Below are positions 1 through 64,000 of a DNA stretch of 64,000 bases, one piece after another (within the stretch, counting starts at the first letter, position 1; every line of letters begins with the position of its first letter). The stretch is from Verrucomicrobiia bacterium (lineage in GTDB: Bacteria > Verrucomicrobiota > Verrucomicrobiia > Limisphaerales > Fontisphaeraceae). A program made the position numbers and the translations under genes. The notes below the pieces were generated by a model. The model worked only from the letters and a program-made list of their open reading frames with translations. It searched no databases and had not been told where the DNA came from. Location: positions 62,001-126,000 of the forward strand of contig JAOAIT010000009.1 of assembly GCA_026414565.1 (NCBI GenBank), in the 5' to 3' direction.

Positions 1-1
1 C

Positions 2-1090
2 TTACGTGGCGGCTGGTGCGGGCGCGGGTACTGGATGGTAATTGGGTGAAACGTAGGCACAGAGGGGTTCTTCCCCCAAATAATCGCCCGTCAGCGCATA
101 AGCGCGGGCGCGGGAGCCGCCGCAAATATCCTTGTACTCGCACACCCCGCATTTGCCCTTGAGGAGGCTGGAATTGCGCAGATTGCGAAACACTTCGTGA
201 TGACGGTACACGTCGATCAGTTCATCAGTGCGGGCGTTGCCCCCGGTGATCGGCAGGAAACCGCTGGGCTGGATTTCGCCGATGTGGGAGACAAACACAA
301 ACCCCTTGCCATCATTGATGCCGATGGGGGCGCGTTTTTTCAGGGCCTTTTCATCGTGCAACTGCTGCAACACCACCCGCCGATAGTGATGGCCCTCGGT
401 GGTCTTGATGTCGTACGGCACCCGGGTGGAAAGATGGGCCAGTTTGACAAACAGCTCCTCCATTTCAAAGGCGTTCAGCAGATCGGCCACCTTGCCCCGG
501 CCGGTGGGCACCAGTTGGAAGACGCTCCACAGGACGGGCCGGATTTCCTCCAGCAGTTTTACAAAGCCGTCGAAATCTTTGAAGTTTTGCCGGGTGAAGG
601 TGGTGTTGACCTGCACTTCAATGCCGGCCTCGCGAATGTTTTGCAGCGCCTGCATCGTCATGTCCCAGGTGCCTTTAATGCCGCGGAAACGGTCATGGCT
701 CTCGCGGTTGGCGCCGTCAATGCTGATGGAGATGCGGGCGCAGCCGGCTTCCTTCAGCCGCTTGAGGTCGGCCTGCAAGAAGAGGGGCGTCACACTGGGG
801 CTTAAGGCCACGCGCAGCCCCTTGCCCGAAGCATAGGCCACGAGATCATACAAGTCCGGACGCTGCATGGGATCGCCGCCCGTCAAAATGAAGATCCCGG
901 GCCGTGCCCGCACCACTTGATCCACAAAGCGATAGGCCTCCTCCCCGTCCAGCTCCTGGGGATGGCGGTGGATTTTGGCGGCGGCGCGGCAGTGGCGGCA
1001 AACCAGCGCGCAGGCGCGGGTCATTTCCCAGACCACCAGGAAGGGGTGGTCGTTGAAATCAAACATCGGTTGACCAAGCATCGGTATCAT
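2..1090 (-). CDS. Radical SAM/SPASM domain protein, NirJ/AhbD-like
   Basis: A 362-residue protein, complete at both ends. The radical SAM cluster motif CxxxCxxC is at Cys27, Cys31 and Cys34, followed by a GGDP motif typical of SAM binding. A C-terminal SPASM-type segment carries CGVC, then CGGSRARAYALTGDY, then a last Cys, which should hold a second 4Fe-4S cluster. This C-terminal signature is shared by NirJ, AhbC/AhbD and TIGR04053-type proteins that act on haem precursors or peptides. It is divergent from the sulfite reductase gene, with about 280 bases between them. The reaction is not determined. Family membership is seen in the sequence; a link to sirohaem chemistry would be inference. 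The ATG at 1090 is used; ATG codons at residues 4 and 9 are alternatives. Confidence 0.85.
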   Translation of the reverse strand: MIPMLGQPMFDFNDHPFLVVWEMTRACALVCRHCRAAAKIHRHPQELDGEEAYRFVDQVVRARPGIFILTGGDPMQRPDLYDLVAYASGKGLRVALSPSVTPLFLQADLKRLKEAGCARISISIDGANRESHDRFRGIKGTWDMTMQALQNIREAGIEVQVNTTFTRQNFKDFDGFVKLLEEIRPVLWSVFQLVPTGRGKVADLLNAFEMEELFVKLAHLSTRVPYDIKTTEGHHYRRVVLQQLHDEKALKKRAPIGINDGKGFVFVSHIGEIQPSGFLPITGGNARTDELIDVYRHHEVFRNLRNSSLLKGKCGVCEYKDICGGSRARAYALTGDYLGEEPLCAYVSPNYHPVPAPAPAAT

Positions 1091-1256
1091 TTTCGTCAGT
1101 GCGTCCGGCTTGCGCCATGACCTGCATCAAGCATAGTCCCCGGCGGCAGCAACTGCAATGAATACCATCAACACAAATGATGATGGCCGGGGCGGGAAGG
1201 GGGGTGGAGAAAAAATTAAAAAAATATTTTGACAAACGTAGAAGGAGGGTTGAGAT

Positions 1257-1277
1257 TAACGACGTAATAAGTCGTTA
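1257..1277. promoter_or_regulatory. Palindromic operator candidate, distal copy
   Basis: A perfect inverted repeat, TAACGAC, seven A/T-rich bases, GTCGTTA. The same half-sites with the same seven-base gap recur at 1351-1367 in front of cysI. Two copies with equal geometry upstream of a sulfur operon suggest a dimeric regulator. The regulator itself is not recognised in the window. Confidence 0.55.
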
Positions 1278-1303
1278 TTCTTTACGATAACGGTGGTGAC
1301 TGA

Positions 1304-1331
1304 GGCCAAGGCGGTGTGGAAGCCTTTGGCC
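1304..1331 (+). promoter_or_regulatory. Hairpin between the two operator copies
   Basis: GGCCAAGGC (1304-1312) pairs with GCCTTTGGCC (1322-1331) with one bulged base and a nine-base loop. No T-run follows, so it is not a terminator. It does not match the SAM-I, SAM-II or SAH riboswitch cores that I know. Its role is unknown. Confidence 0.3.
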
Positions 1332-1343
1332 AAATTTAAGTCG

Positions 1344-1349
1344 GATAAT
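1344..1349 (+). promoter_or_regulatory. Possible -10 box for the cys operon
   Basis: GATAAT differs from TATAAT at one position and lies 22 bases upstream of the cysI ATG. No convincing -35 box lies at the usual distance. A start site about seven bases downstream would fall inside the proximal palindrome, the geometry expected for repression. Confidence 0.35.
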
Positions 1350-1350
1350 A

Positions 1351-1367
1351 ACGACAAAATTAGTCGT
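1351..1367. promoter_or_regulatory. Palindromic operator candidate, proximal copy
   Basis: ACGAC, seven bases, GTCGT, with TA preceding the left half exactly as in the copy at 1257-1277 (left half-site TAACGAC). Its right half ends four bases before the cysI ATG, so it occupies the place where a Shine-Dalgarno sequence would normally sit. Confidence 0.55.
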
Positions 1368-1371
1368 ATAT

Positions 1372-3075
1372 ATGGAAAACAACGTTGCTGAGCCGAAGCT
1401 CTCGCCCAACGAGCACTTGAAGGCGGGTTGCCCCACCCTGGCGGGCACCCTGGCCCAAACGCTCGCCAACCCTGCCGAAGATCATTTTTCCGAGGAGGAC
1501 GCCCAGTTCCTCAAGTTTCATGGCTGCTATCAACAGGATGACCGGGACGTGCGCAAGCAGGGCAAGAAATTCATTTTCATGGTGCGGGTGCGGATGCCTG
1601 GCGGAGTATTGAAACCAGAGCAATACCTGACCATGGACCGCCTGGCCACAGAGTACGGAAATGACTCCCTGCGGGTCACTTCGCGACAGGGCATCCAGTT
1701 CCATGGCATCATTAAATCCGGGCTGGCGCGGACCATCCGTGGGATTCACGAGGCCATGTTGACCACCTTGGCGGCCTGCGGCGATGTGGTGCGGAATGTT
1801 GTGACCCCGCCGCCGGTGTTGCACGGGGAGGTGGGCCGGGAGGTGCTGGCGGATGCGCGGCTGTTGTCACAATCCCTCCTGCCCCAAACGCCAGCGTACC
1901 ATGAGATTTGGTTGAACGGGGAAAAATTGGAGATGGAAAAGGCGGCGCTTAATGATTTCGTGGACCCGCTTTATGGGAAGACCTATTTGCCGCGCAAATT
2001 CAAGATTTCCTTCGCCATCCCACCCGTCAACGACGTGGACATCTTTGCCCAATGCCTTGGTTTTATTGCCATTGAGGCCGGGGGCCGGGTGGTGGGCTAC
2101 AACGTGGTGGCGGGCGGCGGCATGGGACGCTCGCACGGCAATCAGCAAACCTTCCCCCGGCTGGCGGATCTGATTGGTTTTATTCCGCGGGAGGCGGTGG
2201 AGGCCACGGCGCGGGCGGTGGTGGGCATTCACCGGGATTTTGGGGACCGGGCCAACCGCAAACACGCCCGGTTGAAATACGTGCTGGCGGATCGTGGGGT
2301 GGAATGGTTTCGGGCCGAGCTGGAGCGGCGGGTGGGCTTTGCGCTGGAGCCGGCGCGGCCGTTTGTCTTTACGCGCCAGGGGGACCTTTACGGATGGCGG
2401 CAGCAGGCGGATGGCTCATGGGTGTTGGGTATGTTCATTGAAACGGGGCGCATCCGGGATACGGAAAGCCGTCAGCTCAAGACAGCTCTGCGCCGGGTGG
2501 TGGAGAGGTTTGGACTGGAAGTGCATTTGACCCCGGCCAACAATTTGTTGCTGGTGGGCATCAAGGATGACCAGCGCGAGGCGGTCACCCGCCTGCTGGC
2601 GGAGCATGGAGCGGATCCGGCCCGGCGGGTCAGCGCCGTGCGGGGGGCTTCCATGGCCTGCGTGGCGCTGCCCACCTGCGGGTTGGCCCTGGCGGAGGCC
2701 GAGCGTTATCTGCCACACTTGATGGGCGAGATTGAAAAAGCCATGGAGGAAACGGGTCTGGGAGATCAGGAGATCATCATTCGCATGACCGGCTGCCCCA
2801 ACGGGTGCGCGCGGCCGTACATGGCGGAAATCGCCCTGGTGGGCAAGGCGCCGGGGCGCTACCAGCTTTTTGTGGGGGGGAATCCGGCAGGCACGCGGCT
2901 CAATCGCGTGTACCGGGAGACGTTGAAGGAGACTGAAATCATACCGGAATTACGGGCGTTGTTTGAGCGCTACCGGCGCGAGCGGGTGGCCAACGAGCGC
3001 TTTGGTGATTTTGCGGCCCGGGTCCTGTGGGTGGAAAACGGAGTGGAAGGGGCCCAGGCGGCGGTGGCGGTGTAA
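1372..3075 (+). CDS. cysI: Assimilatory sulfite reductase haemoprotein (NirA/CysI family)
   Basis: A 567-residue sirohaem enzyme reducing sulfite to sulfide in the cytoplasm. The cluster and sirohaem ligands are clear: Cys430-x5-Cys436 in CVALPTC and Cys475-x3-Cys479 in TGCPNGCARPY. Both ferrodoxin-like half-domains of the sulfite/nitrite reductase fold are present at normal length. The operon partners cysH, cysD and cysN argue for sulfite rather than nitrite as substrate. No cysJ flavoprotein is in the window, so electrons may come from ferredoxin or a reductase encoded elsewhere (inference). There is no Shine-Dalgarno sequence before the ATG; a palindrome occupies that position. Confidence 0.93.
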   Translation: MENNVAEPKLSPNEHLKAGCPTLAGTLAQTLANPAEDHFSEEDAQFLKFHGCYQQDDRDVRKQGKKFIFMVRVRMPGGVLKPEQYLTMDRLATEYGNDSLRVTSRQGIQFHGIIKSGLARTIRGIHEAMLTTLAACGDVVRNVVTPPPVLHGEVGREVLADARLLSQSLLPQTPAYHEIWLNGEKLEMEKAALNDFVDPLYGKTYLPRKFKISFAIPPVNDVDIFAQCLGFIAIEAGGRVVGYNVVAGGGMGRSHGNQQTFPRLADLIGFIPREAVEATARAVVGIHRDFGDRANRKHARLKYVLADRGVEWFRAELERRVGFALEPARPFVFTRQGDLYGWRQQADGSWVLGMFIETGRIRDTESRQLKTALRRVVERFGLEVHLTPANNLLLVGIKDDQREAVTRLLAEHGADPARRVSAVRGASMACVALPTCGLALAEAERYLPHLMGEIEKAMEETGLGDQEIIIRMTGCPNGCARPYMAEIALVGKAPGRYQLFVGGNPAGTRLNRVYRETLKETEIIPELRALFERYRRERVANERFGDFAARVLWVENGVEGAQAAVAV

Positions 3076-3093
3076 CGGCAATCCAGACCCATC

Positions 3094-3756
3094 ATGTTCA
3101 CCGAAGCGGAAATCAAGCAGTGGAATGAGCGCTGGCGGGGGAAGCCGGCCGCCGAGATTGTGGAATGGGCCATTGTGCTGGCCAAAGGCCGGGCGGTGGT
3201 GACGACGAATTTTCGTCCCTATGAGGCCGTGTTGTTGCATCTGGCTACGCGCGTGCAGCCGGATATTCCGGTGCTCTGGGTGGATCATGGATGGAATCGG
3301 CCGGCGACGTATCGTCATGCCGCGGAGCTGACCCGGCAGTTGCGGTTGAACTTGAAAGTTTATGCGCCCTCGATGACCGTGGCGCGCTACCAGGCCCTGC
3401 ACGGCGCGCCGCCCACACCCGAGCAGGAGGAAGCTCTGCGGCAGTTCAGCCAGATTTTCAAGCTGGAGCCGTTCCAACGGGCGATGCGCGAACTGGCGCC
3501 CACGGTCTGGCTCACGGCCTTGCGCCGGGTGCAGAATCCGCATCGCGCGGGAATGGAAATCGTGGCCCCTGACACCCATTTGGGCGTGGTGAAGGTCAGC
3601 CCCTTGTTGGAGTGGACGGATGATCAGATGGAGGGGTATGTGAAAGAGCACCACCTGCCGGTGGAATGGGATTATTTTGACCCGGCCAAAGGCGATGAAA
3701 AACGCGAGTGCGGTTTGCATGTGCGGTGGGGCAAAACCACGGAAAAGGAATCCTGA
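3094..3756 (+). CDS. cysH: CysH-family (phospho)adenylylsulfate reductase, variant subgroup
   Basis: A 220-residue member of the PAPS reductase family. It ends in the conserved KRECGLH motif, which carries the redox-active cysteine. That is the only cysteine in the protein, so the cluster-binding CC...CxxC set of APS reductases is absent and PAPS would be the predicted substrate. Two otherwise conserved motifs differ: the pyrophosphate loop reads TTNFRPYEAVLLH instead of an SSFGxxxAVxLH type, and WVDHGWNRPATY stands where DTGYLFPETY is usual. It lies 18 bases after cysI. Family membership is firm; substrate choice is inference, and no APS kinase gene is seen here. Confidence 0.85.
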   Translation: MFTEAEIKQWNERWRGKPAAEIVEWAIVLAKGRAVVTTNFRPYEAVLLHLATRVQPDIPVLWVDHGWNRPATYRHAAELTRQLRLNLKVYAPSMTVARYQALHGAPPTPEQEEALRQFSQIFKLEPFQRAMRELAPTVWLTALRRVQNPHRAGMEIVAPDTHLGVVKVSPLLEWTDDQMEGYVKEHHLPVEWDYFDPAKGDEKRECGLHVRWGKTTEKES

Positions 3757-3767
3757 GACGGCGCCGG

Positions 3768-3785
3768 CCGGACCGGAAAGTCCGG
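3768..3785 (+). other. Intergenic hairpin between cysH and cysD
   Basis: CCGGAC (3768-3773) pairs with GTCCGG (3780-3785) around a six-base loop, followed by more GC-rich self-complementary sequence. No T-run follows, so termination is unlikely; it may stabilise or process the operon transcript. The 66-base gap it occupies is otherwise empty. Confidence 0.35.
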
Positions 3786-3822
3786 GCCACTTCAGTCCCG
3801 GCCCGGGCGGACGAGCTTATTC

Positions 3823-4731
3823 ATGACCATGACATCGTATCATCTTGATCATCTTCAGTACCTGGAAACCGAAGCCATCCATGTCATGCGGGAGGTGGCG
3901 GCGGAATTTGAGCGGCCCTGCCTGTTGTTCAGCGGCGGCAAGGACTCGATCTGCTTGCTGCGGCTGGCAGAGAAGGCCTTCCGGCCTTCGGACATTCCCA
4001 TGCCCCTGCTGAATGTGGATACAGGTCATCATTTTCCCGAGCTGAACGAATTCCGTGACCGCCGCGCGCGGGAGCTGGGCGCCCGGTTGATCGTGCGGAA
4101 GGTGGAGGACGCCATCGCCCGGGGGCTGGCTACGCCGGCGCCGGGGGAGATCAGCCGCAACAAACTGCAAATCCCCACCTTGCTGGCGGCCATCGAGGAG
4201 TTTCGTTTTGATGCCTGCATTGGCGGGGCGCGGCGGGACGAGGAAAAGGCCCGCGCCAAGGAGCGATTCTTCAGTTTCCGCGACGCCTTTGGCCAGTGGG
4301 ACCCCAAAAACCAGCGCCCGGAGATTTGGAATCTCTACAACGCCCGGGTGAACCCGGGGGAGCACATGCGGGTGTTTCCGTTGAGCAATTGGACGGAGCT
4401 GGATGTGTGGCAGTACATCCGCCGCGAGGGGCTGGAGGTGCCCTCGATTTATTTCAGCCATCGGCGGCGGTGCGTGCGGCGCAACGGCCAGTGGCTGCCG
4501 GTGAACGACTTTTTGCCGCCCCGCCCGAACGAGGAAGTGCGCGAGCTGGTGGTGCGGGTGCGGACCATCGGCGACATCATCAGCACTGGCATGATTGAAT
4601 CGCGGGCGGACAGCCTGGATGACATCATTGCCGAAATCGCGGCGGCGCGGGTGACCGAGCGCGGCTCGCGCGCGGATGACAAGGTGTCCGAAGCCGCCAT
4701 GGAGGATCGGAAGAAGGCCGGCTATTTTTAA
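3823..4731 (+). CDS. cysD: Sulfate adenylyltransferase small subunit
   Basis: A 302-residue ATP-PPase-fold subunit of ATP sulfurylase, which makes APS from ATP and sulfate together with CysN. The pyrophosphate-binding loop LLFSGGKDSICLLRLAEKAF, the LNVDTGHHFPE segment, GGARRDEEKARAKER and the FPLSNWTELDVWQYI stretch are all typical. Length is normal (E. coli CysD is 302 aa). An ATG two codons downstream (3829) is an alternative start. cysN follows after 32 bases. Confidence 0.96.
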   Translation: MTMTSYHLDHLQYLETEAIHVMREVAAEFERPCLLFSGGKDSICLLRLAEKAFRPSDIPMPLLNVDTGHHFPELNEFRDRRARELGARLIVRKVEDAIARGLATPAPGEISRNKLQIPTLLAAIEEFRFDACIGGARRDEEKARAKERFFSFRDAFGQWDPKNQRPEIWNLYNARVNPGEHMRVFPLSNWTELDVWQYIRREGLEVPSIYFSHRRRCVRRNGQWLPVNDFLPPRPNEEVRELVVRVRTIGDIISTGMIESRADSLDDIIAEIAAARVTERGSRADDKVSEAAMEDRKKAGYF

Positions 4732-4763
4732 GTTTTGGGTGGGGACAACAGAAGGGAAAGTAC

Positions 4764-6140
4764 ATGCAAACAACTTCAGTCATGGATCACAGCGCTCCGG
4801 CGCCCGGCGTCGGGGCGGGGGAGCGTGCGCGCGCTCTGGCGCATGCGGTGGAAATTCTGCGCTTCAACACGTGCGGTTCGGTGGATGATGGAAAGTCCAC
4901 CCTGATTGGGCGGTTGCTCTACGACTCCAAATCCCTGATGGAAGATCAGATTGAGTCGCTGGAGCGCTCGGCCGAGATCACCGGCGGCGGCCAGATTAAC
5001 CTGGCCAATCTCACCGATGGCTTGCGGGCGGAGCGGGAGCAGGGCATCACCATTGATGTGGCCTACCGGTATTTTGCCACACCCCGGCGCAAGTTCATTG
5101 TGGCGGACACGCCCGGGCATGTGCAGTACACCCGCAACATGGTTACCGGCGCCTCCACGGCCAACCTGTCAGTGGTGTTGGTGGATGCCCGGCAGGGCGT
5201 CAGCGAGCAAAGCCGCCGGCACACCTTCATTGCGTCGCTGCTGCGCATTCCGCACCTGATCATCGCGGTGAACAAGATGGACCTGGTGGACTGGTCGGAG
5301 GAGCGTTTCTTGGAGATACGGGCGGAGTTTGAGGCGTTTCTGCCCCGGCTGGACATCAAGGACGTGAAGTTCATTCCCATCAGCGCCCTCAATGGGGACA
5401 ACGTTGTGGAGCCGTCGCGGCACACGCCGTGGTACTGCGGCCCCTCGCTGCTGGGTCATCTGGAGACCGTGCACATCGCCAGCGATTACAACCTCAACGG
5501 TTTTCGCCTGCCGGTGCAATGGGTCAACCGCCCGCAGGCGCCCCGGGATCCACGTTATCATGACTTCCGCGGGTACAGCGGGCAGATCGCCGGGGGCATC
5601 GTGCGGGTGGGCGATGCGGTGCTCGTCCTGCCGGCGGGTTTGAAAAGCCGGGTTAAGGATATTTGGACCTATGACGGAAGCTTGCAGGAGGCTTTCTGCC
5701 CGCAATCCATCACCCTGTTGTTGGAGCATGACATGGATGTGAGCCGGGGCGACATGGTGGTCGGCTTTCAACATTTGCCGGGCATGGACAACGAGGTGCG
5801 GGCCCAGGTGTGCTGGATGCATGGCCGGCCGCTGCAGGCGGGGCGCAAGTACCTGCTCAAGCACACCACCGCCACCGTGCAGGCGGTGGTGATGGAGGTG
5901 GAGCATCGCACGAACATCCTGACGTTTGAGCCGGAGCCGGCCAGCGAGCTGGGGCTGAATGACATCGGCCAGGTGCGTCTGAAAACTGCCCGCCCCCTGG
6001 TCTATGACGGCTACGCCACCAACCGGCTCACCGGGGCGTTTATCCTGATTGAGCCGGGCACCAATGCCACCGTGGCCGCCGGCATGCTACTGCCGCCGCC
6101 GCGCGCGATTACGCCGGAGTACCACGATTTTGTGATTTGA
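4764..6140 (+). CDS. cysN: Sulfate adenylyltransferase GTPase subunit
   Basis: A 458-residue GTPase subunit of ATP sulfurylase related to EF-Tu. It couples GTP hydrolysis to APS formation by CysD. G1 motif GSVDDGKST, G3 motif DTPGHVQY and G4 motif NKMDL are intact, followed by two beta-barrel domains. There is no C-terminal APS kinase (CysC) extension. It is the last gene of the cys operon and ends 13 bases before the convergent acetyltransferase gene. A weak GAAGGG lies upstream of the ATG. Confidence 0.96.
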   Translation: MQTTSVMDHSAPAPGVGAGERARALAHAVEILRFNTCGSVDDGKSTLIGRLLYDSKSLMEDQIESLERSAEITGGGQINLANLTDGLRAEREQGITIDVAYRYFATPRRKFIVADTPGHVQYTRNMVTGASTANLSVVLVDARQGVSEQSRRHTFIASLLRIPHLIIAVNKMDLVDWSEERFLEIRAEFEAFLPRLDIKDVKFIPISALNGDNVVEPSRHTPWYCGPSLLGHLETVHIASDYNLNGFRLPVQWVNRPQAPRDPRYHDFRGYSGQIAGGIVRVGDAVLVLPAGLKSRVKDIWTYDGSLQEAFCPQSITLLLEHDMDVSRGDMVVGFQHLPGMDNEVRAQVCWMHGRPLQAGRKYLLKHTTATVQAVVMEVEHRTNILTFEPEPASELGLNDIGQVRLKTARPLVYDGYATNRLTGAFILIEPGTNATVAAGMLLPPPRAITPEYHDFVI

Positions 6141-6153
6141 AGCCGCCCGCTGC

Positions 6154-6702
6154 TCAGCCGCCGCCGCCGTTTTTGCGGGGATAATCATCCAGATTGCGGG
6201 AGAGGTACACGTGGCGGATTTCCTGGCCGAAACCGTTTTTGCGGAAAAAAGCCAGGGCCTCATGGTTTTCCTCGTCGGTATCCACCAGCATGATGCGGGC
6301 TTCGCGGGCGATAAACCGCTCGGTCAGTTGATTGAGCAGCCGGCGGGCCAGCCCGCGCCCCTTGAACCTGGGGGAAACGCCCAGCCAGAGGAGCCAGCCA
6401 TATTTCCAGGCATTTTGGGGTTTCTCCATCACGCGGCCCAGGGCAAAGCCCACAATCCGGTCTTCGCTCTCGGCCACCAGACAAAATTCCGCCTCGGAGC
6501 TGAAAAGCTGGGCCAGCTCGTGATCATCCCAGGAACGGTAAAGGGTGGGGAGTTTTTCGGCCGTGAAGAGCTCCTGGCCCAACGCGAACACCTGGGGGAC
6601 ATCCTCCAGCCGCATTTCACGGATTTCCACCGCCGGCAGCGGAGCGCGTGGGCGCCGTCGCGGGGGGCGTTTTCGTGGTGAAGGCTCACTGTCGTCGTTC
6701 AT
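6154..6702 (-). CDS. GNAT family N-acetyltransferase
   Basis: A 182-residue protein. After an Arg/Pro-rich N-terminal tail comes a GNAT domain that starts at VEIREMRLEDVPQVFALG. It includes the acetyl-CoA loop around SPRFKGRGLARRLLNQL and ends with a typical beta-strand NHEALAFFRKNGFG. The substrate is unknown. The start at 6702 is chosen because an upstream in-frame ATG at 6762 would lie inside the alaS terminator hairpin. Confidence 0.85.
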   Translation of the reverse strand: MNDDSEPSPRKRPPRRRPRAPLPAVEIREMRLEDVPQVFALGQELFTAEKLPTLYRSWDDHELAQLFSSEAEFCLVAESEDRIVGFALGRVMEKPQNAWKYGWLLWLGVSPRFKGRGLARRLLNQLTERFIAREARIMLVDTDEENHEALAFFRKNGFGQEIRHVYLSRNLDDYPRKNGGGG

Positions 6703-6718
6703 AGGTCTGCCATGCGTT

Positions 6719-6760
6719 AAAAGAAGAAAAACGGCCGCCCGAGACAGGTCTCCGGCGGCC
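6719..6760 (-). terminator. Rho-independent terminator of alaS
   Basis: On the minus strand, GGCCGCC and GAGAC pair with GTCTC and GGCGGCC around a two-base loop with a single C-C mismatch (6733-6760). A T-rich run follows (6719-6731). It lies directly after the alaS stop and before the acetyltransferase start. Confidence 0.85.
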
Positions 6761-6773
6761 ATGAAAAATGAAA

Positions 6774-9491
6774 TTAGATCAGGGTTGCCGCTTTGGCCAG
6801 GGCTTCATCCAGACGGCCCACCTCCTTGCCTCCGCCGCGGGCGAAGTCTGGTTTGCCCCCGCCTTTGCCGCCGGTGATTGGGGCGATTTGCTGGAGGATT
6901 TTGCCGGCCTGGACGCGCTGGGTGTAGGCCGGGGAGACGGTGGCCATGAGGGTGACGGCCTGGTTGGCGGCGCCGCCGAGCACCACCACCCCCTGGAAGC
7001 AGCCTTTCAATTCATTGATCATGGCTTGCAGGGTGTCGCCATCGGCGTCCACGCGTTCGATGATGACGGGCACGCCATTGAGGGTGCGGGCCTTGGTGGT
7101 CAGGCTGCGCGCCATCTCGGCGGCCTGCTTTTGTTGGAGGGCGCGCCATTGTTTTTCGAGTTCTTTCTGCTGCTGCAACAGGTTGTCGAGGCGTTTTTCC
7201 AGCTCGCCAATCGGCGTGTTCAATTTTTCGGCAAGCGCCTTCAGCCGGCGCGCTTCCTCCCCGGCACGGCGGTAGGATTCCAGGCCGGCGACGGCCTCAA
7301 TGCGGCGCACGCCGGCCGCGATGGCGGTTTCGGCGACGATGCGAAAGAGGCCGATTTCACCGGTGGCGCGGGTGTGGGTGCCGCCGCACAACTCCATGGA
7401 GTAACCATCCAGGCGTCCGGGATGCCCGCCAATCTGCACGACGCGGACGATGTCGCCGTACTTGTCGCCGAAGAACTGCATGACGTCCCTGCGGCCCTTC
7501 ACCTCCGTGTAGGGCACTTCGGTCCAGCTTACGCCGGCGTTTTCCAGGATGCGCTCATTGACCAGCTTTTCGACATCCGCCACTTGTTGCGGCGTGAGGG
7601 GCGGGCAGTTGAAGTCGAAGGTGAGCTTGTCCGGGCCGACAAAGGATCCCTTTTGCGACGCCTCGGGGCTGACCACCTCGTGAATGGCCCAGTGGAGGAG
7701 GTGAGTGACGGTGTGATGGCGCTGGATGCTGGCGCGGCGGGGCACATCCACCTGCAGCAGGACGTCCTCGCCGGGTTCGGGCAGGCGCATTGCGCCCTGG
7801 GGCGGCAGGTCGAGATAGTGCAGCCACACGGCGCCCGATTTCTGGGTGTCCGCAATGCGCCAGGCCAGGTCCCCGGCGCGCAGCTCGCCGGTGTCGCCGA
7901 CTTGTCCGCCCATCTCGGCGTAGCAGGCGGTGGTGTCCAGGAGGACGGCGGTTTTATCCTTGACCTGGACCACCTCCAGGACGCGGGCGGGGGTGTGCAG
8001 CGTGTCAAACCCAATAAAGCGGGTGGGCGTGGTGGTCTCGATTTGGGACAGCTCGATGATTTCGCGTTTTTGGGCCTTGCGGGCGCGTTCGCGCTGTTCC
8101 TCCATCAACCGGTTGAATCCGTCCACATCCACCTTCAGACCCCGTTCGCGGGCCATCAACTCAGTCAGATCAAGCGGGAAGCCGTAGGTGTCGTAAAGTT
8201 TAAAGGCAAAGTCGCCGGAAATGCCGGAGGCGTTGGGGGTGCTGGCCGCCGCCGCCACGTAATCGTTGAAGAGTTCAATGCCGCGGTCAAGGGTGCGATT
8301 GAAGGCTTCCTCCTCCATGCGGATGACTTCCTCCACCTGGCTTTGGCGGCCGCGGATTTCCGGGAAAACGTCGCCCATAGTTTCGGCCAGCACGGGCACC
8401 AGCTTGAAGAAAAAGGGCTCGTGGAAGCCGAGCGAGCGTCCGTAGCGCACGGCGCGACGCAGGATGCGCCGGAGAACATAGTGGCGGTCGGTGTTGCCGG
8501 GCAAAATGCCGTCGGCGATGGCAAAACTCAGGGTGCGGATGTGATCCGCAATGACGCGGAAGGCGACGTCCACCCGTTCCTGTTCCGTGGCCGGCACCAG
8601 GTTGCCCGCGGCATCCGGGCGGGGCAGGGTGGCTCCGTATTTTTTGCCGCTTAACGATTCCAGGCGATCAAAGAGCGGGCGGAAGATGTCGGTTTCGTAA
8701 TTGGAAATGATGCGGCTGAAATCGGTAAAACCGCGGGTGTTCTGGATGATGCCGGTGACGCGCTCGAAGCCCATGCCGGTATCCACGCTTTTGGCGGGCA
8801 GGGGCGAGAAGGAGCCATCGGGATTGGCATTGAACTGCATGAACACGAGGTTCCAAATCTCGATGCACTGGGCACTGCCCTTGTTCACCAGCGCGCCGCG
8901 GGTGTCGCCCGCCGGGGTGAGGTCCACGTGCAGCTCCGAGCAGGGGCCGCAGGGACCGGTTTCGCCCATCATCCAGAAGTTGTCCTTTTTGCCGCCGAAA
9001 TGGATGTGCTCGCGGGGATCCAGGCCGGCCTGGGTAAAGATGGCTGCCCAGAGGTCATAGGCCTCCTGATCAAACTCGGCCGGTTCGCCGGGGCCGGGTT
9101 TATAGACTGTGGCGTAAAGGCGCCGGGGCGGAAATTTCCACACGCCCACCACCAGCTCCCACGCCCACTCGATGGCCTCCTTTTTGAAATAGTCCCCAAA
9201 ACTCCAATTGCCCAGCATTTCAAAGAAGGTGTGGTGGTAGGTGTCCAGCCCCACATCTTCGAGATCGTTGTGTTTGCCTCCGGCACGGATGCATTTCTGG
9301 GTGTCGGCAGCGCGGCCGGGCGTGTAAGGGCAGGGAATTTGTCCCAGAAAGATGGGGACAAATTGATTCATTCCGGCGTTGGTAAAGAGCAGGTTGGGGG
9401 AATCCGGCAGCAGGCTGGACGAAGGCACAATGGTGTGCTGCTTCGACCGGAAAAAGTCGAGGAACGACTGGCGAATTTCACGACTTGTCAT
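6774..9491 (-). CDS. alaS: Alanyl-tRNA synthetase
   Basis: A 905-residue class II synthetase charging tRNA-Ala. The N-terminal catalytic domain begins TSREIRQSFLDFFRSKQHTIVPSS, with motif 2 and 3 elements such as NAGMNQFVPIFLG and GMGFERVTGI. The editing domain has HTVTHLLH and CGGTHTRATGEIG, which form the zinc site. The C-terminal coiled-coil and C-Ala oligomerisation region ends with GGKGGGKPDFARGGG. Length is slightly above the usual 875 or so. The ATG at 9491 is preferred over the TTG two codons upstream. Confidence 0.97.
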   Translation of the reverse strand: MTSREIRQSFLDFFRSKQHTIVPSSSLLPDSPNLLFTNAGMNQFVPIFLGQIPCPYTPGRAADTQKCIRAGGKHNDLEDVGLDTYHHTFFEMLGNWSFGDYFKKEAIEWAWELVVGVWKFPPRRLYATVYKPGPGEPAEFDQEAYDLWAAIFTQAGLDPREHIHFGGKKDNFWMMGETGPCGPCSELHVDLTPAGDTRGALVNKGSAQCIEIWNLVFMQFNANPDGSFSPLPAKSVDTGMGFERVTGIIQNTRGFTDFSRIISNYETDIFRPLFDRLESLSGKKYGATLPRPDAAGNLVPATEQERVDVAFRVIADHIRTLSFAIADGILPGNTDRHYVLRRILRRAVRYGRSLGFHEPFFFKLVPVLAETMGDVFPEIRGRQSQVEEVIRMEEEAFNRTLDRGIELFNDYVAAAASTPNASGISGDFAFKLYDTYGFPLDLTELMARERGLKVDVDGFNRLMEEQRERARKAQKREIIELSQIETTTPTRFIGFDTLHTPARVLEVVQVKDKTAVLLDTTACYAEMGGQVGDTGELRAGDLAWRIADTQKSGAVWLHYLDLPPQGAMRLPEPGEDVLLQVDVPRRASIQRHHTVTHLLHWAIHEVVSPEASQKGSFVGPDKLTFDFNCPPLTPQQVADVEKLVNERILENAGVSWTEVPYTEVKGRRDVMQFFGDKYGDIVRVVQIGGHPGRLDGYSMELCGGTHTRATGEIGLFRIVAETAIAAGVRRIEAVAGLESYRRAGEEARRLKALAEKLNTPIGELEKRLDNLLQQQKELEKQWRALQQKQAAEMARSLTTKARTLNGVPVIIERVDADGDTLQAMINELKGCFQGVVVLGGAANQAVTLMATVSPAYTQRVQAGKILQQIAPITGGKGGGKPDFARGGGKEVGRLDEALAKAATLI

Positions 9492-9591
9492 ACACAAGAC
9501 CCAAATCAGGGGGCTGAAGATAGGGGAAAACGCGGGAGAGTGCCAATGGATTTTTAGCCCTCGCGGGGCTGGCCGGAAGCGGGGTGCCGGC

Positions 9592-10449
9592 CTAGTTCAT
9601 GGGCTTCATGGCCGACTGCAAACGGCGCATGTCCTTGAGGTCCTGGGCGTTGGCCACGGATTGCGGGGTGCGCTGGTACACCTTGGGCCAGGCCCATTTC
9701 CAGTGATCCACATGACCATCGGCAAAACTCAAATTAGCCCCCTGGTTGTGGCGGTTGGCGGGCAGGTCAAACCACATGTTGCCAAAATAAGAATTGGGCT
9801 GGCAGAGGCCAAAATGGGCGTCGAGGATGGAATCCTCATGCGTGTCGATGAACACGAAAAAGCGGTCGGGAGTGGGCCGGGTAATTTCGCTGTATTTCTT
9901 GTAGGAGGGGATAAGCCCAGCCGCCACATCGCAGTTGATGGCGCTGCTCATGTTGTAACTGCGGGTCCGCGGCTGGTCGAGCGGGTTGCCGTTTTCGTCC
10001 TCGATGGTGGATTTGTCTGAAGGACAGCGGTAGATGCTGGTGTTGCGATTGTATTGGAAAAGCACGCCTTGTTCAATGTTGCGGGTGTCCGTGTCCAGGC
10101 GGGTGTTGCCGGGGCACCAGGAGACACCCCGCATGATTGAGTCCTTGCGGTTGACGTCGTACACGTAATTATTGGGCGGGAGCCAGCCTTCGTTGTCGTC
10201 CACGTACATCAGCCAGCACATCTGCAACTGCTTGAGATTATTCAGGCAGGAGAGGCTCCGGCTTTGTTCCACGGAGCGGTTGACGACCGGCAGAAGCAAG
10301 GCGGCCAAGATGGCGATGATGGCGACGACGACGAGCAGTTCGATGAGCGTGAATGCCGCACTCCCTCCTCCCCCGGAGGTTATGCCACGCCCATTTCCCC
10401 GACTTTGGCGCCACAAGACCAAAGCGGGCAAATGCTTTTGCAAGCTCAT
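9592..10449 (-). CDS. Pseudopilin-like protein (prepilin N-terminus, H-x9-DG-like C-terminus)
   Basis: A 285-residue member of the large planctomycete/verrucomicrobial family. After an N-terminal leader comes the prepilin peptidase signature [25 protein letters not shown], then [27 protein letters not shown]. The C-terminal part contains the [13 protein letters not shown] segment found in such proteins. It should be inserted in the inner membrane and cleaved by a prepilin peptidase. The role is unknown; many paralogues occur per genome and five are in this window. A promoter-like sequence lies just upstream (10481-10509). Confidence 0.85.
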
Positions 10450-10480
10450 CAAGTCGTCGGTTGGCTAAGTAGTTGCTACA

Positions 10481-10509
10481 TTCCTATATCCACTATCGGC
10501 TTTGTGCAA
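10481..10509 (-). promoter_or_regulatory. Promoter candidate for the pseudopilin gene
   Basis: On the minus strand: TTGCAC, 17 bases, TAGGAA (or 15 bases to TATAGG). It lies about 35 bases upstream of the ATG in an A/T-rich stretch. The remaining sequence between 10450 and 10595 shows no gene. Confidence 0.4.
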
Positions 10510-10595
10510 GGAAAATTTAAGCTTTTTTTAAGTTATTGCAAGCCGGGCTGATGGCCTACAGTCTGATACCTAAATCCCGGTAAGACAACCACTTA

Positions 10596-10631
10596 CAAAA
10601 TAAAATCGCCGGAATGCATGGCATTCCGGCG
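10596..10631 (-). terminator. Rho-independent terminator
   Basis: CGCCGGAATGC (10607-10617) and its exact complement GCATTCCGGCG (10621-10631) form an 11-bp stem with a three-base loop. On the minus strand it is followed by a T-rich tract. It ends transcription of the SurA/PpiD-like gene. Confidence 0.85.
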
Positions 10632-10676
10632 ATAAGTGGGCAGTTAAAAATGCAACCGTCCGCCCCGGGCTGTGCC

Positions 10677-12389
10677 CTAGGACTTGGGCCGTGGGCCTTT
10701 GGCGGCATCCTCGGAGCGGGAGGGTTCCATCAAGCGGGCCGGGATGTTGCGGTATTGGCGATTGATCCATTCGTTGGCCGCTTCGTTTTGGCGGCGCTCG
10801 CGCAAGTTCGCCAGGAACACAGGCAGCTCCTTCTTCAGTTTGTTTTCGTCCACGGGCAGGCGACGGCGGAGGTAAGCCACCCAGTAGCCGTGCTGCGACT
10901 CGCGGATGGCCGTGACATTACCGGGGGCCAGGTCAGCCACGAGGTTGCGCACTTCATTCAGGGACACACCGGGGGGCAGGTTGGTGACTTCGCCCGTAAC
11001 GCGGGAGAACGGCGGCAACACGATGGGCAGGTGGCCATGGTCCAGACAGATTTGGGTGAAATTCTGCCCCTGAGCCAGTCCGTTGGTGAGGGTGTTGTAA
11101 AAAATGTCGGCGCGCAACTTGGCCATGGCCATGGCCTGCTCGCGCTTGTAGTCCTCGATGACCTTGTCCCGCACGGCGTCCAAGGAGGGGATTTGCCGCG
11201 GCAGGCGTTGCTTGAGGGCAAAAAGGTAGGCGCCGTCCTCGCCCGGAATCGGGTTGATCAGGACCGGGTCTTCGGGCTGGAGCCGGTACAGGATGGGGAC
11301 GGCCCGTTCCGGCAGTTTCAAATCTTTCGGGCCTTCCAGGAGGTCAAAGGGCTGGGCGGTGTGCACGGTGAGGTTGCTGCGGGCAGCCAGTGCGAGGAAG
11401 TCCTGGAGGGAATTGGTTTTATCCAGATTAAAGCCGTGGGTGTACTCGTTAACGGCGCGCATGGCCAGGCGGCGAGCCTGGTCTTCGATGAGGTCTTTTT
11501 CGATACGAGCCTTGGCCTCAGCCTCGGGCAGGGGATTGCCATCCTTGTCCTTCCAGTAATTGGTGGGCTGCCGGGAATAGACGGAGTTGACCAGGGCGGC
11601 GATGTTGGTCTGGCGGGTCAGATTGGTCAGAGCCAGGGAAAGGTAATTGGTGAGCGGGAAGTGCACGTAAACCAGCTCGACGCGTTCGGGGATAGCATAT
11701 TCGGCAAGGCGGTTGCTATACAACTGGCTGATGGCCTCGGGGGGAAAATTGGTGATGGCCGCAAGGTAGTTGGAGGCGCTGAAGTACACCAAGGCGGCAT
11801 CCAGCTCCTCGTGTTCGCGGCGGAAGATGGCTTCGGCTTCCTGAGGAGTGGTGAGGCGTCCGGCCACGCCGCAAAGTTCCACCAGGTGTTGAAGGCCGGC
11901 CTCGTGGCGCAGGAAACGCTCGAAGTCCAGCAAAGTGAAGCCGTTTTTGCGGAGGATTTGTTCTTCAAAAGCGTTGAGGGCGGCGGCCATGTCACGGGTC
12001 TGGCCGCCGGTGGCCAGGGTCAGCAGCTCATCGCGCAGGCGCAGGGTGGCATCAATGCCCACCTGGATGTTCATCTGGCGCAGCATTTCGGCCAGGAGCA
12101 GGCGGCTGTTGGCGGCTTCCTCGGCGCGGAAATTTTGGCGGGCCATTTCGTCGCTGCGGTCCGGGAAGGTACCATAGCGGAAAAAGAACTGGAGCTTGGC
12201 CTCCCGGAGCGCATCCTCATATTCGGGGCCGGTGATGGGGCGGTTGTTGACGTGGTAGCCGGATTTGCTCCGGCGGCCGAGCACGTGGTAGCGGGCGTCA
12301 GGCGAGAAGTAGATTACGAAACTGATGACCACCACCACGATGATGATGGCCCACATCCAGGTTGAATGTTTGCGAATGGTCCCAAACAT
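10677..12389 (-). CDS. Membrane-anchored SurA/PpiD-like chaperone or peptidyl-prolyl isomerase
   Basis: A 570-residue protein. The N-terminal MFGTIRKHSTWMWAIIIVVVVISFVIYF resembles the PpiD anchor: a short basic stretch then one transmembrane segment. A SurA-N-like helical region follows (ANSRLLLAEMLRQMNIQVG and on), and the long periplasmic part is rich in charged helices. No parvulin motif is certain, so isomerase activity is unproven. It probably assists folding of exported proteins, of which the genome has many. The ATG at 12389 is chosen because the preceding 29 codons look non-coding. Confidence 0.7.
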   Translation of the reverse strand: MFGTIRKHSTWMWAIIIVVVVISFVIYFSPDARYHVLGRRSKSGYHVNNRPITGPEYEDALREAKLQFFFRYGTFPDRSDEMARQNFRAEEAANSRLLLAEMLRQMNIQVGIDATLRLRDELLTLATGGQTRDMAAALNAFEEQILRKNGFTLLDFERFLRHEAGLQHLVELCGVAGRLTTPQEAEAIFRREHEELDAALVYFSASNYLAAITNFPPEAISQLYSNRLAEYAIPERVELVYVHFPLTNYLSLALTNLTRQTNIAALVNSVYSRQPTNYWKDKDGNPLPEAEAKARIEKDLIEDQARRLAMRAVNEYTHGFNLDKTNSLQDFLALAARSNLTVHTAQPFDLLEGPKDLKLPERAVPILYRLQPEDPVLINPIPGEDGAYLFALKQRLPRQIPSLDAVRDKVIEDYKREQAMAMAKLRADIFYNTLTNGLAQGQNFTQICLDHGHLPIVLPPFSRVTGEVTNLPPGVSLNEVRNLVADLAPGNVTAIRESQHGYWVAYLRRRLPVDENKLKKELPVFLANLRERRQNEAANEWINRQYRNIPARLMEPSRSEDAAKGPRPKS

Positions 12390-12608
12390 AAGGTTATTAA
12401 TCACTGTGGCTTTAACGCGCCAACAGACCGCGCAGCCTACCCGCGGGGTGGGCGGCAGGTCAAACGCAAAAAACAAAAATCAGGACTTGCCAACCGGCGC
12501 GGCGGGGACTAGGCTTTGCGCTCTTTGGACGGGCAGGTGCCGTCCGGCGGCAAGCTCAGCCGGGCACCGGAGCGTCCAATATGGTGGATTTTGGAATAAC
12601 ACAGCTAT

Positions 12609-12860
12609 ATGGCAGTACGCATACGACTGAAACGCATCGGAGCCAAGAACAGCCCCGTGTACCGGGTGGTGGTGGCCGACAGCCGCAGCCCGCGGGATGG
12701 CCGGTTTATTGAAGAACTGGGGACGTATCATCCCGGGCGCAAGGACCAGAAGGTGACCTTGAATTTGGAGCGCGCCAAATACTGGCTGAGCGTGGGGGCG
12801 CAGCCCACCGACACGGTCAAATCTTTTCTGCGTAAGGCGGAGCAGGCGACGGCGGGTTAA
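12609..12860 (+). CDS. rpsP: 30S ribosomal protein S16
   Basis: An 83-residue small-subunit protein. It starts [38 protein letters not shown], the classic S16 N-terminus, and has normal length. First gene of rpsP-khpA-trmD-rplS. No clear Shine-Dalgarno sequence precedes the ATG. Confidence 0.98.
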
Positions 12861-12879
12861 GCCGCGTGGGAGGGCCACG

Positions 12880-13140
12880 ATGCAAGCCTTTTTGGATTAC
12901 GTGGTCAAGGGCGTGGTGGACCACCCGGAGCAGGTGACCATCACCCCGGTGGAACGGGGCGGCCTGACGGTGTACGAGCTGCGTCTGCATCCTGAGGATG
13001 TGGGCAAGGTGATTGGCAAGCAGGGCGCCATGATCAATGCCATCCGGGCCCTATTGCAGGCCGGTGCCGCGCGCAAAGGTCTGCGCTGCGCGGTGGAGAT
13101 TGTGGAGGACGAGCCGGCCGCCCCCGAGAGCGGGGCGTAG
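12880..13140 (+). CDS. khpA: KH-domain RNA-binding protein KhpA (YlqC)
   Basis: An 86-residue single KH-domain protein. The GKVIGKQGAMINAIRAL stretch contains the GxxG loop that grips RNA. KhpA normally pairs with KhpB and binds many transcripts. Its place between rpsP and trmD is the conserved context for this family. It lies 19 bases after rpsP. Confidence 0.93.
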   Translation: MQAFLDYVVKGVVDHPEQVTITPVERGGLTVYELRLHPEDVGKVIGKQGAMINAIRALLQAGAARKGLRCAVEIVEDEPAAPESGA

Positions 13141-13173
13141 CAGCCGGGCGGCCCGGGCCGCCCCCCAGCGGCC

Positions 13174-13908
13174 ATGAAAATTGATGTGCTCACCCTGTTC
13201 CCGGGGATGTTTGCGGGGCCGCTGGATGAAAGCATCATTCGGCGGGCGCGCGACAAGGGATTGCTGGAATTGCGGATCATTAATTTGCGGGACTACACCC
13301 ATGACCGCCATCAGACGGTGGATGATCGTCCGTTTGGCGGCGGGCCGGGGATGTTGATGAAGCCCGAACCGATCTTTGAAGCTGTGGAAGCGCTGGCCAC
13401 CCCGGAAACCCGGGTGATCCTGATGACGCCGGCCGGGCGTCTGTTTCGGCAGGCCATCGCCCGGGAACTGGCCCGGGAGAAGCACCTGTTGCTGGTGTGT
13501 GGCAGCTATGAGGGCTTTGATGAACGGGTGCACGAGCACCTGGCGGATGATGAACTGTCCATTGGCGATTATGTGCTGACCAATGGAGCGTTGCCCGCGA
13601 TGGTGGTGATTGACGCCGTGACCCGTTTGCTGCCGGGCGCGCTGGGGGACGATCAAAGTGCCGTAGAGGAATCCTTCAGCCACGGACTGCTGGAGTGTCC
13701 GCACTACACCCGGCCGGCTGAATTTCGGGGCTGGAAGGTGCCCGAGGTCCTGTTGTCGGGCAACCATGCCGAGATTGCCCGCTGGCGGGCCGCCCAGGCA
13801 CTGGAACGCACGCGGCAGCGGCGGCCGGATTTGCTGGCCGGTGGGGCAGCCCACGAACCCAAACCCGAGCGGCGGACGAAATCGCCGTCGGACAGAAAGA
13901 AAGAATAA
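13174..13908 (+). CDS. trmD: tRNA (guanine-N1)-methyltransferase
   Basis: A 244-residue SPOUT enzyme methylating G37 of tRNAs with SAM. It starts [13 protein letters not shown] and contains [28 protein letters not shown] and the knot segment [20 protein letters not shown]. The basic tail after residue 225 is longer than usual. rimM, the usual neighbour before trmD, is absent. rplS follows after three bases. Confidence 0.97.
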
Positions 13909-13911
13909 TTT

Positions 13912-14322
13912 ATGAATCAGGCAATATTGGATCGCATTGAGTCGGAACAACTGAAGAAGGACCGCCCGGATTTCCGGGTGGGGGACACCGTGCGCGTGCA
14001 CACCCGCGTGGTGGAAGGTGACAAGGAACGCATTCAAATCTTCACGGGCGTGGTCATCGGCCGCCGGGGGCGCGGGCTTAATGAGACGTTCACCGTGCGC
14101 CGCATCAGCTACGGGGAAGGGGTGGAGCGCGTGTTTCCCCTGCACTCGCCGCGGATTGAGAAGATCGAAATCGAGCGCCGCGGGGTGGTGCGCCGGGCCA
14201 AGCTGACCTACCTGCGCAAACGCATTGGCAAAGGAGCCATGCTCGTCCGGGAACGCAAGGACCGGGCGGTGGTGGTGCCGGGCACGCCTGCGGACGCGCC
14301 GGCGGGCGAAGCCAAGGCTTGA
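13912..14322 (+). CDS. rplS: 50S ribosomal protein L19
   Basis: A 136-residue large-subunit protein. The core [32 protein letters not shown] and [14 protein letters not shown] is diagnostic for L19. The C-terminal tail after residue 115 is a longer, Ala/Pro-rich extension. It is the last gene of its operon and is followed by a terminator. Confidence 0.97.
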
Positions 14323-14339
14323 GCTGGATTTTACGCCAA

Positions 14340-14372
14340 GGGCGAGGGGGCGGCCTCTCGCCCATTTTTTTT
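14340..14372 (+). terminator. Rho-independent terminator of the rpsP-rplS operon
   Basis: GGGCGAG (14340-14346) pairs with CTCGCCC (14357-14363), followed by an eight-T run at 14365-14372. It lies 17 bases after the rplS stop. Confidence 0.85.
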
Positions 14373-14386
14373 GTCAGGGGGGAACC

Positions 14387-15271
14387 ATGGCCGCTGGTTG
14401 GACAATCAACAAGGCTGGCCCGCCGGGCTGGGCGCTGCTGAAGATTTGGCTTGCCCTGATTTTTCCGGTTGCCGCGGCGCAAGCAGCCTGGGAGGAGGTG
14501 TATGCCCGCGCCACCCAGCCGGCCGGGGCGGTTCTCTTGTTCAAACCCGTGACTCAAGACACCCAGCGGCTGGCCAGCGTCCTGGCCCCGTTCATTTTGC
14601 AGAGCACGGGCACCGACGGAACCGAGGTCACTCGCCAACGTGCGGCGTTTGGCGTGCCCCTCTCAGGACGGCGGGGTACCAACCCGGTGGTTTATTATCG
14701 GGAGGGAAAACTGCCTTGGGGAGGTTTAATCCATACGCAAATGACGTACCTCTGGATTTATTCGGCGAGCAGCCCGGGAGAGGAGCTGCCGGTGCAGGGG
14801 GTGCGCATTACGTTGAACCAGCAGGGTTTTCCGGTGATTTGGGAAATGCTGGCCGCGCCCCAGCGCCGGCAGGAGGTGTATGTGGCCGGCTCGGTGGAGC
14901 ACGCGGCGTTGCAGCAGTGGGGTGGCCGCCTGGCCGGGCGGCGTTTTGTCGTGGAGCCGGCGCCGGAAGCGGCCCCCTCGCTGGTCATGCCGTTGGTGGT
15001 GGAGGATGCGCCGGTAGTGTTTGGACCGATGATCTATCTGGAGCGTTCCACCCGCGGCCCGCATGCCGTCATTTGCCGGTGCATGCCCGCTCTGGCCACA
15101 CAGATTGTGGACACCGTTTATTACGACCTGGCGGCCTGGCCGGCGGATGCCTGGAAACGCCTTCGGCAGCGGCGGGAGGGGTTGGAGATGGTCAAACGGC
15201 TGGAGGCCTTTGAGCGTCAGCCGCCGGTGCTGCAGTTGCGGCTGCCGGCGCCCGCCGGCACGAAACCCTGA
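14387..15271 (+). CDS. Hypothetical exported protein
   Basis: A 294-residue protein I do not recognise. An N-terminal hydrophobic stretch (WALLKIWLALIFPVAAAQAAWEEV) reads as a signal peptide with an AQA-A cleavage site. The mature part has no repeats or catalytic motif that I can name. A GGGGGGAA ribosome-binding sequence just before ATG 14387 decides the start; in-frame sequence upstream overlaps rplS and the terminator. It is transcribed separately from rplS because a terminator lies between them. Confidence 0.65.
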   Translation: MAAGWTINKAGPPGWALLKIWLALIFPVAAAQAAWEEVYARATQPAGAVLLFKPVTQDTQRLASVLAPFILQSTGTDGTEVTRQRAAFGVPLSGRRGTNPVVYYREGKLPWGGLIHTQMTYLWIYSASSPGEELPVQGVRITLNQQGFPVIWEMLAAPQRRQEVYVAGSVEHAALQQWGGRLAGRRFVVEPAPEAAPSLVMPLVVEDAPVVFGPMIYLERSTRGPHAVICRCMPALATQIVDTVYYDLAAWPADAWKRLRQRREGLEMVKRLEAFERQPPVLQLRLPAPAGTKP

Positions 15272-15344
15272 CGGCGGCGGTGGGCGGCGGATGAAGGATT
15301 GACGCCCCGGGGCAAAACTGGTTCATTGCGCGGCAGACATCCCT

Positions 15345-16763
15345 ATGAGCAATGAGCCGGAGCAGACGGCGGAGGCTGTCCCGTCAGGCGGCCATGAGTT
15401 CGAACGCGTGCCCGTGCCGCCGGGCCATTGGAAGAGCCTGCGCTCGTTTCTGGCGATGTATGCCGGCGAGCATGTGGCGGGGACGGAGTTCATGATTGGG
15501 CCGCTGTTTCTGGCGGCGGGGGTGAGCGCGTTTGATCTGATTTTCGGGCTGCTGGCCGGCAATGCGCTGGCCACGCTGAGCTGGTTGTTCCTCTGTGCGC
15601 CGGTGGCCACACGGCTGCGGATCACGTTGTACCGCAAACTGGAGCAGGTGTGCGGCGTGCAACTAGTAACGCTCTACAACGTGGTCAATGGTTTTCTCTT
15701 TTGCATTCTGGCGGGAGCCATGATTTCCGTGGGCGTTACCGCCCTGGGGGTGCCCTTGAATTTGAAAATGCCCGGCTTGCAGGATTGGATGCCCAACAGT
15801 GTGGCCTGGGTGGTGGGGGTTCTGGCGGTGGGCGCGGTGTTCACCTATGTGGCCGCCCGCGGCTACGATGCCATGGCCAGGGTGGCGGAAGTGGCGGCGC
15901 CGTGGATGATTGTGGTTTTTCTGGCCTGCGGGCTGGTCACCCTGCCGGCGCTGGGGGTGCACTCGCCGGGGGATTTTTGGGAGGTGGCCAAAACCCGCAT
16001 CTGGAAAGGAGGCGAGCCGTTTCCGGGGCAGCCGAAATTCACCTTCTGGCATGTGATGTTTTTTGCGTGGACTTGCAATGCGGCCATGCATTTGGGGTTG
16101 GTGGACATGGCCATCTTCCGTTACGCGAAAAAATGGACGTATGGCGCGGCCTCCGGCGTGGGCATGTTCATTGGTCATTTCATGGCCTGGATTGCGGCAT
16201 CGCTCCTGCTGGCGCTGCAAATTGCGCGGGACCCGAACAACACCACCGTGGCGCCCGGCCCGATGGCCTATGACGCCGTGGGAGTGGCAGGGGTGCTGTG
16301 TGTTTTAATTGCGGGCTGGACGACGGCCAACCCCACTTTGTATCGTGCCGGGCTGGCGTTTCAGAGCATCTTCCAGAATCACTCGCGTTTTGCCTTGACG
16401 CTGGTGGCAGGCGGGGTGGCGACGGCGGCGGCCATATTTCCGGCGCTGGTGATGAAGTTGCTCGATTTTGTGGGCCTTTACGGCACGATTCTGGCCCCCA
16501 TGGGGGCCATTGTGCTGGTGGATGTTTATCTGCTGGAAAGATGGGGCCTGGCCTCCAACCTGGCGGAGCGCCGAGGATTAAAGTTCAACCTGGCGGCCGG
16601 GCTGGCCTGGGTGGTGACGTTGTACTTGTGCGCGGGTTTGAATGTGGGATTGGGCATTCAGGTTTATTTTCTGGCGGTGCCGGCCTGGCTGATGGCGGGC
16701 GCCTTGTACCTGCTTTTTTCCAAACTGTTGCAATCGCGTTTATGGGCAAAATCTGGCGAGTGA
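15345..16763 (+). CDS. NCS1-like permease (purine/cytosine permease family)
   Basis: A 472-residue integral membrane protein with about 12 hydrophobic segments. The N-terminal HWKSLRSFLAMYAGEHVAGTEFMIGPL and the layout of helices resemble nucleobase:cation symporter-1 transporters (PF02133), here a divergent branch. Substrate is unknown. The gene for a 63-aa membrane protein overlaps its 3' end by 22 bases, suggesting coupled translation. Confidence 0.65.
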   Translation: MSNEPEQTAEAVPSGGHEFERVPVPPGHWKSLRSFLAMYAGEHVAGTEFMIGPLFLAAGVSAFDLIFGLLAGNALATLSWLFLCAPVATRLRITLYRKLEQVCGVQLVTLYNVVNGFLFCILAGAMISVGVTALGVPLNLKMPGLQDWMPNSVAWVVGVLAVGAVFTYVAARGYDAMARVAEVAAPWMIVVFLACGLVTLPALGVHSPGDFWEVAKTRIWKGGEPFPGQPKFTFWHVMFFAWTCNAAMHLGLVDMAIFRYAKKWTYGAASGVGMFIGHFMAWIAASLLLALQIARDPNNTTVAPGPMAYDAVGVAGVLCVLIAGWTTANPTLYRAGLAFQSIFQNHSRFALTLVAGGVATAAAIFPALVMKLLDFVGLYGTILAPMGAIVLVDVYLLERWGLASNLAERRGLKFNLAAGLAWVVTLYLCAGLNVGLGIQVYFLAVPAWLMAGALYLLFSKLLQSRLWAKSGE

Positions 16764-16933
16764 TTGCCGTGGCCGTGGCCGTAAAGGCGCTGGTTTTGAT
16801 GCTGGCCGCCACCGGCTTGTATTGTGCCGGGGTGTGGAGCCAGGAGGCGATGAAGCACGCCTTGTCCGCGGGGACGGTGATCTGGTTTGGCGCGGCACTG
16901 CCGTTGCGTTTCCTCGGCAACCGGGAGCCGTGA
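16742..16933 (+). CDS. Small two-helix membrane protein overlapping the permease gene
   Basis: A 63-residue protein: MGKIWRVIAVAVAVKALVLM and LSAGTVIWFGAALPLRFLG give two predicted membrane helices with a short linker. It starts inside the last codons of the permease in another frame (22-base overlap). Small helper subunits encoded next to sodium symporters have this size and shape, but I cannot assign it to a named family. Confidence 0.55.
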   Translation: MGKIWRVIAVAVAVKALVLMLAATGLYCAGVWSQEAMKHALSAGTVIWFGAALPLRFLGNREP

Positions 16934-16947
16934 AAGATCGGTCGGCA

Positions 16948-17292
16948 TCATCGTTGAAGCGCCAGGGTGTGCAACCATTCGGCGATCCACACCAATCCCA
17001 CCAGGAGGGCCACCAGTATGACCGTCAAGACCAGCAACTTGAGGTAACTGCGCCGGAGCCGGCGCTGGACGGGATCAGGTTCAGGAGCCGAGGATGAAGC
17101 CGGTTGAAGGGCTGGGGAGGGGGAGGGTGCCCCCGGCTCCGGCGGGGCTGCTTCGAGGAGCTCCACCGGGGCTGGTTTCAAACGGGTGGTCCGGCCACAA
17201 TGGGGGCAGGTGGCGGATTGCCCGCTGTGTTCGGAAGGAAACTCTACACGCCGGCCGCAGACCTGGCACACACCCATGAGGTTTTCCGCCAT
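16948..17292 (-). CDS. Zinc-ribbon protein with a C-terminal membrane helix
   Basis: A 114-residue protein. Two CxxC pairs, CQVC and CPHC, about 20 residues apart form a zinc ribbon at residues 7-32. A Pro/Ala/Glu-rich linker follows, then the helix YLKLLVLTVILVALLVGLVWIAEWL near the C-terminus. Such tail-anchored zinc-ribbon proteins are common in planctomycetes and Verrucomicrobia and have no known function. The start at 17292 is set by the ribbon; a second ATG at 17277 is possible. It is divergent from purD, 103 bases away. Confidence 0.65.
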   Translation of the reverse strand: MAENLMGVCQVCGRRVEFPSEHSGQSATCPHCGRTTRLKPAPVELLEAAPPEPGAPSPSPALQPASSSAPEPDPVQRRLRRSYLKLLVLTVILVALLVGLVWIAEWLHTLALQR

Positions 17293-17395
17293 GCCGCAAG
17301 GATAAGGGCGGAGGCCGGGGGCGTCCAGCCGGGTTTGGCGGGGGCGGCTGTTTTGCGCTTTGCCAGGCGTGGCGTGCATGACACAATCCGCGGGC

Positions 17396-18691
17396 ATGAA
17401 AATTTTGGTAGTGGGTTCGGGAGGGCGTGAGCACGCCCTGGTCTGGAAGCTGGCCCAGTCACCGCATGCCCGGCAAATGTGGTGTGCGCCGGGCAACGCT
17501 GGCATCGCGCAGGAGCGGCTGGCGGCCAATGGCGCGCCGGTGCAGTGTGTGCCGATTGGAGCGGAGGATTTGCCGGCGCTGCTGGCGTGGGCCAGGGAGC
17601 ATCAACCCGATTTGACGGTGGTGGGGCCGGACAACCCGCTGGCGCTGGGGATTGTGGACCAATTTCAGGCGGTCGGCTTGCGCATCTGGGGGCCTAATCA
17701 ACGGGCGGCTCAATTTGAGGCTTCCAAGGTGTTCTCCCAGCAATTCATGGAAAGATATGGGATCGCCACGGCCCGCAGCGGCATCTTTGACGAGCCGGTG
17801 GCGGCCTCGCGTTTTGCCGCCAGCCTGGGAGGCCGGTGCGCGGTGAAGGCCGACGGGCTGGCCCTGGGCAAGGGGGTGCTCATCTGCCGGGATATGCAAC
17901 AGGCCGATGCGGCCATTGAGGAAATCCTGGTGCGGCGGGCCTTTGGAGAGGCCGGACGACGGGTGGTCATTCAGGAATTGCTCGAAGGCGTGGAGGTTTC
18001 CTTGCATGCCCTGTGTGACGGCAAGACGGCCAAACTATTTCCGGATGCCCAGGATCACAAGCGCGCCCTGGATGGGGATCAGGGATTGAATACCGGCGGC
18101 ATGGGCACTTATTCGCCCACGCCATTTTTTGGACCGGGCGACGCGATTGTCGTGGTGCGCCAGATTTTGGAACCGTGGCTGAAGGGCTGCGCCGCCGAAG
18201 GCATTGATTACCGCGGCGTTTTGTACCCGGGCTTGATGTTGACGCGGCAGGGGCCGAAGGTGCTGGAGTTTAATGCGCGTTTTGGGGATCCCGAAACGCA
18301 GGTTTATCTGCCCCGGCTGGAGAATGATTTACTGGAGTTGATGGTGGCGTGTGTAGAAGGGACTTTGGGCAGGGTGGAGCTGAAATTTAATCCTCTGACC
18401 GCCGTCTGCGTCATCATGGCCAGCGGGGGTTATCCGGGAAAGTACGAAAAGGGCAAACAAATCACCGGCCTGGAGGACGTGGCTTCCTGGCCCAATACCA
18501 AGGTTTTTCATGCCGGCACGGCTCTGGTGGATGGGCGGGTGGTGACCAGTGGCGGGCGCGTGCTGGGGGTGACGGCCTGGGGCAGGGATCTGCCGGCGGC
18601 GCGGGAGGCGGCGTATGCCGCCGTGGAGCGCATTCGCTTTGAGGGGGCTCATTACCGGCGGGACATTGCCGCCAAGGCGTTAAAAAAGTAG
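17396..18691 (+). CDS. purD: Phosphoribosylamine-glycine ligase
   Basis: A 431-residue ATP-grasp enzyme making GAR in purine synthesis. It begins MKILVVGSGGREHALVWKLAQS, and has the GPNQRAAQFEASKVF, KADGLALGKGV, FPDAQDHKRALDGDQGLNTGGMG and LEFNARFGDPETQ motifs. Normal length. Its stop lies 14 bases before the convergent gene's stop. Confidence 0.97.
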   Translation: MKILVVGSGGREHALVWKLAQSPHARQMWCAPGNAGIAQERLAANGAPVQCVPIGAEDLPALLAWAREHQPDLTVVGPDNPLALGIVDQFQAVGLRIWGPNQRAAQFEASKVFSQQFMERYGIATARSGIFDEPVAASRFAASLGGRCAVKADGLALGKGVLICRDMQQADAAIEEILVRRAFGEAGRRVVIQELLEGVEVSLHALCDGKTAKLFPDAQDHKRALDGDQGLNTGGMGTYSPTPFFGPGDAIVVVRQILEPWLKGCAAEGIDYRGVLYPGLMLTRQGPKVLEFNARFGDPETQVYLPRLENDLLELMVACVEGTLGRVELKFNPLTAVCVIMASGGYPGKYEKGKQITGLEDVASWPNTKVFHAGTALVDGRVVTSGGRVLGVTAWGRDLPAAREAAYAAVERIRFEGAHYRRDIAAKALKK

Positions 18692-18705
18692 GCCGGTTTT
18701 CGGCC

Positions 18706-20115
18706 TTAGCGCCACAAGCGGTTGCCCTCCAGGTCGTGGTAAATGACCCGGCTGCCGCGTCCCTTTTTGACGGCCAGACGCTCCAGATAGAACAGGGTAG
18801 GCTCGGCGATGTGTTGATTGTTCAGGAATGGCTCGGTGTATTGGATGGCGCCGTACTTGGCCTGGTTGATGTGGTGTTTCTGGCCTACATGGTCATTCCA
18901 ATCCACGCCTTCTGTTAGAAAACCGTGGGGGCCGTAGTGATGTTTGGCTATGGCGCGCAGGATGGTTAGGCCGTCCAGTTCCCACTCCCGGGCGCGTGAG
19001 GGGTTGTCCAACCGGGTGTCCGCCGCCGCTTCAAAATAAGCCAGGGCGGCCTCGGCATTTTCCCAGAGGTAGGCGGTGTCCCAGGATTTTTCCATGTAAA
19101 GCAGCCCGCGGGTGGCTACGCCGTTGCGGTCCTCTTTCATCTTGAACTGGTCCAGCCCGGCCAGGCAGACATCGTAAGCAAAGCGCCGGATGGCCTCGTC
19201 GTGGAGCACGCGGGCGGCCAGCCGCAAGGTGCGGAAAGCCACGGCATAAGCCACGTTTTCATGGGGATCGTAAGTATCGTGATTGATGCTGCCAAAGATG
19301 CCGCCCGCCTGCATGAACACGGCAATTTTCTGGCGCAGGGCGGCACGGTAATCGGCGAGGCCGCGCTCGGTGAGGGCGGCCTGCAGTTGCAGAATAAACA
19401 GGCTGTCCGCCGAAGTCTGCCAGAAAGGATCGTTGCCGCCGTCCGGGGATTTGCGATAGATGCGGCCGTCGGGCGTGGTGCGGCGGGGGAACCAGCCGTT
19501 GGGCACCGGCTCGACGTTTTGGGCAATCCACTGGGCGGTGCGGGCGGCGGTTTGCATCATGCGCGGGGCACGCGGGTCGGTGCCCAGGTCGTCAGCAAAA
19601 ATCAGCAGTTGAAAAGCCACCTTGGCCATGGAGCCGGGGCAGAACCATTCCGAGTGGTGCTTGTAATTGAGACAGAACTTGCCGGTGGTGGTTTCGCGGT
19701 AACCTGTGATGAAGCCATTGGTTTCATTGATAAAACCGCAGTCGAGCACATGGTCCAGAATGCGCAGGGCGGCTTGCTGCCATTGCGAGTTATCCAGAAA
19801 ACGGCCCCAGCGAAAAATCTCGTGTGCCCCGCCGACGGCATTGGCGGCCCAACCGGGGCCTTCGAGGTTGCCGAAATCATGCCAGCCCATGATTTCCCCC
19901 TCCGGATTGACGAAACTGGAAATGGACACCAGGTGCCCGCGGTCATCGGGCTTCAAGGTTTTATTGAGCGTAAATCGGAGCGAGTCCACCACGCTGCTGA
20001 CGATGGTATAGCGCGGATTTTCCGGGACATAAAACAACCGTTCTGGCGCCGCTGCATGGGTTGCCAACGCGCTTGCAAGCCAGACGGCGCCCCAGGCCCA
20101 AAGGCGAATTTTCAT
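18706..20115 (-). CDS. Secreted six-hairpin glycosidase-like protein
   Basis: A 469-residue protein with a signal peptide (MKIRLWAWGAVWLASALATHAAA). The mature part alternates helices with aromatic motifs such as GWHDFGNLEGPGWAANAVGGAHEI, WFCPGSMAKVAFQLL and DPFWQTSADSLFILQLQ, the style of (alpha/alpha)6 barrel glycosidases. No catalytic pair can be assigned, so enzyme class is open. Start at ATG 20115, directly before the signal peptide. Confidence 0.5.
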   Translation of the reverse strand: MKIRLWAWGAVWLASALATHAAAPERLFYVPENPRYTIVSSVVDSLRFTLNKTLKPDDRGHLVSISSFVNPEGEIMGWHDFGNLEGPGWAANAVGGAHEIFRWGRFLDNSQWQQAALRILDHVLDCGFINETNGFITGYRETTTGKFCLNYKHHSEWFCPGSMAKVAFQLLIFADDLGTDPRAPRMMQTAARTAQWIAQNVEPVPNGWFPRRTTPDGRIYRKSPDGGNDPFWQTSADSLFILQLQAALTERGLADYRAALRQKIAVFMQAGGIFGSINHDTYDPHENVAYAVAFRTLRLAARVLHDEAIRRFAYDVCLAGLDQFKMKEDRNGVATRGLLYMEKSWDTAYLWENAEAALAYFEAAADTRLDNPSRAREWELDGLTILRAIAKHHYGPHGFLTEGVDWNDHVGQKHHINQAKYGAIQYTEPFLNNQHIAEPTLFYLERLAVKKGRGSRVIYHDLEGNRLWR

Positions 20116-20197
20116 GGTGAGCATGTGCATAATACTAACGGGCAATCTTTGCGGAGGAAGTCAGAAAATGCTGCTTTGAGCAGATTGCATCGGAACA

Positions 20198-20225
20198 ATA
20201 AAAAACCCCTCCGTTGCCGGAGGGG
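20198..20225 (-). terminator. Rho-independent terminator of the FecR-domain gene
   Basis: CCCCTCCG (20206-20213) pairs with CGGAGGGG (20218-20225) around a four-base loop. On the minus strand a T-run follows. It lies 33 bases after the stop of the FecR-domain gene. Confidence 0.85.
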
Positions 20226-20257
20226 TATGTTAAAGATCAGGTATTTCAACCCTCGCT

Positions 20258-21040
20258 TTATGCGCCAGGCGAGGACGGCGACGACGGCGAGGATGGCGCG
20301 CCCGTCGGGTGTCCCGGCTGCTGCGTGGGCCGCTCAGTCGGATTGGGCGTCGGCAGCGGCTCCACTTGGAGGCCCGGAGGCGGGGCGATGGGCGGCATAT
20401 CCCGGACCTGCTGCCACACCGGATCATTGGGTTCCACAGTGCGCACTTGCGGCTGCTCACCCGCTGCGGCCGGCGGGATGAACACCTGACCCGCCTGCAC
20501 ATCACGCACGATCGGCTGGCCACCGGGCGGGGTGTAAGTCACCCGAACCACACCGCTGATGACATAGACCACGCCGCTGGCGCTAATCTTAAATTCGGTA
20601 CCCCGGATACCGCATACCCCGTTGGGGATCTTGACATCATAGCGGGAGGCGGCGGCGAGCTTTTTGACGTTGCCCAAGATGGTGCCCGCCTTGAGGTTCA
20701 ATTCGGTTTCCACAATGACTTCATCCTCGGCCCGGCTGTAATTGAGCTTGTCAATGCCCATGGTGGTCAATTCGGTGATGCGCACCACCGAGCCGATGTC
20801 ACTGAGGAAAAGATCCACCTGCGCGCCGCGGCCGGTCTCGACGATAGCCCCGGGATTCAGCACCATGCCAGTCTTCAATGGGGCCCAGTCGGCGGCGGCA
20901 TTGGCTTTATATTGAGCCTCCCCCCGGACCTGGCGCACCTTGGCCTTGCTGGCCTTCATGGCCTGCGCTTGAGCTTCCATGGCCACGACGGCCATGATCA
21001 TCGCCACCCCACATGCGATAAGACGTTGAGCCAGTTTCAT
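20258..21040 (-). CDS. Exported FecR-domain protein
   Basis: A 260-residue protein with signal peptide (to about AMEAQAQA). A FecR-like domain spans residues 35-165, with VRGEAQYKA, GAIVETGRGAQVDLFLSDIGSVVRI and the closing VCGIRGTEFKISASGVVYV. A Pro/Gln/Ser-rich tail follows. Unlike FecR anti-sigma partners there is no N-terminal cytoplasmic segment and no sigma-factor gene nearby, so an iron-regulatory role is unlikely. GGGAG lies upstream of the ATG, and a good promoter is at 21093-21120. Confidence 0.8.
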   Translation of the reverse strand: MKLAQRLIACGVAMIMAVVAMEAQAQAMKASKAKVRQVRGEAQYKANAAADWAPLKTGMVLNPGAIVETGRGAQVDLFLSDIGSVVRITELTTMGIDKLNYSRAEDEVIVETELNLKAGTILGNVKKLAAASRYDVKIPNGVCGIRGTEFKISASGVVYVISGVVRVTYTPPGGQPIVRDVQAGQVFIPPAAAGEQPQVRTVEPNDPVWQQVRDMPPIAPPPGLQVEPLPTPNPTERPTQQPGHPTGAPSSPSSPSSPGA

Positions 21041-21092
21041 AAATTATCTCCCGCTGATTGGTTGCACTACTGTGTACTTAATTCGTGCCGCA

Positions 21093-21120
21093 ACATTACC
21101 TTTTTGGCGGGGCTTGTCAA
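21093..21120 (-). promoter_or_regulatory. Promoter of the FecR-domain gene
   Basis: On the minus strand: TTGACA (perfect), 16 bases, TAATGT. The predicted start is about 46 bases before the ATG. Confidence 0.6.
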
Positions 21121-21156
21121 CCGATTTATTCGCAAGAATTTGTAATTTTTTCGGCG

Positions 21157-21185
21157 TTGACGCCCCCCGCATTGTCTCCTATGTT
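21157..21185 (+). promoter_or_regulatory. Promoter of the trigger factor gene
   Basis: TTGACG, 17 bases, TATGTT, divergent from the promoter at 21093-21120. A start near 21192 leaves a leader of about 64 bases before the GTG start, which supports that start over an ATG at 21181. Confidence 0.55.
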
Positions 21186-21255
21186 CACCGACTCGCCGCG
21201 GGGCGGGCCGGCTGTGGTCCGGCTGGCCGCCGTGGGCATTAGAAAGGCACGATTT

Positions 21256-22602
21256 GTGAACGTAACGGTAGAAAACATTGGCCCCTGCAAACGTTTGTTG
21301 CGGGTGGAAGCAGACGTCAACGAGGTGGAGAAAGGTTTTGAGGAGGTCATCCGCGATTTTCTCAAACATGCGACCCTGCCCGGTTTTCGCCCCGGCAAAG
21401 CCCCCAAAGACATGGTGGTGCGGCGGTTTGAGAAGGAAATTAAGGAAGAGGCGCAAAATGCCTTGCTGCGAGACCTTTACAAGCAGGCGGTGGAGAAGGA
21501 AAACCTCAAGGTGTATCACCTGCAGGATGTGGAGGTGGTGAGCTTTGGCCGGGGCCAGCCCATGCAGTTTACGGCCACCGTGGAAATTACCCCGGAGTTT
21601 CAACTCCCCAATTACAAGCAGATTCCAGTCACCGTGGAAACCCGCCCGGTCACCGAGGCGGATGTGGACAAGGCCTTGGAGGCCCTGCGCCAGCAACAGA
21701 AGAAGTATCAGACGGTGGAGCGCCCGGCCACGGCGGAGGATGTGGTGGTCATTGATGCCAGGGCCATGATTGATGGGCAGCCGCTTTCTCAGAAATTAGG
21801 GGCCAACCTGGCCCCATACGAAACCATCAAGGGATTTTGGGTGGGGGCCAAACGCGAGCTGGGGCCGAATTTCTTTGCCCAACTGGTGGGAGCCAAAGCC
21901 GGAGACAAACGCACTGTTCAAGTCACGTACCCGGCGGATTTTTCCACCAAAGAGCTGGCCGGCAAAACCGTCACTTATGAAGTGGACATCCGCGAGGTGC
22001 GGTGTGAGGTGGTGCCCCCCATGGGCGACGAACTGGCCAAGGAATACGGAGCGGAAAACCTGGCGGCCTTGCGGGAGGGAGTGCGGAAAGACCTGGAAAA
22101 CGAGGCGAAATACCAACGGAAAAACCAGATTTCCAACCAGGTGGTCAAATACCTCATTGAATCGGTCAACTTTGACCTCCCTGAAACCGCCGTGCAGGAG
22201 GAAACGCGCGGGGAAGTGTACAACCGGGTGGCCCGCCTGCAGCAAAGCGGATTGTCTCCGCAGGACATTGAGCAGCAGAAGGACAAGATTTTTTCTGCCA
22301 GCCAAGGCATGGCTTATGTTCGGGTCAAGCTCGATTTTATTTTGGGCAAGATTGCCCAGGCCGAGAATTTGAACGTCACCAAAGAGGAATTGGGCAGGTA
22401 TCTGAGCGTGCTGGCTTATCAACGGCAGGCCAATCCGGCCCAGTTTCTGAAGGAGATTGAGCAGTCGGGCGAGATCAACACCATCGTCCATCGCCTGTTG
22501 ATGGACAAGACGATGGACTTTTTGGTGGAGCAGGCGCAGGTTACGGAAGTGGCCGCCGCCACCACGGAAACGCCAGCCACACCTCCGGCCGGCGGGGCCT
22601 AA
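21256..22602 (+). CDS. tig: Trigger factor
   Basis: A 448-residue ribosome-associated chaperone. The N-terminal ribosome-binding domain has the signature GFRPGKAP; the middle shows a PPIase-like region, and the long C-terminal helical domain includes QEETRGEVYNRVARLQQSG. The Ala/Thr-rich C-terminal tail is short. The GTG at 21256 (MNVTVENIGPCKRLLRVEA) is chosen because AGAAAGG precedes it and the upstream in-frame sequence contains the promoter. Confidence 0.93.
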   Translation: MNVTVENIGPCKRLLRVEADVNEVEKGFEEVIRDFLKHATLPGFRPGKAPKDMVVRRFEKEIKEEAQNALLRDLYKQAVEKENLKVYHLQDVEVVSFGRGQPMQFTATVEITPEFQLPNYKQIPVTVETRPVTEADVDKALEALRQQQKKYQTVERPATAEDVVVIDARAMIDGQPLSQKLGANLAPYETIKGFWVGAKRELGPNFFAQLVGAKAGDKRTVQVTYPADFSTKELAGKTVTYEVDIREVRCEVVPPMGDELAKEYGAENLAALREGVRKDLENEAKYQRKNQISNQVVKYLIESVNFDLPETAVQEETRGEVYNRVARLQQSGLSPQDIEQQKDKIFSASQGMAYVRVKLDFILGKIAQAENLNVTKEELGRYLSVLAYQRQANPAQFLKEIEQSGEINTIVHRLLMDKTMDFLVEQAQVTEVAAATTETPATPPAGGA

Positions 22603-22644
22603 AGGCTCACGCCTGCGGGGAGCAGGGCTGCCGTCTGGTGTTCC

Positions 22645-23148
22645 ATGAGCATGCCCCATAAAATTTCGACCCTGCTATACGGATTGGATGCCGGGGGGCG
22701 GGTGCTGCTCATGGAACGGGCGCAGGAGCCTAATCTGGGTTTGTGGAGCCCGCCGGGTGGCAAATTACATACCGCTGAGGGCGAATCTCCGCACATGTGT
22801 GCCTGCCGGGAGGCGCAGGAGGAGCTGGGGCTGGCCCTGGCACCCGCTGATTTGCATCTGGTGGGCATTGTCAGCGAGCACGGTTACGCCGGCCAGGCGC
22901 ATTGGTTGATGTTTCTCTTCGAGATTCTGCCGGTTTTAACCCACGTGCCACCGGCCATCCGGGAGGGACGGTTTGCCTTTGTCTCCCGCGAGCAGTTGGA
23001 GCGTCTGCCGGTGCCGGAGACGGATCGGGAGCAAATCTGGCCGTTGTTCTGGCGGCATCGGGGCGGTTTTTTTGCCGCGCACTGCCATGTGCACGCCGAT
23101 GGCCGGCGGGATTGGACGCTGGAGGAGAGCCGCCCTGCGCATGTCTGA
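22645..23148 (+). CDS. NUDIX hydrolase
   Basis: A 167-residue pyrophosphohydrolase. The Nudix box G-x5-E-x7-REAQEELGL is complete (around residues 34-56). N-terminal ISTLLYGLDAGGRVLLMER and the WSPPGGK segment resemble 8-oxo-dGTP diphosphatases (MutT type), but the substrate is not certain. tadA starts inside its last codons (8-base overlap), so translation is coupled. Confidence 0.85.
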   Translation: MSMPHKISTLLYGLDAGGRVLLMERAQEPNLGLWSPPGGKLHTAEGESPHMCACREAQEELGLALAPADLHLVGIVSEHGYAGQAHWLMFLFEILPVLTHVPPAIREGRFAFVSREQLERLPVPETDREQIWPLFWRHRGGFFAAHCHVHADGRRDWTLEESRPAHV

Positions 23149-23650
23149 CCCTGAGCCTATCGATTTGCACAGTGATGCCTACTTCATGGGCGAGGCCCTG
23201 CGGCAGGCGGCGCGGGCGTTTGCTGCGGAAGAGGTGCCGGTGGGGGCGGTGATCGTGCGTCAGGGACAGATCATTGCCCGGGCCTACAACCAGGTGGAGC
23301 TGCTCAAGGACGCCACCGCCCACGCGGAAATGCTGGCGCTGACGCAGGCGCAGGAGGCGGTGGGGGATTGGCGGCTGAACGATTGCACGCTGTATGTGAC
23401 CAAGGAGCCTTGTGCCATGTGCGCCGGGGCGCTGGTGCATGCGCGGGTGGGGCGGGTGGTGTATGGGGCCCCGGATCCCAAGGCGGGAGCGGCCGGCGGC
23501 GCCTTAAATTTGCTGCAGTTTCCCACCTTCAACCACCGTTGTGAAATCACCGGGGGAGTGCGCATGGAGGAATGCCGCTCGCTCCTGCGCGAATTTTTTG
23601 CCCGGCAGCGCGCCCTCAAGGGAGGCGCCGGTTCAGCTAACGGCGATTAG
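23141..23650 (+). CDS. tadA: tRNA-specific adenosine deaminase
   Basis: A 169-residue zinc deaminase that converts A34 to inosine in tRNA-Arg. Zinc and catalytic residues are in HAEMLAL and PCAMCAGALVHARV. VPVGAVIV and GAxxSxxNLL-like GALNLLQFPTFNHRCEI are typical. The ATG at 23141 overlaps the NUDIX stop. Its 3' end overlaps the convergent CBM48 gene by 18 bases. Confidence 0.94.
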   Translation: MSDPEPIDLHSDAYFMGEALRQAARAFAAEEVPVGAVIVRQGQIIARAYNQVELLKDATAHAEMLALTQAQEAVGDWRLNDCTLYVTKEPCAMCAGALVHARVGRVVYGAPDPKAGAAGGALNLLQFPTFNHRCEITGGVRMEECRSLLREFFARQRALKGGAGSANGD

Positions 23651-23953
23651 GGAGACGCGCTCATTCTTTTCGTTGCGGGCGATGCCCTGAGCGCGGGGAT
23701 CGAGGTGGGGCTGGTTGTCCACCATGAAGACATAACGATGATGCCCATGAGCCAGCTCGATGGTGGCCATCCAGGCCCCGTCGGGCATGCGCCGGAGCGG
23801 GTGGGAGGTGGGATTCCAATCGTTGAAGTCCCCGCACACCGTGACGGAATGGGCCTGCGGGGCGACAAAGAGGAAATTGATGGGTTTCTTGACCTTCTGA
23901 GGCGTGGCCCGGCGGAGCGGGCTGTATGTGTTCACATCAAAATGCCGACTCAT
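23633..23953 (-). CDS. Stand-alone CBM48 (glycogen-binding) domain protein
   Basis: A 106-residue protein. Residues 24-100 form a carbohydrate-binding module 48 / isoamylase N-terminal domain: INFLFVAPQAHSVTVCGDFNDWNP, then LRRMPDGAWMATIELAHGHHRYVFMVDNQ. The two tryptophans expected for glycogen contact are present. There is no enzymatic domain. It may anchor a partner to glycogen, as AMPK-beta does (inference). Convergent with tadA. Confidence 0.8.
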   Translation of the reverse strand: MSRHFDVNTYSPLRRATPQKVKKPINFLFVAPQAHSVTVCGDFNDWNPTSHPLRRMPDGAWMATIELAHGHHRYVFMVDNQPHLDPRAQGIARNEKNERVSLIAVS

Positions 23954-24015
23954 AAATCAAACTGTCCAAAGCGCAGGGCAATAAGGAATGGCGTCGAAAT
24001 GGGCGCACGTCAAAG

Positions 24016-24921
24016 TTATTTTTTAATTTTGTTACTTAAAGTCGGGGGTGAGGTCAAAAAACGGGCCAGGAGCGGCCGCAACTCCCGGATGGTTTGGGCG
24101 GGCCAGAGGCGGCGGTCCGTGAAGATGGCGTGCTCCAACGCCCGATGACACTTGCAGCCGGGCTGGCGCGGAATTTCCGGGATGGCCCGCGCGATGATGG
24201 CCCGGGCCAGGGCGGTGTTGTGGTGCAGGTTGTCCAGAATCATGGACAGCGACACGTGCTCCTCCTCCGGGCTCCAGCAGTCGTAGTCCGTGACCAACGC
24301 CATGTTGGCGTAGGCAATCTCCGCCTCGCGGGCACATTTGGCCTCACCCAGGTTGGTCATGCCGATGACCGCGCCCCCCAGTTGATGATTGCGCAGCGAT
24401 TCGGCGCGGGTGCTGAAGGCCGGCCCTTCCATGCAAACGTAGGTGCCGCCGTTGTGGACGCGGGCCTTTTCCGCCCGGGCGCAATCGTACAAAATGAAGC
24501 GCAGCTCGTGGCAGACAGGCTCCGCAAAGGAGATGTGAGCCACAATACCCCGCCCGAAAAACGTGTGAGCGGTGGATTGCTTGGTGCGGTCCAGAAACTG
24601 GTCCGGCAGGACGATGTCGCGCGGGCGGTATTTTTTTTGCAGGGAGCCTACGGCGCTGACGCTGAGAATCCAGGCCACCTCCAATTTTTTCATGGCCCAG
24701 AGGTTGGCACGGTGATTCAACTCGCTGGGCAGGAGACGGTGTCCCCGGCCATGGCGGGGCAGAAACACCACCCGCCGGCCGGCAAACTGGCCGGTGAGCA
24801 GTTGATCGGAGGGCGGGCCGAAGGGCGTTTTAACCGTAATCCATCGGGTCTGGGACAGACCCTCCAGCTCGTAGAGACCCGTGCCGCCAATGACGCCAAT
24901 GGCCGGAGCGGTGTCGGACAT
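24016..24921 (-). CDS. mtnP: S-methyl-5'-thioadenosine phosphorylase
   Basis: A 301-residue nucleoside phosphorylase of the MTA/PNP family, splitting MTA to adenine and methylthioribose-1-phosphate for methionine salvage. It has GVIGGTGLYELEGL at the N-terminus, FLPRHGRGHRLLPSELNHRAN (phosphate site) and MEGPAFSTRAES with the purine-site TDYDCW. The TDYD aspartates favour 6-amino purines (MTA) over guanosine. No other salvage genes are adjacent. Confidence 0.93.
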   Translation of the reverse strand: MSDTAPAIGVIGGTGLYELEGLSQTRWITVKTPFGPPSDQLLTGQFAGRRVVFLPRHGRGHRLLPSELNHRANLWAMKKLEVAWILSVSAVGSLQKKYRPRDIVLPDQFLDRTKQSTAHTFFGRGIVAHISFAEPVCHELRFILYDCARAEKARVHNGGTYVCMEGPAFSTRAESLRNHQLGGAVIGMTNLGEAKCAREAEIAYANMALVTDYDCWSPEEEHVSLSMILDNLHHNTALARAIIARAIPEIPRQPGCKCHRALEHAIFTDRRLWPAQTIRELRPLLARFLTSPPTLSNKIKK

Positions 24922-24979
24922 GGTGGAAAGGTGGGTGGCTGCCGATGGCGGGCGCAGCCATCGGCAGGTTCCGTTTGCC

Positions 24980-25099
24980 TTAGGCGCCGGTCGCCGCAGG
25001 TTTTCGACCCGCCGCCGCCGCGCGGGCGGCCGCTTTGCGGCGTTTGATGTAGGCCAGGCGGCGGCGCCGTTTGATTAGTTTGTTGTATTGCTTGCTCAT
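24980..25099 (-). CDS. Tiny basic protein (MSKQYNK family)
   Basis: A 39-residue protein, MSKQYNKLIKRRRRLAYIKR followed by an Ala/Arg/Lys-rich tail ending in ATGA. Nearly half of the residues are Lys or Arg. I recall similar tiny basic proteins in other Verrucomicrobia, but no function is known; nucleic-acid or ribosome binding is plausible from charge alone. Divergent from the lipoprotein gene at 25162. Confidence 0.65.
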   Translation of the reverse strand: MSKQYNKLIKRRRRLAYIKRRKAAARAAAAGRKPAATGA

Positions 25100-25120
25100 A
25101 GCTCGTTTTCGTGTTTCGTT

Positions 25121-25139
25121 TTGCTTTACTTCAAAGCAA
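25121..25139. promoter_or_regulatory. Inverted repeat between divergent genes
   Basis: TTGCTTT (25121-25127), five bases, AAAGCAA (25133-25139), a perfect 7-bp palindrome. It sits in the 62-base gap between the tiny basic protein gene and the lipoprotein gene. No T-run fits a terminator in either direction, so an operator is possible. Confidence 0.4.
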
Positions 25140-25161
25140 GAATAACGTTTGTTAGCCCGCG

Positions 25162-25746
25162 ATGATGAAGATTTGCCCGTTGCGGTTCAACACCAATTTG
25201 TGGCTGAGCCTCGTCCTCGGGCTGGCTGTCTGGGGGACCGGCTGCCGGACGGCCGAGCCGGAGGCCAAAACCGGCACTGCTCCCGCCCGCACGTCCAAGA
25301 GCCGGAAAGAGGCCAGCACGCTGCGTTTTCACTACGTCATCAACCCTGACGGCACGCCGCGGTGCATCCCCATCACGGTTTATCGAAACCACCCCATGAC
25401 GTTGTACATTGATCGTTCACCGTTTTTGTGGGAAGCCAACATCGTGAAGGCGGAAGTGGTCACCAACCTGGGCACGTATGCGTTGCGGGTGGAATTTGAT
25501 CGCTCCGGGGCGATCGCTCTCGAGTCGGTGACCACCGCGCAGCGAAGCCGGCATATTGCGATATACAGTGATTTTGGCGAATCGCGCTGGCTGGCAGCGC
25601 CCCTGATCACTCAGCCGGCCACCAACGGGGTGTTTGAATTTACGCCGGATGCCTCGTTGGAGGAAACTCAGCGCATTGCCCGCGGTCTGAACAACCTGGC
25701 CCGCAAGAAGGGGACCTGGTTGGACCGAAGCAAACCCATGCCATGA
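25162..25746 (+). CDS. Lipoprotein with a SecD P1-head-like domain
   Basis: A 194-residue protein. The signal peptide ends in a lipobox-like AVWGTGC, so Cys near residue 28 would be lipidated. Residues 100-185 read like the SecD periplasmic P1 head subdomain: LRVEFDRSGAIALESVTTAQRSRHIAIYSDFGESRWLAAPLI and later EETQRIARGLN. It has no SecD membrane part. It overlaps the M23 peptidase gene by four bases (ATGA). Confidence 0.6.
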   Translation: MMKICPLRFNTNLWLSLVLGLAVWGTGCRTAEPEAKTGTAPARTSKSRKEASTLRFHYVINPDGTPRCIPITVYRNHPMTLYIDRSPFLWEANIVKAEVVTNLGTYALRVEFDRSGAIALESVTTAQRSRHIAIYSDFGESRWLAAPLITQPATNGVFEFTPDASLEETQRIARGLNNLARKKGTWLDRSKPMP

Positions 25747-26768
25747 AATGGGCGTTGGTGAGGTGGGCAGTGGTGGCTGCCAGTGTGGCGGGGGCGGGCC
25801 TCGCAACGCACGGGGCGGAAATGTTTCATTTGCCCACGCCCAACCAGGCCATTTATCAGGTGGGCGACATGGAGCGCTATTATGTGCCCACCACGGGCCG
25901 CACGTGGGAGAGTGGCACGTTTGGTTGTGTGCGCTCGGAGGGGCGGCAATTCCATGAGGGCATTGACATTCGCCCGGTGCGGCGGGATCGCCGCGGGGAG
26001 GCGGCCGATCCCATCTATGCCACGGCGGATGGCACAGTGGCCTATGTGAATCCCCACGCGCATCTGTCCAACTACGGCAAATACCTCATTTTGCGGCACG
26101 TCCTTGAGGGGGTGGAGTTGTACAGCCTTTATGCGCACTTAAGCCAGATTGCGCCGGAGCTGACACCGGGGCGGCCGGTGCGTGGCGGCCAGGTGATCGG
26201 CATCATGGGCCGCACGGCCAATACGCGCGAGGGCATCAGCCGCGAGCGCGCTCACCTGCATTTTGAGCTGGCCTTGCTGTTGAATGATCAGTTCAACGAG
26301 TGGTTTCGTAAAAACCACCCAGGCGAGCGCAATGATCATGGCGTGTGGAACGGCCAAAATCTGGCGGGGCTGGACCCCACGCAGATTTTGGTGCGGCAGC
26401 GCCGGCCCGATTTCAGCTTGTTGCAGTTCGTGCGCGGGCAGACGGAGTTGTGCCGCATCTGGGTGCGGCAGCGGGATTTCTCCTTTGTGCGCCGTTATGC
26501 CGTCTTGATGCGCCGCAATCCACTGGCGGAAAAGGAGGGTGTTGCGGGCTATGAGCTGGCTTTCACCTACAATGGCCTGCCCTTTGAGCTGACCCCGCGG
26601 GCGCCTTCGGAGACACGGCATCTGGGCGAAACCGCCCTGCTGTCGGTCAATGCGGCGGAATTCCGTCGGCAGCCCTGCCGCAAACTGGTGGAGGAACGGG
26701 GGGGACAGTTTGCCCTTTCCGCCGCCGGGCAGAAGTACCTGCAACTGCTTTTATTTTCCGGTCGCTGA
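25743..26768 (+). CDS. M23 family metallopeptidase (LytM/peptidoglycan hydrolase)
   Basis: A 341-residue exported protein; the N-terminus MKWALVRWAVVAASVAGAGLATHGAE is a signal peptide. The M23 domain has the zinc ligands in HEGIDIRP (H-x3-D) and HLHFE (H-x-H), with the GxxVIGIMGRTANT segment between them. It should cut peptide cross-links in peptidoglycan. The C-terminal 130 residues are of unknown fold. Translation is likely coupled to the upstream lipoprotein. Confidence 0.85.
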   Translation: MKWALVRWAVVAASVAGAGLATHGAEMFHLPTPNQAIYQVGDMERYYVPTTGRTWESGTFGCVRSEGRQFHEGIDIRPVRRDRRGEAADPIYATADGTVAYVNPHAHLSNYGKYLILRHVLEGVELYSLYAHLSQIAPELTPGRPVRGGQVIGIMGRTANTREGISRERAHLHFELALLLNDQFNEWFRKNHPGERNDHGVWNGQNLAGLDPTQILVRQRRPDFSLLQFVRGQTELCRIWVRQRDFSFVRRYAVLMRRNPLAEKEGVAGYELAFTYNGLPFELTPRAPSETRHLGETALLSVNAAEFRRQPCRKLVEERGGQFALSAAGQKYLQLLLFSGR

Positions 26769-26778
26769 GGCGGGGGCC

Positions 26779-28239
26779 TCATTTGCGCCACCATCTCTGT
26801 AGTTTTTCACGCCAGCCTTTGGCCGATTGGCGCTCCACGGGGGAAGCCTCGGGGGGTGGCAGGTCCCGGGGAGGTTCTGAAGGAGAGAGGGCATAGAGGC
26901 CCGGCACAATCATCCCGGCAAACAGCCCTGCCTTGCGCAAAACCGGCAGCAGCGAGCTGCCCGGAGGCGCGGCCAGATACACCCAGCTTTGCGGTGTTAA
27001 CAAGGCCAGCAAGGCCTGGGCATCCTCGGGCTTAAATGCAGCATGGCGGCTTCCGGTGTCGGGCCACAGAAAACCGGGCAGGCATACCACCTCCAGGGGA
27101 GGGGCACCAGCGGGCAGGCAGGAGGCTCCGGTATCGGCCAGCCGTAGAAATTGCGGGAGCCGGGCAAAGACCTCCAAGCCTTCCGGTGCCCGGCGCAAAG
27201 CGCCCACCGCCACACCGCGCAAGATGCCTTGTTGCTGGCGCACTTTGGCCACGGCTTCGGCGCCGGCGTGATCCAGGTGGGCCAGAAGCAAAAGCTCGCG
27301 GTCCAGCAGTTCCAGGAGGTTGAACAGCCCGTAGAGTTTGGCTTCGCCAAAACCGGCCCCTTGCGTGAAATGCTCCATCCAGCGTTGGAGCGCTTCGGCC
27401 TGTTCGTGGCGGGTCATCTCGGGAAAGAGATGATCGGCCAGCACCTTGACGGTGGAATCGTAGCGGGCCAGTCCGCTGATAAGCTGGCGCAGCATGACGC
27501 AGGCCAGCTTGAGCTCATCGGCCTGGCGCTGGGGGGCGTAGGTGGTGAATTTGGCCAGGTAGGCCTCCTTGCTCAGCACCCGGACGCGCGTGGGCTCCAG
27601 CGCAAAAGCATCGGCGGTGCGCTGGACGGGCAGCAGAAAGGGCAGGTTGCCGAAAAACTCGTGGCGTCCCAGGTGGACGACGGGGCGGCCGTTTTTGGAG
27701 ATGAGCACCCGCCCGCTTTCCACCAGAAATGCCTCGTGGGCCTCCTCGCCCGCGGCAAAGAGGCGGGTGCCGGCAGGATAGTCGCGGGCAGGGGTGCCAG
27801 CAAAATCCTCTGACAGCAGGCCCACCTGAAACGGGGCAAAGCGTTCTTTGACCAGCGCCCGGGCCGGATTGGCGACTTCGTCCACGAGCCGGGCCAGCCG
27901 CCAGCGGTCCATGACGTTCATGGCCTGCAACACGCGGCGGGCCTTGTCAAGCAGGACAGTGTCAGGCGAGGCGATGGCATGCAGCAAGCCAAAATCCACG
28001 CTGGTTTTGTGGGCTTCGGGCGGCGGATGCCCGGCCAGGAGGGCATCCAGGTACTGCTCCAACAAAGCGGGTGGCAGGGGCGCAGGAGGGGCCGAAGCGA
28101 GGGCGGAAAGGTCTTTGTTGGCGGCGGCCATGGCCTGGTGTTGGTGCGGGTTGGACCGCAGGTGGAGCTTATCGGCGGAAGGATTTGAGGCGCAATCTTT
28201 TTTTCCAGACTTGACCTCTGGCGGGCGTTGGGTAGGCAT
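26779..28239 (-). CDS. Cyclic-nucleotide-binding-domain protein
   Basis: A 486-residue cytoplasmic protein. A cNMP-binding domain lies around residues 150-230: GTRLFAAGEEAHEAFLVESGRV, then FFGNLPFLLPVQRTADAFAL, with the phosphate-binding Arg-Thr-Ala kept. The N-terminal 35 residues are low complexity and may be non-coding; ATG 28131 is an alternative start. The C-terminal half is helical and unassigned, ending in a Pro-rich and Lys/Trp-rich tail. No DNA-binding helix-turn-helix is evident. Confidence 0.6.
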   Translation of the reverse strand: MPTQRPPEVKSGKKDCASNPSADKLHLRSNPHQHQAMAAANKDLSALASAPPAPLPPALLEQYLDALLAGHPPPEAHKTSVDFGLLHAIASPDTVLLDKARRVLQAMNVMDRWRLARLVDEVANPARALVKERFAPFQVGLLSEDFAGTPARDYPAGTRLFAAGEEAHEAFLVESGRVLISKNGRPVVHLGRHEFFGNLPFLLPVQRTADAFALEPTRVRVLSKEAYLAKFTTYAPQRQADELKLACVMLRQLISGLARYDSTVKVLADHLFPEMTRHEQAEALQRWMEHFTQGAGFGEAKLYGLFNLLELLDRELLLLAHLDHAGAEAVAKVRQQQGILRGVAVGALRRAPEGLEVFARLPQFLRLADTGASCLPAGAPPLEVVCLPGFLWPDTGSRHAAFKPEDAQALLALLTPQSWVYLAAPPGSSLLPVLRKAGLFAGMIVPGLYALSPSEPPRDLPPPEASPVERQSAKGWREKLQRWWRK

Positions 28240-28274
28240 AAGGCGGCTTTCAGGTGATTGAGGGATTGAAGGAC

Positions 28275-28535
28275 ATGAAAAAAAAGACGGAAACCAAGCC
28301 GGTGCGCCGGGTGTTGGTCATTCTGACCAACCGCTTCACCCCGCTCAAACCCGGAGTGTATGTGGAGGTGGAGTGCAATCCGAAAGGGGACATCCTTTCG
28401 GAGAAAACCTTGAAAAAGGAGCCGAAGGAGCCGGTGTATGATGAGGTCTGGATTAATGATGAGGGCAAGAAGAGCCTGAGCGATTGCACCAGCTTCAAGC
28501 GCGTGTACCGGCACAAATTCGAGCGCAAGGCGTGA
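28275..28535 (+). CDS. Hypothetical small basic protein
   Basis: An 86-residue Lys-rich protein, KPVRRVLVILTNRFTPLKPGVYVEVE near the start. No family is recognised. The ATG at 28275 is preferred over an in-frame GTG at 28254; GAGGG and GAAGGA precede it. It is divergent from the cyclic-nucleotide-binding protein. Confidence 0.5.
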   Translation: MKKKTETKPVRRVLVILTNRFTPLKPGVYVEVECNPKGDILSEKTLKKEPKEPVYDEVWINDEGKKSLSDCTSFKRVYRHKFERKA

Positions 28536-28622
28536 AGCGGGCGGGGGCTGCCCCGGGGCTCTTCGCTGATGCTCCGGCCCCTCCAGTCTTGCGCCGGGGC
28601 CGGCGTGGCGTATAAAGGGGGC

Positions 28623-30206
28623 ATGAACACGCCTCGCTGGTTGACGATCGGTCTGGTTTGTTTTTGGGGGGGAGTGCATGCCGGCTTTTCTGCCGCCGCT
28701 CAAATTCCTCCAGAGTGGGAACTGGCGCAGAAATACACCAACATCCACCGGTTTTCCACCCTGTTCACCGCGCAGGATGTCCGCCGTTATCTGTCCTCGG
28801 ACGAGGGCTTGCAACAGGCGATCCAGTGGTGCAAACAGACGGCCATTACCAAGGTCTATCTGGAGTCCTATCGGGATGGCTATACGGCTGAGCGGGAGGC
28901 GTTAATCAAGGCGCGGGACGCTTTTCAGCAGGCGGGTTTCCTCGTTTCCGGCTGCGTGACCCCCACCAAGATTGGCAAACTCATTCCCGGTTGGGGCAAC
29001 AACATCTCCTGTTATACCGATCTTCCCACCCAGCAGCGGGCGCGAGAGATCTATACTTACGCGGCCGCGCTGTTTGATGAGACGATGATTGATGATTTCT
29101 GGTTCACCGAGTGCACCTGTGCGGAGTGCGACACGGCGCGGCGCGCAAAGGTGGTGACGATTGGGGACCAGAAATTTCCGGTGGCAGGGGATACCTGGGC
29201 GGATTATCGCGGCGAGCTGATGCTGCAGCTTTCCCGCCTGTATGTGTTGCAGGCAGGCCGGCAGGTCAACCCGCGCGCCACGTTCATCCTCAAGTATCCG
29301 CAGTGGTATGACTACTTTCACGTGCGCGGCTACGATGTGGTGCGGCAGACGGCCGAATTTGATCGCATCTGGGTGGGCACCGAGACGCGGGATTATCAGG
29401 ACAAACGCTGGGGCGGCACCGTGCAATACGAGGCGTATTTCATCATGCGCTGGCTGGGCGGCCTCGGTGGCGCCAAGTGCGGGGGCGGTTGGTACGACTG
29501 GCTGGGCACGACGGAAAAAACCTATCTCGAGCAGGCGCGGCTGACCATCCTGGGCGGCGCGCGGGAGAGCCTCCTGTTTTGTTACGGCGGCTTGCAGGGC
29601 GGCACCGGCCCGAAGAACATCGAAGCCCTGCGCGGACACCTGCCGCGGCTGTTCAGCACGGCGGCGGACGTGGCCAAACGCCGGCCGGTGGGCATCGCGG
29701 CCTACAAGCCGCCGGGCAGCGATCCCGGCAAGGAGCGTTATGTGTATGATTTTGTGGGGATGCTTGGCCTGCCCCTGCTGCCATGTCACGAATTTCCCAC
29801 CCAGGCGGAGGCCGCGTTCTTTTCGGTGCATTGCTTGAAGGACGAACAGTTGGTGCCCAAGTTGCGGGCGTTTCTGGCGGCGGGCAAACCGGTGTTGATC
29901 ACTGATGGCCTCAAGGCCCGCCTGGAGGGGCAGGTGGACTGGAGCAAAGGGGAGGTGCAGGTGTTGGAAGTCAAAGGAGATCCCAAGCGGTTGTTGGAAC
30001 TGAGTCGGGAAGAGCTGGACAAATTGCGGCTGCCGCTTTTGCGTCCGCTCAAGGTGCGCTTCAGCGCTCCCGGCAAGGTGTCGCTCCATTTGTATGCGGA
30101 TGGCAGTTGGGTGATTTGCAATTTCAATGATGATTTTGTGGGGGTGGAACTGAATGGCGTGCGGCATCCGGTGGGCGAGCGCGGCTGGCTGCAACTGTGG
30201 AAGTGA
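28623..30206 (+). CDS. Secreted TIM-barrel-like glycoside hydrolase candidate
   Basis: A 527-residue protein with a signal peptide (WLTIGLVCFWGGVHAGFSAAA). The mature N-terminal part has the strand/helix order of a (beta/alpha)8 barrel, with acid-rich motifs IDDFWFTECTCAECDTARR and KVYLESYRDGYTAER. A later domain (GIAAYKPPGSDPGKERYVYDFVGML) resembles the class-I glutamine-amidotransferase-like fold often attached to such barrels. The cysteine-rich CTCAEC suggests a bound metal or disulfides. No substrate can be named. Confidence 0.45.
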   Translation: MNTPRWLTIGLVCFWGGVHAGFSAAAQIPPEWELAQKYTNIHRFSTLFTAQDVRRYLSSDEGLQQAIQWCKQTAITKVYLESYRDGYTAEREALIKARDAFQQAGFLVSGCVTPTKIGKLIPGWGNNISCYTDLPTQQRAREIYTYAAALFDETMIDDFWFTECTCAECDTARRAKVVTIGDQKFPVAGDTWADYRGELMLQLSRLYVLQAGRQVNPRATFILKYPQWYDYFHVRGYDVVRQTAEFDRIWVGTETRDYQDKRWGGTVQYEAYFIMRWLGGLGGAKCGGGWYDWLGTTEKTYLEQARLTILGGARESLLFCYGGLQGGTGPKNIEALRGHLPRLFSTAADVAKRRPVGIAAYKPPGSDPGKERYVYDFVGMLGLPLLPCHEFPTQAEAAFFSVHCLKDEQLVPKLRAFLAAGKPVLITDGLKARLEGQVDWSKGEVQVLEVKGDPKRLLELSREELDKLRLPLLRPLKVRFSAPGKVSLHLYADGSWVICNFNDDFVGVELNGVRHPVGERGWLQLWK

Positions 30207-30342
30207 GCAGTGGCGGGGCAACGCCCAAACCCCAACCCTAGGAAATTTCCCGGGTCAGGGGCGACGAGGGCAACCCGCCGTGGCGATGGGGCCACGGGCG
30301 GCATTTACTTTGGATTCGACAGGGGGCCGGAAGGTGATTAGC

Positions 30343-31344
30343 ATGGCGAGGCTTATGAAACACCTTCGCGCGCTTCTGATTCTGGCTTTGGTTTGGGGGG
30401 GTGGCGCGGGAGCCGCCCGTCTGTCGGCCGCCACGCCAGGGGGTTGGGACAAGGTGGATCCCGCCCGGCCCAAACAGGTTCTTTATTTTACCAAGTCCTC
30501 CGGCTTTGAGCACAGCGTGGTGAAGCGTCCGGCCCCTGATCAGCTCAGCCATTCGGAAAAAGTCCTCACCGAGCTGGGGGAGAAGCACCGTTTCAAGGTG
30601 ACCTGCACCAAGGACGGGCGCATTTTTACGCCGGAAAACCTGGCGCGTTTTGATGTCATCGTGTTCTACACCAGCGGCGATCTGCTGGAGGCGGGCACGG
30701 ACAAGCAGCCGCCGATGACGGTGGAGGGCAAGGAGGCGTTTCTGCGTGCCATTCGTGAGGGCAAGGGCTTTGTGGGCATCCATGCCGCCACCGACAACTG
30801 GCATCCCCAGCCGGACCCGCCGGATAAATCAACACGGTTTCAATCGGTGGGGGACCGCCTGGATCCCTACCTGCGCATGATCGGGGGTGAGTTCATCCGC
30901 CACGGCCCGCAGCAGGTGGCCCGCAACCGGGTGGTCAGCCCGCGTTTCCCCGGCTGCGAAGGCCTGGGCGAGGGATTCTCGTTGAATGAGGAATGGTACA
31001 CCTTCAAGGATTTTGCGCCGGATTTACACGTCATCCTGGTGCAGGAAACGCGGGGGATGAAGGGCATTGATTATCAGCGGCCGGATTTCCCGGCCACTTG
31101 GGCGCGCAAGGAGGGCCGCGGCCGCGTGTTTTATACTTCGCTGGGGCATCGTGAAGATGTCTGGACCAATCCGCTGTTCCAAAACCTCCTGCTGGGCGGA
31201 CTGGGCTGGGCGGCGGGTTTGGTGGAGGCCGAGATCGCTCCCAACCTGGAGCAGGTCACGCCCGGCCATCGGCAGCTTCAACCCAAGGACGATCCCAACG
31301 CCAAAAAGGCCGCTGCCCCTGCGCCGGCGGCCAACCCCAAATAA
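30343..31344 (+). CDS. Secreted ThuA-domain protein
   Basis: A 333-residue protein with signal peptide (MARLMKHLRALLILALVWGG and on). The ThuA fold (PF06283) is seen in QVLYFTKSSGFEHSV, DVIVFYTSGDLLEAG, GKGFVGIHAATDNWHP and GRVFYTSLGHREDVW. ThuA proteins are linked to sugar uptake and use. It follows the TIM-barrel-like gene on the same strand and may share its substrate (inference). GGAAGG precedes ATG 30343. Confidence 0.85.
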   Translation: MARLMKHLRALLILALVWGGGAGAARLSAATPGGWDKVDPARPKQVLYFTKSSGFEHSVVKRPAPDQLSHSEKVLTELGEKHRFKVTCTKDGRIFTPENLARFDVIVFYTSGDLLEAGTDKQPPMTVEGKEAFLRAIREGKGFVGIHAATDNWHPQPDPPDKSTRFQSVGDRLDPYLRMIGGEFIRHGPQQVARNRVVSPRFPGCEGLGEGFSLNEEWYTFKDFAPDLHVILVQETRGMKGIDYQRPDFPATWARKEGRGRVFYTSLGHREDVWTNPLFQNLLLGGLGWAAGLVEAEIAPNLEQVTPGHRQLQPKDDPNAKKAAAPAPAANPK

Positions 31345-31356
31345 ACCCTCCGCTCT

Positions 31357-31896
31357 ATGCCGCGCCGCCCGCCACCCCTGACGGACACGTTGTGCCTGCG
31401 GTGCGGCCTGTGTTGCAATGGGGTGCTGTTTGCAGATGTGGAATTGCGCCCCGGTGACGATCCCGCGGCGCTGACCGAGGCCGGCGTGCCATTGACCTGC
31501 AAACACGGCAAAATCAAATTTCCGCAACCGTGTCCGTGCCTGGAGCAGGGGCGTTGCCGCATTTATGAGCAGCGTCCCATGCGGTGCCGCGCCTTCGACT
31601 GCCGTTTGCTGCAGCGGGCGCAGGAGGGGAAAATCGCGCTGAACGAGGCGCGCTACCTCATCCGCATCACGCGGGAGCAGGCCGAGCGCGTGCGCCGGCT
31701 GGTGCGCGTGCTGGGCCAGCGCGACGAACAAATGCCTCTGAGCCGCCGTTACCAGGCCGTGATGCGCGAGCCGCTGGACCTGTCCCAGGGCGAACGCCAT
31801 CAACGCCGCCGCGGCGATTTGCTGCTGGCGGTGTATGAGCTTACCCGCCTGCTCGAGCAACATTTCCTCGGCACCCCGCCGGTGTCGGACAGATAA
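31357..31896 (+). CDS. YkgJ family cysteine-cluster protein
   Basis: A 179-residue protein with the N-terminal pattern LCLRCGLCCNGVLF, then TCKHGK, PCPCLEQGRCRIYEQRPMRCRAFDC, a family of putative zinc or iron-sulfur binding proteins with no fixed function. The basic tail is predicted to be helical. It follows the ThuA gene by 12 bases, so it probably shares the transcript. The 224 bases after it hold no supported gene; a minus-strand frame (about 31950-32090) has no homology I recognise. Confidence 0.75.
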   Translation: MPRRPPPLTDTLCLRCGLCCNGVLFADVELRPGDDPAALTEAGVPLTCKHGKIKFPQPCPCLEQGRCRIYEQRPMRCRAFDCRLLQRAQEGKIALNEARYLIRITREQAERVRRLVRVLGQRDEQMPLSRRYQAVMREPLDLSQGERHQRRRGDLLLAVYELTRLLEQHFLGTPPVSDR

Positions 31897-32120
31897 ACCA
31901 CGAGAGCTTGGGGAATCCCTGAAGGACCTGAAGCAGCACGATGACCCACGGACAAGAAGCCGAAACTTTTGGTTACCCAGTATGTGCCGAATCCTTCCTG
32001 CTGGAGGTTGTTGGGCACAGACTGAAACAGCTTGTGGGCTTGCACAGAAAGTGACGGGTTGAGGTAGAGCTGGCGACGATAACTGTTCACAAGAACAAAC
32101 GGCCATTAAGTTGTAAAGTC

Positions 32121-34124
32121 ATGCCGAACAACAGCCCAGCACATAACCTTTCCAGGGCATGGTACGGTGCATCCATCGCGGAATTCATGGCCGCTGGGAA
32201 TGACGTGGTTCTTGGTCAACTGACGCAGAACTGTGATTGCGATATTCCCCAGCCCCAGAAGAATGCCTGGCTTTGCCAAATTGATATACTTCGCAGCCAA
32301 ATCGAAGGACTGCGAGGGGCGGTCTTTTTCGAATTTAACATTCCGCGCATGGGGCGTCGTGCGGATGTTATCTTGCTTGTTGGCCCCGTGGTCTTTGTAC
32401 TGGAGTTCAAAGTAGGAGCGCAGAAGGCGGATTCTTCGGCAGTCAGTCAAGTATGGGACTATGCTCTCGACCTTAAAAATTTTCACAAGGCAAGCCATCC
32501 CCTTTGCATCGTTCCGGTTTTGATTATTACCGAGGCCAAACACACTCCCTCTCTTCGCTGGCTTGAGGATGCGGATGGAGTGGTCCGTCCGCTTATCACC
32601 AATGGCTTCCGACTGCGGGAAGTCATCAACTTCGCTCTGGAAAACAGGCATGGTACTGAAATTGACGGCCACGCATGGATGAACGCGCCCTACCGGCCCA
32701 CGCCTACGATTATTGAAGCGGCCCGCTGCTTGTATGCCCAACACTCTGTGGGAGCTATTGCCCACTTCGACGCGGAGGCACAAAACCTGGGCGTGACTTC
32801 CAAAAGGATTGAGGAGCTGGTGGATGAAGCGCAGAAGTACCGTAGAAAATATATTTGTTTTGTTACTGGTGTGCCCGGGGCAGGAAAGACATTGGTTGGG
32901 CTTAATGTGGCAACCCATAGACGTGATGGCGGAAATGCTGCCCATGCAGTGTACCTTTCAGGCAATGGACCGCTGGTGGCAGTTCTGCGGGAGGCCCTTA
33001 CGCGGGATGAACTTGAGCGCGTGAGATTGAGAGGTGAGAACGTTCGCAAGGGCAGGATTGGCGAAAGTGTCAAAGCTTTCATTCAAAACGTGCATCACTT
33101 CCGCGACGAAGGACTGGCGGATGATCGCCCGCCGCCCGAGCATGTGGTAATATTTGACGAGGCTCAAAGAGCGTGGAATTGGAAGCATACAGCCAATTTC
33201 ATGCGGAGGAAAAAGCGGATCAATTCCTTCCGGCAGTCTGAGCCGGAATTTCTCATTTCCTACATGGATCGTCACCAGGATTGGGCGTTCGTTGTCTGCT
33301 TGGTGGGTGGGGGGCAAGAGATTCATACGGGCGAGGCTGGCATTGCGGCATGGCTGGATGCTGTGCAGCAACATTTCCCTCACTGGCACATGTTCATTTC
33401 TTCGCGCCTGACAGATTCCGAATATGCCGCAGGCAGGGCCCTGGAGAAGGTGCGCACTCATAGGCATTATTATCTGGATGACAAATTGCACCTGGCTGTC
33501 TCCATGCGGTCTTTCCGAACCGAGCGCGTCTCCCATTTTGTCAAAGCTCTGCTTGATGGTGAAAGAGACCAAGCTAGAAAATTATATGAGGAATTTGCCA
33601 ATCGCTATCCAGTGGTCTTATCCCGGGATTTGGAAGCAGCGAAGGCGTGGATTCGCTCCCGGGCCCGCGGTTCAGAACGCTATGGCTTGATGGCCTCTTC
33701 CAAGGCCATGCGTTTGAAACCTTATGCCATAGACATTCGGGTGTCGGTTGATCCCGTGCATTATTTTCTGAACGGGCCGGAAGACATTCGCTCCAGTCTG
33801 TACCTTGAAGACGCCGCTACCGAGTTTCAGGTACAGGGACTGGAGCTGGACTGGGTTTGTGTCAACTGGGACGCCGATTTTCGCTTTGAGGAGGGCGCGT
33901 GGAAACATCACGACTTTCGGGGCAGCCGATGGACCCGGATTGTTAATCCGGATCATCAAGCTTACTTGAAGAATGCCTATCGCGTGCTTTTAACCCGCGC
34001 GCGTCAAGGAATGGTCATTTTCATCCCTCCTGGCAATGGGGCGGATGCAACACGTGTGCCCGCTTATTATGACGGTACATACAATTACTTGCGTGAGCTG
34101 GGCATTCCAGTGATTCCGGCATGA
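32121..34124 (+). CDS. PD-(D/E)XK nuclease fused to a DUF2075 helicase, putative defence protein
   Basis: A 667-residue protein. Residues 70-125 look like a PD-(D/E)XK nuclease core: Asp82 in RRADVILLVG, then Glu95-x-Lys97 in LEFKVG, then a Q-x3-Y helix. From residue 245 comes a superfamily 1 helicase of the DUF2075 / Schlafen-3-like type: Walker A GVPGAGKT (Lys256), Walker B FDEAQ (Asp346-Glu347), QGLELDWV, and motif VI YRVLLTRAR. Its base composition is visibly less GC-rich than its neighbours, and about 220-245 non-coding bases lie on each side, which suggests transfer. Similar proteins occur in defence islands. The nuclease call is by motif and is less certain than the helicase. Confidence 0.75.
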   Translation: MPNNSPAHNLSRAWYGASIAEFMAAGNDVVLGQLTQNCDCDIPQPQKNAWLCQIDILRSQIEGLRGAVFFEFNIPRMGRRADVILLVGPVVFVLEFKVGAQKADSSAVSQVWDYALDLKNFHKASHPLCIVPVLIITEAKHTPSLRWLEDADGVVRPLITNGFRLREVINFALENRHGTEIDGHAWMNAPYRPTPTIIEAARCLYAQHSVGAIAHFDAEAQNLGVTSKRIEELVDEAQKYRRKYICFVTGVPGAGKTLVGLNVATHRRDGGNAAHAVYLSGNGPLVAVLREALTRDELERVRLRGENVRKGRIGESVKAFIQNVHHFRDEGLADDRPPPEHVVIFDEAQRAWNWKHTANFMRRKKRINSFRQSEPEFLISYMDRHQDWAFVVCLVGGGQEIHTGEAGIAAWLDAVQQHFPHWHMFISSRLTDSEYAAGRALEKVRTHRHYYLDDKLHLAVSMRSFRTERVSHFVKALLDGERDQARKLYEEFANRYPVVLSRDLEAAKAWIRSRARGSERYGLMASSKAMRLKPYAIDIRVSVDPVHYFLNGPEDIRSSLYLEDAATEFQVQGLELDWVCVNWDADFRFEEGAWKHHDFRGSRWTRIVNPDHQAYLKNAYRVLLTRARQGMVIFIPPGNGADATRVPAYYDGTYNYLRELGIPVIPA

Positions 34125-34368
34125 CCTTTGTCATTCGATCGTTGGCCGATGCCCCATGGCAAGGAACCCTCGGTGTGGTGCACTTGTACGGCGCAAGCAT
34201 TGATTTTCATTCCCACACCAGGTGAGTAAGACAGAAACCGACTGCTTCAGGCCTGAAGTGAAAAGGTAAGCCAGCTTCCCAAAATTAAGGCCGGGCTTTT
34301 CATCGGCCACCGGTGTCGCCGGGAGCAGGGGGATGGCAAAGGAGGCTGGGCAGGCGTTGGGGCTTGGG

Positions 34369-35994
34369 CTAGGTGGGCAGGGGGGGAGGGGGGCGGCGGA
34401 TGAGGGTGTCGCGTTTTTCCCAGGCGGGATCGGGATGGGGGTGGTCGAGCGTGTAATGGAGGCCGCGGCTTTCGGGGCGTTGGAGGGCGCAGGCCACGAT
34501 CAGCTCGGCCACGGTGGCGATGTTGCGCAATTCGAGCAGGTCGGCCGTGACGAGGAAATCCCAATAAAACTCCTGAATTTCGGCCTGAAGATTGAGGATG
34601 CGGTTGCGGGCGCGCTGGAGGCGTTTGGTGGTGCGGACAATGCCCACATAGTCCCACATCACGCGGCGGATTTCGTCCCAGTTGTGCGACACCACCACCA
34701 TTTCATCGGCGTTGGTAGCATGGCCGCTCTGCCATTGGGGCAGGTGCTCGGGCGGGGGGGGGAGGGGGGAGCGCAGAGCCAGTTGGGCGGCGCGATGCGC
34801 GCAGACCACGGCTTCGAGCAGGGAGTTGCTGGCCAGGCGATTGGCACCATGGAGGCCGGTGCAGGCCACTTCGCCAATGGCCAGCAGGCCGGGCAGCTCG
34901 GTCTCGCCGTCCACCGTGGCCAGCACGCCGCCGCACTGGTAATGGGCGGCGGGGACGACGGGGATGGGCTCCTTGGTCATGTCAATCCCGTACTTGAGCA
35001 GGGTTTCGTAGATGTTGGGAAAGCGATTCATGACGAACCGGGCCGAGAGATGCGAAATGTCCAGGAGCACGTAATCCGCGCCGGTGCGTTTCATCTCGCT
35101 GTCAATGGCGCGGGCCACAATGTCGCGCGGGGCCAGGGACTTGAGCGGATGCACGTTGTTCATGAATTCCTCGCCGGCCAAGTTTTTCAGCACGCCGCCT
35201 TCGCCGCGCACGGCCTCGCTGATGAGGAACGATTTGGCTTTGGGATGGTAGAGGCAGGTGGGGTGAAATTGGATGAATTCCATGTTGGCGATGGGCACGC
35301 CGGCCCGATAGGCCATGGCCACGCCATCGCCGGTGGCGATGTCGGGGTTGGTGGTGTAAAGATAAACCTTGCCGCAGCCGCCGGTGGCGAGGACGACCAC
35401 GCGCGCGGCAAAGGTGTCCACCTGCCCGGTGGTTTTGTTGAGCACGTAGGTGCCCACGCAGCGGTTGGGGCCGGGCAGCCCCATCTTGGCGGTGGTGATC
35501 AGGTCCACGCCAAAATGGTTCTCGAAAATGTGGATGTTGGGCTGGCCGGTGCAGGCCTCCAGCAGGGCGCGTTCAAGCTCGCGGCCGGTGATGTCCTGGG
35601 CGTGGAGGATGCGGCGCTTGGAATGGCCGCCTTCGCGGGTGAGGTCGAGGGCGGCATGACCGGGCGCGGCGGGATCAGGCCGGACACTGAAACGCGCCCC
35701 ATATTCGATCAGCTCCGCAATCCGGGCGGGGCCGTCCTGCACAATGGTGCGGACCACTTCTTCCTTGCACAGCCCGGCGCCGGCCACGAGGGTGTCGCGC
35801 ACGTGTTCTTCAAAGCTGTCCTCCTTGCTCATCACCGAGGCGATGCCGCCCTGGGCATAGTTGGTATTGGACTCCGCGCGATTTTTCTTGGTGACCACGG
35901 CGACGGTGCCGCCGGCGGCGGCTTTGAGGGCAAAGAACAGTCCGGCGATGCCGCTGCCAATGACGAGAAAATCGTAATGCTTCACGTTGCCCAT
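34369..35994 (-). CDS. nadB: L-aspartate oxidase
   Basis: A 541-residue flavoenzyme that makes iminoaspartate for NAD synthesis. The FAD dinucleotide fold YDFLVIGSGIAGLFFAL opens the protein; NTNYAQGGIAS, GGGxGKVY-like GGCGKVYLYTTNP, EFIQFHPT and HYQCGG/GEVACTGLHGANRLASNSLLEA follow. Length is normal. The ATG at 35994 is preferred over a GTG at 36006. No nadA or nadC is adjacent. The 244 bases between the helicase gene and nadB hold no gene. Confidence 0.95.
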   Translation of the reverse strand: MGNVKHYDFLVIGSGIAGLFFALKAAAGGTVAVVTKKNRAESNTNYAQGGIASVMSKEDSFEEHVRDTLVAGAGLCKEEVVRTIVQDGPARIAELIEYGARFSVRPDPAAPGHAALDLTREGGHSKRRILHAQDITGRELERALLEACTGQPNIHIFENHFGVDLITTAKMGLPGPNRCVGTYVLNKTTGQVDTFAARVVVLATGGCGKVYLYTTNPDIATGDGVAMAYRAGVPIANMEFIQFHPTCLYHPKAKSFLISEAVRGEGGVLKNLAGEEFMNNVHPLKSLAPRDIVARAIDSEMKRTGADYVLLDISHLSARFVMNRFPNIYETLLKYGIDMTKEPIPVVPAAHYQCGGVLATVDGETELPGLLAIGEVACTGLHGANRLASNSLLEAVVCAHRAAQLALRSPLPPPPEHLPQWQSGHATNADEMVVVSHNWDEIRRVMWDYVGIVRTTKRLQRARNRILNLQAEIQEFYWDFLVTADLLELRNIATVAELIVACALQRPESRGLHYTLDHPHPDPAWEKRDTLIRRPPPPLPT

Positions 35995-36182
35995 ACCGGG
36001 TTTCACTCATACTCCGTTGGCGGGAGCATCCCAAGCACTTTCTTATAAGCACGGGAACGCTGGGGCATTGTGGCGGCGGGTTGCCCTGGGTGGCGTTTCT
36101 TGGGCAGCAGAGGCATCTTTCGGGGCTGGTCGCTGAGTTTTTCCTGCTGCCAGGGCGGGCAGGTTTGGCTTAAATTGGGGCC

Positions 36183-37733
36183 ATGAGCGGTGCCTCCAAC
36201 CCCCAGGTGCCGGCGCAGGCCGCCCTGCCGTGGCCGACGCTGCTGGTGCTGGGCGGCGTGTGGTTTTGGGTGTGTCTGATGCTGGCGCCGGAATGGGAGA
36301 TCAATCCGCAGTACAGCTACGGGTGGGGCGTGCCCTTGCTGGCGTTGTATTTGTTTGCGCGGCGCTGGCCGCCCGGCCCGCCTGAGCCGCCTGCCACGCC
36401 CCATTGGCGATGGCTGATGGCGGGCCTGCTGGTTGTCTGCCTGCCCTTGCAGGTGGTGTACGAGGCCAACCCAGATTGGCGGCTCCTCACCTGGGCGGCG
36501 GCGGTGCTGGGCGTGGTGACCAGCCTGCTCATGCTGTGGGGCGTCGGAGGCCCGGGATGGGCGTGGCGGCTGGCTTTTCCGATCTTTTTCATGTTAACCT
36601 CAGTACCGTGGCCGACTGGATTGGAGACGCGCGTAGTCAATGGCCTGCTCAGTTTCATTACAGGCGTGACCACCGAGGCTTTGAACTGGCTGGGGGTGGC
36701 GGCCTTTCGTCAGGGCAACATCATTAAACTGGCCAGTGGTTTGAGTGTGGGCGTCAACGAAGCCTGCAGCGGTGTGCGCTCGCTGCAAACGGCGGTAATG
36801 GTGACGCTGTTCATGGGCGAGTGGTTTCGGCTGCGCTGGGGGGGGCGCGGGGCGCTGTTGGTGGCGGGCATAGCGTGGGCGATATTTTTGAACATGCTGC
36901 GCACGGGCTGGCTGGCGTGGTTGACGGCCCGCCACGGGGCCGAGGCCCAGCGGAGCTGGCATGACCCGGCGGGCCTGCTGTTGTTTGGTTTGTTGGTGGG
37001 CGGCGTGGCCCTGATGGGCTGGCTGGCCCAGCGCGGCAGCCGGCCTGACGAGCCTAAAACTTCCGTGACAGATGCCGCCGACGCCGCCTGGCTGCCCCGG
37101 GGCTGGGCTTTCGCGTTGTGTGGCTGGCTGGGACTTTGCCTGGGGGTGACGGAGGCGTGGTATCGCTGGCATGAGCAGGAGCGCGGGCCCCGGCTGGCGT
37201 GGCGCGTGCGTTGGCCCACGGACGCGCCAGGCTTCCAACTGCGGGCGGTGGACGAAGAAATCCGGGTCTTGCTGCGCAGTACGCAGAGCGAATCGGCCTT
37301 GTGGGAGCGGGGCGGGGGGGTGCACTGGATTTTGTTTTTCAACCGCTGGGCGCCCAGCCGGGTGTCGTCGCTCATGGCGCGGGTGCATCGGCCGGAGATC
37401 TGCCTGCCTGCCACCGGATTTGAACTGGTGGAGCGGCAGCCAGCGGCGCTCTTCCCCGCGGGCAACCTTGAGCTGCCCTTTCGCACGTATGTTTTTACGG
37501 GGCAGGGGCGCACGTGGTATGTTTTCTTTTGTGTGATGGAAGAGCGCCCCCTGCCCGGCGGCGGCTGGCCGGAGGCCGAGCCAACCCGTTGGCAGCGTTT
37601 GCGGCAGGCGTGGCTGGGGCGGCGCAATTTGGGCCAGCAAGCCCTGGAGGCCGTGCTGACGGGGTATCCCAGTCTGGCCGAGGCCCAGCGGGCATGGTTG
37701 ACGGAATTGCCGCGGTTGATTGTAACGGAATAG
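36183..37733 (+). CDS. xrt: Exosortase with a C-terminal EpsI-type domain
   Basis: A 516-residue membrane protein. About eight transmembrane helices form an exosortase (EpsH family) with the catalytic Cys195 in EACSGVRSL, Arg240 in NMLRTG and His260 in SWHDPAG. A single C-terminal periplasmic part (residues 340-500) with RVHRPEICLPATGFEL matches EpsI (DUF3485). It should cleave PEP-CTERM sorting tails in the inner membrane; a substrate is at 56205-59348. The next gene starts four bases after its stop. Confidence 0.88.
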   Translation: MSGASNPQVPAQAALPWPTLLVLGGVWFWVCLMLAPEWEINPQYSYGWGVPLLALYLFARRWPPGPPEPPATPHWRWLMAGLLVVCLPLQVVYEANPDWRLLTWAAAVLGVVTSLLMLWGVGGPGWAWRLAFPIFFMLTSVPWPTGLETRVVNGLLSFITGVTTEALNWLGVAAFRQGNIIKLASGLSVGVNEACSGVRSLQTAVMVTLFMGEWFRLRWGGRGALLVAGIAWAIFLNMLRTGWLAWLTARHGAEAQRSWHDPAGLLLFGLLVGGVALMGWLAQRGSRPDEPKTSVTDAADAAWLPRGWAFALCGWLGLCLGVTEAWYRWHEQERGPRLAWRVRWPTDAPGFQLRAVDEEIRVLLRSTQSESALWERGGGVHWILFFNRWAPSRVSSLMARVHRPEICLPATGFELVERQPAALFPAGNLELPFRTYVFTGQGRTWYVFFCVMEERPLPGGGWPEAEPTRWQRLRQAWLGRRNLGQQALEAVLTGYPSLAEAQRAWLTELPRLIVTE

Positions 37734-37737
37734 AGGC

Positions 37738-39435
37738 ATGAGCATTTTTTTACCGGATCCAGAGGCTCCGCCCCGGTGGTGGCGGCGGGTGCTGTGGGTG
37801 GTGGTGCTCCTGGCGCTGGTGGCGGGGCTGCTGCTGGCGCCCTCCGCCTATGAGCGCTTGAAAGTCCGCCGCGCCCAAGCCATGGCTGAGCTGGCCCGCA
37901 GCCATCTCACGCGCAAGGACTTTAACGCAGCGGTGGAAACCGCCCAGTCGGCCCTGCATTTGAACCCCGCCAACCGCGAGGCCCTGCGGGTGCTGGCACT
38001 GGTGTTCACCGAATTCAAGCGCGAGGAGGCCTTTAGTTTGTGGGAAACTTTGTGGCGCGGCCAGCCCCCGCCGCAGGAGGAGCGGGACATGCTGGTGGAT
38101 CTGGCCCTCTTTTTGCGCCGGTGGGATAAAGCCGAACAGTATCTAATTCAAGCCCTGCGCGAGACTCCTGAGCGGCCGGCCACCCTGCGGCAGGCGGCGC
38201 ATTTTTTTGAGCAACGCGGACAAACCGCGCAATCCATTGCGGCCTGCCGTGCCTATCTGGCGCTGCAACCGGCCGATGAAGAAATCCAGTTGCTGCTGGC
38301 CCGCCAGCTTTTGACCCTCACCAACTCGGCGGAGCAGGCACAGGCCAGGGCCATACTTCGACAGCTCACCACCTCCACCAACCAGGGCACGGTCCTGGTG
38401 GCGGTGGGCTTCTGGTCCGGCGCACGGGACATGACGCCGGAAGAGGCGCAATATTGTCGGGAACGCCTCCAAACCCTGCCGGCCGGGGTGACCCGTGACT
38501 TTTTATTGCAAGACCTCGCCCTGCGCAGTGCGCCGCAGCGCCGGGAGGAGATTATTGCCGAGACAATCAAACAGTTTCAAAAGGGGGGGGAGGATCGCCT
38601 GCTGGGGTTGGCCCGCTGGCTCAATGGCCGGGGCGAATACCTGCGGGTGCTGGAGGTGCTGCCCGAATCGGTGGCCTTCAAGAATCAGGACTTCTTCCTG
38701 GTTTTTTGCGATGCCATTGCAGGTCTAAGTGACTGGCCGCGGTTGCAGGCCCTTCTGGCCAATGACCAGGTGCCGCTGCCCGGCTGGCTGCGGGAGCTGT
38801 ACCGTGCGCGGGTGGCCATGGAATTGGGACGGGAAAACCAGGCCGTGGCCCACTGGGATCAGGCGCAGAGCCAGGCCGCCAATCTGCCGGAGGCCCTACT
38901 CTACCTGGGCGAATACGCCGAGAAAATCGGCGCTGTGGCCGAGGCTGCCCGCGCCTATCGGCGGCTGGCCACGTTTCCCACTTATACGCGGCGGGCCTAT
39001 CTGGCGCTCATTCAACTTTATGAAAATCGCGGTGACACCGCCGAATTGCGGCGGTTGATGCAGGACATGGTGAAACTCTATCCGGACGATGAGGCGCCCC
39101 GCAACGATCTGGCCTACTTGGAGCTGCTGCTGGAAATTAACATTGAGGGGGCGCGGCAGGTGGCCGAGTCGCTGGTGGCCAAACGACCGGACATGATGGC
39201 CTACCGCACCACGCTGGCCTTGGCGCACCTGCGGCGCAAAGACTATGCGGGTTTACGGGCTGCCTACCAGAAAAGCACCCTGGTTTGGGATCAAGCCCTG
39301 CCCGGCTGGCAGGCGGTTTACGTGGCCGCCCTCGGGGCGCTGGGCGAAACCAATCTGGCCCGCCAACTGGCGCCCACCGTGCCCTTGGCCCGGCTTAAAC
39401 CCGAAGAGCGCGAGCTGTTGCGCCCCTGGTTGTAG
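37738..39435 (+). CDS. TPR-repeat protein downstream of the exosortase
   Basis: A 565-residue protein with one N-terminal membrane helix (VLWVVVLLALVAGLLLAP) and many tetratricopeptide-like helical pairs, e.g. ARSHLTRKDFNAAVETAQSALHLNPANREAL. Most of the chain should lie in the periplasm. Its gene is four bases after the exosortase stop, so the two are probably made together. Such TPR partners are common next to exosortases and may organise substrates or polysaccharide export (inference). AGAGG precedes the ATG. Confidence 0.75.
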   Translation: MSIFLPDPEAPPRWWRRVLWVVVLLALVAGLLLAPSAYERLKVRRAQAMAELARSHLTRKDFNAAVETAQSALHLNPANREALRVLALVFTEFKREEAFSLWETLWRGQPPPQEERDMLVDLALFLRRWDKAEQYLIQALRETPERPATLRQAAHFFEQRGQTAQSIAACRAYLALQPADEEIQLLLARQLLTLTNSAEQAQARAILRQLTTSTNQGTVLVAVGFWSGARDMTPEEAQYCRERLQTLPAGVTRDFLLQDLALRSAPQRREEIIAETIKQFQKGGEDRLLGLARWLNGRGEYLRVLEVLPESVAFKNQDFFLVFCDAIAGLSDWPRLQALLANDQVPLPGWLRELYRARVAMELGRENQAVAHWDQAQSQAANLPEALLYLGEYAEKIGAVAEAARAYRRLATFPTYTRRAYLALIQLYENRGDTAELRRLMQDMVKLYPDDEAPRNDLAYLELLLEINIEGARQVAESLVAKRPDMMAYRTTLALAHLRRKDYAGLRAAYQKSTLVWDQALPGWQAVYVAALGALGETNLARQLAPTVPLARLKPEERELLRPWL

Positions 39436-39452
39436 AGCAAGGCGCGTGGCGG

Positions 39453-39650
39453 CTAGCGCTCCTCTGTGCCCTGCGTTTCCAGGGTCTTGACCAGGTCTTT
39501 TTCCGCCAGCACCCAATCCTGTAGAGTCAGCTCGGCATGTTTTAATTTATCGGCGTACATGCGAAAGGCATGCTGGCGCACCATGTCCTTGGTAATGCCG
39601 GGAGTAAAAGGCTCCGGTTGCTTGATCGCTGATTGTGTTGCGTTGCTCAT
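39453..39650 (-). CDS. DUF2934-like small protein
   Basis: A 65-residue protein: MSNATQSAIKQPEPFTPGIT followed by HAFRMYADKLKHAELTLQDW and VLAEKDL, the pattern of DUF2934 (AYELW...HWLQAEREL). Function unknown. A strong GGAAAGGAAAG sequence precedes ATG 39650. It lies downstream of the pseudopilin at 39812 on the same strand. Confidence 0.6.
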   Translation of the reverse strand: MSNATQSAIKQPEPFTPGITKDMVRQHAFRMYADKLKHAELTLQDWVLAEKDLVKTLETQGTEER

Positions 39651-39811
39651 GCTTTCCTTTCCGCCCGGGGTCTGACGCAATATACGCCAGCGGCCGGAGG
39701 ATGACAAATGCAACGTTGGGAAAAACCGGATTTCGGAAATCAGGATGCCCCGGCCGGGATGCGCGGGGCGAAGGCATTGTTGCCGCTGAAGGCGCGCGGT
39801 TGACGCCGGCA

Positions 39812-40525
39812 TTACTGGGGTTTCAAGACGCAGTTGCTGAGGTTGGGATCGCCGGTTTGCTCCATGTGCCGCTTGAGCTGGCGTTCATTGTATTGATGCA
39901 CACTGCCTTCAGCCAGGCCCACGTTGCCCTTATTTTTATGAATGTCGCTGCCCCACCCGGAGGTGGTGTAGGCGCCGTTGACGCCAAAAATGGTGATTAC
40001 GCCGCGAATCCCGGCCACGTCGCAGTTGCTGTTGTCACTGCTGCCAATGATGTTGCGATCCAACACCAGATGCATGTTGGGCAGGCGGACGGAGGCCTCC
40101 GGCCCGATGCCAAAACTGAGGGCATTGTTTTGCATGCCGGGCTCGGCAAAACCATCCGGGCCGCGCCCGAAATAGTTGGCGGTGGTCCGGTTGTCATCAC
40201 TGGGGCAGTGCAAGACCTTGGGCGTGACCAGCTCGTTGGAGATGGCGTAGAAATGCAACCACGTGGAGCCAAAGCCGCGCGTGCCGCCGTCGCTGCTGTC
40301 CACCCCCCAGGGGAATCGGTCGCCGTTGTCGTCCGCAAACATGGTGAAGGCCAGCACCACCTGTTTGATGTTGCTGACGCAGGCGATGCGTTTGCCCTTG
40401 GCCTTGGCATTGGCAAGCGCGGGCAACAACAGACTGGCCAGGATGCTGATAATGGCAATGACCACCAGAAGTTCAATCAACGTGAAGCCAAAACGCCGGC
40501 TTCCGGCCGATAAACGCGAGCTCAT
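39812..40525 (-). CDS. Pseudopilin-like protein (prepilin N-terminus)
   Basis: A 237-residue member of the family. A basic leader ends at [32 protein letters not shown]; then IACVSNIKQVVLAFTMFADDNGDRFPWG. The C-terminal GLAEGSVHQYNERQLKRHM replaces the usual FADGHV. Expected in the inner membrane after prepilin-peptidase cleavage. It is divergent from the RNase HIII gene, with about 150 bases between. Confidence 0.82.
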   Translation of the reverse strand: MSSRLSAGSRRFGFTLIELLVVIAIISILASLLLPALANAKAKGKRIACVSNIKQVVLAFTMFADDNGDRFPWGVDSSDGGTRGFGSTWLHFYAISNELVTPKVLHCPSDDNRTTANYFGRGPDGFAEPGMQNNALSFGIGPEASVRLPNMHLVLDRNIIGSSDNSNCDVAGIRGVITIFGVNGAYTTSGWGSDIHKNKGNVGLAEGSVHQYNERQLKRHMEQTGDPNLSNCVLKPQ

Positions 40526-40678
40526 GCAGTACTAATACGCCTCGGCTGCGGCCTTGGCAAGCCGCCGCCTTCATCTGGCGGCGCCCTTTGCGGACGCCCC
40601 CGGCATCCCGGCGGAGGGGTCCGACGCCCAGTTCGGCATTGCAGCCGGGGAGGGTGATCGTTAGGCTGTCCCCGGCAC

Positions 40679-41689
40679 ATGGACAAGGCAACGCGCAACA
40701 ATTCCGAGGCAGAACCGGCCCCTCCTCCCAACACCTACACCCTGCAGCTGACGCCGGCTCAGGCCAACGCTTTGAAGGAATACCTGGCCGCCCGGAATTA
40801 TGTGCCGCGGCAGGCGCCCTATGCCGACTTTGCCTATGCCACCCCCGAGCTGAGCCTGGCTTATTATCCCCGGCGGGGCCGGCTGGTGGTCCAGGGCAAG
40901 GGAGCTCATGACTTTGTGGAGTTCGTGCTGGAACCGGAGATTTTACAAAGCGCCCGGCTGGGCTACGAGGAGGTGCACTCACCGGAGATGAACATGCCCC
41001 GGCTGGGGGTGGACGAATCGGGCAAGGGGGATTTCTTTGGCCCCCTGTGCGCGGCGGGCGTGTATGTGAATGCGGAGATTGTCAAAGCCCTCCAGAAAGC
41101 CGGGATTCGCGATTCCAAAAGCGTGGGCAGCGACCGGGAGATTGCACGCCTGGCGGGCATCATCCGCCGCACCCCGGGCTGCGTGTACCGCGTGGTGCCG
41201 ATTGGCAATGAGGCGTACAACCGGATGTACGTCAAAATGAAAAGCGTGAATCGCATCCTGGCGTGGGCGCATGCGCAGGTCATCGAGAATTTGTGCCTCG
41301 TCAAGTATCAGATGCAGCCTCCGCCGGCACTGGCCATTGTGGATCAATTTGCCCATACCGAAGACACGGTGGAACGAGCGCTAAAAGCGTTGGGACGCGA
41401 AATCGAGGTCAAACAGCGGCATAAGGCTGAGAGCGACGTGGCGGTGGCGGCGGCCTCCATACTGGCGCGGGATGAATTTGTGCAGCGCCTCAAGAAAATG
41501 GAGCAACGCTACGGCATGGTTTTTCCCAAGGGCGCCTCCGATAAAGTGGAGGCGGTGGCCCAGGAGTTTGTCCAGCGCCATGGCGCGGAGGAGTTGCGGA
41601 AAGTGGCCAAATTGCACTTCCGCACGGCCTATCGCGCTCAGGGGTTGCCTGAGCCGCCCCGGCAGGAATGGAAGGGACGGCGGAGTTAA
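40679..41689 (+). CDS. rnhC: Ribonuclease HIII
   Basis: A 336-residue enzyme removing RNA from RNA-DNA hybrids. The active-site signature GVDESGKGDFFGPL is clear, along with IVDQFAHTED and KADVAVAAASILAR-like KAESDVAVAAASILAR. The N-terminal 90 residues form the TBP-like substrate-binding domain of type HIII (LTPAQANALKEYLAARNY). ATG 40679 follows GGCAC; the ribosome-binding sequence is weak. Confidence 0.93.
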   Translation: MDKATRNNSEAEPAPPPNTYTLQLTPAQANALKEYLAARNYVPRQAPYADFAYATPELSLAYYPRRGRLVVQGKGAHDFVEFVLEPEILQSARLGYEEVHSPEMNMPRLGVDESGKGDFFGPLCAAGVYVNAEIVKALQKAGIRDSKSVGSDREIARLAGIIRRTPGCVYRVVPIGNEAYNRMYVKMKSVNRILAWAHAQVIENLCLVKYQMQPPPALAIVDQFAHTEDTVERALKALGREIEVKQRHKAESDVAVAAASILARDEFVQRLKKMEQRYGMVFPKGASDKVEAVAQEFVQRHGAEELRKVAKLHFRTAYRAQGLPEPPRQEWKGRRS

Positions 41690-41816
41690 TTTGCCTCTGC
41701 TGCTGGCCCAGAGCCTAGGGACAACGAGAGAGAGCAGGGAATCCGGCTGCCTCACATTTTACGCTGAAGGATAAAGATGTGGGGCGTGGGGCGGTCCTGC
41801 GCAGGTGCTCCAAGGC

Positions 41817-42827
41817 TTACTTTGGCGGGGCGTAGCCGTGGGCGCGAAACCACGCAATGGCCTCAGCAAATGCCTCGCGGGGCGGAGTCTGCGGCAGGCC
41901 CAATTCCCGAATGGCCTTGGCGGGGTTGAAAAACATCTTATAGCGGGCCATGCGCACCCCGGCCAGCGGAGCGCGGGGGGGGCGGCCGGTCAGGCGCGCC
42001 AGGGTCTCGTCCACGCAGGCGGCCAGGAAGGCCACAGCGTAGGGGATTTGCCAGCGGGGAGCAGGCAGACCCGACAGTTCCGCCAGGGTTGCCAGAGTTT
42101 GGCGCATGGTCCAGTTGCCTTCGGCATGCCCGAGGATGTAACGCTCGCCCACCCGCCCCTTTTCGGCGGCGAGCAGATGGCCCACCGCCACATCGCGCAC
42201 ATGCACCCAATTCAGGCCGGTATCCAAATAGGCGGGCATCTGGCGGCGGAGAAAGTCCACGATGATTTGGCCCGTGGGAGTGGGCTTGGTGTCGCATGGG
42301 CCGATGGGGGCGCTGGGGTTGACGATGATGACCGGCGCGCCCCGGGCGGCCAGTTCGCGCGCCACCTGCTCGGCCTGCCATTTGCTGCGCTTGTAGTGAT
42401 TGCTCATTTGCGCTTCGGAAACGGGGGTGTTTTCGTCAGTGGGCACCACCGGATGAACCCCCGGTTGGGGCAGGCCGATACAACCCACCGTGCTGGTGTA
42501 CACGAGACGTTGACAACCGGCAGACCAGGCCGTTTCCAGAATCCGGCGGGTGCCTTCGACGTTGGTGGCGTACATGGGGCGGTAGTCGGGCAGCCAGAGA
42601 TGATAGCTGGCGGCGACGTGAAAGCACCAGTCACACCCGCGCAGGGCGGCGGCATACGTTTCGGGCTGGGTGACGTCGCCGGTGATGCGCTCGTACTCCA
42701 GGCCGGCCAGCGCCCGGGTATCAGCAGAAGGCCGCAGAAGGGCGCGCACCCGATGCCCGCGGGCAATGAGTTCCTGGACCACATGGGCGCCAATAAAACC
42801 CGAAGCGCCGGTGATAAAACAGTTCAT
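41817..42827 (-). CDS. NAD-dependent epimerase/dehydratase, HpnA-like
   Basis: A 336-residue short-chain reductase of the dihydroflavonol-reductase group. NADP fold CFITGASGFIGAHVVQELIARGH; then HVAASYHLWLPDYRPMYATNVEGT and the catalytic Tyr-x3-Lys in HYKRSKWQAEQVA. Sequence style is that of hopanoid-associated HpnA. No other hopanoid genes lie in the window, so that role is uncertain. Start ATG 42827 begins at the fold. Confidence 0.75.
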   Translation of the reverse strand: MNCFITGASGFIGAHVVQELIARGHRVRALLRPSADTRALAGLEYERITGDVTQPETYAAALRGCDWCFHVAASYHLWLPDYRPMYATNVEGTRRILETAWSAGCQRLVYTSTVGCIGLPQPGVHPVVPTDENTPVSEAQMSNHYKRSKWQAEQVARELAARGAPVIIVNPSAPIGPCDTKPTPTGQIIVDFLRRQMPAYLDTGLNWVHVRDVAVGHLLAAEKGRVGERYILGHAEGNWTMRQTLATLAELSGLPAPRWQIPYAVAFLAACVDETLARLTGRPPRAPLAGVRMARYKMFFNPAKAIRELGLPQTPPREAFAEAIAWFRAHGYAPPK

Positions 42828-43044
42828 GGCTGCGGTTGTAACAGGAATGGCGGTGGTGGCCAAGTCTGGGAACGTTGCCGGGGACGTGGTGCCGCGACCG
42901 TCGGCGGACGGTGTTGGGGAAACAACCAGACTGGCAGGCGAGGAGCTTCTGAGGAAGCTCGTGGCGGTTGCGCATCTTCTCCAGCTTTGCCCCGGGAGGG
43001 GGGCGTGATTTGCCCAGCCTTTGCCCCACTCGGCACTTTTTGGT

Positions 43045-43072
43045 TTGACACTATTTTTGAATTAATTAGGAT
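43045..43072 (+). promoter_or_regulatory. Promoter candidate for the 43-52 kb gene set
   Basis: TTGACA (perfect), 16 bases, TAGGAT, in an A/T-rich stretch. Predicted leader about 80 bases to ATG 43158, which has AAGGAGGA. The rest of 42828-43157 shows no gene. Confidence 0.5.
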
Positions 43073-43157
43073 AACAAAACTCTAAGCAAAGCTCTGGCCA
43101 GTAGCAAAAAAGGCCCGTGAAGGTTCAAATTCAATCGGAACTCCAAGGAGGAAGTGT

Positions 43158-43889
43158 ATGATGATGCGACGACCATTGCCCCTCACGGCGCACGGCTTCA
43201 CGCGTACCGATTTGGTGGTGGTACTCAGTGTGTGCGCGCTGCTGCTGCTTACCGGCGCCAGTTTGCTGGGCAAAACGCAGGCTGGTGCCCACCGGGCCAC
43301 TTGCACCAACAACCTGCGGCAACTGGGTGTGGCCATTTTAAAATTTGCGGCTGAACACAACGACATGCCCCCTTGGTTTACGCCGGTTTCTGAGGGGGGC
43401 AGTGGCGGAGCAAGTCTGGTGTATGCACACATGTTTTTCCTGTCCAACTATGTGGACAGTCCGCGGTTGGTGGTCTGTCCCAGTGACCCGGAAAAACGGC
43501 CGGCGGTGGATTTTTCCGCCAATCCCAATGGCTTGGCGGGCATGAGCAATAGCGCCGCCGGCTATGTCATCATGACCGAGCTGGATATGAGAACCGGCGA
43601 TAGTCCCTTGATGGCGGACCGTCTCATGGGGGGGGGAAGTGAAATCGGGTCTTGTCCGGGTTCAGGTTTTACGCTTTCAAGCTTTAAGTCCAATTATCCG
43701 GTTAAACGGAATCGGATTGTTTCCGGTTATCCGCCCCCTTTTTGGTTGCCTCAACTGCACGCCACAGCCTTGGGCAATGTCTTGTTTGCGGACGGACGCG
43801 TGGACTCCTGTGACTCAAAGGGTTTGGTGCGGGCCTATGAGTACAATCCCTTGGATAGTAATAAAAGCGGCTGCACAATGATTCCTTAA
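43158..43889 (+). CDS. Pseudopilin-like protein with FTRTDL signature
   Basis: A 243-residue protein. The leader ends at Gly13 and the mature N-terminus reads FTRTDLVVVLSVCALLLLTG, with Asp18 where family members have the Glu5 that is needed for pilin assembly and methylation. The rest matches the family (RATCTNNLRQLGVAILKFAAEHNDMPP, NVLFADGRVDSCD). An exported globular role rather than filament formation is possible. AAGGAGGA before the ATG; the propeller gene follows after 19 bases with AAGGAGG. Confidence 0.75.
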   Translation: MMMRRPLPLTAHGFTRTDLVVVLSVCALLLLTGASLLGKTQAGAHRATCTNNLRQLGVAILKFAAEHNDMPPWFTPVSEGGSGGASLVYAHMFFLSNYVDSPRLVVCPSDPEKRPAVDFSANPNGLAGMSNSAAGYVIMTELDMRTGDSPLMADRLMGGGSEIGSCPGSGFTLSSFKSNYPVKRNRIVSGYPPPFWLPQLHATALGNVLFADGRVDSCDSKGLVRAYEYNPLDSNKSGCTMIP

Positions 43890-43908
43890 AAACCTTAAAG
43901 GAGGACCC

Positions 43909-46900
43909 ATGACTTGCCGCATTTTAAGTTGCGCCATCTTTATTGCTTGCAGTTGTACACTTTCTCTGGTGTCAGCCCCCGGGCCGGTCGGTGTGGCTTC
44001 CGCCCTCCCACAGTCGTCGCGTTCGGGAGCCGGACCTTCTTTTCATCCCCAGTTCAACGCCACCGGCCGTTACCTGGTGTTTGTGAGCCAGGCAAACAAC
44101 CTGGTCACCAATGATGATCGTGGCCCCCATTTGGACGTGTTTGTCCGGGACCCGCAGACCCGGCAGACGACGCTGGTGAGTGTCAGCACCAACGGCTGGG
44201 GCGGTGCCAATCAGGATGCCAACTACCCGACTCTCTCGGCTGATGGCTGGGCGGTTGTTTTTGCCAGTGCGGCGTCCAATCTGACGCCGGGGGATACCAA
44301 TGGCTACAGCGACATATTCCTGCGCGATCTGCGTCAAGGCGTGACCCGTCTCATCAGTGTGGCGGAAGACGGGATTCAAGGTGGCAATGGAGATTCCACC
44401 CTGCCTTGTTGGTCGGTTGACGGCCGGTGGGTGGTTTTTGCCTCCCGAGCCACCAATTTGGTCACGGCGGACTATGCCGGGTCTCACTACCAGATCTTTG
44501 CCCGAGACTTACAGGAGGGGCGGACGGTATTGGTGAGCATCGGCGAAAACGGCGGCCCGCCCGCCAGCGGTCCCTGTGAGGCCCCTGGCATCAGCGCGGA
44601 TGGCCGGTGGGTGGTGTTTGTGTCGCAGGCCACCAATCTGGTGGCTGGCGCAACCAACGCCCAGGGGGAAATTTACGTGCGCGATGTCACCCTGCAACAA
44701 ACGCATTGGGTCAGTTCCAATGCCGCCGCCTGCTTTGCCACCTCCACCAATGTTTTTCGTTGCTTCAACCCCGTCATCAGCCGGGATGGGAGCATGGTGG
44801 CGTTCAAAGCGGCTCCGACCAATGCCGCCGGGGCGCTGCTGTTTTGCCATGAACTGGCTACGGGGACCACGTGGCTCATTTCCAGCAACACGCCCTTGGA
44901 AGCCTGGCCGGAATTAAGCAGCGACGGCCGGTGGCTGGCCTATGTGGACAGCCAGATCAGGGCTCCCTACGATGCCACCTCCACACACTTGAAGATATGG
45001 GATAGGTCGTTGCAAAGCTCGCGGTACGTCGAAATCAGCCATTCCGGCCAGACCAATTATCTGGCGGTGTATTCTCCGGTATTTTCCGCTGACCAACAGT
45101 TTGCCGCTTTTCTGGTTGCGCCCCGGCCGCCCACGGTCGGCCTGAATCCCAATGATCTTCGGGTTTGCCAAATCTATATTGCGAATTTATCCCAGTTGGA
45201 AAGCCGGCTTCTTACTGTGGGCCGTAACGGACAGCCGTCCCCGGGTTTGTCTGCCGACAATGCGCCGGTGATTTCCCCGGATGGCCAATGGGTGGCCTTT
45301 GACAGTGTGAGTGATGCGCTGGTGGCGGGCGATGCCAACGGTGCCTCGGATGTGTTCCTGTGCGATGCGCTGACCGGCCGCCTCGAGTTGGTGAGCCTGC
45401 GGCACGAGGACAAACCTCAGCTCACCGCCACCGCCCAGTGTTACATCGAACCGCAAGGAATCTCCGCCAATGGCCGATATGTCATGTTTTCCTCCTTTGC
45501 CAGCTCCCTTTCGCCGCAACACACCAATTTCCATCGGGCAGTTTACCTGATGGATTTGCATACTGGAACCAACAACTTGGTCATACCACCTTGGAATGCG
45601 GCTACAAACAACAACCCATACCCCCTGCGCCTGCCAGTCATCAGTCCTGATGGGCGTCGCATTGCCATGCTGGGCCGTGTGGCAATAGACGGTGGTTCCG
45701 TATCCGCTGGTGCTGGCGCACCAGACGGCTGGTTGTATGATGCCAAATTTGACACTTACAAACAACTTAATGTCAATCCCACCGGGGGTGTGGTAAGCGC
45801 TTGTTTTCCGCTTGGTGATTATGTTTTCGAGGCTGACCAAGGGGTAAATATGTGGTGGCGGATGGCTTTTAGTCCCGATGGGAACACGCTGGCCTTTACG
45901 GCCAAAAATCTTGAGTTGGTGGGCCAGAGTGGCACGCAGTATTACGATATTTATTTATTCGACCTCTTCGCCCAAACCGCACGACTCTTGACGCAGCCAG
46001 GGGTTGGCAGCCTTCCCGGCGGCGGCAACAATCACTCCATGAGGCCTCAATTCTCGCCTGATGGCCGCTGGTTGGTCTTTAGCACGCGGGCGACTGATTT
46101 AATGCTAACCAACGATATCGCCGCGCCCACTTACAAGCTGTACGCATGGGATTTCCATCTGGCGCAGTACCGCCGCATCAACAGCTTTGGCACCAACATC
46201 TTCATCGGACCAGATTCCCGATTCGTGGTCTATAACAGCCTGCCAGCCAGCCAGCCCAGCTCCGTCTATTTGCATAATCTGTATGAAACACCTATTTACA
46301 GCTACCTGATTTTCGCCGGCGGCCAAAAGCCTGTGCTCAGCTCTAATGCGGAGGTTATTGCTTTCCAAACGCAACCCACCAACGGCCTGACCCACATATT
46401 TGCCACCAATCGCGTCAGTCGTACCCTGCAGCTCGTCTCGGTCGCCCCGGACGGCGTTACGCCCGGCAACGGGCCTTCCGGGCCGCCGCAAATCACCCCC
46501 AACGGGCGTTATGTTCTCTTTGACAGCAAAGCCAACAACCTGGTTTCCCATGATTTCAATCAATACTCGGACGTTTTTCTGCGGGACCTCCAGCTGGGTG
46601 TCACCTATCTCCTGAGCGCCAATCCCAGGACCGGCCGCGCCGGCAATGGCCCCTCCACTCAGCCGTTGCTCAGCGCTGACGGCGGCACAATTGTATTTGC
46701 CAGTCATGCCAGCGATTTGGTGCAGGGGGATTATAATGCAATGCAGGACATTTTTGTGGTCCGGCTGGCCGGGGGGGACACTGATGGTGACGGATTGGAT
46801 GACGCGTGGGAGCTGGCCTATCTAAACACGCTGATGTTTAACGGCAATGATGATTGCGATGGCGACACGCTGACCAACGCGCAGGAGCAGCGGGCGGGCA

Positions 46901-47148
46901 CGGACCCAACCAACCGCGGCTCGGTGTTGCGGGCGTTGGTCATGGGGATGCCGGGGGGCGGGAGCACGACGCTGCTGTGGCCGGCGGCGGCAGGGCGAAC
47001 GTACAAGGTGCAGTACAAGGCCTCCCTGAACGACCCTGCATGGACGGATTTGGAGGTGGCGATTGAGATTACGGGCAACACGGCGCGGGCGGTGGATACG
47101 GGCGCTGGGCTGTCGGCTCAGCGATTTTACCGGATCGTGATTCCTTGA
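43909..47148 (+). CDS. Secreted PD40-type beta-propeller protein
   Basis: A 1079-residue protein with signal peptide (to about LSLVSAPG). It consists of PD40/TolB-like repeats of about 60 residues, e.g. SADGRWVVFVSQATNLVAG and YSDIFLRDL, forming one or two propellers. Near residue 957 a calcium-binding stretch DTDGDGLDDAWELAYLN follows, then a C-terminal beta domain (GRTYKVQYKASLNDPAWTDL) used in many verrucomicrobial exported proteins. Ligand unknown. Strong ribosome-binding site; probably cotranscribed with the pseudopilin gene. Confidence 0.8.
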   Translation: MTCRILSCAIFIACSCTLSLVSAPGPVGVASALPQSSRSGAGPSFHPQFNATGRYLVFVSQANNLVTNDDRGPHLDVFVRDPQTRQTTLVSVSTNGWGGANQDANYPTLSADGWAVVFASAASNLTPGDTNGYSDIFLRDLRQGVTRLISVAEDGIQGGNGDSTLPCWSVDGRWVVFASRATNLVTADYAGSHYQIFARDLQEGRTVLVSIGENGGPPASGPCEAPGISADGRWVVFVSQATNLVAGATNAQGEIYVRDVTLQQTHWVSSNAAACFATSTNVFRCFNPVISRDGSMVAFKAAPTNAAGALLFCHELATGTTWLISSNTPLEAWPELSSDGRWLAYVDSQIRAPYDATSTHLKIWDRSLQSSRYVEISHSGQTNYLAVYSPVFSADQQFAAFLVAPRPPTVGLNPNDLRVCQIYIANLSQLESRLLTVGRNGQPSPGLSADNAPVISPDGQWVAFDSVSDALVAGDANGASDVFLCDALTGRLELVSLRHEDKPQLTATAQCYIEPQGISANGRYVMFSSFASSLSPQHTNFHRAVYLMDLHTGTNNLVIPPWNAATNNNPYPLRLPVISPDGRRIAMLGRVAIDGGSVSAGAGAPDGWLYDAKFDTYKQLNVNPTGGVVSACFPLGDYVFEADQGVNMWWRMAFSPDGNTLAFTAKNLELVGQSGTQYYDIYLFDLFAQTARLLTQPGVGSLPGGGNNHSMRPQFSPDGRWLVFSTRATDLMLTNDIAAPTYKLYAWDFHLAQYRRINSFGTNIFIGPDSRFVVYNSLPASQPSSVYLHNLYETPIYSYLIFAGGQKPVLSSNAEVIAFQTQPTNGLTHIFATNRVSRTLQLVSVAPDGVTPGNGPSGPPQITPNGRYVLFDSKANNLVSHDFNQYSDVFLRDLQLGVTYLLSANPRTGRAGNGPSTQPLLSADGGTIVFASHASDLVQGDYNAMQDIFVVRLAGGDTDGDGLDDAWELAYLNTLMFNGNDDCDGDTLTNAQEQRAGTDPTNRGSVLRALVMGMPGGGSTTLLWPAAAGRTYKVQYKASLNDPAWTDLEVAIEITGNTARAVDTGAGLSAQRFYRIVIP

Positions 47149-47276
47149 GAGTGCAAGCTTCTGAAGCTGTTGCCACGCCCTCGTTGGTTGCCTGGGGTTG
47201 GGCCCTGGGGGTGACCTGACCAAGCAGGTGGGCCGGCGCGGCATACCCGCACTGGCCAGAAGGTAAAAAAAAGGCC

Positions 47277-47305
47277 TTGTCTTAAACTGGCGAGTACTAT
47301 TTAAT
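47277..47305 (+). promoter_or_regulatory. Promoter candidate giving a leaderless transcript
   Basis: TTGTCT, 17 bases, TTTAAT. The -10 box ends six bases before ATG 47312, and no Shine-Dalgarno sequence is present, so transcription may start at or next to the ATG. Confidence 0.4.
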
Positions 47306-47311
47306 ATTCTT

Positions 47312-48520
47312 ATGAAAGTCGTGGCCAGCCATCGTCGTCCCATTCTTCTTTTCACCCTTGCTCTGTATGTTTTTACAAACATCCTGCACTCCGCCGCACC
47401 GGTGGTTTCCAATGTGCGGGCGTCGCAGCGGCCGGGCAGCAAGCTCGTGGACATCTTCTATGACCTGAGCGATCCCGACAGCAGCGCCATCACCATTTTC
47501 ATTCAAATTTCCGCCGATGGCGGCGCGACGTGGACCGTGCCGGCGCGCTCGTTTTCCGGGGCACAGGGCGGTGGGGTGACGCCTGGCGTGAACAAATATG
47601 TGGTCTGGAACGCGGGAGCGGATTGGGACGGTCAATTTACCACCAACTGCCGGGTCAAGATTTCCGCCAACGACGCCGATCCCCAAGGCTTTGCGCTCAT
47701 TCCCGCCGGCTCCTTCACCATGGGCGATCCCTTTGCGGAGGGCTACACAGATGAACGCCCCCTCCATTCCGTTTACGTCAGCGCGTTTTACATCGAGAAG
47801 GCCGAAGTCAGCAAATCGCTTTGGGACAGTGTTTATCAGTGGGCGGTGACGCGGGGATACACCTTTGATAATGCCGGTGGGGGCAAAGCCGCCGACCATC
47901 CGGTGCATGGCGTGAATTGGTTTGATGCGGTGAAATGGTGCAATGCTCGTTCGCAAGTCGATGGGCTTACTCCGGTGTACTATACAGACGCCACCCTCAC
48001 CAATGTTTATAAGACCGGCCAGCGCGTGCTTTATGTCAAATGGAATGCGAACGGCTACCGGCTGCCAACCGAGGCGGAATGGGAAAAAGCCGCGCGGGGC
48101 GGGTTGAACGGCAGTCGGTTTCCCTGGGGAGACATCATTACGCACAACCTGGCAAATTATTTTAGCCAGTACGTTTTTACCTACGATGCCAGCCCCACAA
48201 GAGACTACCACCCAACCTACAATACCGGAAGCTTTCCCTACACCAGCCCGGTGGCCTCGTTCCCGCCCAACGGGTATGGCTTGTACGATATGGCGGGTAA
48301 CGTCGCGGAATGGTGCTGGGACTGGTATGACAGCGGTTGGTATTCCAATTCCGGCGCCACCCAGGCCGACCCCAAAGGCCCAACGACGACGGGCTATCGT
48401 GTGCATCGGGGCGGCTCTTGGTACTCTGCTGCCAACATCGCTCGGTGCGCGTTTCGCGGCAGCGTCGCGCCAAGTTTTGTCGCTACCGACCTCGGTTTCC
48501 GGTGCGTGAAAGGGTTCTGA
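47312..48520 (+). CDS. Exported FGE-fold protein lacking catalytic cysteines
   Basis: A 402-residue protein. Signal peptide, then an Ig-like domain (about residues 28-125, VSNVRASQRPGSKLVDIFYDLSD), then a formylglycine-generating-enzyme fold: FALIPAGSFTMGD, HPVHGVNWFDAVKWCNA, GYRLPTEAEWEKAARGG, GLYDMAGNVAEWCWDWY and RVHRGGSWYSAANIARCAFR. In active FGE the last motif has Cys at positions equal to 372 and 377; here they are Ser372 and Ala377. It is therefore unlikely to make formylglycine and may bind a ligand instead. No ribosome-binding sequence is visible. Confidence 0.82.
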   Translation: MKVVASHRRPILLFTLALYVFTNILHSAAPVVSNVRASQRPGSKLVDIFYDLSDPDSSAITIFIQISADGGATWTVPARSFSGAQGGGVTPGVNKYVVWNAGADWDGQFTTNCRVKISANDADPQGFALIPAGSFTMGDPFAEGYTDERPLHSVYVSAFYIEKAEVSKSLWDSVYQWAVTRGYTFDNAGGGKAADHPVHGVNWFDAVKWCNARSQVDGLTPVYYTDATLTNVYKTGQRVLYVKWNANGYRLPTEAEWEKAARGGLNGSRFPWGDIITHNLANYFSQYVFTYDASPTRDYHPTYNTGSFPYTSPVASFPPNGYGLYDMAGNVAEWCWDWYDSGWYSNSGATQADPKGPTTTGYRVHRGGSWYSAANIARCAFRGSVAPSFVATDLGFRCVKGF

Positions 48521-48578
48521 TTCCAACTTTTCCGTCCTCGGACAGCGAACAGGCTTAATCTGGTTAATTATACAAAAA

Positions 48579-51500
48579 ATGGTAGCGCCCTCAAAAAACG
48601 CAAGCCCACCCAAGGTGCGATTTCTTCAGGTTTTGGCCTTGCTGCTTTGGATGCTCGCCACCTTCACCGCCCATGCCGGCGAAGGCCTCGCGCATTCGAC
48701 GAACTTTACTTTGGACACCCGGCCTTACTTGGGGCCGTTTTTTAACCAGCCGTCAGCCACTTCTGGATTGTTCACGGTGGACACACGGAGTCTCGGCGGC
48801 GGCATGGATGGGCCGGTGGTTATTTACCCGACGTTGGCGTTCAATGAGGAAACGCGAACCCTGTCCCTTGCGGCGCGCATCCACGATCCCCTGTATGGCA
48901 GGATTACGGCGGGCGATTTTGTGTTTGGGGTGGTCTCGCCGGTGGGCGTGGTCGTTCTGGTGGGTTCCGGAACTTATGAAGCCGTATCGGGCCAATGGCT
49001 CGCCAGCGCCACGCTGCCGGCAGGATTGTGGCCTGGCCAGTATGCGGTGGATTGTTTGATCCACACCGACCGCCAACGCCGGGGCACGGCCTCCGCCCCG
49101 CTGACCGTGGCAGCGTCCACGGCAACCCTCAACGGCACGGTACGGCATCGGAACACGCCCACCCCTATTGCAGGAGCGCAAGTTGCCTTATTTGAGGCAG
49201 GCGGCGTTAACGGGTTTTGGACTTTGGTGCATGGCGAATACGGGGGGCATATTCCGCCACTTGCCACCCTCTTGTCACGATTGACCCCGGTACGCCCGGT
49301 GGTCAAGACAGGCGCGGATGGGGTTTACGCGTGGAATGATGTGCCGGTAGGGAGCGCATACGTTATTGTGGTCTCAGCCAACCAATACCAGCAGCAATAC
49401 GCCAACGTTGCCTACATCAGCCGCGCAGGCGCGGCGATCACCCGCCACATCCGGTTGTGGTCAACGGCGGCCACTTTGGCCGCTTTATCCGGAGAAGTAA
49501 CAGAGTTGCAGGAGGCCGCGGAAGCGGTGCTGAATTATAACGCGGGCCGCATGGCAGCCCTCTGCAAAGCCGTGCAGGACGACAATTTGCTCACGGAGCC
49601 GGAGGCACTAGACGATGCCACGGATTGGGCCGGTTACATCAGCACGCTAAATCCGGGGCGCGAGGTTGTGAATCTGGGACGGACCCTTGGCGGCGTCTCC
49701 ATGAAAACGGCGGTGAAAGTCGTGCTGGCGTCCGCGCTGGAGCGTTACGCGGAGGGCATGATGATGGATGCGGTTCGTAGCCTCCATGAGAAGCTGAGCC
49801 TTGATTTGACCAACAAAACCTTTCCCGTGACCAAGGGGGATTTTATCGCCTCGGCTTATCATGTCGGGCACCAGAATCTCCTCAACGCCAAAGCGAGCAA
49901 TTTCCTGACGGCTGCGGCAACCACTTTGCCCAGGGCGGATTTTGATTTTGGCCAGGCCCGGAGGCTGCTGCGTGAGCAGACGGCCAGCCTCCAGGAGGTT
50001 CCCCGTGGCAAAGCGGTTTTTATCGCCTATCCCCGGGCGTCAGATGGTATCGGAGTCTTCAAGCTGGAAACCATGGTCAACCAATATCACCGGCTGGCGG
50101 CCATCGAACATACTGCGGCGGCGGGCGAAGCAGTGCTCGGAGCAGTGCAAGCGGTTGGATCGGCGGTGGTGTTGGGTTGCCTGGTGAGCAAGGTAGCCGC
50201 CCCGCTGGCCGGCATCAGCGCCACGGTCGCCAAAGGCGCCGGTTATGCCGAATACGCGGTATCCTCGGCGCGCATCGGGCTCAAGCGGCAGATGGCGTTG
50301 GTGTTTATCAGCTCTTTTGGCGCGTACTATGAGGACAACAATGCGGCGGTCACAAGTTTTGGCAGCGCCAGTCAATTTTTGCTGAATGAGGCCGCCGCGC
50401 CGGTGTATTTGAAGGCCGCAAGCACCTTCTCTGCAGATACCACGGTTGATTTAAAACTATCGAGCGCCTTCGGCGATGAGTACCTGTTCTCCTGGGGCCT
50501 GCCCAACCTGGATGTGGCCCGGGGCACCGCGCGCGTTACCGTGCGCAACACCGGCAACACGCCTGCTGATTACCGGGTGGTGGGCTATACCATCTGGTCG
50601 CCGATGACGATCAAAAAGTTGGTGGGTTTGGATCAGGCGACCCTCCTGACATATAGCTCATGGGCCGGGACCAATCAGGTGCCCGCTGGAACCAGTGTTG
50701 AGCTTCCCCTTGATTTTCAAGGATACAGCCGCAATTTCCTGAGTCAGTTGCGTCCGCATTATCTGACGGTGGACATTTACAGCGGCCCGTGGCGGGCGGG
50801 CACCCAATGGAAGCCGTTTTATGTCTTTGGGCTGGGAGAGGTGTTGCGCCCCAAGACATGGAGTGCCTCCGCCCTACAGCCGCCCCAAGGCGAAGTGGTT
50901 GCCCCGGCGGCGTCCCGCCACGGGCAGTTGCGGATGAGGGAGGTGCGTGCCAAGGTCAGAAACGCGGCGCCGTTGATGCTGGAAACCTTGTCTGCGCAAA
51001 ACAACGCCCGAAGCGTGGAATTTGCCGCCGGAACCAATCTCTTCGCGCTGGATCTGCAACTGTTTGCTCCTCCCGAAGCCGAGGTTTCTTTGCTGGTTAC
51101 CGATAGCCAGGGGCGGCGGCTGGGTTTTTCTTCCACCCATGGTCTGACTCACAACGAAATCGCTGGCCACTTAACGGACACCTCCCGCCGGCCCGTTTCA
51201 TTGCGTTTGCAGGAACCGCCCCCTGGAGAAAACTACCTGGTCACCGTGGCGTGGCTGAATCCGGGCCCAAGGCCGGTGACAGTTGGATTGTTTCAGGAGC
51301 CGGTTGAGTACACGGATGCCTTGCTGGTCGTCAATCCAGCGCGGATTGTGGTGGACTGCGCCGGGATGGCGCAACCCACGGTGGATTTGATGGTGGCCGA
51401 AGGTTCGCAGCAGCATCCATTGACCAGCGTCACCGCCACCCTCACAAATCTGGTGCGTGTTGGAGGTGCCGAGCAACTGACGTTGCTGACCAATGCGGTT

Positions 51501-52265
51501 CAAACCGTGGCAGATCTCGGCGCGGGCGAAACCGCGATGGTATCGTGGCCCATTCATTTGCCCCCCCATGCCGGGCGCGGCAAGTACACCAGCATGGTGA
51601 AGCTGACAAGCGCACAAACGGCCGATTTGTCGCTGCCGGTGATTGCCTTGGTCCGCAAGGCATCCAACATCGTCAGCCTTCTGGGTGGAACCCAAGTCAA
51701 CGAGGGAACTCAGCAGAGCATCATCATGCTCAACACCCATGGGCAGGGATTCACCTGGCTGCACGTGCCGAAAGGTTATTACGTCCTTCACGCGCAACTG
51801 GGCGTGGCCCCCGGCTCGACCAATCTCCTTCATCCAGCCATTGATATCGGCGCAGACGGCCAGACGGAGTGGAGTTTCACAGGTCTCTTTGACGCCGGGG
51901 TGGTGGTGGACAATCTTGAAGCTGCGATCAATCAATACCTGGTGGCGCATCCTTCTTCTTCGAATTCAACCATGGTTCCCATCCATGTCACGGGCAACCC
52001 TGGCGCTGCCGTACAACTGGCGGGCCTGCAAGTTTACCTGGAAACCCTGCCGGCCGAATGGCGCAGCATCGCCGTACAGCCGGACGGCCAGGCGCGTCTG
52101 GAACTGGCCGTGCAGCCCGGCTGGCAATACCGTGTGGAAGCTTCAACAAACCTGATAAGCTGGCAGTTGTTGGAAACCTTTACCGCCACCAATTCCGTGA
52201 TGCCATTCACCGATGTGAACGCCGCCGGGGCGCGCGTCAAATTCTATCGCGCAATCGCACATTGA
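48579..52265 (+). CDS. Large secreted protein with a carboxypeptidase-regulatory-like domain
   Basis: A 1228-residue protein. Signal peptide (VLALLLWMLATFTAHAGEG). A CarboxypepD_reg-like beta domain spans about residues 178-295 (LNGTVRHRNTPTPIAGAQVALFE, then GVYAWNDVPVGSAYVIVVSA). A helical central part follows (residues 300-550), including a glycine/alanine-rich hydrophobic stretch (AVLGAVQAVGSAVVLGCLVSK). The C-terminal half is beta-rich and ends in the GWQYRVEASTNLISWQLLETF tail also seen in other exported proteins of this group. No enzyme motif is recognised. It starts without a Shine-Dalgarno sequence. Confidence 0.65.
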   Translation: MVAPSKNASPPKVRFLQVLALLLWMLATFTAHAGEGLAHSTNFTLDTRPYLGPFFNQPSATSGLFTVDTRSLGGGMDGPVVIYPTLAFNEETRTLSLAARIHDPLYGRITAGDFVFGVVSPVGVVVLVGSGTYEAVSGQWLASATLPAGLWPGQYAVDCLIHTDRQRRGTASAPLTVAASTATLNGTVRHRNTPTPIAGAQVALFEAGGVNGFWTLVHGEYGGHIPPLATLLSRLTPVRPVVKTGADGVYAWNDVPVGSAYVIVVSANQYQQQYANVAYISRAGAAITRHIRLWSTAATLAALSGEVTELQEAAEAVLNYNAGRMAALCKAVQDDNLLTEPEALDDATDWAGYISTLNPGREVVNLGRTLGGVSMKTAVKVVLASALERYAEGMMMDAVRSLHEKLSLDLTNKTFPVTKGDFIASAYHVGHQNLLNAKASNFLTAAATTLPRADFDFGQARRLLREQTASLQEVPRGKAVFIAYPRASDGIGVFKLETMVNQYHRLAAIEHTAAAGEAVLGAVQAVGSAVVLGCLVSKVAAPLAGISATVAKGAGYAEYAVSSARIGLKRQMALVFISSFGAYYEDNNAAVTSFGSASQFLLNEAAAPVYLKAASTFSADTTVDLKLSSAFGDEYLFSWGLPNLDVARGTARVTVRNTGNTPADYRVVGYTIWSPMTIKKLVGLDQATLLTYSSWAGTNQVPAGTSVELPLDFQGYSRNFLSQLRPHYLTVDIYSGPWRAGTQWKPFYVFGLGEVLRPKTWSASALQPPQGEVVAPAASRHGQLRMREVRAKVRNAAPLMLETLSAQNNARSVEFAAGTNLFALDLQLFAPPEAEVSLLVTDSQGRRLGFSSTHGLTHNEIAGHLTDTSRRPVSLRLQEPPPGENYLVTVAWLNPGPRPVTVGLFQEPVEYTDALLVVNPARIVVDCAGMAQPTVDLMVAEGSQQHPLTSVTATLTNLVRVGGAEQLTLLTNAVQTVADLGAGETAMVSWPIHLPPHAGRGKYTSMVKLTSAQTADLSLPVIALVRKASNIVSLLGGTQVNEGTQQSIIMLNTHGQGFTWLHVPKGYYVLHAQLGVAPGSTNLLHPAIDIGADGQTEWSFTGLFDAGVVVDNLEAAINQYLVAHPSSSNSTMVPIHVTGNPGAAVQLAGLQVYLETLPAEWRSIAVQPDGQARLELAVQPGWQYRVEASTNLISWQLLETFTATNSVMPFTDVNAAGARVKFYRAIAH

Positions 52266-52433
52266 GGCGGCCTGCTTTAAACCTGCGCCCGATTTTCCTT
52301 AGTTCCGCCAGCGGCACCAAAAAACGGCGGGAACAGGTTCGATTGCCACCAACTGGCTGGCCTTATTGGTAGCGCACTATATGCGGAGTGGCCCTCAGAG
52401 GGGGCTTTGTTCCTATTTCGCCACCAAAAACTA

Positions 52434-52748
52434 TCAGCGCCCCCGCACGTAACCCATCACGTTTCCATTCCCATTATAAGCCGGAAATTACACCGCCGAA
52501 TTCGGCCTATTATGAATCACCGGCGCCACCAAATTGCTAATGCTGAAATCATCGTTCAGAGGAGATGAATTCTGCAGGATGGTTATTGCCTCTTGTTTGG
52601 CTTCAAATGGGCCGAGGGTTTTACGCGCTTGCATTTTCTCCGGCGGACCCGAAACCGCTATCCCCCAAAACCATCTCTTCCATAAAGCCTCCTTGCCCGT
52701 TGGGCCCGGCGGGACGCCGAAGCTGGCACGCAAGACGCATGCGCTCAC
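52434..52748 (-). pseudogene. Possible decayed RHS-repeat fragment
   Basis: On the minus strand an open stretch ends SNLVAPVIHNRPNSAV, then a TAA at 52488-52490, then in the same frame FPAYNGNGNVMGYVRGR and a stop (52434-52487). The FPAYxGNGNVMxYV motif is the RHS core found in verrucomicrobial RHS proteins. No intact RHS gene is nearby, so this may be a relic. The rest of 52266-52754 (489 bases) has no other gene that I can support. Confidence 0.35.
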
Positions 52749-52754
52749 ACCCGG

Positions 52755-53486
52755 TCAGGGCAGGGAGACGTTCACGGCATTGGTGCGCCATTCGGGCATG
52801 ACGGCCCACAGGTTCAGCGGGGAGAGGGCTTTGCCATATCGGATAAAGCGAGAGCTGCCATCGCACATGGCATAGACGGAGCCGGTGCCGCCCCTGGTGG
52901 CACCGGGTTTGCCGTGGCGGCCTTGTTCGATTTCGTCCAGGTCGTTGCCAGCGCGTTGGGTGAAATCCATGTAAACATGGGTGGACTGAGTTTCTTTTTC
53001 CCCCAGAAGAATGGTGTCGGAGGGGTCCCTGACCACGCCTTCGGGCATGCCGGGATTCCAGGAGCGGCGCATGTAAGCCTGGAAATCGGCGGCGTTGGTG
53101 AACACGGTCAGGAAATAATCATTCCAGCCGTTCATCACGTAACTGCGCGGCTCCAGGTCAATGGGAAACTTGGGATCGGCATTCCAGGTGCGCGGTTGGG
53201 GATCATCGGAGGGGCAATGCAGCAATTTGGGGTTTTGGTAATATGGGTGCAGGCCGGTCATCCAGCAGGGGTTGAGGGTGCGGGGATAAAACCGCTGCTC
53301 ATTATCGTCGGAATATAGTTGATGAGCCAGGGCCAGTTGTTTGTTGTTATTTATGCAAAACGTGCGGCGCGCGGCCTCTTTGGCACTGGCGAGGGCGGGC
53401 AGGAGCATGGCCGCCAGCAGGGCAATGATCGCAATGACCACCAGCAGCTCAATCAGTGTGAAGGCTTGGTTATGTCGCCGTTTCAT
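52755..53486 (-). CDS. Pseudopilin-like protein, tandem copy A
   Basis: A 243-residue member. [20 protein letters not shown] and [22 protein letters not shown] open it; then [50 protein letters not shown]. Its order of motifs matches the neighbouring gene at 53565 closely, so the two arose by tandem duplication. Start at ATG 53486, next to the basic leader. Confidence 0.85.
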
Positions 53487-53564
53487 GGGTGCCAACAGGA
53501 TTGTCCGTGATGGTTGGACGCGCAAAAGCCATTGTCTCATCAATCGGTTGCCGTCCAGGGACGT

Positions 53565-54392
53565 TTAACGCACAGTGACATCCACGGCGTTGGTGCGCCA
53601 CAGCTCGGTGACGCCCCACATGTTGATGGGGCTGACGGCCTTGCCAAATTTAATGAAGCGGGCGCTGCCGTCAGCGAAGCCGTGATTCGAGCCGGCGCCG
53701 GCCTTGGTGGCGCCGGGTTTGCCGTGCCGGCCATGCTCGACTTCTTCCATGTCATTGCCGACGCCCTGGGAAAAGTCCATGTACACGTGGGGCGAGCGGG
53801 TCTCCTTTTCGCCAAAGATGATGGTGGTGGAGGGGTCTTTGAGGGCGGTGGCGGGCATGCCCACCCATTTGCCGGGGAACATATAGGCCTGCCAGTCTGC
53901 GGCATTGGTAAACACGTTCATGAAATAGTCGTTGTAGGCGTTCATCAGGTAGCTTCGCGGGGCGGCATCCACGGGGTACAACGTGCCCCCGCCAAAACCG
54001 GACCAGCGGGCCGGTTCCGGATCGTCGCTGGGGCAATGCAAGATCTTGGCCTGGTTGTAATAGGGGAGCAGGCCGGTCATCCAACAGGGGTTGATGGTGC
54101 GGGGATAAAAGCGGTCGTCGTTCTCGTCCACATACAACTGGTGGGCCAGGACCAGTTGTTTGAGGTTGTTGTTGCAGAAGGTGCGTTTGGCGGCTTCCTT
54201 GGCGCTGGCCAGGGTGGGCAGCAGCATGGCTGCCAGCAGCGCGATGATGGCGATGACCACCAGCAGCTCAATCAAAGTGAAGGCGCGGGGAAGGTGTCCG
54301 GCAGGAAAACCCCAAACTCGTCGCTTTCCCGGAGGATCAGCTTCCAGCCGGGATACCACGGCGTGGCCGTTCTGTTGCGGCATCAAAATCAT
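53565..54392 (-). CDS. Pseudopilin-like protein, tandem copy B
   Basis: A 275-residue paralogue of the gene at 52755. Leader, then [89 protein letters not shown], and near the C-terminus [24 protein letters not shown]. Upstream ATG codons at 54392 and 54383 are both possible starts. The gap of 78 bases to copy A has no terminator. Confidence 0.85.
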
Positions 54393-54498
54393 AGACGCTC
54401 TGCAGCGCGGGTTGGTTGCAACGAAATCTGCCCACTGCTCTATAATACCCCTGTTTAGAATCATTGACCAGCAAAAGGGCATTGCCGGATGGCCCCGG

Positions 54499-55680
54499 TT
54501 ATGATTCTGCAGGGGATAGGTTCTTCAATTCTGCGATGGCCCGTTGCACCCAATCGGCCTCCAGGTTGTCGGTTTCAAAGCTGTGGCCGATCTCCCGCAG
54601 CAGGGTGAGGCGCAATTCACCGCCCAAGTGCTCGCGAAACTCCTGCAAACCTTCCCAAAGCGCCCACTGACCAGTGGAGGTGTGCTGCTCCATGAGCTGC
54701 GAATAGAGGGCAAATCCCAACTGGCCGAGCAGATTCAAGATGCGTCCGGCGGAGGTGGCGTCCAACCACCCGGCATGCCGGGCGCAGAGCACATCCACCG
54801 CCATGCCCATGGCCACAGCCTCGCCGTGTCGCAGTGTCCAGCCGGAGAGCGCCTCCAATTTATGCGCCGCCCAATGCCCGAAATCGAGGGGGCGGGCGGA
54901 GCCAAATTCAAAGGGGTCACCCCCCCGGGCGATGTGGATGACGTGCAATTCCGCGCAGCGATGGATGGTGCGTTGCACAGCCTCGGGCGCGAAGGCCAGC
55001 AGCGCCGGGGCATCGTGTTCCAATTGGGCAAAAAAAGAGGCATCTTTCAGGCAGGCTACTTTAACTGCCTCCACCCAGCCGGCGCGGCGGTCGCGTTCGG
55101 CCAGGGTGGCAAGGAGGGCGAAATCATTGATCACGGCAAAAGGCGGGGCAAACGTGCCGATAAAGTTCTTTTTCCCGAAGGCGTTGATGCCGTTTTTCAC
55201 CCCAACACCAGAATCGGCCTGGGCCAGCACGGTGCTGGGCAGCCGGATGAGGCGAATCCCCCGATGTGCCAAGGCGGCCGCCAGCCCCACCAGGTCCAGT
55301 AACGCCCCGCCACCGGCTACCATCACAAAGTTTTGCCGGTCCAAGTGATGTTTTTCGAATGCCTGAAGCAGTTTTTGGAGATAAGCAGGGTCATTCTTGA
55401 CTTCCTCTCCCCCGGGATGCACCCAAGGCGGACTGACCAGTTGCATACGGTCCTGATGACGCGCAAACCAGGCCGGAATGGCGGCCAGCCAGTCTGGCTG
55501 TGCTTGGGCCAATCCGGCGTCCACCACCATGAAAACCCGGGGGCGCCGGGTGCCTGCCGAATGTAACACATTAGCCAACAGTGGGTTATGAAGATGAAAT
55601 AGATGATGGGTAAAGAACACCCGGTGCTGCCAGGTCACCGTAACGGGCTGTTCAATGGGGGGCAGGGGGGCCAGGTTCAT
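54499..55680 (-). CDS. 3-dehydroquinate synthase homologue, EboD-like
   Basis: A 393-residue sugar-phosphate cyclase-family protein. NAD site [21 protein letters not shown] and [31 protein letters not shown], then [13 protein letters not shown]. The metal-site stretch reads [22 protein letters not shown] where DHQS enzymes have LNFGHTxGHAIE, and the [10 protein letters not shown] motif is kept. The RPLDFGHW version is what I recall from EboD of the ebo clusters. No ebo partners are adjacent, so the substrate is open. Overlaps the DUF971 gene by four bases. Confidence 0.7.
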
Positions 55681-55994
55681 GCTTGCTCCTGGCTTTGGAC
55701 TGTGGCCAGGCGGCGGAGGTAGTCGAAGGAATAAATCCCGGCCTGGTGGCCGTCGGCCCAGAGAAGGTTCACCGCGTAATTGCCCACCGGCAACAGTCGG
55801 GTCAATTGGCAGGCCGCAGGGGTGAGCGGTTTGTCCGGGGCTTTATAGACCTTGCCCATGATGTCCATCTCCCCTTTGCAGCCGGCGCACGGGCAATGCC
55901 GGCGGAGGAATTCCAAGCCCAAGAAATCCTCCCTGCCATCGTCCCATTTGATGGCGAGTTCCTGCCCGATGACCTGCAAATCCAGCGGTCGCAT
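55677..55994 (-). CDS. DUF971 domain protein
   Basis: A 105-residue protein with the DUF971 (GBBH-like N-terminal) fold: LAIKWDDGREDFLGLEFLRRHCPCAGCKGE, and closing AVNLLWADGHQAGIYSFDYLR. The CPCxxC cysteines may bind zinc. It starts the two-gene unit with the EboD-like gene, ATGA overlap. ATG 55994 is preferred over a TTG at 56030. Confidence 0.8.
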   Translation of the reverse strand: MRPLDLQVIGQELAIKWDDGREDFLGLEFLRRHCPCAGCKGEMDIMGKVYKAPDKPLTPAACQLTRLLPVGNYAVNLLWADGHQAGIYSFDYLRRLATVQSQEQA

Positions 55995-56204
55995 GGGGAT
56001 ACGATAACCTTGAGGTTGGGGAGTAATCAAGGTGATGAGCAGGGGGAATGAGGCCGGTTTGGCCCGGCTGGGATTCCATGGCCGGAAAGTAATACAAAAG
56101 CAGGGAGCCGCGGCTTAAAGAAAGTCGTTGTCAAACCTTTGGTTATGTGCCATTTTATCAAAGCTGAGAATGGCACTGCCTTTGCTGTTCTCTGTCGGTG
56201 ATTG

Positions 56205-59200
56205 ATGTGTAGTTATCGCAAGTTATTGTCCAACAAGCTATTTGGGTGGATGGTGGTGGCATGGATGGCCATGCCGGGATTGCTTTTTGGGCAAACAACT
56301 TATACATGGACGGGCAGCACCTCAACAAATTGGGGGATTACAAATAATTGGAGCCCTGCAAGTGTCCCGAATGCTGCTACGCATTTCGTGGTTTTTAACG
56401 CCGCTGGCACCACCCGCTGGGTGGTTGATTTGGGCAATAATGATCGTAGCGTGTTAGGATTGAGCTTTCTCAATGCAGCGGGAAGTGAGTCGTTTAATAT
56501 CAACAGCGCCAGCGGCAACCGTTTGAACATCTATTCTGCTGGCATAACCAACCTGGACACGGATATTCAGTTCATCAATGCCCAAGTTCGCCTGGCGGCC
56601 AATCAAACGTGGTATTCCGAAACGGGAGGGGGGTTGACTCTTAGCAATGTATTGGACTTGCAGAACTTTAGACTCACACTTACCGGCGGAGGGACCTTGA
56701 GCTTTAATGGGATCGTACAGGACAACGGAGGGATTACCAACAATGCTAGTGGTCTGACCATTTTTAATGCAGCGAATTCGTTTAGCGGGGGATTGACCAT
56801 CAACAGTGGCACGGTGCGGTTTGGGAACAATGCGGGAGCAGGCTCCGGCACATTAAGGCTGAACGGGGGCTCCATTCAAGCAGGAGGCGGGGCAAGGACT
56901 TTGGCAAACGAGGTTTCGGTGGGGGGTAATTTTGGCGTGGGCGGTACGAATGATTTAACCCTTTCCGGCTCAATGTCCCTGGTTTCCACCGCTCGAGTGG
57001 TGACGGTGACCAATGCAGGTTTAACCACCTTCTCCGGTTTGGTCTCGGGAAACGGCCTGGTGAAGTCCGGGTCGGGCACGTTGTTATTGAGCAACAACGG
57101 CAACACGTTCGATGGTCTGCGCGTCCAAGCGGGGACGCTCAGCTTGCGGCCGGGGGGTAATCTCAGTTTGCCGAACAGTGGCAGCAGCGTGGCCGGAAGC
57201 GGGGACGTGATTATTGACGGGGGCACGCTGTTATTGAATCCCGTTGGGGATGTCATCACCATGAATCGCGAGATTACTTGGACGACCAACGGGGGTATCT
57301 TGGACATTGCACGGCCGGCGCGAGGGGTGAATGCGTGGGGAGGTTTTAATGTGAACGCCGCCTCCAACACTCCGGCCATTATTCGTTACAATACTCTGGC
57401 CAACACCGTCGGCAACCAGGCGTGGGATGCAGGGCAGGATTTTCTCATTCCCAATGGCAGTCTTTATGGGACGGGCACTGTGGTGTTCGCCCTGGATAAT
57501 GGAGCGACTTTTCAACTGCGCGACACGAATTTCCTGGGTACGCTCATCATTCGCGGCCCGGCCAATGGCAATTCCAGCGGCAACAGTCTTGCCACCAATC
57601 TGGCCCGGCTTTCCTTGAGCGGCGCCGTCTCACCTTCAGATTTTACCAATTTCTTCTTTTATGGTGGATTGATTTTGGAGGGGGCGGTGCAAGTCACCGA
57701 GTATTACGATCAACGGCGCATCTCCTCTGATATTTTGATTCGGACCAATGCGCGCGTCAATTTCCAGGGCCGGAGCACCACAAGTGCTGTGCAGGAGGAC
57801 TACCTGATTCTGGGGGGAAGCGTGCTTAATGCCAACACCTTGACGATCCAGAGCAACGCCGTTGCCACCATTGACATTCGTTTTCGCAGTGACGAGTCGA
57901 TCAACACGTCGGGCGTGATTCTGGATGCCCGCACGGTGATTGAAGCCGGGGGCACGCTCATGTTCGCTCATTCACGTCAAAACGATGGTTTGTCGGGTAT
58001 GACCGGCGAGCATCTGGTGCGCGGAAATATTGAGGGACGCGGACGCGGCACGGGGGCGTGTTGCGGCACGGAGGGAGAGTCCATTGTGGATTTGCGGATT
58101 GGCCTTGGCAGTCCCAGCCCGAATCTATTGATTGGCGGCTTCACCAACGGCGTGATTTTTGCGCCTTCGGTGGCGCTGGTGGTCAACAGCCCTGATCCCA
58201 ATTGCTGCAACGGCCTGCGCATCCAGGGGCCGGGGGCTTTCGTGACCAACCTGGTGACCCCCGCCCGCCTGCAAAACTTGCAGGGTACCAACGGGACGCT
58301 CACGATTGCCTTCAGTGACAGCGCGGCGCAGACCTTTGCGCCGGGGCCGTCCGCCCCCAGCCCCATCAAGTTGGGCTTTGATCGGACGACCAACACCGTG
58401 AACCCGGTCTATACCATTGGCCAGACGGCCAATGACATGGCCAACTTCAGCGGCCTGGTGATCAAGGGCGGCACGGTGCAACTGGGCGCTGATCAGTCTT
58501 TCGTGGGCACCGCCGCCATTCGCACGACTCTGGATGTCTGTGGAGGCACGCTGGTGTTGGGCAGCGGCACGACCCCGCGCACCTTGACGATTGAAGGCAA
58601 CGCCTTGTTGCAGGGAGGCACCCTGAACGGCGGCAGCGGCACGACCAAAGGCACGCTGGTGGTGGGCGGGGATTTGATTTCCAACGGCAGCACGCTGGTC
58701 AATACCCCCAACATCACCATGAACCCCGCGGTCAGCGAGACCACGTATGTTTCGGGCACGACTCCCTTGAGCGGCATGGGGGCTTTTGTGAAGAACGGGC
58801 CGGGGACAACCGTGCTGGTGAATGAAATCAATCCTACGCGGGTGGTCATCAACAACGGCACGTTGCTCCTGGGCGCGAATGAGCGGATTGGGAATTCGGT
58901 CCCGATGACCCTCGCGGGCGGCACCTTTGCCACCGGGGGGTACAACGAGACGCTGGGCAAGCTGACGCTGGATGCCAACTCGACGATTGATTTGGGGGCA
59001 GGCAACAGCATTTTGACCTTCGCCAACAGCACCTCCGAGGCGTGGAACGCTTCAGCCATTTTGAGCATTGTCAACTGGACCGGCAACCTCGCTGGTGGCG
59101 GCATCGATCGAGTTATTTTTGGCCCTGGTGGTTTGACTGCTGGGCAGCTCTCTCAGGTGCGGTTTGTCAATCCCTTTGGTCTGACGCCTGGCATCTACAA

Positions 59201-59348
59201 CGCCATCATGCTGAGCAGTGGCGAAATTGTGCCGGTGCCAGAGCCGGCCACCGTGGTGGCCGTGGTGTTGCTGGCCGGTTTGATCGGCTGGCGGGAGCGT
59301 GCCCGGTGGCTGGTATGGTGGCGCCGGGCGCTGGCCGGCTTGCGGTGA
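56205..59348 (+). CDS. PEP-CTERM autotransporter-repeat protein
   Basis: A 1047-residue exported protein. Signal peptide ends at LLFGQ. The body is built from autotransporter-associated beta-strand repeats, e.g. GGLTINSGTVRFGNN, GLVKSGSGTLLLSNNGN, making a long beta helix. The C-terminus is a PEP-CTERM sorting signal: VPVPEPATVVAVVLLAGLIG followed by a basic tail (WRERARWLVWWRR). It is the likely substrate of the exosortase at 36183. ATG 56205 used; a TTG one codon upstream is possible. Confidence 0.85.
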   Translation: MCSYRKLLSNKLFGWMVVAWMAMPGLLFGQTTYTWTGSTSTNWGITNNWSPASVPNAATHFVVFNAAGTTRWVVDLGNNDRSVLGLSFLNAAGSESFNINSASGNRLNIYSAGITNLDTDIQFINAQVRLAANQTWYSETGGGLTLSNVLDLQNFRLTLTGGGTLSFNGIVQDNGGITNNASGLTIFNAANSFSGGLTINSGTVRFGNNAGAGSGTLRLNGGSIQAGGGARTLANEVSVGGNFGVGGTNDLTLSGSMSLVSTARVVTVTNAGLTTFSGLVSGNGLVKSGSGTLLLSNNGNTFDGLRVQAGTLSLRPGGNLSLPNSGSSVAGSGDVIIDGGTLLLNPVGDVITMNREITWTTNGGILDIARPARGVNAWGGFNVNAASNTPAIIRYNTLANTVGNQAWDAGQDFLIPNGSLYGTGTVVFALDNGATFQLRDTNFLGTLIIRGPANGNSSGNSLATNLARLSLSGAVSPSDFTNFFFYGGLILEGAVQVTEYYDQRRISSDILIRTNARVNFQGRSTTSAVQEDYLILGGSVLNANTLTIQSNAVATIDIRFRSDESINTSGVILDARTVIEAGGTLMFAHSRQNDGLSGMTGEHLVRGNIEGRGRGTGACCGTEGESIVDLRIGLGSPSPNLLIGGFTNGVIFAPSVALVVNSPDPNCCNGLRIQGPGAFVTNLVTPARLQNLQGTNGTLTIAFSDSAAQTFAPGPSAPSPIKLGFDRTTNTVNPVYTIGQTANDMANFSGLVIKGGTVQLGADQSFVGTAAIRTTLDVCGGTLVLGSGTTPRTLTIEGNALLQGGTLNGGSGTTKGTLVVGGDLISNGSTLVNTPNITMNPAVSETTYVSGTTPLSGMGAFVKNGPGTTVLVNEINPTRVVINNGTLLLGANERIGNSVPMTLAGGTFATGGYNETLGKLTLDANSTIDLGAGNSILTFANSTSEAWNASAILSIVNWTGNLAGGGIDRVIFGPGGLTAGQLSQVRFVNPFGLTPGIYNAIMLSSGEIVPVPEPATVVAVVLLAGLIGWRERARWLVWWRRALAGLR

Positions 59349-59477
59349 TGCTATTCGACGGGGGCTGTTTCACGCCCGTGAGCCGTTGCAGATGCGCCAG
59401 GGTGCGCAAACCGAATTCTTTTAATCTCCCCTTTAGCGAGTCAATTTCCTGTGGAGCCAGGCCTGATTGTCATAAGT

Positions 59478-59505
59478 TTGACTTCTGTTAGTTGCTTATT
59501 ATTAA
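59478..59505 (+). promoter_or_regulatory. Promoter candidate of the giant exported protein gene
   Basis: TTGACT, 16 bases, TATTAA, in an A/T-rich gap of about 350 bases that otherwise shows no gene. Leader length to ATG 59700 is near 190 bases. Confidence 0.4.
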
Positions 59506-59699
59506 CGGTTTTTAACCAAAAATTTTCCATTTTTCGGTTGCGCGCAGGTTGATTTTCGTTCAATGTAACAGGGAACCCAATACATAGGACATCTGCCATG
59601 GGTGAACAGGCCGTGCAAGTTATCTCTGTGAGTTGGAGAGAAGGGCCGGAAAATGCACTCTTGGTGGAGTCAAACCGTGCAGAAAGGAAAAGTACGTTT

Positions 59700-62600
59700 A
59701 TGCAAAAACAAATGCAATTCTTCAAGGATGCAGAAAGTTTTGAGCGGCAATCAATCACATTCTTGTGGCACGGTATAAAAACATGGACTGGAGGGCTGGC
59801 CTTGGTTTTGGCTGCCTCGATGGCTCACGGCCAATGGGTGGCCATCAATGACGTGTTCAATGGGCCTCTGACCCACCCCAACGTGACCACGTATGGCACG
59901 GTGGCCTCAGGGGTTTCCATCACCGGGAGCGGTTTTTTGAAAAACTTGAACACCGGAGAAAACCTGACCGCACGGTTGGAAATTTACAATGAGAACGTGG
60001 TGCCGGCGGGCACCATGGGCACCCCCAACCAAGACACGCCAGCCATGAACATGTTTGGGCCGTATGTGGATTGGAGCACGGCTTCCGGCGGGCAGAACGC
60101 GGTTTATTTGGACTCGACCTCGGATGTCATTTACTATCGTTTCACCGGCCTGAATCCGAATGCCCGCTATTCTTTTCACGGCACGGCGGTGCGCAACAAT
60201 TCAAGCTACACCACCCGGTGGACGCGGGTGACCTTGCAAGGGGCGGAGTCGTTTGACGTGGCGCATCTGACTGGTCCGTCCAGCCCGGGCATTTTAACCG
60301 CTCAGTATCCGGGTTCCGGGCTGGGCCCCAATGAGGCGGCGTTCAACGCGGGTTATAACACGGTGGCGGGTGATGTGGTGGGGTGGACGAACATCGATCC
60401 GGGCGCCGATGGGGAAATCATCATCGTTTGCCGGGTCTATACAGGCGCCATTCCCAGCGGTACCGCTGCCACGATTTCGTATGGTTTCAACGCTTTGCGG
60501 CTGGAAGAGCTGATGACCGGGCCGATCGAGATCGTGCGTCAGCCGGAAACCAACCTGGTGGTGGAGGCCTTCAGTCCTTGGACGCTGGCGGTGGAGACCA
60601 CTGGCGGCGGGCCGCAGTATCAGTGGTATCGTGGCGTGCCCGGCAGTGCGGTGGCCATCGAGGGCGCCACGCGGCGGACCTATGGCAGCGCCAGCGCCAG
60701 CTTGAGCGATAGTGGCAATTATTTTGTGGTGATCCGCAATCAGTTTAATGCCATGACCAGCACCGTCTCGACCGTCACGGTGTTTGTGAATCCCATTCAA
60801 ATCACCCAGCAACCCACCAATCGGCTGTCGGTGCTGGAATTGCGGCCCGTTAATCTCAGTGTGGAAGTCACCGGCACGCGTCCGCAATTTCAATGGTACA
60901 AAAATGGGCAGGCCATTCCGGATGCCACCAATCGCCTATTCACCATTCCGGTGGCCACGGCGGCTGACAGTGGCAACTATCACGTGGTGGTGACCAACAT
61001 ACTTTACGGCGCGACGAGCACGGTGGCGCAAGTGATTGTTTCCTCGGACGCCACACCACCGCAGGTGGTGCGGATCGTGCCCAACACGTTTCATGATAAA
61101 ATCATCGTCGAGTTTGACGAGGCCGTGGACCCCGCCATTGCCGGCAATCCAGCCAATTACAGCGTAGATCCTTATGTGGATATTTACTCCGCCGTCATGA
61201 CCAACCAGCGCACGGCGGTCTTGCTCACCGCGCCCTTGCCCCCCAACTCGACTTTGAACTTGCAGGTTTTTGTGCAAGATTTGGTGGGCAATGTGCTGCT
61301 GGACACCTTCCCCTTCCAGACCTGGGCCCCGAATCTGGCGGGTGGGGTAATGTTTGATGTCTATTATACCGGCGGCGGGACGGCGATTACCAACCTCCTG
61401 CTGAATCCCCGTTTCCCCCATGCGCCCGACAGCAGCTACGTGTTGACGAATTTTGACACCACCATCTTCTGGCCGGATGCCAGCAACGGTCAATCCCACC
61501 GGGAAAACTACGGGGCGCGGTTGCGGGGGTACTTCATCCCCGTGGTCTCGGGTAATTATCACTTCTTCATCCGGAGCGATGATGCCTCCGAGTTGTACGT
61601 GAATCCCAACGGGCCCTCGGAAAGCGGCAAGGTGCGAGTGGCTTACGAAACGGGCTGTTGCAACGCCTTCCAGGAGCCCGGCACGGCAATCCAGACTTCC
61701 ACCAACACCTTCCCGCTGATTGCCGGCCGCCCGTATTACGTGGAGGCCGTGTACAAGGAGGGTACGGGCGGCGACTGGTGTCAGGTGGCGGCGCGACGAG
61801 TGGGTGATCCCACGCCAGCTAGTCAATTGGTGCCCATTCTGGAAACCGGTGTGCCTTATCTCCCGCCCGGGCTCTATGGGCAAAACAGCTTCCTGGCCGA
61901 GCCGCAGGACATCACCATTGAGTCGCCGGCCACGTTCACATTGTCAGCACTGGCGACCAACAGTTTGAATGCGCCCTTCTCCTATCGGTGGCAACGCAAT
62001 GACGGGGCCGGCTTTGTGGACATCCCCGATGCTCGGGGGCGCAGCATTTCCTTCACCAACGTGACGGTGGCCCAGAGTGGCGCGCAATTCCGGGTGATTG
62101 TGGCGGCGGGCGACACCGCGATTACCAGCCGTGTGGCGACGGTCACCATTACCCCGGACGCCACTGGCCCGCTAGCCCTCAATGCGCGGCGGGAGGCGAA
62201 CCTGACGACCATTGTCATCAACTTCTCCGAGCCGCTGGACCCGGTGAACGCCACGGCCGTGAACAACTACCAGGTGTGCGATGTCTTCCTGCCCAGCCGG
62301 TGCGTGAACATCATCGGGGCCACGTTGACGAACAACAACACCACGGTGATTCTGGACACCGAAATGCCCGATTTGGCCGGGACGTATCAGTTGCGCATGA
62401 GCGGCATCACGGACGTTCACGGCAACCTTATCCGGCCGCCGACCACGTTGTCTCTGCGCATCGTGACTTCCTACCAGCAAGGTCTTTATGGCTATAGCGG
62501 CACGCAGGACACGCAACTGCGTCAGGCCAATCCGGATGACAACTACAACACCGCCACCTCCTTGCTGGTGGATGCTTCAGATGGCGGTGGGGTGGTGCAG

Positions 62601-64000
62601 GTGCTGCTGGCCTTCCGCAACCTCTTTGGCACCGGCCCTGGCCAGATCCCGCCGGGAGTCACCATCCGTTCTGCGACGTTGCGCCTGTTCTCCATTGACA
62701 ACAATGCCGAAACCCCGGGGCCGGTGTACCTGCACCTGATGTTGATTCCTTGGGATGCAGCCAACGTAACGTGGAACTCCCTCAACGCCGGCGTGGCCAC
62801 TAATGGGGTGGAGGCCTCCTCGGCCAACTATGGCACCATCATCCCGAACTTCCCTAATCCCGGCGGCACTACCTGGCAATTCCGGGATGTGGACGTGCTC
62901 AGCTCAGTGCAGGCCTGGGCTTCAGGCCAGGTGGAAAACCACGGGTGGGTACTGATCAACGTCAACACGGATGGCTATCGCTTCAGCTCCGCGGAATATA
63001 GCGAGGTGCAATATCGTCCGCTGCTGCTCGTGGAATATGAGCCGGCAACGCAAGTTCAACCCGTGCAGATTGTGTCCCAGCCGGCGCCGTTGACCACGGT
63101 AAACGAGGGGGCGACAGTGAATCTCGCGGTGTCGGCCAGCGGTACGCGGCCGCAGTATCAATGGTATAAGGACGGCACCCGGCTGGATGGTGCCACCAAC
63201 GCGACGCTGACCTTGGCGCAGGTTAATGAAACCTTCTCCGGCCGGTACTTCTGCGTCATCAGCAACCTGGCGCCAAGCATTGTGCAAAGCGCGGATGCGC
63301 TGGTCGTGGTCAATCCGGACACCAACCGGCCGGTGGTGGTGAGCGCGCTGGCGACCACCAACCTGTCGGAAATCCGGGTGGTATTCTCCAAGCCCATGAA
63401 TGCGGCCAGTCTGGCGCAGGCCGGCCGTTTTGTGGTGGCGCCGGCTTATGGCGGTACGCCGCTGAACGTCCTGGGTGTGGCTCTGGCCACCAACGGCTTG
63501 ACCGCCACCCTTACCACCGAGCCGCGCAACGCCTTCGCGTACTACACGCTCACGGTGCGGGATGTGACGGATACGGCCTATCGGCAAAACGTTTTGGCGC
63601 CCAATCCTACGTGGTTGATCCTGGGTTCGCAGATCAGCCTTATCGCTCCGATCAGCCCGTGGAAGTACTTTGAGCAGGGCGATGCCGGGGCGGGGTGGAC
63701 CACGCCGGCCTTCAATGACAGCGGCTGGTCTAATGGCGTGGCCTTGTTTGTCGGCAAGACCGGCACGCCGGGGCAGGGGGACCTCCCGATTGCCACCACG
63801 CTGACCATGGGCCAGACCACTTATTACTTCCGTGGCCGGTTCCAGATGCCCGCGCTGGCGCAACTGTCAGGCTTGCAGTCCTTCCAGGTGCTGGTGCGGC
63901 CCATCATTGACGATGGCGCAGTGTTTCACCTGAACGGGCAGGAGGCCCTGCGCGTGGGGATGACCAATGCCGGCCCCATCTTCTATGAGACGTTTGCCAC
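59700..64000 (+). CDS. Giant exported protein with Ig-like, PA14 and DNRLRE domains (3' end outside window)
   Basis: The first 1433 residues of an open frame that continues past the window. Signal peptide near residues 20-50 (WTGGLALVLAASMAHGQ). Domains in order: N-terminal beta domain to 280; two Ig-like domains at about 280-447; an Ig-like SbsA-type domain at about 447-540; PA14 at about 547-700 (RENYGARLRGYFIPVVSGNY, FFIRSDDASELYVNP); further Ig-like and Big_5-type domains; DNRLRE at about 927-1113 (DNYNTATSLLVDAS); more Ig-like units; and a discoidin-like start. PA14 and DNRLRE bind or present carbohydrates. AGAAAGGAAAAG precedes the ATG; an in-frame ATG at 59598 is possible. Confidence 0.85.
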   Translation, partial: MQKQMQFFKDAESFERQSITFLWHGIKTWTGGLALVLAASMAHGQWVAINDVFNGPLTHPNVTTYGTVASGVSITGSGFLKNLNTGENLTARLEIYNENVVPAGTMGTPNQDTPAMNMFGPYVDWSTASGGQNAVYLDSTSDVIYYRFTGLNPNARYSFHGTAVRNNSSYTTRWTRVTLQGAESFDVAHLTGPSSPGILTAQYPGSGLGPNEAAFNAGYNTVAGDVVGWTNIDPGADGEIIIVCRVYTGAIPSGTAATISYGFNALRLEELMTGPIEIVRQPETNLVVEAFSPWTLAVETTGGGPQYQWYRGVPGSAVAIEGATRRTYGSASASLSDSGNYFVVIRNQFNAMTSTVSTVTVFVNPIQITQQPTNRLSVLELRPVNLSVEVTGTRPQFQWYKNGQAIPDATNRLFTIPVATAADSGNYHVVVTNILYGATSTVAQVIVSSDATPPQVVRIVPNTFHDKIIVEFDEAVDPAIAGNPANYSVDPYVDIYSAVMTNQRTAVLLTAPLPPNSTLNLQVFVQDLVGNVLLDTFPFQTWAPNLAGGVMFDVYYTGGGTAITNLLLNPRFPHAPDSSYVLTNFDTTIFWPDASNGQSHRENYGARLRGYFIPVVSGNYHFFIRSDDASELYVNPNGPSESGKVRVAYETGCCNAFQEPGTAIQTSTNTFPLIAGRPYYVEAVYKEGTGGDWCQVAARRVGDPTPASQLVPILETGVPYLPPGLYGQNSFLAEPQDITIESPATFTLSALATNSLNAPFSYRWQRNDGAGFVDIPDARGRSISFTNVTVAQSGAQFRVIVAAGDTAITSRVATVTITPDATGPLALNARREANLTTIVINFSEPLDPVNATAVNNYQVCDVFLPSRCVNIIGATLTNNNTTVILDTEMPDLAGTYQLRMSGITDVHGNLIRPPTTLSLRIVTSYQQGLYGYSGTQDTQLRQANPDDNYNTATSLLVDASDGGGVVQVLLAFRNLFGTGPGQIPPGVTIRSATLRLFSIDNNAETPGPVYLHLMLIPWDAANVTWNSLNAGVATNGVEASSANYGTIIPNFPNPGGTTWQFRDVDVLSSVQAWASGQVENHGWVLINVNTDGYRFSSAEYSEVQYRPLLLVEYEPATQVQPVQIVSQPAPLTTVNEGATVNLAVSASGTRPQYQWYKDGTRLDGATNATLTLAQVNETFSGRYFCVISNLAPSIVQSADALVVVNPDTNRPVVVSALATTNLSEIRVVFSKPMNAASLAQAGRFVVAPAYGGTPLNVLGVALATNGLTATLTTEPRNAFAYYTLTVRDVTDTAYRQNVLAPNPTWLILGSQISLIAPISPWKYFEQGDAGAGWTTPAFNDSGWSNGVALFVGKTGTPGQGDLPIATTLTMGQTTYYFRGRFQMPALAQLSGLQSFQVLVRPIIDDGAVFHLNGQEALRVGMTNAGPIFYETFA

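What the first reader, a model, noticed from the sequence alone, without database searches (positions are those of the whole stretch)
32121..34124. Lone nuclease-helicase fusion of foreign composition, candidate single-gene defence system
An SF1 helicase of the DUF2075/Schlafen-like type (Lys256, Asp346-Glu347, YRVLLTRAR) is joined to an N-terminal stretch with a PD-(D/E)XK layout (Asp82, Glu95-x-Lys97, Q-x3-Y). The gene is less GC-rich than its surroundings and stands alone between housekeeping genes. The known family role in defence islands plus the visible composition shift make it the best accessory candidate here.
Basis: partly seen in the sequence, partly recalled or inferred. Interest (0 to 1): 0.6.

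Follow-up and report, generated by a model that had tools for sequence, protein, structure and literature searches.

The report
Lone nuclease-helicase, likely anti-phage gene
This bacterial gene makes one protein that joins a DNA-cutting domain to a DNA-unwinding motor; it belongs to a widespread but untested family already listed as a possible single-gene defence against viruses.

Summary
Residues 10-178 are predicted with high confidence to fold as a PD-(D/E)XK nuclease (nearest Can2, Cdn1, NucS, McrC); residues 243-636 are a Schlafen-group-3 SF1 helicase. Both catalytic sets are invariant in all 76 aligned sequences. The protein matches PADLOC candidate PDC-S41 end to end (E=1e-275), so the proposed single-gene system is already a listed, unverified candidate. 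Copies are patchy (44 of 383 genomes of the phylum, own included). In another genus three genomes show an empty site where a fourth has just this gene. Some copies lie near McrC, a restriction-modification pair or an endolysin, but a neighbour survey showed no clear excess of defence genes. Two arguments weaken: low GC is a family trait (60 of 67 loci), not proof of recent arrival, and the one other genome of the genus has the gene at the same place, frameshifted. Best reading: a self-contained nuclease-helicase that degrades invading DNA. Side lead: the human Schlafen 'linker' may be a decayed form of this nuclease domain.

The parts
32121..34124 (+). Nuclease-helicase gene, PADLOC candidate PDC-S41, 667 aa
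   Evidence: 914 bits, residues 11-665 on 2-653 of 657
32148..32654 (+). N-terminal PD-(D/E)XK nuclease domain (residues 10-178)
   Evidence: model of residues 1-216, mean pLDDT 90.4; matches to Can2, Cdn1, NucS/EndoMS, McrC
32331..32462 (+). Nuclease motif block E71, D82, E95-x-K97, Q110-x3-Y114
   Evidence: invariant in 76 of 76 aligned sequences; all six kept in 20 of 22 separately fetched loci, two of which look like rows already in that alignment
32847..34028 (+). SF1 helicase domain, Pfam PF09848 Schlafen group 3 (residues 243-636)
   Evidence: E=3.5e-78; UvrD-type matches in the full model
32865..32891 (+). Walker A, TGVPGAGKT (249-257, K256)
33156..33170 (+). Walker B / motif II, DEAQR (346-350)
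33978..34007 (+). Helicase motif VI, YRVLLTRARQ (620-629)
31897..32120 (.). 224 nt upstream gap, GC 0.513, with no match in the sister species or the other loci held
34125..34368 (.). 244 nt downstream gap, GC 0.574, with no match in the sister species or the other loci held

Best explanation
The gene encodes a self-contained anti-phage (or anti-foreign-DNA) enzyme of the PDC-S41 family. An ATP-driven SF1 motor of the Schlafen-group-3 / UvrD-Pif1 kind is thought to load on single-stranded or end-containing DNA of an invader, such as replication or recombination intermediates. It would feed that DNA to the N-terminal PD-(D/E)XK domain, whose D82/E95/K97 site (with E71, Q110, Y114) cuts it. Shown here: domain make-up, family membership, intact catalytic sets, patchy accessory distribution, an insert made of this gene alone in one other genus, some phage and plasmid carriage. 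Inferred: that the target is foreign DNA, that motor and nuclease act on the same molecule, and that the cell survives rather than dies.
For: PADLOC PDC-S41 over the whole protein, E=1e-275. Nuclease fold at mean pLDDT 90.4, nearest to Can2 (Z 8.9, 139 aligned, 4.1 A), Cdn1 (Z 8.2, 140, 4.5 A) and McrC (Z 7.7, 123, 3.5 A) (by the tool's note a Z under 8 may be only a common arrangement). Both catalytic sets invariant in 76 of 76. Patchy: a clear copy in 9 of 57 related genomes and a copy in 44 of 383 of the phylum, own genome included; the tree mixes phyla. Empty site in 3 genomes of another genus: 2,048-2,054 bp holding only the gene, against 17-22 bp in the empty genomes. Copies next to McrC and an AAA ATPase on a mobilizable plasmid, downstream of a methyltransferase-restriction endonuclease pair on a viral contig that also has an integrase, and one small ORF away from an endolysin on a prophage-like contig. 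Repeated decay: frameshifts in the sister species, an early in-frame stop in G049, a split copy in G009.
Against: No experiment on this family was found in the paper searches made (listings and passages only). PADLOC lists it as a candidate only. Of up to 67 copies surveyed, the neighbours' listed Pfam families are mostly ordinary (only the first 25 of 140 and of 147 families are shown). PADLOC families hit at 1e-5 were 67 (96 proteins) and 121 (90 proteins) against 78 in 93 control proteins, so no clear island excess; ten neighbours of seven near relatives gave no defence match beyond one at 6e-5. Some of the nearest nuclease folds are repair enzymes (NucS/EndoMS Z 7.8 and 7.6).
Confidence: 0.6

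Rival explanations
1. An accessory DNA-repair or recombination enzyme (an AddAB/Dna2-like nuclease-helicase) kept for stalled forks or DNA ends, not defence.
For: The architecture also suits repair; the helicase best fits UvrD (Z 12.3, 282 aligned, 5.2 A); some nuclease matches are repair enzymes (2vld, NucS by recall, Z 7.8; EndoMS Z 7.6; Hjc Z 6.5).
Against: Present in a minority of genomes, present or absent between species of one genus with a clean empty site, several copies decayed, found on a few plasmids and viral contigs.
Confidence: 0.2
2. An abortive-infection effector that works like vertebrate Schlafens: the helicase half senses ssDNA or a blocked fork and the nuclease half cuts host nucleic acid (DNA or RNA) so that the infected cell stops growing.
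For: The helicase half is the family that Pfam names Schlafen group 3; the best whole-model Foldseek match is human SLFN11 (E 1e-5, but TM-score only 0.18); Can2 and Cdn1 are nucleases solved with activating cyclic oligoadenylates (titles only).
Against: Pfam gave no Schlafen core (RNase) domain for this protein; no sensor domain beyond the motor is seen.
Confidence: 0.15
3. A selfish or nearly neutral mobile gene with no benefit to the host.
For: Inserted alone; broken in the one other genome of the genus.
Against: No recombinase or transposase domain in this protein and only short repeats, probably chance, at its ends; 156 columns invariant in 75 relatives, none lost in the window copy.
Confidence: 0.05

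Closest known systems
PDC-S41 (PADLOC-DB 2.0.0, candidate defence gene)
   Same: Whole-length match, E=1e-275, residues 11-665 on positions 2-653 of 657; 6 of 6 relatives at 28-48% identity, from two plasmids, three viral contigs and genus g59, match the same model.
   Different: Nothing found; no test of the family's function was found in the paper searches made.
Nhi (nuclease-helicase immunity, Staphylococcus epidermidis) and AbiO
   Same: Nhi also joins nuclease and helicase in one system triggered by phage ssDNA-binding protein (passages of PMC10732053).
   Different: Only 27-28 residues around Walker A match, E 0.0027 (AbiO) and 0.0041 (Nhi); not the same family by these models.
Vertebrate group III Schlafens (SLFN5, SLFN11, SLFN14)
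   Same: Pfam names the helicase family after Schlafen group 3. Whole-model alignment is colinear, residues 18-637 on SLFN11 404-899 (Z 9.6, 355 aligned, rmsd 20 A, I think because the domains are turned). The nuclease domain alone matches the SLFN14 linker region 394-555 (Z 6.9, 134 aligned, 3.9 A).
   Different: No N-terminal Schlafen RNase core; the bacterial N-domain keeps a full nuclease site. A profile of the N-domain matches no PDB chain up to E 10; the whole-protein profile reaches SLFN5 and SLFN11 only at Walker A with E 0.33 and 0.79, below chance-like matches to potassium channels at 0.011.
Can2 / Cdn1 / Card1 (CRISPR ancillary PD-(D/E)XK nucleases)
   Same: Among the closest solved nuclease folds (Z 6.0-8.9).
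   Different: Those also hold a cyclic-oligoadenylate sensing part (recalled) and no helicase; 6-12% identity.

Membership tests
PDC-S41 | Whole-length match to the PADLOC model | tested here: met
   914 bits, 652 of 657 positions
PDC-S41 | Occurs as a single gene without an obligate partner | tested here: met
   no neighbour family recurs at a fixed place: the commonest cluster within five genes is in 7 of 68 loci, spread over several offsets (the helicase was missed by my gene caller in 12 of 80 loci); single-gene insert in g59
PDC-S41 | Protects against phage | not testable with these tools
   candidate status only; no paper with the name found
Schlafen group 3 helicase (PF09848) | Profile match over cut-off with Walker A/B and motif VI | tested here: met
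   263.8 bits against cut-off 24; motifs invariant
Schlafen protein proper | N-terminal Schlafen core (RNase) domain | tested here: not met
   no such Pfam match up to E 1; the N-terminus folds as PD-(D/E)XK instead
PD-(D/E)XK nuclease superfamily | Alpha-beta core with D...(D/E)-x-K at the right strands | tested here: met
   helix 44-61, strands 66-74, 79-87 (D82), 90-97 (E95, K97), helix 105-121 (Q110, Y114), strand 129-136; fold matches. Foldseek alone gave nothing at E 0.001 or better. Predicted structure only
Nhi / AbiO | Match to the PADLOC models over most of their length | tested here: not met
   27-28 residues only, E 0.0027 and 0.0041

The most novel reading that the evidence does not exclude
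The PDC-S41 nuclease-helicase represents the older architecture from which the linker plus helicase part of vertebrate group III Schlafens descends: the Schlafen 'linker domain of unknown function' would be a decayed PD-(D/E)XK nuclease, and the Schlafen RNase core a later addition in front. Human Schlafen fork and ssDNA recognition would then be inherited from a bacterial anti-phage enzyme.
Probability: 0.25. Interest if true: 0.65.

Novelty: new member of a known kind. Interest (0 to 1): 0.35.

Why it matters
It turns an unannotated lone gene into a well-bounded test case: one gene, two catalytic sites, found (by submitters' titles) across Verrucomicrobiota, Pseudomonadota, Acidobacteriota, Planctomycetota and others, with natural empty sites in a genus (g59) that has single-contig genomes. 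If it protects, it adds a one-protein nuclease-helicase defence with obvious point mutants to test. If the Schlafen linker match is real, it gives an origin for a domain described as of unknown function.

Tried and rejected
Independent arrival in the two sister species. At first the two copies looked too far apart to be vertical: fourfold-site difference 0.70 against a median of 0.403 and a maximum of 0.497 in 75 other orthologs (76 of the 102 genes with a hit passed the coverage and identity filter, of 290 genes tried), and the gaps on both sides do not align. I dropped this because a like excess, about 1.4- to 3.4-fold over the neighbours that I took as real genes, appears in 4 of 5 pairs with L178 at a fixed site in genus g59 (not in the nearest pair, L186; antisense ORFs with near-zero values in that output were set aside), and because the two copies are each other's closest relatives in the tree (SH-aLRT 99). 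One ancestral gain with fast drift is enough. Replacement by a related allele is not excluded.

Low GC as a mark of recent arrival: rejected (lower than its flanks in 60 of 67 loci with at least 3 kb of flank, of 75 loci looked at; median -0.073).

Assembly error as the cause of the broken sister copy: unlikely, since 2 of 75 control orthologs fell into more than one frame, against six pieces over three frames here.

Empty site between ykgJ and nadB: could not be tested. One other genome of the genus was returned and it is occupied; in G002, G052, G043 and G020, whose loci I took for this, the best matches to the two neighbours lie on different contigs. The empty-site test was therefore made in another genus. 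Of 5 gene-lacking genomes tried there, 3 gave a clean site and 2 (G062, G126) were too diverged to judge.

Island enrichment: PADLOC and Pfam scans of 186 neighbour proteins gave some defence matches and 8 matches to the Pfam PIN domain, but a control of 93 proteins (of 110 drawn, the last 17 not given) hit a similar number of PADLOC families. The control is partly one genome, and the tool counts families, not proteins, so this is inconclusive. My gene caller missed the helicase in 12 of 80 loci.

A first gene caller misplaced nadB and was replaced. Short inverted repeats at the two ends of the ORF (12 nt, 92%) were taken as chance. In the structure searches, families not listed are not excluded.

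Papers. Passages read: PMC10732053, PMC11514479, PMC12839542, PMC12215978, PMC9482658, PMC12499436, PMC8789055. No paper was read whole; others were seen only in listings; two searches found none. No passage that I saw calls the Schlafen linker a PD-(D/E)XK fold; PMC12215978 does compare the catalytic centre of the Schlafen core, not the linker, with restriction endonucleases (passage). From recall, Pfam has a 'GTPase-like' name for the Schlafen linker, which would speak against my reading.

Full report
What is there. The window holds one 667-aa ORF at 32121-34124 (+), between a YkgJ-type zinc/iron-chelating protein and NadB. The gene is GC-poor: 0.531 against a median of 0.617 for 278 ORFs on its 395 kb contig, with 1 of 238 ORFs of at least 200 aa lower. 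No tRNA lies in the window and no Rfam family reaches its gathering score at 30000-37000.

Anatomy. Pfam finds one family over its cut-off, the Schlafen group 3 helicase PF09848 (old name DUF2075, recalled) at residues 243-636, E=3.5e-78. No family or chain matched residues 1-229 by sequence in the Pfam, NCBIfam and PDB searches. An AlphaFold2 model of residues 1-216 on 75 aligned sequences has mean pLDDT 90.4 and the order helix, strand, strand, strand, helix, strand that marks the PD-(D/E)XK core. D82 lies on the second strand, E95 and K97 on the third, Q110 and Y114 on the next helix. Its best solved matches by VIA-align are Can2 (Z 8.9, 139 aligned, 4.1 A), Cdn1 (Z 8.2, 140, 4.5 A), a Pyrococcus repair endonuclease (2vld, NucS by recall; Z 7.8, 93, 2.7 A) and McrC (Z 7.7, 123, 3.5 A); that all are PD-(D/E)XK enzymes is from knowledge. 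Foldseek alone put Cdn1 and Can2 first but with no E-value of 0.001 or better. The full model (mean pLDDT 76.9, weaker in parts of the helicase) matches SF1 helicases over about 202-667, UvrD first (Z 12.3, 282 aligned, 5.2 A).

Family. A scan of species genomes found 402 relatives among 437 candidate stretches; the best 80 were returned. In an alignment of the window copy and 75 of these, E71, D82, E95, K97, Q110, Y114, the GAGKT of Walker A, DEAQR and YRVLLTRARQ are invariant. In 22 separately fetched loci, at 28-65% identity, the six nuclease positions are all kept in 20; L171 has no match over the N-terminus and L176 aligns differently at Q110/Y114. The window copy departs from none of 156 columns that are invariant in the other 75, so it looks functional. 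The nuclease-helicase fusion is therefore the family's fixed architecture, not a local accident.

Already catalogued. PADLOC's candidate PDC-S41 covers the protein end to end, 914 bits, E=1e-275. Six of six copies at 28-48% identity, from plasmids, viral contigs and genus g59, match the same model. 'Phage defence candidate' is the meaning given to PDC in PMC11514479 (passages); that S stands for single gene is recalled. A full-text search for PDC-S41 found no paper, and a search for DUF2075 with defence found none.

Accessory behaviour. A clear copy occurs in 9 of 57 related genomes, and two more have weak matches. In the phylum sample 44 of 383 genomes have a copy at E 1e-50, own genome included. 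In one genus (g59) at least 8 genomes have it and at least 5 do not. There, three gene-lacking genomes show both flanks with 17, 22 and 22 bp between them, where an occupied genome (L178) has 2,048-2,054 bp containing only this gene, with about 33 bp before it and 53 bp after it. Two other gene-lacking genomes were too diverged at the flanks to judge. The unit that comes and goes there is the single gene. The tree needs 25 changes of phylum label where 10 is the least possible, consistent with transfer between phyla, though MAG binning errors also add changes.

Defence context. On the Exiguobacterium plasmid pCXA (mobilizable) a copy lies next to McrC and an AAA ATPase, with an HNH endonuclease-domain protein about 4 kb away. 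On viral contig L170 a copy follows a DNA methyltransferase and a type II restriction endonuclease, with an integrase about 5 kb upstream; on L174 one small ORF separates it from an endolysin, with virion genes beyond. Yet the listed Pfam families of neighbours are mostly ordinary, and the PADLOC family counts (67 for 96 proteins, 121 for 90) do not clearly exceed the control (78 for 93). Ten neighbours of seven near relatives gave one weak PADLOC match. The window copy's three neighbours scanned by Pfam (YkgJ, NadB, exosortase) are not defence genes.

The locus in the sister species. The one other genome of the genus has thuA-ykgJ-helicase-nadB in the same order. There the helicase is split into six pieces over three frames, whereas 2 of 75 other orthologs show more than one frame. 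That copy has GC 0.503 in a region of 0.634. It is the closest relative of the window copy (SH-aLRT 99), 71.5% identical, while thuA, ykgJ and nadB are 88-95% and the exosortase 79% identical. Its synonymous sites differ more than those of any of 75 other orthologs, and its protein more than 72 of 75. A similar excess at synonymous sites occurs in genus g59 in 4 of 5 pairs, so I read this as fast vertical drift, not two arrivals. Loss in the sister species fits a costly or occasionally useful gene.

Composition. In 60 of 67 relatives with enough flank the gene is poorer in GC than its own surroundings, median -0.073. In g59 it stays about 0.17-0.19 lower than its flanks at one fixed place in six genomes. 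Low GC is thus a family trait and cannot date the arrival in this genome.

How it most likely works. Inference from the parts: the SF1 motor, loaded on ssDNA or a DNA end of the invader, translocates and feeds DNA to the PD-(D/E)XK site. The helicase-nucleases Nhi and Hna are reported to be triggered by phage ssDNA-binding protein (PMC10732053, passages), which suggests replication intermediates as the signal here too. Rivals are repair, a Schlafen-like abortive mode and a selfish gene.

A wider lead. The whole model's best Foldseek match is human SLFN11 (E 1e-5, though with TM-score 0.18). VIA-align aligns 18-637 with SLFN11 404-899 in order, with rmsd 20 A, which I take to mean that the domains are turned. 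The nuclease domain alone matches SLFN14 394-555 (Z 6.9, 134 aligned, 3.9 A, 15% identity), which falls inside the SLFN14 linker domain 366-571 (PMC12499436, passage). SLFN5's authors call this domain one of unknown function with mixed alpha/beta topology (PMC8789055, passages). A Z under 8 can be a common arrangement, and no sequence profile supports the link: the N-domain profile matched no PDB chain, and the whole profile reached SLFN5/11 only at E 0.33-0.79, below unrelated potassium channels. So this stays a hypothesis.

Verdict. A sound observation and a sensible reading, but a new member of a family already listed as a candidate. What this work adds is the nuclease fold with an invariant active site, the single-gene empty site, the demonstration that low GC is a family trait, the broken sister copy, and the Schlafen linker lead.

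Noticed in passing
window 30309-36044: In the sister species the thuA-ykgJ-helicase-nadB block is inverted relative to both flanking blocks, with breakpoints at about 30208/30309 and 36044/36138.
   Followed up: no
window 36183-39435: Exosortase (EpsH-type) gene with a weak, below-cut-off DUF3485 match at its C-terminal end, followed by an ORF (37738-39435) that I did not scan.
   Followed up: no
window 56001-57000 and 59001-60000: Two further GC dips (0.51 and 0.53) like the one at the helicase; genes there were not examined.
   Followed up: no
window 32115-32126 and 34117-34128: A 12-nt inverted repeat (92%) overlaps the start and the stop codon of the ORF; probably chance.
   Followed up: partly
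L178 7010-8971 and the matching place in L179-L182 and L186: In genus g59 the helicase gene keeps GC 0.37-0.42 inside 0.55-0.60 flanks at one fixed place in six genomes, without drifting towards the host composition.
   Followed up: partly
L170 41-7956: Viral contig with an integrase and, about 3 kb further on and on the same strand, a DNA methyltransferase, a type II restriction endonuclease and a PDC-S41 gene.
   Followed up: partly
L138 and L015 (G039): One related genome holds two separate copies of the family on different contigs.
   Followed up: no
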